Below are positions 1-36,873 of a DNA stretch of 36,873 bases, piece after piece (within the stretch, counting starts at the first letter, position 1; each line of letters opens with the position of its first letter). This stretch comes from Desulfobacterales bacterium (GTDB lineage: Bacteria > Desulfobacterota > Desulfobacteria > Desulfobacterales > UBA11574): positions 1 through 36,873 of the forward strand of contig JAHECI010000001.1 of NCBI GenBank assembly GCA_024641825.1, given 5' to 3'. The notes under the pieces were generated by a model. That model saw only the letters and a program-made list of their open reading frames with translations. It was not told the DNA's origin and searched no databases. The position numbers and the translations under genes were made by a program.

Positions 1-456
1 CTCCAAACCATCAAAGATGGCTTGAAACAAAACCGATGGCCGGGGAGATTGGAGGTTGTATCCTCAGCGCCCCTGATCCTTCTTGACGGCGCCCATAATT
101 TCATCGCTGCCAGAAATCTTGGAAGATACCTGGGTGAGAATTTCTCCCACCGTAATATTACCCTGGTTATCGGTATACTCGACGATAAACCATATAAGGC
201 CATTCTGAAAACCCTGCTTCCCCTTTGCAAAAAGGTCATATTAACCCGTCCGAAAATCGATCGGGCCATGGCCCCGGAAAATCTTCATTCAACTGCAAAG
301 GGATTCATATCAGACATACACATCATACCCGACGTCCATAACGCCATCGCACATGCCATGGAAAACGCATCACCCGAAGACGTTATCTGTATCGCGGGGT
401 CCCTTTACGTGGTCGGCGAAGCAAAAGAGATGTTTGAAAAAAATCCGGTTCCATAA
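1..456 (+). CDS. folC: Folylpolyglutamate synthase / dihydrofolate synthase, C-terminal part (5' truncated by window edge)
   Basis: Frame is open from base 1; contains the FolC C-terminal motif LILLDGAHNFIAARNL and ...VIGILDDKPYKAILKTLLP... Confidence 0.85.
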   Translation, partial: LQTIKDGLKQNRWPGRLEVVSSAPLILLDGAHNFIAARNLGRYLGENFSHRNITLVIGILDDKPYKAILKTLLPLCKKVILTRPKIDRAMAPENLHSTAKGFISDIHIIPDVHNAIAHAMENASPEDVICIAGSLYVVGEAKEMFEKNPVP

Positions 457-536
457 AGGAAAATGAGGCTCTCCGCCGAAAACGGGCAGGGCATTAAAAA
501 TCAAATGGTTTCGCCCGGGGACCGACGTTATCAGGC

Positions 537-565
537 TTGACATATCCGGGCTGATGAAATATTTA
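537..565 (+). promoter_or_regulatory. Putative sigma70-type promoter for the tRNA gene
   Basis: TTGACA (537-542), 17-nt spacer, TATTTA (560-565), about 30 nt upstream of the tRNA 5' end. Confidence 0.55.
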
Positions 566-594
566 TGTGTGTAATAACGGTATAAACGATGCAT

Positions 595-670
595 GCGCCC
601 GTAGCTCAGTGGATAGAGCGTCAGCCTCCGGAGCTGAAAGTCGCTGGTTCGAACCCAGCCGGGCGTACCA
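595..670 (+). tRNA. tRNA-Arg (anticodon CCG), CCA encoded
   Basis: GCGCCCG/CGGGCGT acceptor stem, D-arm GCTC..GAGC, anticodon arm TCAGC-CTCCGGA-GCTGA, T-arm GCTGG-TTCGAAC-CCAGC, 3' ACCA. Confidence 0.95.
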
Positions 671-900
671 GGGCAACTCCATTCAGCCGATTAATTTCTC
701 TTTTTAAAGTCGCGAAGCCCATCGACGATCTTGCTATCAACAGCATTGCGGACCGGCATTTGAAGAATCGCCAAGCAGTGGAAAGATCGATGGGAGCCTA
801 AAAACTCTTTTGTGGGCAATATTGAAAATCTCTATAACAGACCCGGTTAACACCGTTTTTGAGTTCACCTCGCTTGTGTTTTCAACAAAGGAGAACGGTT

Positions 901-1299
901 ATGGCAAATGAGGACAAACCTCTGGGTGCAGACCAAGTCGAAGCGCGTTTATCTGAATTGCTTTCTGAAATGTCTGAAGCTGAAAAAAAAGATTTTTTGG
1001 AAAAATTGGAAGAATGGCAGGCATGCAAACAGGAGGAAAAGCGGAAACACCCCCGGAAACGAATTTCCATTTATTCCGTCTGTTCCGGTTCTGATGCCTA
1101 TTTCAGAGATTACATTCAAAATATAGGTGCCGGTGGTATATTTATCGAGACTCAAACGCCCCTATTCGTCAACCAAGAACTTACAACGACTTTTTTCCTA
1201 CCCGGTTCTAAAGCACCGGTTAAAGCCAAAGGCACGGTGGTCAGGACCGATTCAAAAGGGATTGCCATCGAATTTGATGAACCCCTACCCGACATTTAA
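901..1299 (+). CDS. PilZ domain protein
   Basis: RKHPRKRISIYSV...IQNIGAGGIFIET...GTVVRTDSKGIAIEFDE matches the PilZ pattern (RxxxR, [DN]xSxxG-like); SD GGAG upstream of ATG 901. Confidence 0.8.
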   Translation: MANEDKPLGADQVEARLSELLSEMSEAEKKDFLEKLEEWQACKQEEKRKHPRKRISIYSVCSGSDAYFRDYIQNIGAGGIFIETQTPLFVNQELTTTFFLPGSKAPVKAKGTVVRTDSKGIAIEFDEPLPDI

Positions 1300-1540
1300 T
1301 CCATCCGTTCGAAGCGTATCTGCTTGAACCTGTGTCCCCCATCCATCCCCCACCCCCTGGGAAATCGATTTAAAAGAGCGTGTCGATGGCTGCATTACTT
1401 TTTTACATGACACGGTCTTATGATTTTTTATGGTTATCCCAGGACATAAAACCGTTGATTTTCTTCGGCAATCTGATAAAAGTAAAGAATCCTGGCCCAG
1501 AGAACCAGGTTTTTCAGGACTAAATAAAGAGGCCGACGCC

Positions 1541-2662
1541 ATGAAACTGAGGTTCAATGGACCCACAGACGGCGTGCTGATGATTCGACTTTCCGGGAAT
1601 TGGCAGGTTGGGGAAGATCTCCCGTCTCCAAATGAAGTCAAAAACAGACTGGAGTCGGAAACAGACCTTCAGCGCGTTGCCTTCGACACAAAGGAACTCA
1701 CCCGATGGGACAGCAGTCTTCCCATTTTTCTCCTTAAGATTAAAAACCTGTGTTCCGAGAAAAAGATTTATATGGATAGCGACGGACTTCCTCGGGGTGC
1801 CGAACGCCTTATGGAACTTGCCACAGCTGTCCCCAATGAGAAAGATGCCAGAAGCGTTGGGGAGAATAGAACCTTTTTCTCTCTTGTTGGGACAGAAACG
1901 ATGGATCTTCTAACATCGGCAAAAGAAATGATTGCCTTTATCGGTGAAGCGTTTTTGGCTTTCATCAAATTTCTGTCAGGCAAGGCTCGCTACCGTCGAT
2001 CCGACCTGTTCATGACGATTCAGGGATGCGGGGCCAAGGCGCTTCCGATTGTATCCCTCATAAGTCTTCTGGTCGGTTTAATTCTTGCTTTTGTCGGCGC
2101 CATACAGTTAAAAATGTTCGGTGCCCAGATCTACATCGCCAATCTTGTGGGCATCGCCATGGTCCGGGTGATGGGAGCTGTTATGACCGGCATCATCATG
2201 GCAGGCCGAACAGGGGCTGCCTTTGCCGCTCAGATCGGTACCATGGAGGTGAGCGAAGAAATCGATGCCCTCAAGACCCTCGGCATTTCACCCATGGAGT
2301 TTTTGGTTTTACCGAGGATGCTTGCCCTGGTTCTCATGATGCCGCTTCTCTGCATTTATTCGGACTTAATGGGCATTCTGGGTGGGGGGATCGTCGGCAT
2401 TGGGATGTTGGATTTGAATATGTCCCAGTATTATATCCAGACCAAAGAAGCCATCAGTCTGAATGATTTGTGGATCGGACTTTTTCAAAGCGTCGTCTTT
2501 GGCGTTTTGGTGGCGTTGGCTGGATGTCTCAGAGGAATACAATGTGGACGCAGTGCCTCTGATGTTGGGGATGCAGCCACTTCGGCAGTGGTAACCGGAA
2601 TCGTGAGCATCATCGTGGCAACGGCGACCATAACAATCATATGTAATGTGCTGGGCATATAG
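1541..2662 (+). CDS. mlaE: MlaE-family lipid ABC transporter permease with N-terminal STAS-like domain
   Basis: C-terminal MlaE permease sequence (GRTGAAFAAQIGTMEVSEEIDALKTLGISPMEFLVLPRMLAL); N-terminal ~110 aa STAS-like; followed by MlaF and MlaD. ORF extends upstream to 1430; start chosen at 1541. Confidence 0.9.
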   Translation: MKLRFNGPTDGVLMIRLSGNWQVGEDLPSPNEVKNRLESETDLQRVAFDTKELTRWDSSLPIFLLKIKNLCSEKKIYMDSDGLPRGAERLMELATAVPNEKDARSVGENRTFFSLVGTETMDLLTSAKEMIAFIGEAFLAFIKFLSGKARYRRSDLFMTIQGCGAKALPIVSLISLLVGLILAFVGAIQLKMFGAQIYIANLVGIAMVRVMGAVMTGIIMAGRTGAAFAAQIGTMEVSEEIDALKTLGISPMEFLVLPRMLALVLMMPLLCIYSDLMGILGGGIVGIGMLDLNMSQYYIQTKEAISLNDLWIGLFQSVVFGVLVALAGCLRGIQCGRSASDVGDAATSAVVTGIVSIIVATATITIICNVLGI

Positions 2663-2776
2663 CCCCCATTATCCATGGAAAAAATCAACGCGCTAACCGG
2701 CGAAAACCTGGGCTGACCCGAAATCCCCAGAACCCTGATGCTCACAAACAAAAAAACGATTATTCGAAAAAAATAA

Positions 2777-3568
2777 ATGACACCCCTGCAACAACATACG
2801 ATAAAAACAGATCCATTCATCACGGTCCGGGACCTGACCATGGCATATGGGGACCATGTGATTATGCGGGATCTCAATTTTTCCGTGGGCCGCGGGGATA
2901 TCTTCATTATTATGGGGGGAAGCGGTTGTGGAAAAAGCACACTGATGAAGATTATGCTGGGACTTAAGGTGCCGGCCGGAGGACAGGTTTTCTATGGGGA
3001 CCTGAACTTTTGGGAAGCAGTTCCGGACAACAGAAAACACATTCTTCAGAATATCGGCGTTCTTTACCAATCCGGTGCCCTTTGGAGTTCCATGACCCTG
3101 GCTGAGAATGTAGCGCTTCCAATCGAGGAATATACGGACCTGAGCCCCAATGAGATCCGAGAGTTGGTGTCTTTCAAGCTATCCATGGTCGGCCTTGCAG
3201 GGCATGAAGATTCCTATCCTGCTGAACTCAGCGGGGGCATGCGGAAACGGGCCGGGATTGCACGCGCTATAGCATTGGATCCAGACATTCTGTTTTTTGA
3301 CGAGCCGACGACAGGACTGGATCCGGTGAGTGCGAAGAGACTGGACGACCTCATCCTGGAGCTAAGAAACAGTCTCGGCGCAACGGTGGTGGTGGTAACC
3401 CATGAACTGGCAAGCATCTTTGCCATTGGAAACAATTCAGTATTTCTCGATTCAGACACGCGAACGATGACTGCCGCTGGAAATCCCAAACTGTTGCTTG
3501 AAAATTCCCAGGACCCAAAAATCATCAACTTCCTCACGAGAGGAAAAATGGAGGGACATTTACGTTGA
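2777..3568 (+). CDS. mlaF: MlaF-family lipid ABC transporter ATP-binding protein
   Basis: Walker A GGSGCGKST, signature LSGGMRKRAGIARAI, Walker B ILFFDEPTTGLDP. Confidence 0.93.
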   Translation: MTPLQQHTIKTDPFITVRDLTMAYGDHVIMRDLNFSVGRGDIFIIMGGSGCGKSTLMKIMLGLKVPAGGQVFYGDLNFWEAVPDNRKHILQNIGVLYQSGALWSSMTLAENVALPIEEYTDLSPNEIRELVSFKLSMVGLAGHEDSYPAELSGGMRKRAGIARAIALDPDILFFDEPTTGLDPVSAKRLDDLILELRNSLGATVVVVTHELASIFAIGNNSVFLDSDTRTMTAAGNPKLLLENSQDPKIINFLTRGKMEGHLR

Positions 3569-4554
3569 GCAGGCAAGCCAGTAAAACAGTTATCGGCGGT
3601 TTTGTCGTGAGTGCAGTGGTTCTGGTCGTCATCGGCGTTCTGATTTTTGGATCCGGCAACTATCTAAAGGAACGATACAGATTCATGCTATTTTTTCAAG
3701 ATTCCGTAAAAGGGCTGAGTGTGGGAGCTCCGGTTATTTTTATGGGGGTTAAGATCGGTGAAGTGAAGGACATTAACGTGATAGCAAATCCCTCGGAGTC
3801 ATCTTTTTTAATTCAAGTCCTTATCGAGCTGGCATCCGGTAAAATCAAAAGGTTCAAAACCAAGGAATTAGATAATGCTCAGGAAATATATGAATACTGC
3901 GATCAACTTATAGCGCAGGGGCTTAGGGCCCGGTTGGGATTACAAAGCGTGGTCACCGGCCAGTTGCAGATAGAACTCGATTTTTTCCCTCAAGAAGCGG
4001 CAGTTTTCATGGCAACGAACAAGAAGTGTCAAGAAATACCGACCATTCCGTCCACCTTTGAAAAGCTGACAAAGACATTGGAGAACCTTCCTGTCAAAGA
4101 AATTTTTGACAAGCTGTCGTCTTCGCTGACCCGGATCGATGATCTGTTGAATTCACCGGGGACCACGGAGTTTTTAAAGTCTCTTAAACTCGTCGTCGAG
4201 GATGCAAGAAAGGTTCTGCATGAAGTGGACAAACAGGTTCAACCGATAACGGACAAAATAGGCCATGCCGTAGAAGCATATGAAAAACTCGCCCAAAACT
4301 TGGACCGGAAGGTCGATCCCCTGTTTTCTGAAGTCGATGAAACTGTCAAGGCACTGGCTGAGGCATCGAAGCAAGCGGAAAAGACACTCAGGGCGGTTGA
4401 AAATGTTGCGGGAGATAATTCTGTGGTCACCGTAGAGCTGACGAAAACACTCCGGGAGTTCTCATCTGCGGCAAGATCCATCCGGAACCTGTCCGATTAT
4501 CTTAGCAGACATCCTGAAGCCTTAATCCGGGGTAAAGGTGGGGACAATAGGTGA
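3565..4554 (+). CDS. mlaD: MlaD/MCE-domain substrate-binding protein
   Basis: N-terminal TM followed by MCE domain (FFQDSVKGLSVGAPVIFMGVKIGEV); TTG start overlaps the mlaF stop. Confidence 0.9.
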   Translation: MSRQASKTVIGGFVVSAVVLVVIGVLIFGSGNYLKERYRFMLFFQDSVKGLSVGAPVIFMGVKIGEVKDINVIANPSESSFLIQVLIELASGKIKRFKTKELDNAQEIYEYCDQLIAQGLRARLGLQSVVTGQLQIELDFFPQEAAVFMATNKKCQEIPTIPSTFEKLTKTLENLPVKEIFDKLSSSLTRIDDLLNSPGTTEFLKSLKLVVEDARKVLHEVDKQVQPITDKIGHAVEAYEKLAQNLDRKVDPLFSEVDETVKALAEASKQAEKTLRAVENVAGDNSVVTVELTKTLREFSSAARSIRNLSDYLSRHPEALIRGKGGDNR

Positions 4555-5177
4555 AAAAAATGAAGAAAATCTTTTGGATTCAAACAGCCGTCATTTTAAT
4601 GTGTTCCCTGTCGATTCTTGGCGGATGTTTACCAAAACCCAGCGCACCGACAAAATTGTATATCTTAAGCCCACTGGCACGTCCAGCGGTTGAAACGCAC
4701 GATACGGCCGGTGAAATATTCACGGCCATCGGTGTGGGGCCTGTCCATCTTCCCGAGTATCTGGATCGACCTGAAATCGTGACCCGCATCACTCCCAATG
4801 AACTTAAGCTTGCAGAGCTTGATATTTGGGCGGAACCGTTACAGGTCAATTTTACCCGGGTTCTTGTGGAGAACATATCGAGGATCTTGAGCGCTGAGCC
4901 TGTGGCCGTCTTCCCTTGGGGAGCATCTCCACAGATCGATTTCCAGGTTGATATTGAGGTGGTTCGGCTCGATGGAGACATGGCCGGGGAGGCTTTCCTG
5001 ACCGTACAATGGTCGATTTTAAATTCATCGAACAAATCCATCCTTATTTCGAAAACGTCACAATACACCGAACCGGTTGCCGGAACAGGCTATTCTGCCC
5101 TTGTGGCTGCTCAGAGCCGTATGATAGGGGTTTTAAGCCATGATATTGCTGAAGCGATAAGATCTCTCCATCGGTAG
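4551..5177 (+). CDS. ABC-type transport auxiliary lipoprotein (PqiC/DUF330-like)
   Basis: Lipobox-like SILGGC; TKLYILSPLA...IGVGPVHLPEYLDRPEIVTR...WAEPL typical of the family; overlaps mlaD 3' end. Confidence 0.85.
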   Translation: MKKMKKIFWIQTAVILMCSLSILGGCLPKPSAPTKLYILSPLARPAVETHDTAGEIFTAIGVGPVHLPEYLDRPEIVTRITPNELKLAELDIWAEPLQVNFTRVLVENISRILSAEPVAVFPWGASPQIDFQVDIEVVRLDGDMAGEAFLTVQWSILNSSNKSILISKTSQYTEPVAGTGYSALVAAQSRMIGVLSHDIAEAIRSLHR

Positions 5178-5368
5178 CGTAGAGCATTCCGTCTTGATCG
5201 CCAAAATTTTCCTGTCCATCTGCCTTTGGATGAAGGTTTTCTATGATATATTTTTCTAAATCCTTGAATGATGCGCTTTTAGCTGTTGACTTATTAATTT
5301 TGCTGTTATAACCATCAACCTATAAAGGTTTGTCAAGTTGTAATTAACACGAACATAGGAGGTAAAAG

Positions 5369-5641
5369 ATGACAAAGGCTGAATTGGTCGAAACAATGGC
5401 AAAGGATGCAGACATTTCCAAAGCGGCGGCTGGAGCTGCTTTGGAGTCTTTTATGGCAAATGTTACAAAAGCTTTAAAGAAAAAGGACGGAAAAATTACG
5501 TTGGTAGGTTTTGGCACTTTTACAAAAGTCCGTCGCAAAGCTCGAAAGGGTCGGAATCCTCAAACCGGTGAGCCCATTAAAATTAAGGCAAGAAATGCGG
5601 TAACATTTAAAGCTGGGAAGAAGCTCAAAGACGCGATCTAA
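5369..5641 (+). CDS. hup: HU-family DNA-binding protein
   Basis: 90 aa; MTKAELVETMAKDADISKAAAGAALESF...GFGTFTKVRRKARKGRNPQTGEPIKIKARNAVTFKAGKKLKDAI. Confidence 0.95.
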   Translation: MTKAELVETMAKDADISKAAAGAALESFMANVTKALKKKDGKITLVGFGTFTKVRRKARKGRNPQTGEPIKIKARNAVTFKAGKKLKDAI

Positions 5642-5816
5642 TCTCAATCAGACGATAAGGCTTGACTGTCAATCTATTTTTTCAAAATGCCATAAAGGAT
5701 TCTTATCGGTTTTTTGAAACTCCTTGAAGCTTCGTTGAAACGGTATTCTCACTGTGATCCAACCAGCCACTGTGTACCCTCAACCAAGAATTTTTTGATC
5801 CATTTTAGGTACCCCC

Positions 5817-5848
5817 CGCATTCCCCGGAGCCATCACCGGGGAATGCG
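5817..5848. other. Perfect 12-bp stem hairpin in the hup-ETF-QO intergenic region
   Basis: CGCATTCCCCGG-agccatca-CCGGGGAATGCG; no adjacent T-tract. Confidence 0.7.
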
Positions 5849-6318
5849 ATTCCACTTGCGGTCCCATGCCCTTTTAAAACACGTCATTTTTTTACCCCCC
5901 ACCGTCATCTCCGAAAATTTTTTCCATAAAATGGCGATCTCTTTTTTGCCTCTTCCTTCGGTACAGCAGAGCGACGGTGTGTTTCTCTTGAAAGCCGAAT
6001 GGCTGTCTGAAGGGATTTAGCACGGGGTAGACCGAGCCGAATGAAATTATAATTTAAAACATCCATCGGATTTTTTATTGACGAATGGTTCTTTATAACT
6101 TTGGAACGGCTCGGGCTTACGGGTGCTCGAGCACAAGTTCCAGTCGGTTGGGAAGAGATATACGTCGTCGTGGAGCGTTCTCTCTCTGTTGGGATTCAAA
6201 TATGTTTGCCCTGACGACCTCTGTGGATATGGTTTACAAAAAGCATTTATCGTGATAGGTGAAAATTCCAAAATTCATTTTCTCTTTTAAAAAAACATAA
6301 GAATAGAGGATTTCAGAA

Positions 6319-7992
6319 ATGGATATAGAACGTGAAAAGATCGATTTTGATGTGCTTTTCGTCGGCGGTGGGCCCGCAAATCTTGCCGGAGCCATTCGAT
6401 TGATGCAGCTCGCCCGGGAAAAAAATATAACCCTTGAAGTTGCGCTGGTGGAAAAGGGCGCTGAAATCGGGTCTCATGCATTGAGCGGCGCTGTCCTGAA
6501 TCCCCTGTCGTTAAAGGAGCTAATACCCGATTTTTTGGAAAAAGAATGCCCCATAGAATCGACGGTTAGAGAAGACGAATTCTACTTTCTCACCCGCAAA
6601 AAAACCTATCGACTTCCGATGATTCCCAAATACATGCACAATAAGGGCTTTTTCATTATCAGCCTTTCCAGGTTCACCCGGTGGCTCGGCAGTATTGCCG
6701 AAGATCTCGGGGTTAACATCTTTCCCGGTTTTGCAGGTAAAAAAGTCCTTTACGCGGAAGATCAAAAGACCATCATCGGCGTCCGTACCGGCGACCAGGG
6801 ATTGGACAAGAACGGACAGCCCAAGAGTAACTTTGAGCCGGGTATCGATTTGATGGCCAAGGTGACGGTCTTCGGCGAAGGCGCAAGGGGGAGCCTGACC
6901 CGGGAAATATTGCAAAAACTGAACCTTTCTGCAGGCAAAATGTCCCAAGTGTACGAATCGGGCATCAAAGAAGTAATCCAACTTCCCGAAAACAATTATT
7001 TCACCTCCAGTAGAAGCAACGACATCCACATCTTTGGATATCCCCTGGGTTTGGACACACCCGGCGGCGGTTTTATTTACGAGCTTAAAGACAATCGAGT
7101 GTCTATCGGATTTTTGGTGGGACTCTCCTATGAGGATCCCATGCTGGATCTGTATGAAGAATTCCTAAAATTCAAACAACATCCGTTTGTCGCAGGCATC
7201 ATCCAGGGGGGAAAAGTCCTGGAACAGGGGGCGAGAACGGTGTCCACCGGCGGCTATTTTACCATCCCCAGGATGGCCGTTGACGGCGGGGTATTGGTGG
7301 GCGGCGGTGCAGCCATGCAGAACACACCGGGCTTAAAGGGAGTTCATCTGTCCATGAAGTCAGGAATGCTAGCGGCGGAAGCGATCATAAATGCACTTGA
7401 AAAGCAAACCGTTACACAAGAGGCCCTCGGGCTCTACCATGAATTGTTCGAAAAAAGCTGGGCCAAGAAGGAAATTTACGAAGGAAGAAATTTTGCCCAA
7501 GCCCTTTCAAAACGCGGACCGGCCAAGCTTATCCATCTTGCCGCTCAGTATTTGAGCAACGGCCGGGGCTTTATCGATAAAATGCCCATTGAACCGGACT
7601 ACCAAACACTAAAACCGGTAAAAGCGAGCAACGAGGACGCTCGTGGGGCATCTGAAAAAAATACCATCGACGGCGTTCTGTATGTCGACAAACTTACCGG
7701 GGTCTATTTGTCCAAGACCATGCACAGGGAAGATCAACCCAGCCACATCATCGTTCATGACCGCGATCTTTGCGTCAATGAATGTTTTAAAATCTATGGA
7801 TCTCCATGTACAAGATTCTGCCCGGGCGACGTATATGAAATCGAAATCGATCCAAAGACATCCGCACGGCGACTCAAATTGAACCCGTCCAATTGTCTGC
7901 ACTGCAAAACCTGTGACATTAAGGATCCATACCGAAATATATCATGGACATGTCCGGAAGGGGGAGAAGGACCGGGATATACGGTGCTATAA
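6319..7992 (+). CDS. Electron transfer flavoprotein-ubiquinone oxidoreductase (ETF-QO)
   Basis: FAD motif FVGGGPANLAGAIRL; ...GAEIGSHALSGAVLNP; C-terminal Fe-S motif NCLHCKTCDIKDP and TCPEGGEGPGY. Confidence 0.95.
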   Translation: MDIEREKIDFDVLFVGGGPANLAGAIRLMQLAREKNITLEVALVEKGAEIGSHALSGAVLNPLSLKELIPDFLEKECPIESTVREDEFYFLTRKKTYRLPMIPKYMHNKGFFIISLSRFTRWLGSIAEDLGVNIFPGFAGKKVLYAEDQKTIIGVRTGDQGLDKNGQPKSNFEPGIDLMAKVTVFGEGARGSLTREILQKLNLSAGKMSQVYESGIKEVIQLPENNYFTSSRSNDIHIFGYPLGLDTPGGGFIYELKDNRVSIGFLVGLSYEDPMLDLYEEFLKFKQHPFVAGIIQGGKVLEQGARTVSTGGYFTIPRMAVDGGVLVGGGAAMQNTPGLKGVHLSMKSGMLAAEAIINALEKQTVTQEALGLYHELFEKSWAKKEIYEGRNFAQALSKRGPAKLIHLAAQYLSNGRGFIDKMPIEPDYQTLKPVKASNEDARGASEKNTIDGVLYVDKLTGVYLSKTMHREDQPSHIIVHDRDLCVNECFKIYGSPCTRFCPGDVYEIEIDPKTSARRLKLNPSNCLHCKTCDIKDPYRNISWTCPEGGEGPGYTVL

Positions 7993-9684
7993 TCTTCCTT
8001 TCCTTAAAATAGCGATAAGAAGCCATATCCCCATGATTGCAGCGGTTGAGAACAGAACGATCCCGATCAGAGATATTCCGTAGAACAGGGGCGGAATTTC
8101 AGAAATCACGATAAGGGCCGAACCGATAATCAGAGCGGCAATAATAATTGAGAACGATATTCTGTTGCTGATCCTGTCATGGGTCGCCAGCATGGCATCG
8201 AGTCCCTGGTGTTCCATTTTCAAAGACAGTCTCTGCTGCCGGATCAGCCGGGTAATTTCGAGCATGTCTTTGGGGAACTTCTCGACGAATTGCAGCGTTT
8301 CAGATACCAGCTTTATCAAATCCTCGGCAATTCTTTCAGGGTGGAACCGTGAAAGCTTTATCCGTCTGATGAACGGCGCGGTCTGAGCGATCATGTCAAA
8401 ATCCGGATCGAGAACCAGTGCAACCCCCTCTATGGTCGTCATCGCCTTCATCATCAGGAAGATATCCGGCGCAATCATGAGACGATGGCGGGATATCAAC
8501 TCGAGCAAATGGTTCAGCAGTTTGCCCACTTCGATATTCTTCAGAGGTTTGTAAAGATGCCGCCCCATGAAATCCGTAACATCCCTTTCCAGCTGGCGGA
8601 TATCCGGCTCGTCATCCCAAGATGTCAGCTTCAGGATCACCTGGGTTGTTTTTGTTTCATGCCGGTGGGCCACGCTGTCGATCAAATCGACAAAATTCTC
8701 CCGGGTCTGACGGTCCACAGAGCCGGTCATGCCAAAATCGAGCAGACAGATCACATTGTCAGGAAGTATAAAAATATTCCCGGGATGAGGGTCGGCATGA
8801 AAGAAACCGAAATCGAACACCTGCTTTAAATAAAAGTTTGCACCCCGAACGGTAATGGTCTTCCGGTCCAGTCCGGCCCCTTCCAGCCTGTCGATTTCAG
8901 ATACCTTTATGCCATCGACCAATTCCATGGTAAGAACCCGTTCGGTGGTCATGTCTCGGAAAACTTTGGGGATGTAAGTTGTGGGGTCGTTCAAGAAATG
9001 CCGGGCAAATCTTTCCATGCTGGTGGCTTCAAGGGTGTAATCGATTTCCTTTTCGAGGGTTCTGGCAAATTCTTCGATGATTTTAATCGGTCGGTACAGG
9101 GCGATCTCTTCTATGTTGCGTTCCACCAGCATGGCCAGATGAAGCATGATCTCGAGATCGATTTCTATGATTTTTTTGATGCCGGGCCGCTGAACTTTGA
9201 CGGCCACCGTTTCACCGTCCTTCAATCCGGCCTTGTGAACCTGTCCGATGGACGCCGAGGCAAAAGGGAGTTCATCAAAAAAATCAAAAAGTTCTTCCAG
9301 AGGTGAGCCGAACTCCGTTTCGATGGTCTCCTTGGCCTCGCTGAAAGCAAAGGGCGGCACGTTATCCTGAAGTTTGGAAAGTTCGTTTGTGAAATCAACC
9401 GGAACCAGATCCGGGCGTGTGGAAAGAACCTGTCCCAACTTTACGTAGGTGGGCCCCAGTTCTTCAAAGGCCATTCTCACCCTTTCCGCCCGTGAAAGTT
9501 TTTCAATACGGTTGCGCCGATTTTTGGAAATCAACTGAAGGCCGACTTCGATGTACTGCTCGATTTTCAGCAGTTCAATCAGATCTCCAAAGCCATACTT
9601 GAAAAGAACAGCCAGTATCTGACGATATCGGTTAAGATTTCGGTAGGTTCGGCCTACAACGCCGATCTTTCGTATACTTAGCAT
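7987..9684 (-). CDS. ubiB: ABC1/UbiB/AarF family kinase-like protein
   Basis: RVRMAFEELGPTYVKLGQVLSTRPDLVP; FASASIGQVHKA; FFHADPHPGNIFILPDNVICLLDFGMTG; two C-terminal TM segments. Confidence 0.92.
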   Translation of the reverse strand: MLSIRKIGVVGRTYRNLNRYRQILAVLFKYGFGDLIELLKIEQYIEVGLQLISKNRRNRIEKLSRAERVRMAFEELGPTYVKLGQVLSTRPDLVPVDFTNELSKLQDNVPPFAFSEAKETIETEFGSPLEELFDFFDELPFASASIGQVHKAGLKDGETVAVKVQRPGIKKIIEIDLEIMLHLAMLVERNIEEIALYRPIKIIEEFARTLEKEIDYTLEATSMERFARHFLNDPTTYIPKVFRDMTTERVLTMELVDGIKVSEIDRLEGAGLDRKTITVRGANFYLKQVFDFGFFHADPHPGNIFILPDNVICLLDFGMTGSVDRQTRENFVDLIDSVAHRHETKTTQVILKLTSWDDEPDIRQLERDVTDFMGRHLYKPLKNIEVGKLLNHLLELISRHRLMIAPDIFLMMKAMTTIEGVALVLDPDFDMIAQTAPFIRRIKLSRFHPERIAEDLIKLVSETLQFVEKFPKDMLEITRLIRQQRLSLKMEHQGLDAMLATHDRISNRISFSIIIAALIIGSALIVISEIPPLFYGISLIGIVLFSTAAIMGIWLLIAILRKGRL

Positions 9685-9711
9685 TTAGATAGAATGTCGG
9701 GAAAGGGTGTT

Positions 9712-10026
9712 TTACTTGGGTGTGCCCGGACCCTCGCTAATCGCTTTTTTCAGCTCCCGTATCTCCTTTTTCAGCCCCTTCAATTCATCGCTCGTTACAA
9801 CATCGGCCTTTTTCATAAAATCTTTAACAGCCTTTTGCACCTTTTCTTCCAGCTTTGTCTGTGTTTCGTCGTACCTTTTCTGAAGATCTTCCAAAAATTT
9901 CGTTCCTTCATTTTCAGTCATTTTGCCCTTGTTTACAAGCTCTCTGGCCAGGTCTTCAACCTCATCCTTGGCGATGAGGGCCAGGCCGATACCGGTCAAC
10001 ATGGATTTTTTGATTATATTAAGCAT
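9712..10026 (-). CDS. Phasin-like / polyhydroxyalkanoate granule-associated family protein
   Basis: 104-aa coiled-coil-rich protein MLNIIKKSMLTGIGLALIAKDEVEDLARELVNKGKMTENEGTKFLEDL; adjacent to ubiB. Confidence 0.7.
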   Translation of the reverse strand: MLNIIKKSMLTGIGLALIAKDEVEDLARELVNKGKMTENEGTKFLEDLQKRYDETQTKLEEKVQKAVKDFMKKADVVTSDELKGLKKEIRELKKAISEGPGTPK

Positions 10027-10045
10027 CAGAGCCTCCTTAGGGTTC

Positions 10046-11200
10046 TTACTTCAATTTTCCGATCAACGCACTGGCAATGGTGTTTTTCTGGATCTCCTTG
10101 GTGCCTTCATAAATCTCGGTGATTTTGGCATCCCGGTAAAAGCGCTCGACTTCATACTCTGCCATGTATCCGTATCCTCCAAGCAGTTGAATGGCTTCAT
10201 CGGCGACTTCAACAGCAGTACGTGCGGCATACATCTTGGCCATGGATGTCAATTTTGGATCGATACGCCCCTTGTCAAAGTTCCAGGCAGCTTTGTAGGT
10301 TATAAGTCTCGAAAGCTCTATTTTTGTGGCCATATCCGCCAGCTTGTGCTGGGTGACTTGGAACTGGGCAATTTTTTTCCCGAACTGCTCTCTCTGTTTT
10401 ACATAAGCCAACGCGCGATCAAAAGCGCCCTGTGCGGTCCCGAGTGCCTGGGCGGCAACCAAGATTCTGCTTTCGTCAAAAAACTCCAGCACATGGTAGA
10501 AGCCCTTCCCTTCTTTTCCGATAAGATTTGAAGCCGGAACACGGACATCTTTAAAGTTAACCTCGGCCGTAGACATCATGTGGATGCCCATTTTTTCACC
10601 GACATCCGTGGCGGACACACCCTTTCGATGGGCCTCCACCAGAATCAAGCTTATTCCGCGATACGTCGGTTTGCTTTCCGGGTCGGTTTGGCAGAGAACA
10701 CAGAAAAAACCGGCAGTTTCACCATTGGTAATGAATATTTTCGATCCGTTTATGACCCATTCATCCCCATCTTTTTCTGCCGTTGTATTCATGAAGGTAA
10801 TATCAGAACCGTGATCCGGTTCTGTGAAAGCACCTGCAGAAAGCATTTCCCCTTCTGCAACGGCCGGCAAATATTTTTCCTTGAGGGCATCACTGCCAAA
10901 ACGCAAAATGCATTCCGATGCAAACCCGGCAAGGATCAACGCACTGCCGATGGTAGAATCCCGGCTGCAGAACTCCTCGGCAACAAGGATATTTTCCAAC
11001 ACGCCAAGCCCCTGGCCGGAATATTCTTCCGGAAAATGAATGCCGATGAATCCCAGATCAGCGGCTTTTCTCCAAATCTTTTCCGGAAATTCATGTTTTC
11101 TGTCGAGTTCGAGTGCAAGGGTCTTGTCAAATTCACCCTTGGCAAAATCCCTGGCTGCTTTCTGAATCTCTTTTTGTGATTTTGTCAGTTCAAAATCCAT
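10046..11200 (-). CDS. Acyl-CoA dehydrogenase
   Basis: AFTEPDHGSDI, VINGSKIFITNG, LGGYGYMAEYEVERFYRDAKITEIYEGTKEIQ. Confidence 0.95.
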   Translation of the reverse strand: MDFELTKSQKEIQKAARDFAKGEFDKTLALELDRKHEFPEKIWRKAADLGFIGIHFPEEYSGQGLGVLENILVAEEFCSRDSTIGSALILAGFASECILRFGSDALKEKYLPAVAEGEMLSAGAFTEPDHGSDITFMNTTAEKDGDEWVINGSKIFITNGETAGFFCVLCQTDPESKPTYRGISLILVEAHRKGVSATDVGEKMGIHMMSTAEVNFKDVRVPASNLIGKEGKGFYHVLEFFDESRILVAAQALGTAQGAFDRALAYVKQREQFGKKIAQFQVTQHKLADMATKIELSRLITYKAAWNFDKGRIDPKLTSMAKMYAARTAVEVADEAIQLLGGYGYMAEYEVERFYRDAKITEIYEGTKEIQKNTIASALIGKLK

Positions 11201-11442
11201 CTTGCTCCTCCATCACGTTGAAGGTTTTACGATAGATAGGGGGGTATCTTTTTTAGGAATTTAGCATATGCCCTGCCCTATTGCAAGGAGTTTGAAGGTC
11301 AGCAGCCATTGCAAACCCTGCCACTTCTTAAACATTCGCAAAAGGTGCTTGACGGATCCCTTTGACTGGAATAGTTACATATTTTAGGCCTTTTTCGAAA
11401 CCGTCCACATTAACACATAACTTGGAAAGGAAATTAGACCCT

Positions 11443-12192
11443 ATGCCGTTTTCAATTGCCCTTGCCGGAAAAGGAGGCACCGGGAAAACAACCGTAGCAG
11501 GTCTGCTCATCAAATATCTGGTAAAGACCGGCAGGACGCCGGTTCTTGCGGTAGATGCAGACAGTAACGCAAACTTAAATGAAGTCTGTGGTCTTGAAGT
11601 CACCGATACCCTGGGCAACGCTCGTGAAGAAATGAAAAAGGGAATTGTGCCCAGCGGAATGACCAAGGACATTTTTATGAACATGAAACTACAGCAGGCG
11701 GTTGTGGAGGACGACGGATACGACCTCATTGTAATGGGACAGCCTGAAGGCCCGGGATGTTATTGTGCTGCAAATACCCTTCTCACAGGATTTTTGGAGA
11801 AACTGACGGGAAATTATCCTTACATCGTCATGGATAATGAAGCTGGAATGGAGCACATCAGCCGGCTAACCACCAGTAATGTCGACGTCCTCCTCACGAT
11901 TTCAGACACCTCCCGCCGGGGGCTACAGGCGGCCGTTCGAATTAACGATCTGGCAAAAAATTTGAATATCGGTGTCTCCAAAAGCTACCTAATAATCAAT
12001 CAGACCAAAGAAGCGCCGTCCGATACGGTTCTGAACATCATTAAAGAAAATGGGTTAGAGCTTGCCGGAACCATCCCCGAAGACCCTACCGTATATGAAT
12101 ATGATCTGAACGGTCGTCCGACCATCGAACTGCCGGAAGACAATACGGCGGTTATGGCTGCATATGAAATATTTGATAAAATAATCGAGTAG
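11443..12192 (+). CDS. cooC: CooC-like carbon monoxide dehydrogenase maturation ATPase
   Basis: Deviant Walker A ALAGKGGTGKTTVAG; VDADSNANL; GQPEGPGCYCAANTLL (CxC); VMDNEAGMEHISR. Confidence 0.88.
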   Translation: MPFSIALAGKGGTGKTTVAGLLIKYLVKTGRTPVLAVDADSNANLNEVCGLEVTDTLGNAREEMKKGIVPSGMTKDIFMNMKLQQAVVEDDGYDLIVMGQPEGPGCYCAANTLLTGFLEKLTGNYPYIVMDNEAGMEHISRLTTSNVDVLLTISDTSRRGLQAAVRINDLAKNLNIGVSKSYLIINQTKEAPSDTVLNIIKENGLELAGTIPEDPTVYEYDLNGRPTIELPEDNTAVMAAYEIFDKIIE

Positions 12193-12208
12193 CGCCTTTT
12201 GTGACGAC

Positions 12209-13159
12209 ATGAAAAAAACAGGCTTTCTGTACGATGAAAGATATCTGCTTCACGATACAGGCCCGAATCATCCTGAGTCGCCCGAAAGACTCAAGGCTAT
12301 TTATCAAGGGATAAAACAAGCCGGCCTCCTCCCCAAGCTGACCTTAATTCAGGCGATGCAGGCGGATTTAGAGTGGGTTGAAACTGTCCATTCAAAAAAT
12401 TATATCCAACGCTTTGAAGCTGCCTGCCGTTCGGGTAGTACCACGTTTGATTATCCGGACAATCAAATGTGTGCCGAAACTTTCGAGACGGCGCTTCTGG
12501 CCGTAGGCGGGGTACTCGATGCCACGCGACAGGTCATGACCGGTCAAATAGACAATGTTTTTTGTGCGGTCAGGCCGCCGGGCCATCATGCTGAACGTGA
12601 ATTCGCCATGGGATTCTGCTATTTCAACAACGTTGCAATCGCCGCCAGATATCTTCAAGCAGAATGGGGCATTCAAAGGGTTGGAATCGTGGATTTCGAC
12701 GTGCATCATGGAAACGGCACCCAACACATTTTTGAAGAAGATCCTACGGTATTCTATTACTCCATTCATCAGCACCCGACATTTGCTTTTCCAGGAACTG
12801 GTCGTGTTTTTGAAACCGGCAACGGTGAAGGAGAGGGCTCGACTCGGAATTATCCGGTTTTACCGGGTCATGGAGACAAGGAATACCAGGGCCTTGTGGA
12901 AAGAGATCTTATGCCGGTGATGGAAGCATTCAGCCCTGAAGTAATCTTGGTGTCAGCGGGTTTTGATGCCCATGTCGACGACGACATGTCAGACATACAA
13001 CTTTCAACAGAGGGATTTTCAAGGATCATGCAGAGGATCGTCGCCCTGGCCGATTTTTGCTCAAACGGAAGATTGATTTCCGTCCTTGAGGGAGGATACT
13101 GCATAAAACGTCTACCGGAACTTGCGGCGAACCATGTTAAAATTTTATTGAACATTTAA
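12209..13159 (+). CDS. Histone deacetylase family protein (AcuC/HDAC-like)
   Basis: RPPGHHAE, DFDVHHGNGTQ, SAGFDAH, LEGGY: the Zn/charge-relay residues appear intact. Confidence 0.93.
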   Translation: MKKTGFLYDERYLLHDTGPNHPESPERLKAIYQGIKQAGLLPKLTLIQAMQADLEWVETVHSKNYIQRFEAACRSGSTTFDYPDNQMCAETFETALLAVGGVLDATRQVMTGQIDNVFCAVRPPGHHAEREFAMGFCYFNNVAIAARYLQAEWGIQRVGIVDFDVHHGNGTQHIFEEDPTVFYYSIHQHPTFAFPGTGRVFETGNGEGEGSTRNYPVLPGHGDKEYQGLVERDLMPVMEAFSPEVILVSAGFDAHVDDDMSDIQLSTEGFSRIMQRIVALADFCSNGRLISVLEGGYCIKRLPELAANHVKILLNI

Positions 13160-13298
13160 CCCGGAGCCTTCTGATACGAAGAACCCAAAAGAATCGAAAA
13201 TGTTCAATGGTTTTCAACACAAAAAATTGTCGTTTAGAAGGGTTTGCTCAAAACATGAAAAATTGAAAGACTAAGATCTACAACCATTGGAGGCTAAA

Positions 13299-13961
13299 AT
13301 GTTTATCAGCAAAATAATGACTAAAAATCCCGTCACCGTTGACCCAGACGCTGATATCTTACAGGCACAGGAACTATTGGCCAAACATCGGTTCCACCAG
13401 CTTCCCGTGGTCGACGCACATAATTTTCTCATTGGAATCGTCACGGATCGTGATATCAGAAGTGCGTTGCCCTCCGTTCATCTGGAAGATGACCTCGGAA
13501 AGGCGGAACGGAAACGTTTTTCAGAAATTAAAATAAAAGATATCATGACAAAAGATCCCGTCACCATTTCTTCCTTATATACCCTCCAAGACGCCCTTAT
13601 TCTGTTGCAAAAAAAACGTGTCGGAGCATTTCCGGTTGTCGATGACGCGGGTATTCTTAAAGGCATTATCTCTGTTAGCGACCTGTTAAAGGAACTCATC
13701 ACCGTCTTGGGATTAGAAGAACCCGGAACCCTGTTGTGCATTATCGTTGAGAATAAAATCGGACAAATGAAAAAGATTGTTGATGCCATTACTGAGGAAC
13801 ATATTTCATTCGGCAGTGTTCTGGTTGCCAGATACTGGGAAGAGGGAAAGCGGGCGGTTTTCCCCTATCTTTTAACTCAAAATATCGGTCCATTGAAAAG
13901 AAAGCTTAAAAATATGGGGTATACATTGCTCGACCCAATGGATTGGAATGTGGATCAATAA
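13299..13961 (+). CDS. Tandem CBS-domain protein with C-terminal ACT-like region (AcuB-like)
   Basis: Two CBS repeats (SKIMTKNPVTV...GIVTDRDIR; KDIMTKDPVTI...GIISVSDLL) then a ~70-aa regulatory tail; GGAGG SD. Confidence 0.85.
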   Translation: MFISKIMTKNPVTVDPDADILQAQELLAKHRFHQLPVVDAHNFLIGIVTDRDIRSALPSVHLEDDLGKAERKRFSEIKIKDIMTKDPVTISSLYTLQDALILLQKKRVGAFPVVDDAGILKGIISVSDLLKELITVLGLEEPGTLLCIIVENKIGQMKKIVDAITEEHISFGSVLVARYWEEGKRAVFPYLLTQNIGPLKRKLKNMGYTLLDPMDWNVDQ

Positions 13962-13968
13962 CCCTAAA

Positions 13969-14838
13969 ATGACTGATGGAAAACAAAACGTTAAAGATCG
14001 CCAAAAATTTATAGATACCCCTTATAAAGATCTTTATATCTACTATCTTGAAGGCCGGTTGAAATCGAACCCTAAAATATTCCACGATCATTTTATCGGC
14101 AACTGGCAAGAAGATGAATTCTCTTTTCTTTTCTTTTCCAGACCCTCTCCGGAGGAAGTGGAAAAAATACTCCGTTCAAACCCCGGTTCGGCCCTTCTTG
14201 AAGAATTCCAAATGACATACGACCAGTGGCAGGGTGACAAGATCACCCCCTTTAAGATCGGTCGGTTTCATATCATACCCCCCTGGGGAAAACCGTCGAA
14301 CAGAACGGGTACATCCCCGGAAGATCTCACCGTTCTTCTCGATCCGGGTGTGGTATTCGGCAATGGGTTGCATACCACAACCCAAGATTGCCTCGAAGCC
14401 CTTGAAATGGTATTCCTCCGAGAAAACATCGCGTCCGCCCTCGATCTGGGAACAGGAACGGGCCTGCTATCCCTTGCCGTATCGTTGCTCGGCTGTAAAA
14501 CCACACTGGCCGTCGACGTTAATTTTTTAGCCGCAAATACCGCCCTAAGAAACGTCCGCTTAAACGGTTTGGAAAACACCATTCTGGTCGCTCAAGGTCG
14601 GGCCGAGGATTTTATTGACTCACCTTCAGATCTTATGATAGCAAATATCCACTATGATGTTATGAAGCAGCTAATAATATCTCAAGGTTTTTTGAAAAAA
14701 AAATGGTTTATTCTGTCCGGCCTTTTGCGAAGCCAGGCGAGGGATTTACGCTTTAAATTGTCGCGGCTCCCAATACGTATCATTAAAGAATGGTCGCGTG
14801 AGGACATCTGGCATACTTTTTTAGCAAAGAAAGGTTGA
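13969..14838 (+). CDS. prmA: PrmA-like ribosomal protein L11 methyltransferase family
   Basis: LLDPGVVFGNGLHTTTQDCL, ALDLGTGTGLLSLAVSLLG, VDVNFLAANTALRNVRLNGL, IANIHYDV, ILSGLLRSQ. Confidence 0.8.
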   Translation: MTDGKQNVKDRQKFIDTPYKDLYIYYLEGRLKSNPKIFHDHFIGNWQEDEFSFLFFSRPSPEEVEKILRSNPGSALLEEFQMTYDQWQGDKITPFKIGRFHIIPPWGKPSNRTGTSPEDLTVLLDPGVVFGNGLHTTTQDCLEALEMVFLRENIASALDLGTGTGLLSLAVSLLGCKTTLAVDVNFLAANTALRNVRLNGLENTILVAQGRAEDFIDSPSDLMIANIHYDVMKQLIISQGFLKKKWFILSGLLRSQARDLRFKLSRLPIRIIKEWSREDIWHTFLAKKG

Positions 14839-14840
14839 CA

Positions 14841-15680
14841 ATGTATATCAAATGCTGGGGGTCAAGAGGCTCCATTCCAGTTTCGGGGAGAGATTTCATA
14901 AAATACGGTGGTGATACCACTTGTCTGGAAATCAGAACCAAAAGTGACGACATCATCATCGTTGATGCCGGAACCGGCATACGACGGCTCGGCAACCGTT
15001 TAATCCAGGAAAACCGACACAAGTACAACATTATTTTCACCCATGCCCACTGGGATCATTTAATGGGATTCCCCTTTTTCAAGCCCCTCTACAGTGAAGC
15101 GGCTGAATTCAGGATGTACCGGTGCCCGTTTCACAGTGAATTTGTGGAAAACATCCTTTCCAGGATCATGACCCCGCCAAGCTTTCCGGTGAGATATTCT
15201 GAAATAAGCGCAAAAATGGAATATGTCGGGGCTTTTGTTGAGGCGTTTCAAATCGGATCTGTAACGATAACACCGATCCCAATCAGTCATCCAAACAAAG
15301 GGAGCGGATACAAATTTACCGAAAACGGCAAATCTTTCGTCTTTCTGACCGATAATGAACTGGATTTCGTACATCCCGGCGGTCTGACGTATACGGACTA
15401 TCTGGAATTTTCTGCAGGTGCTGACCTTTTTATTCATGATGCCGAATACATCCCTGAAGAGTATCCCTCCACCATAGAATGGGGGCACTCGGTATTTACC
15501 AGAACCCTCGATCTTGCCCTTGAAGCCGGAGTCAAACAGTTTGGCTTGTTTCATTTAAACCAGGAGCGGACGGATCGTCAAGTGGATGATATTGTCGAGA
15601 CCTGCAGACAAACCATCGCCGACAGAGGTCATAAACTTGAATGTTTCGCTGTGGGCTGCGATATGACGTTTAGTCTGTAA
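14841..15680 (+). CDS. MBL-fold metallohydrolase
   Basis: CWGSRGSIPVSG..YGGDTTCLEI, HAHWDH (HxHxDH), FLTDNE, HDAEY, GHS. Confidence 0.88.
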   Translation: MYIKCWGSRGSIPVSGRDFIKYGGDTTCLEIRTKSDDIIIVDAGTGIRRLGNRLIQENRHKYNIIFTHAHWDHLMGFPFFKPLYSEAAEFRMYRCPFHSEFVENILSRIMTPPSFPVRYSEISAKMEYVGAFVEAFQIGSVTITPIPISHPNKGSGYKFTENGKSFVFLTDNELDFVHPGGLTYTDYLEFSAGADLFIHDAEYIPEEYPSTIEWGHSVFTRTLDLALEAGVKQFGLFHLNQERTDRQVDDIVETCRQTIADRGHKLECFAVGCDMTFSL

Positions 15681-15709
15681 CTCGAATCTTTCCGTTCTTT
15701 GTCTTTGTA

Positions 15710-16474
15710 ATGATGGATGACCCTATTCAAATAGCTGCAAAAGATCTTGCCAACACCCAAAAAGTTGTCGCCTTAACCGGCGCCGGGATCTCTGTTGAAA
15801 GTGGAATTCCCCCCTTCAGGGGGAAAGGCGGATTGTGGGAAAAATTCGATCCCATGGAGTACGCCCATATCAACGCTTTTATGAAAAATCCGGCCAAGGT
15901 TTGGAATGTCCTCATCAAAGAAATGAAAGAAATCATCGACAAAGCCAAGCCCAATGATGCCCACAAAGGGCTGGCCAGACTCGAAGATCTTGGAATATTA
16001 ACAACGATCATCACCCAGAATGTCGATGGCCTTCACCAAGTGGCCGGCAATACGGACGTCATCGAATTTCACGGAAATTTTGCATGGCAACGGTGTTTGG
16101 ACTGCGGCAGTCGATGCGAAACCGCCAAAATCGATGTAACGCGCATTCCCCCCCGATGCGAATGCGGCGGGATTTACAGACCGGACTGTATCTTCTTTGG
16201 TGAGATGATCCCGCCACAACATCTGTATCGGTCTGAAAAGGTCGCTTCCAACTGCAACATCATGCTGGTGGTGGGGACATCGGCCCGTATTCAACCCGCC
16301 GCTTCCATTCCTGTTATGGCAAAGCAGGCCGGGGCAAAGGTCATAGAAATCAATACCGAAAGAACACCTCTTTCAGAAAAAATCAGTGATTATATCATCC
16401 TGGGAAAGGCCGGCGAGGTAATAAAACGATTAACCGCCGAAATCGAACGTTTGAAGAATTTGAACCCTATTTAA
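15710..16474 (+). CDS. Sir2-family NAD-dependent protein deacylase
   Basis: LTGAGISVESGIPPFRG, TQNVDGLHQ, EFHGN, CLDCGSRC...CECGG Zn site, VVGTSARIQPAAS. Confidence 0.95.
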   Translation: MMDDPIQIAAKDLANTQKVVALTGAGISVESGIPPFRGKGGLWEKFDPMEYAHINAFMKNPAKVWNVLIKEMKEIIDKAKPNDAHKGLARLEDLGILTTIITQNVDGLHQVAGNTDVIEFHGNFAWQRCLDCGSRCETAKIDVTRIPPRCECGGIYRPDCIFFGEMIPPQHLYRSEKVASNCNIMLVVGTSARIQPAASIPVMAKQAGAKVIEINTERTPLSEKISDYIILGKAGEVIKRLTAEIERLKNLNPI

Positions 16475-16492
16475 CCCAAGCAGGAACCCGCG

Positions 16493-17113
16493 ATGCTCCG
16501 TGCAAACCTTTACGAAAAAGACATCGACATCGAGCCGTATGTCTCTTCCACCGACTGTAGGGCTTGCGGATTTCACAGCCGGACAGAGTTTATAGACAAA
16601 CTTCGCGCTGGACAGCTCAAGCCCTCCCATTGCAAGATGGCAAAGATGCGCTTTTTTCCTTTACTCTGGGCGGCAAGGCCCAATGAGATTCTGCCCGAAG
16701 TGGAGGTTTTGCAACTCCCGAATCCGGTCCCCGCCGGACTTTTTCCAATCAATCAGCCGGGAGAAAATTCTCCCATCTTGGTCTCGGGCAACTCAAAGCT
16801 TACCGGTGAGGTTCTCACGGCAGTCCTTTCCACGACCTTGAGCCCATTCTGGTACCTGGTTGTGGACACGGATGGACATACTGTGGACATGGCCATGGTC
16901 TACGAAGCTCTCACCGCTGAACGGGTTATCCAGGGACTGTCTCAAGAAAAAGTGGATCGAATCGCTCCGGAATCGACCCTTTTCCTGCCGGGCTTTGCGG
17001 CTTCGATCCGCGATCAACTGGCAGCACAAAGTGGTCGGCCGGTAACCGTTGGACCGGTGTGCGCTGCTGAGCTTCCTATTTTTTTTGGAAAAACCCACTG
17101 GAAGTTGGCTTGA
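16493..17113 (+). CDS. AcsC/CdhE-like mini protein: degenerate AcsC-type Fe-S domain plus C-terminal corrinoid-binding domain, no TIM barrel
   Basis: STDCRACGFHSRTEFIDKLRAGQLKPSHC keeps the AcsC N-terminal Cx2Cx4(C)x16C spacing; ILVSGNSKLTGEVLTA..FWYLVVDTDGHTV...LTAERVIQ...LFLPGFAASIRDQLAAQSGRPVTVGPVCAAELPIFF resembles the CFeSP large-subunit C-terminal domain; 206 aa in total. Confidence 0.72.
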   Translation: MLRANLYEKDIDIEPYVSSTDCRACGFHSRTEFIDKLRAGQLKPSHCKMAKMRFFPLLWAARPNEILPEVEVLQLPNPVPAGLFPINQPGENSPILVSGNSKLTGEVLTAVLSTTLSPFWYLVVDTDGHTVDMAMVYEALTAERVIQGLSQEKVDRIAPESTLFLPGFAASIRDQLAAQSGRPVTVGPVCAAELPIFFGKTHWKLA

Positions 17114-17536
17114 CACACGTTCACAACGCTTCGGTCTAACCCGCATTTTCCATGAAAAACATCCAGTAGATTAAAAGGGCTAAACTCCCAACGCAAATCC
17201 AAAATTACAGCTCTATCCATCGGTCTTTCGCAATACACCGTCATCCTCAAAAAGATATTGATAAACGATCGCATGCCATGCCATTATCTATTACAGGCCA
17301 TGGATTTCTACACATACCCAACCTGAGCCCTGGCTCAACGAAAATTCAGGATCCGATGGCCGATGTTGCGGATATCTCTATTTTTCATATGCCCCCTGAA
17401 CACGTACACTTGAACAGATCGGCCGGCCAAAAAATATATGGGGTCAATCTGGAAGAACCGTTGAAAATTGGGGCTATCCAAAAAAATGAGACCATCGACG
17501 ACTGACCCTCGAGGCCCAAAGGAACCGACCGTACCC

Positions 17537-20500
17537 ATGCGTAAGCCCAAAAAAATCATCATCGGAATCATTGTCGCAACGGCAACGTTGCTGGTTGCCC
17601 TTGCGGTATTATTGCCCGCTCTGTTAAATACCGATGCAATAAATGCCCGGATTGCTAAGGCCGCTTCCCAGGCCATAGACGGGCAAGTCGACTTTGAACA
17701 GATCCGATTTGCCTTTCTGCCCCGACCCCATGTGATCATCTCCCAAGGTCAAATGGCTGTACAGGACGTTGTTCAGGGTACCTGGTCGGAAATTTTGGTG
17801 TTTCCAAGGCTGAGCGCCTTTTTACTCGCCCGTATCGAGGTGGCCGACCTGACGGTGAAACAACCCGATTTTAAACTAAAGCTTCCGGTATCGTCCGGGG
17901 AAAAAACCGATGAATCTCAATCTGTTCTGAAAAATGGCGATCTTCGCCAACAGATCGAAAAAGGACTCGGGGCCCTGGTTGCTGTGCTCAAAGATGTAGA
18001 ATTGACAATAGAGAACGGCCATCTGAGCGTATGGGCCCAAGACAAAGCGCCTCTGGAGTGGCAGGATATCACCGCTGGCCTTTCTGTGGCCCATCATCGG
18101 GTATCCGTGGATCTCACCTGCAAATCGTCTTTTTTCCAAAAAATCGCTTTGAAAAGTGAGGCCAACCCCGACACTTTGAATGTGAACGGAACAGTCACCA
18201 TAGAAGGGCTTGCGCCACATTCTCTCATATCCTACTGGCATCCTGACTCGGATCCGGGAATCACAGACGGCCAGATGGATGTTACCCTAGAGTTTCAATC
18301 CCAGGACGGGCGTAACTGGCAAACCGACTTTGAAAGTCGTATCTCCTCACTCAAGGTACAAAACAATACCCGCCAAGCCGACATCGGCCCTGGAGCTTTG
18401 AAAGGGCGCTGTCACGTCTCCGCCACACAGATGTCGATTCACATCGACCGTCTGGATCTTGACCATCCCCAGCTGTCCCTGGCCGGCACACTATCGGTGA
18501 ATCCTTCCGAAGCCGGGGGTGTTCACCTCCAGGTAACCGGTCAAAACATCGATGCCCATGGAGTCCGGTCCACGGCACTGTCCCTGGGTGGACATATTCC
18601 CGATGTTCGGGAAGTGTTTGATTGGGTCAAAGGCGGTCGGGTCCCGGCCATCATGATAGAGGTCCAGGGCAAAGATTGGGCGGATTTGTCGGAGTTCGAA
18701 CGCTGGCGAATTGATGGACACATCGCAGACGGCATCCTCTTTATCCCCGAAGTCGACCTGGATCTCACAGACGTCTTTGGGCATGCCGTCATCGAAAATG
18801 GCATCTTAACCGCCGAAAATGTCCGGGCCGACACCGGAAAGACACAGGGCCGGCAAGGTTCACTGAAAATAGGACTGGTGGGTGATGCCAAACCCTTTCA
18901 TCTGGACATGGACGTAAATGCGGATCTGGCGCCCCTGCCGTCGATTTTAGATCGCGTCATCGATGATAAACAATTCAAGTCCGAGCTGTCCCGAATTGAG
19001 GATTTAAGGGGCATGGCAACCGGGAAACTCATCTTGGGGGAAAATCTGGATGACATCAGCATCCAAATCGATGTATCCCAATTCGATCTTATGGCCCGCT
19101 ACAATCGCCTGCCCCACCCGCTGTCTGTCAAAGGGGGCCGCTTTCAGTTCAAAAACCGTGAGATCCGTATCAGCGACGTGAGCGGACAAATAAAAAACAC
19201 GCATTTTTCCAAGATATCTGGCCGGATGAACTGGCGCCATACCCCTGAATTCGAGGTTCAGACCGGGGCCGGCGCGATGGTCCTGGCTGAAATTTATCCC
19301 TGGCTGAAAGAAAATGGAAACTTGGGGGAGTCTCTGAAGACCATCGAAACATTGAACGGATCGATTGCCGTCTCCGCGCTGGATCTGAAAGGCCCCGTTT
19401 CCCGTCCTTCAGCCTGGCGCTTTGACATCTCCGGCGACATTCAAAATCTGGCCGTGGAGACCCGCCGGCTTCCCCAAAAACTGGTTTTACCCCGGGGACA
19501 TTTTAAACTCGGGCCGGAGACGCTGACACTTTCAAAAAGCCGCGCCCGCCTGCTCGATCTGGAAACCGACTTTTCTGTCCGGATCGATGACTATATGAAC
19601 GGTGTTAACAAACTTCATTTTAACGGCAGCGGTAAAATGGGGCCGGACATTACCCAATGGATGGCCCATGAAATGAAAATTCCGGCACAATTCAATCTCA
19701 AGCCGCCCATATCCTTTTCGCTCCTGGATGTTGACTGGATCCGGTCCGGCGAAATTGCCGCCGCCGGCAGCATGACCACCTCAAACGGTCCAACGGTTAC
19801 CGCCGACATTCGGTTTGCGCCTGCTGAAATCGACATCCGCCAACTGACCCTTCACGACCCTGCTTCCAATGCGGAGTTCTCACTCAGACACCAGTTCAAA
19901 TCAAAGGTGACCGATCTCTCCTTTAAAGGAAATCTGGCCAAAGTCACACTAGATCAATTTTGGAAAAACAATCGATTCCTTGATGGAACCATCCAAGGAA
20001 ATCTTCAGGCCAAAATCGATTCAAAACATCCGTTGAATTCTGTGGTCAACGGCCACCTGGAAGCACACCAGGTTTTTCTGCCATTTGAAGCGGCCGGCTC
20101 CCTCCGGGTCGATCACACCGTTTTGAGCGCCTCGGAAAAGAAGGTGACCATTCATGAAGCCGACATCGATTGGTTGGGCAATCGGTTCCATCTGGACGGC
20201 CATTCGACGTTCAAGTCCGACAGTATCTTTCTGGAAATGAACGCCACAGGAGAAGAGATCGATGCCAACCAATTTGAAACTCTATTCAAAGACACCGGCA
20301 AAAAAACACCCACGGACAAAACCGCGTCTCCAAGTATTTTTCAAGGAACCCTCCACATCGATGTCCAACGCGTGAAATACGGTTTTTATACCTGGTCGCC
20401 ATATCGTGCCACGCTGACCCTTGAAAAAGACAGCTTGACCATGCGGGTCCATGAAGCCGTGCTCTGCGGCGTCGATACCCCGGGGACCGTCAAACTTTCA

Positions 20501-21220
20501 TCACAGGGCATATGGGCAGAGATTACGCCGAATTCCCAGCCCAAAGAGATACAACACGCCGCAGGCTGTCTTACCGGAAAATCGACATCAGAAATTCTGG
20601 AAGGCCAGTTTCAGGTGACCGGCACTGTAACCACCGAGGGAAAAACCGACGAGGAGCTGCTCCGCAATCTAAAAGGAAATTTAGAGGTTACCGTTCGGGA
20701 CGGACGTGTCTATAACACGGGGAGGGTGGGAACATTTACCAATATCTTTTCATTTCTCAAAATCAACAGCCTGGTAAAAGGCGATGTCCCGGATTTGAAA
20801 AACCATGACTTCCGCTATAAATCCCTGTCCACTAAATTTTATGTTCAGGATGGCAAGTTCATTCTAACCGAGGGATTTATCGATGCCGAATCCTTGAATA
20901 TCGTAGCCACAGAAGGGGTGCTTAACCCCCTCGATCAGACACTGGATATCACGCTACTGGTATCTCCCCTAAAAACCGTGGACACCCTGGTCAAACACAC
21001 ATACATATTGGGCCAAATTCTCCAAGGGACGCTGATCGCCATCCCGGTAAATGTCAGAGGGGATATTTCAAACCCCAAGGTCAGGGCCCTTTCCCCTGCT
21101 GCTTTTGGTTCCCGTGCCATGGGTATTTTAGAAAGAACCCTCAAAGCACCGGTCAGGATCGTCGAGCCGATGTTGAAAGATACATCCCAACCCCAAAAGA
21201 CAGATGGCCAAACGCCTTAA
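17537..21220 (+). CDS. AsmA-family inner-membrane protein
   Basis: N-terminal TM (KKIIIGIIVATATLLVALAVLLPALL), C-terminal AsmA-like region (RVYNTGRVGTFTNIFSFLKIN...DGKFILTEGFIDAESLNIVATEGVL). ORF open from 17468; start uncertain (17489 or 17537). Confidence 0.85.
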   Translation: MRKPKKIIIGIIVATATLLVALAVLLPALLNTDAINARIAKAASQAIDGQVDFEQIRFAFLPRPHVIISQGQMAVQDVVQGTWSEILVFPRLSAFLLARIEVADLTVKQPDFKLKLPVSSGEKTDESQSVLKNGDLRQQIEKGLGALVAVLKDVELTIENGHLSVWAQDKAPLEWQDITAGLSVAHHRVSVDLTCKSSFFQKIALKSEANPDTLNVNGTVTIEGLAPHSLISYWHPDSDPGITDGQMDVTLEFQSQDGRNWQTDFESRISSLKVQNNTRQADIGPGALKGRCHVSATQMSIHIDRLDLDHPQLSLAGTLSVNPSEAGGVHLQVTGQNIDAHGVRSTALSLGGHIPDVREVFDWVKGGRVPAIMIEVQGKDWADLSEFERWRIDGHIADGILFIPEVDLDLTDVFGHAVIENGILTAENVRADTGKTQGRQGSLKIGLVGDAKPFHLDMDVNADLAPLPSILDRVIDDKQFKSELSRIEDLRGMATGKLILGENLDDISIQIDVSQFDLMARYNRLPHPLSVKGGRFQFKNREIRISDVSGQIKNTHFSKISGRMNWRHTPEFEVQTGAGAMVLAEIYPWLKENGNLGESLKTIETLNGSIAVSALDLKGPVSRPSAWRFDISGDIQNLAVETRRLPQKLVLPRGHFKLGPETLTLSKSRARLLDLETDFSVRIDDYMNGVNKLHFNGSGKMGPDITQWMAHEMKIPAQFNLKPPISFSLLDVDWIRSGEIAAAGSMTTSNGPTVTADIRFAPAEIDIRQLTLHDPASNAEFSLRHQFKSKVTDLSFKGNLAKVTLDQFWKNNRFLDGTIQGNLQAKIDSKHPLNSVVNGHLEAHQVFLPFEAAGSLRVDHTVLSASEKKVTIHEADIDWLGNRFHLDGHSTFKSDSIFLEMNATGEEIDANQFETLFKDTGKKTPTDKTASPSIFQGTLHIDVQRVKYGFYTWSPYRATLTLEKDSLTMRVHEAVLCGVDTPGTVKLSSQGIWAEITPNSQPKEIQHAAGCLTGKSTSEILEGQFQVTGTVTTEGKTDEELLRNLKGNLEVTVRDGRVYNTGRVGTFTNIFSFLKINSLVKGDVPDLKNHDFRYKSLSTKFYVQDGKFILTEGFIDAESLNIVATEGVLNPLDQTLDITLLVSPLKTVDTLVKHTYILGQILQGTLIAIPVNVRGDISNPKVRALSPAAFGSRAMGILERTLKAPVRIVEPMLKDTSQPQKTDGQTP

Positions 21221-21410
21221 TGGGAACAGCACCCAATTTTATCTGTCCACGTGCATTTTATAATGGCAACGCGTGTGTTTTGTTGTAATTGGAAGACGAT
21301 TTTTCCTGAAGACACTGCCAATATCGAGGCCTTTGAAAAATGTTTATTTTTGTTCAAGTTCAAGTCGAAGATCCCGGACTTTGAGCGGGGGAAGGCGAAA
21401 ATTTTAACCA

Positions 21411-21433
21411 CCCCGATGAAAAACCCATCGGGG
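21411..21433. terminator. Hairpin between convergent asmA-like and wrbA genes; weak terminator candidate
   Basis: CCCCGATG-aaaaacc-CATCGGGG; no strong T-tract on either strand. Confidence 0.4.
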
Positions 21434-21578
21434 CAGGCATCCATACATTGAGTATTTCGAGGATTACAATTTGAGCCTGACGCGGAAATTGGGCAAAAAG
21501 GGGCGTTTTGCAAAGGTCTCAATATCCATGCCAGACAGTGCACCCAAAATAATACCCCCCCAAACTGGATGCTGATTT

Positions 21579-22190
21579 CTACCGGGCCAGTTTGGATGCG
21601 ATGCTTGCCACATGCCGGCCCTGAAACCGGGCCGCCTCCAGTTCATTTTCACTGGGCTCCCTTTCACCTTGCGTACCGGCAATGGTTGACGCTCCGTACG
21701 GAGAACCGCCCGTGATCTCGTCATTTCGCATCTGTCCCTGGTAACTATAGGGCAGTCCGACCACAACCATTCCATGGTGCAGCAGCGTTATGTGAAAACT
21801 GAGGATGGTGGATTCCTGTCCGCCGTGTTGCGTGGCGGAGCTTGTAAAAACGCTGCCGACTTTTCCCACCAGGGCACCTTCGGCCCAGAGTTGGCCGGTG
21901 GCGTCGAGAAATTGACGCATTTGGCCACACATATTTCCGAAGCGGGTCGGCGTACCGAAAATAATGGCATCGGCGGACGCAAGCTTGTCAACCGTGCAGA
22001 TTGGAATCTTTTCAAACGCTTTCTGGGCTTCAACTGCGCCCATTTTTTCCAAAACATCCGCCGGCAGGGTCTCGGGAACACGCCGTATGTCTACTTCGAC
22101 GCCGTCGACAGATTTTGCACCTTCGGCCATTGCCTCGGCCATACGGTGTGTGTGCCCGTACATGGAATAATATAGAATTAAAACTTTCAT
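21579..22190 (-). CDS. wrbA: NAD(P)H:quinone oxidoreductase, WrbA family
   Basis: [79 protein letters not shown]. Confidence 0.94.
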
Positions 22191-22361
22191 ATGAGGCCTC
22201 CTTGGCTTATTATGGTTACGATCGTCCAGGGCAATGTATGCCACATAGTTATTTTTTGAAAATCTTCATTATATCCCAAATGTCAAATATTTTTTGTTTA
22301 TTCCAGCGATGCGAAAGACGAGGATGATGCTCGGACGGACGTTGTATTTAATCGGACAAAT

Positions 22362-22565
22362 AACTTTGAAGGCTCCGTAAAAAGTCTTTTGTGAGCGACA
22401 TCGAGCAATTTTAGAGAAAGATTCATGATGCGTCTGGCGTTAAAAATTGCAAGTTGTTTTAGGGTGTTAGCACGAGTTCTTGCAATTTAGCCAGGCGAGT
22501 CAAGAATCCCAAAATTGCTTGCGGAACGAGCAACATCAGATTTTTTACGAGTTCATCAACTTTGA
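22362..22565. repeat. Copy 1 of a ~190-bp long-hairpin (MITE-like) element, including flanking 8-bp direct repeats AACTTTGA
   Basis: Body 22370-22557; shares GTAAAAAGTCTTTTGTGAGCGACATC, GTTAAAAATTGCAAG, CACGAGTTCTTGCAATTTAGC, GAGCA and TTTTTACGAG with copy 2; AACTTTGA at 22362-22369 and 22558-22565. Confidence 0.75.
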
Positions 22566-22574
22566 GAAACGACG

Positions 22575-24023
22575 TTATTTCCGCCAGAATTCGGGAACCA
22601 AAAGGATGATCACCGTATAGATCTCCAGGCGTCCCAGAAGCATGCACCAGATGAGCACCCATTTACCCAGGTAGGGTATCTGGGCAAAATTGTCCGCAGG
22701 CCCCACCATCCCCAGGCCGGGCCCGATATTTCCGATGGTGGCCGCAACCGAAGAGATGGATGTCACAAGATCCACCCCCATGCCGGCGATGAGCACCGTG
22801 GAGAAGACGAACAGGCCCACGTAAAGCCCCATAAACCCCAGAACGCTCCGAACAACGTCTTCGGGAACCGCGTTACCCCCGATTTTTATCCGCTTCACCG
22901 CACGGGGATGAACCAGGGAAAAGAGCTCTTTGTAGCAGTATTTGAGATACAGCATGACCCGCAGGCATTTCATACCCCCGCCGGTGGAACCTGCCGACGC
23001 CCCTAAAAACATGCACAGCAGCAGGATAAACTGGGACATGGCCGGCCATTGTTCGTAGTCCGCCGTGGCATAACCGGTGGTGGTCACGATGGAAACCACC
23101 TGGAACGCCCCGTACCGGAAAGCCCGGCCTACGGTCTCGTACACCGTGCCATATATATTGAACGTCACGATGACAATCAGCAGCAGAACCGTGCCCAGGA
23201 AAAAACGGCATTCCGAATCCCGCCAGAAGGCCAGGGGTTTTCCCCTGAGAAACTGGTAATGAAGGGAAAAATTAATCCCGGCCAAAAGCATGAAGACAAT
23301 CACCACTGTATCCAAATAGACACTGTCAAAATAGGCCATGGACGCATTTTTGGTTGAAAATCCGCCGGTGGGCATGGTGGTAAAGGCGTGGCACAGAGCA
23401 TCGTAAAGATCCATGCCCCCCAGCAACAGAAAAAGGACCTGGGCCAGAGAGATGAGGGCATAGACTTTCCACAGGGTCTTGGCAGTGTCTCTGATCCGGG
23501 GCTTGAGCTTGTCGGGAACCGGAGTCGGAACTTCAGCCTTGTAGAGCTGCATCCCGCCCACCCCCAAAAAGGGAAGGATGGCCACCGACAGGACGATGAT
23601 CCCCATGCCCCCCAGCCACTGGATAAAGCTGCGCCAGAAAAGAAGCCCTTTGGACACGGCCTCTATGTTCGTTAAAATCGACGACCCAGTAGTGGTAAAC
23701 CCGGATACGGATTCAAAAAACGCATCCACAAAGGTGCTGAATTCAGGTCCCAGATAAAACGGGAAGGCACCGAAAAATCCGATGGCCGTCCATCCCACGG
23801 CCACGATGGCCATCCCTTCACGGTGGCTGATATGCTCCACCTTTTCCCGCCGGAAGACCACCATGAGCGACGCCCCCGACAACAGGGTGATTCCCATGGA
23901 CTGGGCCAGGGGGAGAACGCTCTGATCCCCGTAGTAAAGGCCGAAAAAAAGGGGAAACAACATGCAGATCCCCAGAAACAAGATCAACATCCCAATGATG
24001 TTCAGGATAAAAGACCACCGCAT
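22575..24023 (-). CDS. trkH: TrkH-family potassium uptake protein
   Basis: Multi-TM; SGFTTTGSSILTNIE, MPTGGFSTKNAS, TTTGYATADY, GASAGSTGGGMKCLR; adjacent to trkA. Confidence 0.95.
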   Translation of the reverse strand: MRWSFILNIIGMLILFLGICMLFPLFFGLYYGDQSVLPLAQSMGITLLSGASLMVVFRREKVEHISHREGMAIVAVGWTAIGFFGAFPFYLGPEFSTFVDAFFESVSGFTTTGSSILTNIEAVSKGLLFWRSFIQWLGGMGIIVLSVAILPFLGVGGMQLYKAEVPTPVPDKLKPRIRDTAKTLWKVYALISLAQVLFLLLGGMDLYDALCHAFTTMPTGGFSTKNASMAYFDSVYLDTVVIVFMLLAGINFSLHYQFLRGKPLAFWRDSECRFFLGTVLLLIVIVTFNIYGTVYETVGRAFRYGAFQVVSIVTTTGYATADYEQWPAMSQFILLLCMFLGASAGSTGGGMKCLRVMLYLKYCYKELFSLVHPRAVKRIKIGGNAVPEDVVRSVLGFMGLYVGLFVFSTVLIAGMGVDLVTSISSVAATIGNIGPGLGMVGPADNFAQIPYLGKWVLIWCMLLGRLEIYTVIILLVPEFWRK

Positions 24024-25388
24024 TTAAAAATACTCCAGTTTTACCGCAAGGATTTTTTCCACCTGAGGGATGGCTTGTTTTTTGGCGAAGATGATGATCC
24101 GGTCATTGGGCGCAATGATACTCTCCCCCGTGGGGATAATGATCCGGTTCTCACGCAGGATGCCGGTGACCAGAGCGCCTTTGGGAATGGAGATCTCCTT
24201 TAGGGGTTTGCCCACGATGTCGGATGTCTCCAGGGCCACAGCCTCCATCACCTCGGCCTGTTCGCCCTTGATGGACTTGGCCGCAAGCACCTTGCCCGTG
24301 CGGATGTGCTGCAAAATGGTGTTGATGGCGGAAAGTCTCGGGCTCACCACCTGCTCCAAGCCGATCATCGACATGAGGGGAAAGTAGCTGAACTTGCTGA
24401 TCTTGGTGATGATTTTGGGTGCGCCCATCCGCTTGGCCAGAAGGGAGGTCAGTATGTTGGTCTCCTCATCGTCGGTGAGAGTCACCACAACATCCATATC
24501 CTGGACATTCTCTTCTCTGAGCAGTTCTTGATCGGAACCGTCGCCATGAAGCACCACCGCCTTGTTCAGATTCTCGGCAAGGGTGCTGCAACGATCCGGG
24601 TCCTTTTCGATGATTTTGGTATGAAGGGAATCTCCCTCCAGCAGCTTGGCCAGCCGGAACCCGATGCTCCCGCCGCCCACAATCATCACCCGATTCAGCG
24701 GCTCCATCTGCTTTTCGAAAATCGCCAGCGATTCCATGAGACGCTCTTTTTCGCTGATAAAATAGATCAGATCACCGGCCTTGAGCCGATGTTTCCCCCG
24801 GGGAATAATCAGTTCTTCTTCCCGAACCACGGCGGCGATCAGCGGGCTTTTTTTCCCGGTTTTCGAATAAATCTCCGAAAGACGGACCCCGGCCAGACGG
24901 GCCGAACCGTCCAAATAGATCCCCACAAAGAACAGGCGGCCATCGGCAAACTCCCCAACTTCCACTGCACCGGGCACGTTCATCAGCCGGTGAATGGTCT
25001 TTACAACTTCGATGTCCGGGTTGATGATGGTGTCGATATGGGGCGCGTTCTCACGGAACATATCATGATATTTATCATAGTCGGCATGACGGATTCGAGC
25101 CAGTTTCTTGGTGGACGGAGAAATCAGATTGGCCACCAAGCACGCCCCGAGGTTGGTCTCATCGCTGTCCGTAACCGCAAGGAGAATCTCTGCCTCTTTG
25201 AGCCCGGCTTCCTGTAAAATCACAGGGCTGCTCCCGGAACCGTTGATCACCTGAACATCGATATTGTCGGACACACGTCGAATGGCCGCAGAATCCTTGT
25301 CCACCACCACCACGTCCTTGTTCTCCCGGGCCAGATGACTGGCGATGTGAAACCCCACCTCACCTGCTCCCACGATTAATACTTTCAA
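24024..25388 (-). CDS. trkA: Trk system potassium transporter TrkA (two RCK repeats)
   Basis: MKVLIVGAGEVGFHIASHLARENKDVVVVDKD; second RCK-N VMIVGGGSIGFRLAKLLE; two TrkA-C regions. Confidence 0.95.
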   Translation of the reverse strand: MKVLIVGAGEVGFHIASHLARENKDVVVVDKDSAAIRRVSDNIDVQVINGSGSSPVILQEAGLKEAEILLAVTDSDETNLGACLVANLISPSTKKLARIRHADYDKYHDMFRENAPHIDTIINPDIEVVKTIHRLMNVPGAVEVGEFADGRLFFVGIYLDGSARLAGVRLSEIYSKTGKKSPLIAAVVREEELIIPRGKHRLKAGDLIYFISEKERLMESLAIFEKQMEPLNRVMIVGGGSIGFRLAKLLEGDSLHTKIIEKDPDRCSTLAENLNKAVVLHGDGSDQELLREENVQDMDVVVTLTDDEETNILTSLLAKRMGAPKIITKISKFSYFPLMSMIGLEQVVSPRLSAINTILQHIRTGKVLAAKSIKGEQAEVMEAVALETSDIVGKPLKEISIPKGALVTGILRENRIIIPTGESIIAPNDRIIIFAKKQAIPQVEKILAVKLEYF

Positions 25389-25423
25389 ATCACCCTGCTC
25401 CTTTGACCCAGCTTAATTCGAGT

Positions 25424-26326
25424 CTAATGCGTTGTGCCACGAACCCTCTGTAAGTTAATGGTGTGGGCTGTGGTTAAGAATATTCCTGAAAATATCAAGA
25501 TGCTTCCTATTATATGATATTCTCTCAATTTTTCATCCAGAAAGATCATGGCCAAAATAATACTGAACACCGGCATAAGATGAATAAAAATACCGGTCTT
25601 GTTTGCGCCGATAGTGTGTACGGCCTTATTCCAAAATATGTATGCTAAAACCGATGCAAAGAACGCGACATAAATAATACTTCCCATGGAGGCGGGGGTA
25701 AAATTTATGGTTTTCCCAGTTCCTAGCTCCCAGAGATAAAATGGGGAAATAAAAAATACTCCGATGATTATTGTCGTTCCAAGAAATCCCCGAGGGTCGA
25801 ATTCAGCCGGACATTTTCTTAACAGTGCCGAATATAAGGCCCAGCTAATACCGGCAGAAATCGTCCACATATCTCCCTTGCCGAATCGGACCGCAATGAG
25901 CGTCGAAAGATTTCCTTTGGCAATGATAAACATCAGGCCGGTCAACGAAATGGCGATACCGACCCCTTGCCTTAATGTTATCCGCTCTTTAAAACCCAAC
26001 CAGGAAACAATTACAATGAAAATGGGGGTCATCGAGTTTATTAACACAGCATTTGTTACGGTAGAGGATTTTAGTGCCATGTATATAAACATACTGAAAT
26101 TTGATACTGAAAGAATGGCCAGCAAAGTAAGAATCTTCCAGTTCCGCCCAATTAGATCCTTTTGACGCAGGATCGGCCTTAGGGAAAAAGGAAATATAAT
26201 CAACAACGCAATCGTCCAGCGCCAAAATGCCAGTGCCATGGGAGGAATTTCGTTGTGAATTCCTCTGCCAACGACAAAATTTCCCGACCAGAATAATACG
26301 GCTAAAATCAGCAACAAATAATGCAT
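25424..26326 (-). CDS. EamA/DMT-superfamily transporter
   Basis: Ten-TM pattern; LLILAVLFWSGNFVVGRGIHNEIPPMALAFWRW; second repeat ISWALYSALLRK...ILIFSGIFL. Confidence 0.88.
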   Translation of the reverse strand: MHYLLLILAVLFWSGNFVVGRGIHNEIPPMALAFWRWTIALLIIFPFSLRPILRQKDLIGRNWKILTLLAILSVSNFSMFIYMALKSSTVTNAVLINSMTPIFIVIVSWLGFKERITLRQGVGIAISLTGLMFIIAKGNLSTLIAVRFGKGDMWTISAGISWALYSALLRKCPAEFDPRGFLGTTIIIGVFFISPFYLWELGTGKTINFTPASMGSIIYVAFFASVLAYIFWNKAVHTIGANKTGIFIHLMPVFSIILAMIFLDEKLREYHIIGSILIFSGIFLTTAHTINLQRVRGTTH

Positions 26327-26603
26327 AAAACAAACGATTCCAAAAATGGATGCAAAATGTTAAACTTATCGAAAATACAGTAAATTTTAAAACACACCAA
26401 CATATTTGGAAGTTTCAATTTTTCATATTTTAAAGGAGAAGTCAAGCTTTGGTCCCACCGGGGATATCCGTGGAAGGATATATCGGGGAGAATCCCCTAA
26501 AAAAACAAGGCCGTGGACGGCCCTTCCTGCTGATACAATTTCGGTTGTATGTCCGACCCGGGTCTGCTATTGAATGCTTTTTATCCATGCAGGTGAACGT
26601 CAA

Positions 26604-27596
26604 ATGAATCCCACTTCTCAAGCAGAAACCTATCGTAACCAGCCTTTGGCAGGTGCGTTATTCGTACTGAGTGCATCTTTCATGTTTGCAACCATGGGTG
26701 CGCTGGTAAAGGTTGTTTCTCAGTCCCTTACCAATGATATGGTGGTTTTCTTTCGCAACCTCTGTGCCCTTGTCTTCATTCTACCCTGGATCTGGTACCG
26801 CCGTCCCCCTGGCGGGATCAAGACAGCGATCTTTCGACTCCACCTGATTCGAAGCTTGGCAGGACTCGGGGCAATGTATTGTTTTTTTTATGCAATCAAT
26901 CAGTTAAAACTCTCCGAAGCCTGCCTCTTGGCTGCGACCACACCGCTGTTTATTCCAATGATTGCCTACGCATGGATCCGTGAGCCCGTTGCTCAAAAAG
27001 TTCGAAGAGCGATCATTATCGGCTTTATCGGAATCGTCCTGATTCTCAAACCCGGCCTCGGCGTATTTGAGCCGGTAGCACTGGTGGGTTTGACGGCAGG
27101 TGTTTTGGCCGCTCTGGCCATGGTCAGCATCCGGCGGATGTCCACCTCCGAGCCTACGATCCGAATCGTCTTTTATTTCACCGTAATAGCCACGTTGATT
27201 TCGGCGGTGCCCCTGATCTGGACCTGGCAGTCGCCCCAGCCGAGGATATGGTGGCACCTCGTCCTTATCGGCTTTTTGGCCGCAGTCGGACAAATCCTGC
27301 TCACCAAAGGATACAGCCTCGCACCCGCGGCACAGGTGGGACCATTCACATACGGAAACGTGGTATTTGCCACCCTATTCGGTTGGATATTCTGGGGGGA
27401 ATCCCTCGACGCCATGACATGGGCCGGTGCCGTCCTCATCTGTATCGCCGGCATTATCGCCGCCCGCCGAACAAAAACACATGCACTCCTCGGCACCACC
27501 GCCAGAGCAATAAATTCAGTGGAAGCATCCCGCCGGAAAAACCGTTCTGTCAGGTCGACTCGGTCCAGCGACGGGGAATTCACGAAAAAAAAGTGA
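26604..27596 (+). CDS. EamA/DMT-superfamily transporter
   Basis: GALFVLSASFMFATMGALVKVVSQSL; two EamA repeats; AAQVGPFTYGNVVFATLFGWIFWGESLDAMTWAGAVLI. Confidence 0.88.
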   Translation: MNPTSQAETYRNQPLAGALFVLSASFMFATMGALVKVVSQSLTNDMVVFFRNLCALVFILPWIWYRRPPGGIKTAIFRLHLIRSLAGLGAMYCFFYAINQLKLSEACLLAATTPLFIPMIAYAWIREPVAQKVRRAIIIGFIGIVLILKPGLGVFEPVALVGLTAGVLAALAMVSIRRMSTSEPTIRIVFYFTVIATLISAVPLIWTWQSPQPRIWWHLVLIGFLAAVGQILLTKGYSLAPAAQVGPFTYGNVVFATLFGWIFWGESLDAMTWAGAVLICIAGIIAARRTKTHALLGTTARAINSVEASRRKNRSVRSTRSSDGEFTKKK

Positions 27597-27673
27597 CATT
27601 TACTTTGGACAAATAATGATTAACATTACCCTATAAATAATATCCGTCATCAACCCATTATGCGGAGGAAAAA

Positions 27674-28189
27674 ATGATGTATAACAAAGTTGTAATGGAC
27701 CATTTCAGAAATCCCCGAAATGTAGGGATCATCGAAAATGCCGACGGGATCGGCGAGGTTGGTAATCCCTTGTGCGGGGATATAATGACCATCTATTTGA
27801 AAGTCAGCGATAACCAGATAGAAGATATCAAATTTCAAACCTTTGGATGCGGGTCGGCCATTGCGGTTTCCAGTATGCTGACGGAAATCGCCAAAGGGAA
27901 ACCCATCGACGAAGCCAAAAAGATAACCAATAAAGATGTCGCCAATGCCTTGGAAGGTTTGCCTAAAAATAAGCTGCACTGTTCCAATCTTGGCGCCGAT
28001 GCGCTGCACTTGGCCATTAAAGATTATGAAGATCGAAAAGCAGGAAAATCCCGGGTGGAACTCAAACGCAAAGAGGAACATGAACATGAACATGGAGACC
28101 AGTGCTACTGCCCGTATTGTGATGTGGAACTCGATAAAGGAACTGAATTCTGCGAAGCGTGTCAACACAGTCTTACCGAAGAACACTAA
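27674..28189 (+). CDS. iscU: IscU/NifU-N Fe-S cluster scaffold protein with His/Glu-rich linker and C-terminal zinc-ribbon-like tail
   Basis: GNPLCGD, FQTFGCGSAIAVSSMLTE, LHCSNLGADALHLAI (three scaffold Cys present); tail EEHEHEHGDQCYCPYCDVELDKGTEFCEACQHS; SD GGAGG. Confidence 0.93.
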   Translation: MMYNKVVMDHFRNPRNVGIIENADGIGEVGNPLCGDIMTIYLKVSDNQIEDIKFQTFGCGSAIAVSSMLTEIAKGKPIDEAKKITNKDVANALEGLPKNKLHCSNLGADALHLAIKDYEDRKAGKSRVELKRKEEHEHEHGDQCYCPYCDVELDKGTEFCEACQHSLTEEH

Positions 28190-28399
28190 TTCATATCCAT
28201 CCACAAATGTTAAATAGGAACGATGCGTTTCCAATTCATAAATAAGCAATTTTTGTCCGGATCAAGGCAGCACAAGGGTTTACGGTCCCCGCAGAGCGGG
28301 ACGGGAAGGAATACTTCCTGTATGCCCCAGCCGAAAACCTGCGGAGAACGCAGATCCGGGCAAAAAGGGCCATTTTTGGATGGAAACTAACTCATATCC
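28185..28399. repeat. Structured insert between iscU and the NifS-like gene, flanked by near-identical 14-bp direct repeats
   Basis: ACTAATTCATATCC (28185-28198) and ACTAACTCATATCC (28386-28399); inside it TTTTTGTCCGGATC (28250-28263) pairs with GATCCGGGCAAAAA (28353-28366), plus local hairpins CCCGC-AGA-GCGGG, AGGAA-TAC-TTCCT and CTGCG-GAGAA-CGCAG. Confidence 0.55.
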
Positions 28400-28414
28400 G
28401 AGAAAGGACTCACC

Positions 28415-29590
28415 ATGGACATTATCAATTTGGATCACATATCCTCCAATCCGCTTCTTCCAGAAGTAAAAGAAGCTATGATCGCGGCCCTTCAGGAGGA
28501 TTACCATAACCCTTCGAGTCAGCACAAGCGGGGAGAAGCGGCGGCCGAGGTGTTGGGAAAGGCCCGAAAAACCGTTTCCGCCCTCATCAACGCATCAAAT
28601 CCCAAAGAAGTGGTGTTTACCTCCAGCGGAACGGAATCCGTCAATCATGCCATCAAAGGGGTTGCCCTGGCCAACGCCCAAAAAGGTAAGCATATCGTCA
28701 CTTCAAATATTGAGCACAACGCCGTAATCCGAAGCATCCGGCGGTTGAAAGGGCTTGGATATTCCGTTACATCCATTGATGTGGATAAATACGGGCGTGT
28801 AAATCCGGCGGATGTGGCCGAGGCCATCACCGATGAGACCATACTGGTCACCATCATGCACAGCAACAACGAAACCGGAACGATTCAACCGATTGAGGAA
28901 ATCGCCAAAATTACTCGACAGAAAAAGGTGATCTTCCATACCGACGCCGTCGATTCCGTAGGCATCGTCCCCATTGATGTCCAGAAAATGGGGGTCGATC
29001 TTTTGAGTTTTGCGTCAAACACCTTTTATGGCCCCACCGGTATCGGTGGACTTTATGTTCGTCGGGGCATCATGGTTTGGCCGTTGCTCGACGGCGGCGT
29101 TCAGGAAAATAATAAGCGCGCCGGAACTGAGAATCTTATCGGCATCATCGGGATGGCAAAGGCTGCCGAAATGGCCAAACAAGAGCTTTCCATAAGGATG
29201 GCACATTTGGAAATGCTAAAATCCAAGCTGATCACCGAGTTGCCCAAATATATCGATGAGGTCATCATCAATACGCCTCCTGAATACAGTTTGCCCAACT
29301 TGTTGTCCGTATCCATTAAATATATCGAAGGCGAAAGCGTGATGCTGATGCTCGACGATGATGACATCGCGGTGTCGACGCGCTCTGCTTGTGCTACCGG
29401 ATCCCTAAGAGCATCTCATGTTTTGATTTCCATCGGGCTTTCCCATGCGGACGCCCAGGGAACGCTGGTGATTACACTGGGGCAGGACAATACTGAAGAC
29501 CATATCGACCGTTTTTTAAAATCGCTCCGAAATGTAGTGAAGACCTTACGCAACATATCGCCGCTATATCGAAAAATCTCACAAAGCTGA
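28415..29590 (+). CDS. NifS/IscS-like protein (cysteine desulfurase family) lacking the PLP-binding lysine
   Basis: Full-length family homology (NPSSQHKRG, TSSGTESVNHAIKG, NIEHNAV, HSNNETG, HTDAVDSVG, SACATGSL, NLLSVSIKYIEGES) but SFASNTFYGPTGIG replaces the canonical SFSGHKxYGPKGIG. Confidence 0.92.
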   Translation: MDIINLDHISSNPLLPEVKEAMIAALQEDYHNPSSQHKRGEAAAEVLGKARKTVSALINASNPKEVVFTSSGTESVNHAIKGVALANAQKGKHIVTSNIEHNAVIRSIRRLKGLGYSVTSIDVDKYGRVNPADVAEAITDETILVTIMHSNNETGTIQPIEEIAKITRQKKVIFHTDAVDSVGIVPIDVQKMGVDLLSFASNTFYGPTGIGGLYVRRGIMVWPLLDGGVQENNKRAGTENLIGIIGMAKAAEMAKQELSIRMAHLEMLKSKLITELPKYIDEVIINTPPEYSLPNLLSVSIKYIEGESVMLMLDDDDIAVSTRSACATGSLRASHVLISIGLSHADAQGTLVITLGQDNTEDHIDRFLKSLRNVVKTLRNISPLYRKISQS

Positions 29591-29686
29591 TTTGAACGGT
29601 ATGGGTGCAACGGGGATCGGACCTTGTTTTGAGGCCGGTAGATGAAGGGGTTTTCGGACCCGGTCACCCTATATTTTTGACCGTTC

Positions 29687-30067
29687 CTATAATAATTTTA
29701 ATGCATCCACCCGTTTCTCAAACTCGGTTCCTGAAATCTGGTCCCAGGGAGCAATGGGATCAAACCGAAGATGAGATTTTACATTGGGCAAAAAGAACTT
29801 GCCGGATGTAATATTGGGTGCTTTCATCAAATATTTGAATTCACCCCCTAAATCCAGAATCAAATCCAGGTCATCGCTCTCTTCCAAAAGCGCTACCATC
29901 AGTGTGTTTTGTATAAGGCCGCTGCCCTTTAATCGCTTTTTTCCGCCTGCCCCGGTATAAACTTCGATGGACGTTCTCTCCAGTGAAACCGCAGTATTGT
30001 TATCGGCGATTAAAAAGGCTTTCTCTACCAAATATGTTGCATTCTCAAAAAAGATCCAGTCGTTCAC
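29687..30067 (-). CDS. Hypothetical protein
   Basis: 126-aa ORF, GTG start with AAAGGAA 7-10 nt upstream; no recognised domain. Confidence 0.6.
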   Translation of the reverse strand: MNDWIFFENATYLVEKAFLIADNNTAVSLERTSIEVYTGAGGKKRLKGSGLIQNTLMVALLEESDDLDLILDLGGEFKYLMKAPNITSGKFFLPNVKSHLRFDPIAPWDQISGTEFEKRVDALKLL

Positions 30068-30195
30068 GGTTCTTTCCTTTAAGTGTTAAAATCCTTATCA
30101 CACGTTCATTGCGATATTTTTTCTATTTGGGGCGGCATATCTTTTATTTTGATCTCATCGGTTACCGATGATAGAACCTTCAGGGCAAGTAAGGT

Positions 30196-31176
30196 TTAGA
30201 ATGTCTCTATAACCGCCTTTTTCCGCATATCTTCAAGGTTCCGCTCAAGCACCTTTCCTTTTATTTTCTGCTCCAGGTATTGAGCAATTCTCTCTTTTGC
30301 GTTTTCGTAACTGACAACGGATTCCGGTTTTTTATCCACAACTTTAATCAGATGGTATCCGAAGGGTGTTTCCACCATTCCGCTGACTTCACCGGGTTTT
30401 AACTTAAACGCAGCATCTTCAAAGGGCTTCACCATCCGGCCACGTTCAAAATAACCGAGATCTCCGCCGTTAACCTTGCTCGGTCCCTCTGAATACGTTT
30501 TGGCCAAGGTCGCAAAATCTTCGCCGTCTTTGAGTTTCTTCTGAACTTCTTTGATTTTTTTATTGGCTTGATCTTTCGCTGATTTGTCAGCCTGGGCATC
30601 GACTTTAATTAAAATATGACTGGCTTTTATCTGTTCGGGCTGTTTGAACATACCCGGGTTGTTTTTATAGAAATCCTGAACCTCCTTTTCGGAAACCTTT
30701 ACATCTTGGACCAAATTCTTGTCTACGAATTGTTGAATGGCCAGTCCCTTTCGTATTTGTGATTTGAGTTCAGCCTCAGAGGTTTTCATCTCCAGTAATG
30801 CGGCCTTGAACTCGTCTTCATTGGGAAATCTTTTCTTCAGAATATCAATCTCCTGATTAACTTCTGCATCTTCAACCTTGATCCCCTTTTTTTGACTTTC
30901 CTGATAAAGCAACTCTCGGTTGATCAGAGTTTCAAGTACTCTATTTTTGATATCCGGCAACTGGGATTCATTCAATGACCGGCCGCTCCGGGTGAACTGA
31001 CTGCTGACCCGGGCCATCTCTTCGTCAAAATCATCTTGTGTGATGGTGACCCCGTTAACCGTCGCCACCGCCCCGTCCGGAATCTTTTTTTCTGCTGCGA
31101 ATATGGGCATTGCAATGTATACCAGACTCACAGCGGTCAATAGAATAAAAAACCATCTAAACCATTTCATCTGCAT
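30196..31176 (-). CDS. Exported parvulin-type peptidylprolyl isomerase (SurA/PpiC-like)
   Basis: Signal peptide MQMKWFRWFFILLTAVSLVYIAMPIFAAEKK; SurA-N-like region; rotamase domain QIKASHILIKVDAQADK...GGDLGYFERGRMVKPFEDAAFKLKPGEVSGMVETPFGYHLIKV. Confidence 0.92.
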   Translation of the reverse strand: MQMKWFRWFFILLTAVSLVYIAMPIFAAEKKIPDGAVATVNGVTITQDDFDEEMARVSSQFTRSGRSLNESQLPDIKNRVLETLINRELLYQESQKKGIKVEDAEVNQEIDILKKRFPNEDEFKAALLEMKTSEAELKSQIRKGLAIQQFVDKNLVQDVKVSEKEVQDFYKNNPGMFKQPEQIKASHILIKVDAQADKSAKDQANKKIKEVQKKLKDGEDFATLAKTYSEGPSKVNGGDLGYFERGRMVKPFEDAAFKLKPGEVSGMVETPFGYHLIKVVDKKPESVVSYENAKERIAQYLEQKIKGKVLERNLEDMRKKAVIETF

Positions 31177-31370
31177 CTGAATCTCCTTTGTCCAATTAAA
31201 CAATATTTCTCTTTGGTTGTAACAGGTTAGTTCTTTGAAACGCGCTGTTTTACGGATGGGGTTTAAAGCCACTCGGCATGGGTTTATTCCCGGCATCCTA
31301 TGTGTAACGTCCTTTTTTTAAAAAACATCGAAAATCCCCGAAGCCCCGAAAGAAGGGACTTTTGCTGGGC

Positions 31371-32432
31371 TCATTCCTCTGGGCTTTCAACTGCTCGTTG
31401 GGGAACCATTTCCGGGCCCAGCAGGATGGACAGCCAACGGGTCTCTTCTCTGGCGTCCAGTGCAATCTTGGCCGTCATTGTCAGAGGTACGGACAGCAGC
31501 ATTCCCACCGGACCCAATACCCAGCCCCAGAATATCAGTGATAGAAACACGACCAGGGTTGACAGTCCAAGGCCCCGCCCCATAAAACGGGGTTCAATCA
31601 CACTCCCCATGACCATGTTGACAACGACATATCCAGCTGCAGCGGTCAAGGCTTGTACAATCCCCAGCTGGAGGATGGCCAACAATACTGCTGGAATCGC
31701 CGCAATGATGGAGCCGATGTTGGGAACATAGTTAAGGAAAAACGCCAGCAGGCCCCAGAGCACCGGGAAGTCCACCCCGATGAGGGCCAACCATACGGCA
31801 ATGACGACGCCGGTGGCAAGGCTTACCCCGGTTTTAATCGCCATATAGTGCTTGACGTTATTAATGAACGTATCGAAGCTTGTCAGAGCATCCTCGGTAT
31901 CGCCCAATATGCTGCGCAGTTTTACGGGCAAGCTCGAGGCTTCGATGAGCATGAAAATTACGGTCATCAGAATTAAGACACCATTGGTAAGTACTTTCCC
32001 AAGGCTGTTCAACCCGGTGGCGATAAGCTTCATGGCTGCCCCGGGATTCAGCAATCCCGTCCAGTCAATCCCTGAAGTGTCAATACCGATTTTTTCTATC
32101 CAGGAAAGAATTACCGCAATGTATTGCCTGAGCGTTGCTTCGTATACCGGAAGCTCTTGGGTAAAAACCTTTACCGATGAACCGACGAGCCCGGAGATTA
32201 ACAATCCGATCAACACAACCCCAACGATGACGATCAACAGAGAAAACCACACCGGCAAACCTTTTCGGTGAAGCCAGAACATGGGGGGGGCGCTGATAAT
32301 GGCGATAAATGCAGCCAAAAGAAACGGAACAACAATGGTGGTGGCGGCACGCATCCCGGCAATCACAACCACAAAGGCTGCAATGGCGACCAAAATCTGA
32401 GACGCTGTTGCTTTTTGGAGATCTGCTTTCAT
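31371..32432 (-). CDS. AI-2E family transporter (PerM/TqsA-like)
   Basis: ~8 TM protein; VPNIGSIIAAIPAVLLAILQLG; VIEPRFMGRGLGLSTLVVFLSLIFWGWVLGPVGMLLSVPLT. Confidence 0.92.
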   Translation of the reverse strand: MKADLQKATASQILVAIAAFVVVIAGMRAATTIVVPFLLAAFIAIISAPPMFWLHRKGLPVWFSLLIVIVGVVLIGLLISGLVGSSVKVFTQELPVYEATLRQYIAVILSWIEKIGIDTSGIDWTGLLNPGAAMKLIATGLNSLGKVLTNGVLILMTVIFMLIEASSLPVKLRSILGDTEDALTSFDTFINNVKHYMAIKTGVSLATGVVIAVWLALIGVDFPVLWGLLAFFLNYVPNIGSIIAAIPAVLLAILQLGIVQALTAAAGYVVVNMVMGSVIEPRFMGRGLGLSTLVVFLSLIFWGWVLGPVGMLLSVPLTMTAKIALDAREETRWLSILLGPEMVPQRAVESPEE

Positions 32433-32472
32433 AGATATAGCCGGGTCCGAGACGGATACCCATAAATCCAGG

Positions 32473-32958
32473 CTAAACTTCGCTGATCTTTATCCGCTCT
32501 ATGGTATCGCCCTGTCGAATTGAATCTACGATATCCTGACTGCCCATCACCTTCCCAAAGACGGTGTGATTCCCGTTCAGGTGCGGCTGGGGCGAGTGCG
32601 TGATGAAAAATTGACTTCCGTTGGTGTTGGGCCCGGCGTTGGCCATAGAAATTACACCCCTTTCGTGTTTCAAGGGATTCTCTTTGATTTCATCTTCAAA
32701 ACTATAGCCGGGGCCCCCGCTACCTGTTCCAGTGGGATCTCCCCCCTGAATCATGAAATTGCTGATGACCCGGTGAAAAGATACGCCATCGTAAAATCCC
32801 TTTCTGGCCAAGAATACGAAGTTGTTGACGGTTTTGGGTGCATGTTCGGGATGGAGTTCTAATTCGATAATGCCCTTGTTGGTCTCAATTTCCGCCATAT
32901 AGGCTTTGCTTGTATCAATTTGCATCTCGGGCGGGCTGTCCCATCGAAGCTTGTTCAT
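32473..32958 (-). CDS. Cyclophilin-type peptidylprolyl isomerase
   Basis: [62 protein letters not shown]. Confidence 0.96.
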
Positions 32959-33068
32959 AAATAATTCCTCCTCAGCATGAATTTTAACTTTTTTTTAATG
33001 GACGGTACTCGACTTTCCCACACAAATCAATACCCAGCATTAAATCGATATCGAATTTGGGTGTTACT

Positions 33069-33270
33069 AAATATGACGAATTCGTAAAGAGTCTTTTGTG
33101 AGCGATATCCGGTCGTTTGGGGATCCAGTGTTTCAAGCGGTGATGCGTTAAAAATTTCAAGCTGTTTGAGGAGCTTGCGACGAGTTCTTGAAATTTAGCA
33201 GCACTGCTTGAAACGCCCCCAAATGGTCACTGAGCGAGCAAAACGAACTTTTTACGAGACCACCAAATAT
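33069..33270. repeat. Copy 2 of the ~190-bp long-hairpin (MITE-like) element, including flanking AAATAT direct repeats
   Basis: Body 33075-33264; shares conserved blocks with copy 1; AAATAT at 33069-33074 and 33265-33270; stem AAATTTCAAG/CTTGAAATTT covaries with AAATTGCAAG/CTTGCAATTT of copy 1. Confidence 0.72.
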
Positions 33271-33366
33271 CATTATATATTAATAATGTAAACCTTTTGA
33301 ATTTGACATTGAGGTTCCGCTATTTTACGGTAGATTAGATCTTGTGTTCAAAAAGGAAAGTCTAAG

Positions 33367-33861
33367 ATGAAACGTCTGTTTCGCATGATCCCGGAAAATG
33401 TACAAGCAACCCTTCTGCTACGCTATTTCGGGTTTTTCAAAATTCCTTTGTTGTTTTTTGTAAAACCTACGGTCATTGAGATGTCTGACCATCGGGTTGT
33501 GGTGATGATTCCCCTTCGCCGGAGGACGAGAAATCATCTTCGTTCCATGTACTTCGGCGCCCTGGCCATGGGAGCCGATTGTGCCGCAGGGCTGGCCGCC
33601 ATGAGGCTAATACGAAAAAGTTCCCAAAATATATCCTTAATTTTTAAGAGTCTGAATGCAGAATTTCTCAAACGCGCAGAGGGCGATGTATATTTTACCT
33701 GCGATCAAGTCCCGGAGATTTCAAAATTGGTTGCTGCCGCCATTCAATCAACAGAGCGCGTCGAATATCCGGTTCGTGTGACGGCAAAGGTTCCCGACAA
33801 GTTTGGAGAAGATCCGATCGCCAGGTTTACTTTGGTTTTGTCCCTTAAGAAGAAGTCTTAA
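33367..33861 (+). CDS. DUF4442 / thioesterase-like hotdog family protein
   Basis: VVVMIPLRRRTRNHLRSMYFGALAMGADCAAGLAAM is typical of DUF4442. Confidence 0.75.
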   Translation: MKRLFRMIPENVQATLLLRYFGFFKIPLLFFVKPTVIEMSDHRVVVMIPLRRRTRNHLRSMYFGALAMGADCAAGLAAMRLIRKSSQNISLIFKSLNAEFLKRAEGDVYFTCDQVPEISKLVAAAIQSTERVEYPVRVTAKVPDKFGEDPIARFTLVLSLKKKS

Positions 33862-33866
33862 ACACC

Positions 33867-34838
33867 ATGAGCATAAAAACAGAATTTACACAACAGTTCG
33901 ATGTAAAATACCCGATCATCTGCGCCCCCATGTTTCTGGTAAGCTCGGTTAAAATGGTGGTCAGTGCAAGTGAGGCCGGGGGTGTGGGAACCTTTCCGGC
34001 ACTAAATTACCGTCCCATCGAACGCTATCGTCAAACCATTAAAGAGATCAAAAGTCTGACTGCAAAACCTTTTGGCATCAACATTATCGTTCAAAAGTCC
34101 AACAAATATCAGTATAAACAGATTGAGCATGCCCTTGAAGAGGAAGTCCCTTTGATCATAACCTCTTTGGGGAGTCCAAAAGAGGTTATTCGATTGTCCC
34201 ATGAAGCGGGAACCCGGGTGTATTGTGATGTGGTGGGATTCGAGCATGCAAAAAAAGTCGCGGATCTGGGAGCTGACGGGCTTATCGCTGTGGGATTCGG
34301 TGCCGGGGGCCATGCCGGAGACATTTCGCCGTTGGCCCTTATTCCCAATTTGGTAAGAATGGTCAAATTGCCGATCATTGCCGCCGGATCTATTGTAGAC
34401 GGGGCTGGAATGGCGGCAGCGTTTGCGCTGGGCGCTTCTGCTGTCTATATGGGAACACGTTTTATCGCCTCGAAAGAAGCAGAAATTGGAGAAGACTATA
34501 AAAAGGCAATTACGCGTGCAAAGAGCGAAGATATCATCAATACGGACAGAGTCGATGGATTTCCCGGCAATTTTATACGAACCAAAGAACTGGAGGCCGT
34601 TGGGCTGGAAAAAGGATTGATTGAAGAAATCCTAACAAAAAATAAAAAAATCAAACGGTTTATTTCCCTGAGCCGAGCTGCACGTTCTCTGTTCGGGGAT
34701 ATGGATTCCAAAGTTTCTTATAAAACGGTCTTTTCCGCAGGCCATGGCGTCGGCCTCATCGAGGAGGTTTTATCCATTCAGGAGATCATGGAAAAAACCG
34801 TAAGGGAATACAAAGAGATCAAGGCAAAATTACCATAG
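33867..34838 (+). CDS. Nitronate monooxygenase / 2-nitropropane dioxygenase-like flavin oxidoreductase
   Basis: YPIICAPMFLVSS, GFGAGGHAGDISPLALIPNLV, IIAAGSIVDGAGMAAAFALGASAVYMGTRFIAS. Confidence 0.9.
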   Translation: MSIKTEFTQQFDVKYPIICAPMFLVSSVKMVVSASEAGGVGTFPALNYRPIERYRQTIKEIKSLTAKPFGINIIVQKSNKYQYKQIEHALEEEVPLIITSLGSPKEVIRLSHEAGTRVYCDVVGFEHAKKVADLGADGLIAVGFGAGGHAGDISPLALIPNLVRMVKLPIIAAGSIVDGAGMAAAFALGASAVYMGTRFIASKEAEIGEDYKKAITRAKSEDIINTDRVDGFPGNFIRTKELEAVGLEKGLIEEILTKNKKIKRFISLSRAARSLFGDMDSKVSYKTVFSAGHGVGLIEEVLSIQEIMEKTVREYKEIKAKLP

Positions 34839-34868
34839 GATGTCTTGGATACCGGAATGTTTTAACGA

Positions 34869-34886
34869 CGGGGGGATCAACCCCCG
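34869..34886. terminator. GC-rich hairpin between convergent genes; candidate bidirectional terminator
   Basis: CGGGGG-GATCAA-CCCCCG between stops at 34838 (+) and 34888 (-); no clear T-tract. Confidence 0.35.
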
Positions 34887-34887
34887 G

Positions 34888-35475
34888 TTAGATTATCGAC
34901 ATCGATTTTTCGGGATGTTTTCCGGTAACGCCCGCATAAAACTCTCCGATGATCTTCATATCAGCTTCAAAATCACCCGTGGGATAAAGCAGGGGGCCAA
35001 ATCCTCCAACCTTTCGTCGATAGTCCAGAAATCCCAGTGAAATCGGAATATTCGCGCCCTTGGCGATATGATAGAACCCTGTCTTCCATTTCTTGACCTT
35101 TTTACGGGTTCCCGACGGCGCAATGGCCAGTATCAGGTTTTCACTTTCTTTGAATTGTTGAATCGACTGGGCAACAACATTGTAGGATTTGGATCGATCG
35201 ATGGGTATTCCCCCCAGCCATTTAAAAAATTTTTTAAATGGTTTCCGAAATAGGGTCTCTTTTCCCATCCAGTATATTTTGGCCCTGAAAACAAATACGA
35301 TGAATAACATGTAGGGGAGATCCCAGTTTGATGTATGTGGCGCCCCCACCAGAATGAATTTGGGGACAGCAGGCAGATGACCTTCCGCACGCCACCCAGT
35401 GATTTTTAAAAAGAATATGGAAAACCAGCGCAACAGCGTCTTACACACGGGCGTATCGAAAATTGTATAATTCAA
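34888..35475 (-). CDS. 1-acyl-sn-glycerol-3-phosphate acyltransferase-like (PlsC superfamily)
   Basis: GAPHTSNWDLPYML (HxxxxD), MGKETLFRKPFKKFFKWLGGIPIDR, LAIAPSGTR. Confidence 0.88.
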   Translation of the reverse strand: MNYTIFDTPVCKTLLRWFSIFFLKITGWRAEGHLPAVPKFILVGAPHTSNWDLPYMLFIVFVFRAKIYWMGKETLFRKPFKKFFKWLGGIPIDRSKSYNVVAQSIQQFKESENLILAIAPSGTRKKVKKWKTGFYHIAKGANIPISLGFLDYRRKVGGFGPLLYPTGDFEADMKIIGEFYAGVTGKHPEKSMSII

Positions 35476-35586
35476 ACCTTACTCCTGTAACTGTTCTTAA
35501 AATGAAGCTCCCCACCCCACCCCCGAAGAGACGGGATCTCCGCCGAACTCCCACAAGAGGAAGGGGTTTTGAAAAAGATCCATTGG

Positions 35587-36873
35587 CTATGTCTCCTCCG
35601 CCGGCCATATTTTTTTAAACGTGGTTTGAGGGAAAAAGCAATACGGACATTCCTCGGGCGGATCTTGTCCATGGTGTATGTGGCCGCACATGCGGCAGCG
35701 CCACGCAGGTTTAATTTCTCCACCGGTGTCGGGATCCAGAGGATCTTTTTCTCTAAATATCGGCAGATCTTCCAGGGACGGCATCACCGGCTGATAGGTG
35801 TACATGGCATGACCGGAAACAATCATCCGCTGAATTTCACTGGTCCCTTCGTATATTCTTAACAGGCGAATGTCTCGAAAAAGTTTCTCCAGAGGAAACA
35901 TTTTGGTATAGCCGTACCCTCCGAGTATCTGAAGGGCTTCATTGACAACTTCCAACGCCTTTTCGGTTGCGTAAAACTTTGCGATGGATGCGTTGATGGT
36001 CGGATCCAGGCCCTTGTCCGCTTCCCATGCCGCCTTCCATACCAATAAACGCGCAGTTTCAACCTTCTGGTACATTTCAGCGATTTTAAACTGAATCGCC
36101 TGGAAATCTCCGATCTTGGATCCGAAGGCCCTTCGTTTTTTGGCGTAATCGATGGCGTACTCCATGGCGCTCCGAGCACCTCCGACGCCAAAGGCTCCCA
36201 CCACCGGACGTGTCCTGGAAAAGGTTTTCATGGCGAGGAGAAAGCCTTCTCCGGGGGGAGCAAGAACGTTTTCTTCGGGAACTCTGACATTTTTAAAATT
36301 AAGACCTACGGTATTTGAACAGCGCTGACCGAGTTTGGGAATCGTCTTGCCTGCCGACACACCGTCCCAGGACTTCTCCACCAGAAAGGCGCAGATTCCT
36401 TCATGACCGGATTTCGGATCTGCCGTAGCAAACACGGAAATATAATCGGCCACCCCGCCATTGGTAATCCAGTATTTGGTACCGTTTAATATGTAGTCAT
36501 CGCCGTCTCTTTTGGCTTCACACCGGATGCCGGCAACGTCTGATCCCATGACAGGTTCGGATGTGGCAAAACAGATCAGTTTGAATTCTTTTAACAGCTT
36601 GGGAAGATATTTCTCTTTGAGCACTTCATTGGCACAAAGGATAAGGGGCTCCATTCCCAGGGAATTATCGAAAAGTGAGGTGGCAAGACCCGGACAGGCC
36701 GCTGCAATTTCCTCGGTCATGATGGCGCCTTCGAGGATCCCGTATTCGTTTCCACCGTACTTCTTGGGTATGTCATTGTTCATCAGACCTTCGTCAAATG
36801 CCTTTCTCAACACCGACAGCGGAATGTCGTCTTTTTCATCGAAATACCATGCAACGGGCAATACCTCCCTTAA
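35587..36873 (-). CDS. Acyl-CoA dehydrogenase with C-terminal rubredoxin-like domain (N-terminus truncated by window edge)
   Basis: ACAD motifs (CFATSEPVMGSDVAGI, LNGTKYWITNG, ILGGYGYTKMFPLEKLFRDIRLLRIYEGTSEIQ) then WRCRMCGHIHHGQDPPEECPYCFFPQTTF; frame remains open to the window end. Confidence 0.93.
   Translation of the reverse strand, partial: LREVLPVAWYFDEKDDIPLSVLRKAFDEGLMNNDIPKKYGGNEYGILEGAIMTEEIAAACPGLATSLFDNSLGMEPLILCANEVLKEKYLPKLLKEFKLICFATSEPVMGSDVAGIRCEAKRDGDDYILNGTKYWITNGGVADYISVFATADPKSGHEGICAFLVEKSWDGVSAGKTIPKLGQRCSNTVGLNFKNVRVPEENVLAPPGEGFLLAMKTFSRTRPVVGAFGVGGARSAMEYAIDYAKKRRAFGSKIGDFQAIQFKIAEMYQKVETARLLVWKAAWEADKGLDPTINASIAKFYATEKALEVVNEALQILGGYGYTKMFPLEKLFRDIRLLRIYEGTSEIQRMIVSGHAMYTYQPVMPSLEDLPIFREKDPLDPDTGGEIKPAWRCRMCGHIHHGQDPPEECPYCFFPQTTFKKIWPAEET

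Follow-up and report, generated by a model that had tools for sequence, protein, structure and literature searches.

Can an IscS-type protein still take part in Fe-S cluster assembly once the residues that carry out cysteine desulfuration are gone? ISC-type assembly is usually considered to begin with cysteine desulfuration, and Lys206 of IscS is the lysine that forms the Schiff base with PLP. The question is raised by a pair of adjacent genes, here designated iscU* and iscS*, in a 36,873-nt stretch of DNA from a Desulfobacterales bacterium (GenBank assembly GCA_024641825.1, contig JAHECI010000001.1; hereafter the window). The original prediction, made from the letters of the window, was that the IscS/NifS homologue encoded there has lost the PLP lysine but kept the mobile-loop cysteine, and that it acts as a catalytically dead partner of IscU in a sulfide-rich cell.

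The iscU*-iscS* pair of the window

The sequence features on which this prediction was based were all found as described. The codons AAC ACC (29018-29023) specify Asn202-Thr203 in place of His205-Lys206, the TGT codon of the loop Cys is retained, HTDAVDSVG (Gln183 replaced by Asp) and LVITLGQ (in place of IRFSLGR) are both present, an iscU gene accompanies iscS*, and the 391-codon frame is intact, with no frameshift (Table 1). In the alignment, the E. coli residues Lys206, His205, Ser203, Gln183, His104 and Arg354 correspond to Thr203, Asn202, Ala200, Asp180, Asn102 and Val352 of IscS*, respectively, the last two replacements (Arg354 being the Arg lost from IRFSLGR) going beyond what had been predicted. 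The E. coli positions Asp180, Thr76, Asn155, Thr243 and Cys328 are retained (numbering of E. coli IscS was taken from the literature, since the alignment has no E. coli row). In E. coli IscS, variants at His104, Asp180, Gln183, Lys206 and Cys328 lose activity (most or all of it at His104, Gln183, Lys206 and Cys328), and Arg354 binds the substrate, although the R354K variant retains activity (PMC9978102).

Table 1. Features of the iscU*-iscS* locus, with positions in the window.
Feature	Position	Strand	Description
iscU*	27674..28189	+	171 aa; Pfam NifU_N
IscU* C-terminal zinc-ribbon-like tail, CYCPYC...FCEAC	28103..28162	+	follows His-rich linker
iscU-iscS* spacer	28190..28414	+	225 bp, vs about 30 bp in same-genus relative
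iscS*	28415..29590	+	lysine-less IscS/NifS homologue, 391 aa
Asn102 codon	28718..28720	+	position of PLP-stacking His104 (E. coli numbering)
Asp180 codon	28952..28954	+	position of Gln183 (E. coli)
Ala200-Ser201-Asn202-Thr203	29012..29023	+	positions Ser203 to Lys206 (E. coli)
Cys326 codon (TGT)	29390..29392	+	mobile-loop catalytic Cys (Cys328 in E. coli)
Val352 codon	29468..29470	+	position of substrate-binding Arg354 (E. coli)

In HMM scans, IscS* grouped with the cysteine desulfurases, but it scored under the equivalog cut-off of all 25 families listed, the best of them being NCBIfam NifS (435 bits against a cut-off of 530.75). The AlphaFold2 model of IscS* has a mean pLDDT of 92.9, its least certain part being the Cys loop (residues 325-330, pLDDT below 50). 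In Foldseek, this model matched human Nfs1 complexes and the IscS complex of Archaeoglobus fulgidus, with TM values of 0.93-0.96 for Nfs1 and the archaeal IscS. When compared with a functional desulfurase, IscS* therefore has the predicted IscS/NifS fold and the mobile-loop Cys (Cys326), and by its residues lacks the Schiff-base lysine, Gln183, His205 and the substrate-binding Arg. An alternative Schiff-base lysine was sought, but none is newly conserved in the lysine-less set; the positions of Lys81, Lys90 and Lys387 are also Lys in lysine-bearing proteins. Part of the PLP site persists (Thr73, Asp177 and usually Thr238), and for this reason IscS* may still be able to bind the cofactor. The dN/dS ratio of iscS* is 0.09-0.15 against close orthologues (about 0.14-0.15 against those of the same genus), and the gene is therefore under purifying selection.

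The cluster site of IscU* keeps Cys34, Asp36, Cys59, His102 and Cys103, which are conserved in 150-151 of the 151 IscU rows of the family, so that the three cluster Cys and the Asp of an IscU scaffold are all in place. Among PDB entries, A. fulgidus IscU (4eb5_C) is the one that IscU* matches best. The dN/dS ratio of iscU* against close orthologues is 0.06-0.16, and its predicted model is less certain than that of IscS* (pLDDT 77.0). The five cysteines of the C-terminal tail (Cys144, Cys146, Cys149, Cys160 and Cys163) are invariant among 19 orthologues; Pfam returned zinc-ribbon matches for this tail, all of them sub-threshold, and it may bind metal.

The spacer between the two genes contains a stretch whose inverted ends, TTTTTGTCCGGATC ... 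GATCCGGGCAAAAA, match imperfectly; it looks like a small inserted element. Beyond iscS*, the minus strand carries a small ORF (29687-30067) that is conserved in the genus and has no Pfam match.

Extent and branches of the lysine-less family

The search for orthologues in Desulfobacterota that had been proposed along with the prediction found the lysine-less state phylum-wide, in 154 non-redundant homologues with the same loss. Reading of the motif in the fetched loci gave 155 non-redundant lysine-less rows (the 154 bacterial proteins and A. fulgidus IscS) and 64 lysine-bearing rows. In the order-level search, a protein scoring 610-785 bits was present, among the matches listed, in 85 of 390 genomes, the next group starting near 393 bits, while at the level of the phylum the scores formed a graded series. 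The SFA[S/A]N[T/P/S/A]FYGP motif was found again in orthologues from independent assemblies.

Because the position of the lysine itself was used to split the two sets, counts of this residue within them are true by definition. The evidence independent of the split is (i) the absence of the lysine from every fetched match of at least about 430 bits to the clade A model (four such matches lie outside the fetched set), (ii) the placement of the proteins in the tree, and (iii) the joint loss of Arg354, Gln183 and His205 together with the lysine, with the Cys retained. The residue table comprises 151 bacterial lysine-less rows; the remaining three (L016, L154 and L237) have Ala at the lysine position, and their motifs agree with the tabulated rows. 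Arg354 is present in 64/64 lysine-bearing rows and in 0/151 lysine-less rows, Gln183 is retained in 63/64 of the former and lost in 151/151 of the latter, and for His205 the corresponding figures are 64/64 and 150/151. The loop Cys is retained in 150/151 lysine-less rows, the single exception, L232, being gapped at the loop. The positions of His104 and Ser203 carry weak evidence, since they are occupied by Pro in 50/64 and by Ala in 12/64 of the lysine-bearing rows, respectively.

The tree was built from 96 proteins with the PLP-site columns left out. A branch of modest support (84/70) has the 72 bacterial lysine-less rows on one side, with no lysine-bearing row among them. IscS of A. fulgidus, the only archaeal relative in the tree (its sequence was confirmed residue by residue against 4eb5_A), was placed elsewhere, but forcing it into the bacterial lysine-less clade costs 1.8 log units and is not rejected (p-AU 0.44), and the tree is compatible with one loss of the lysine as well as with two.

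The protein of the window belongs to clade A, in which iscU lies upstream and the motif is of the SFASN type. Clade B, nested inside the bacterial lysine-less rows (100/99), has a SLSGVSLGAPKG-type motif, a TGSACASKAL loop and iscU downstream. IscU is adjacent in 105/108 clade A, 38/47 intermediate and 13/14 clade B loci; in the nine other intermediate loci the flanks fetched, slightly longer than 1 kb, showed no IscU. The CxxC...CxxC tail occurs in 132 IscU partners of the family (101 of 102 non-truncated partners in clade A, 29 of 38 intermediate ones and 2 of 11 in clade B), and several of the tail-negative intermediate partners carry a variant Cys-rich tail. The partners of lysine-bearing proteins are 12 short IscU and 21 long NifU proteins; for the short ones, which the count covers, the tail is present in 0/12.

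A conserved third gene was sought next to the clade A pairs, where iscU alone stands out. Other large clusters of neighbours in this clade appear to be shadow frames of the two paired genes. In clade B (L018, L019, L021-L024 and L196-L203), the gene order is tusA-like, iscS*, iscU, with the tusA-like gene upstream in all 14 loci and an Rrf2 regulator downstream in four. In the family as a whole, Rrf2 genes lie close to a few members.

Canonical desulfurases and sole-carrier genomes

Whether a second, canonical IscS/NifS accompanies the lysine-less protein, a point raised in the original prediction, received a divided answer. The genome of the window does contain a canonical NifS, of which the 68 C-terminal residues lie at one edge of contig C137; they are 95.6% identical to a same-genus protein, and serA comes next. 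A second HK-bearing desulfurase is found on contig C250. IscS* is thus an extra system in this genome, and most other carriers also hold a canonical NifS. A search of 50 genomes for this protein left three (G083, G154 and G120) with the lysine-less protein only, and in these and in G072 no IscS/NifS-type protein was found besides IscS*. The only other strong Aminotran_5 member in the four genomes is the phosphoserine transaminase SerC (assigned by its sequence in the case of G083), and IscU* is their sole full-length NifU_N match. The IscS* of G072 runs off the contig end and reads SFASNSCYGPTG. These genomes are drafts, 93-99% complete, from two families, with three from one genus, so the absence of another desulfurase is likely but falls short of proof.

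No SufBD core was found in the genome of the window, in eight other carriers checked or in the four sole-carrier genomes. Two carriers (G092 and G708) differ from the others checked in having a SufBD-core protein. All four sole-carrier genomes have a full dsrA, while only fragment matches to this gene were obtained in the genome of the window; two genomes of the same genus have dsrA.

Proposed role and comparison with known systems

The explanation that we favor, with a probability of roughly 0.55, is that IscS* is an IscS-fold protein, dead as a desulfurase, that helps IscU* to assemble clusters from sulfide. The two proteins would form a two-gene Fe-S cluster assembly module, in which IscS* no longer desulfurates cysteine. 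It would most likely dock on IscU*, probably without PLP, so that its loop Cys326 reaches the cluster site and serves there either as a ligand or as a gate for sulfur. Sulfide from the cell's own sulfate reduction is the likely source, although sulfane sulfur could also serve. The simplest mechanism would be the one described for A. fulgidus, where a desulfurase-dead IscS binds to IscU and lends its Cys to the cluster that is being formed. Since the lysine-less pair is the only such pair found in a few genomes, these appear to build their clusters without the usual enzyme. Counting against this reading are the canonical NifS of most carriers, including the genome of the window, the nine intermediate loci without IscU in the fetched flanks, and the draft state of the sole-carrier genomes. 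We put forward only tentatively, as a proposal that may well prove too broad, that an IscS*-IscU* pair without PLP, fed by sulfide, carries all of the Fe-S assembly of some sulfate reducers, with the zinc-ribbon tail acting in metal handling; the ISC fold would then work as a general assembly route without cysteine desulfuration.

Given the TusA-family gene directly upstream of iscS* in 14/14 clade B loci, a persulfide relay has to be taken seriously as a rival, though on balance it is unlikely. IscS* would then be a PLP-free sulfurtransferase: its Cys326 would receive sulfane sulfur from another donor (a TusA-like carrier, a rhodanese, polysulfide or another desulfurase), and IscS* would deliver this sulfur to IscU*. 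The retention of the loop Cys and of the fold would suit such a role, and E. coli IscS binds TusA (PMC2854127). However, no TusA gene was found beside iscS* in clade A, the clade of the window, and the sole-carrier genomes lack another donor of the IscS type, the type that the search covered.

It is improbable that IscS* is a pseudoenzyme regulator that acts on IscU* by sequestering or tuning it, or else as a competitor of the canonical NifS, with no direct part in assembly. The presence of a canonical desulfurase in most carriers would allow for such competition, but this role is a poor match for the four genomes in which there is nothing apparent to regulate, and it gives no obvious reason for the retention of the Cys. 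Even harder to credit is an enzyme that binds PLP or PMP and uses another residue as the base for a changed chemistry. The persistence of Asp177, Thr73 and mostly Thr238 speaks for it, as does the very low rate retained by the K206A variant of E. coli IscS; this rate is thought to depend on His104 (PMC9978102), and His104 is lost from IscS* together with Gln183, His205 and Arg354, with no newly conserved lysine in their company. A pseudogene or a sequencing error, the latter of which had been named as a possible source of the AAC ACC codons, is ruled out by the same state in 154 bacterial proteins (non-redundant, and drawn from many assemblies), the recurrence of the motif in independent assemblies, the intact frame and a dN/dS ratio well below 1.

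A large bacterial family with the fold and the Cys but without the chemistry, in some genomes the only system of this type found, would show that ISC can use another sulfur source, and would split the docking and ligand role of IscS from its role as an enzyme.

The canonical bacterial systems (IscS/NifS with IscU/NifU) share with IscS* the fold, the loop Cys and an IscU-type partner. Unlike IscS*, however, the lysine-bearing proteins all keep His205 and Arg354 (64/64 rows), and their partners are either short IscU proteins without the ribbon tail or long three-domain NifU proteins. The minimal IscS-IscU system (MIS) is also an IscS-IscU module, and IscS*-IscU* resembles it in the adjacency of the two genes without a conserved adjacent carrier gene. 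The MIS is described as containing a cysteine desulfurase (PMC12192291), whereas IscS* is without the residues for cysteine desulfuration. The SMS system (SmsCB) is reported to use sulfide without a cysteine desulfurase (PMC12192291), but its scaffold is SUF-type and unrelated to IscS*-IscU*, and its SufBD core is missing from our searches of the genome of the window and the four sole-carrier genomes.

No description of a bacterial family of this type was found in the open-access text searched, and new with respect to that literature are the phylum-wide bacterial lysine-less IscS family, its ribbon-tailed IscU, the TusA-linked branch and the sole-carrier genomes. Lysine-less IscS proteins are already known from A. 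fulgidus and Methanosarcina acetivorans. The IscS1-IscU1 pair of M. acetivorans likewise combines IscU with an IscS homologue that lacks the essential lysine, in a genome that also has a working IscS2-IscU2; IscS1 formed inclusion bodies, and its function was left untested in that study (PMC7585200).

The closest parallel is IscS of A. fulgidus (PDB 4EB5, 4EB7 and 4HVK; D199K variant, 4R5F), which was correctly named in the original prediction as lacking the Schiff-base lysine. The lysine is replaced by Asp199 (SSNDIYGPKG), the position of His205 is Asn, as in IscS*, and those of Gln183 and Arg354, both also lost in IscS*, are Ala and Leu. The fold and the loop Cys are kept in both proteins, and both have an IscU partner with three Cys and the Asp. 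The archaeal IscS differs in keeping Ser203 and the GPK lysine, and its IscU, of 153 residues, shows no CxxC...CxxC tail over the length that could be aligned. The archaeal IscS is described as without activity and as providing a Cys ligand (PMC7585200; PMC9769115). With the family described here, the story of A. fulgidus becomes comparative, and testable in sulfate reducers.
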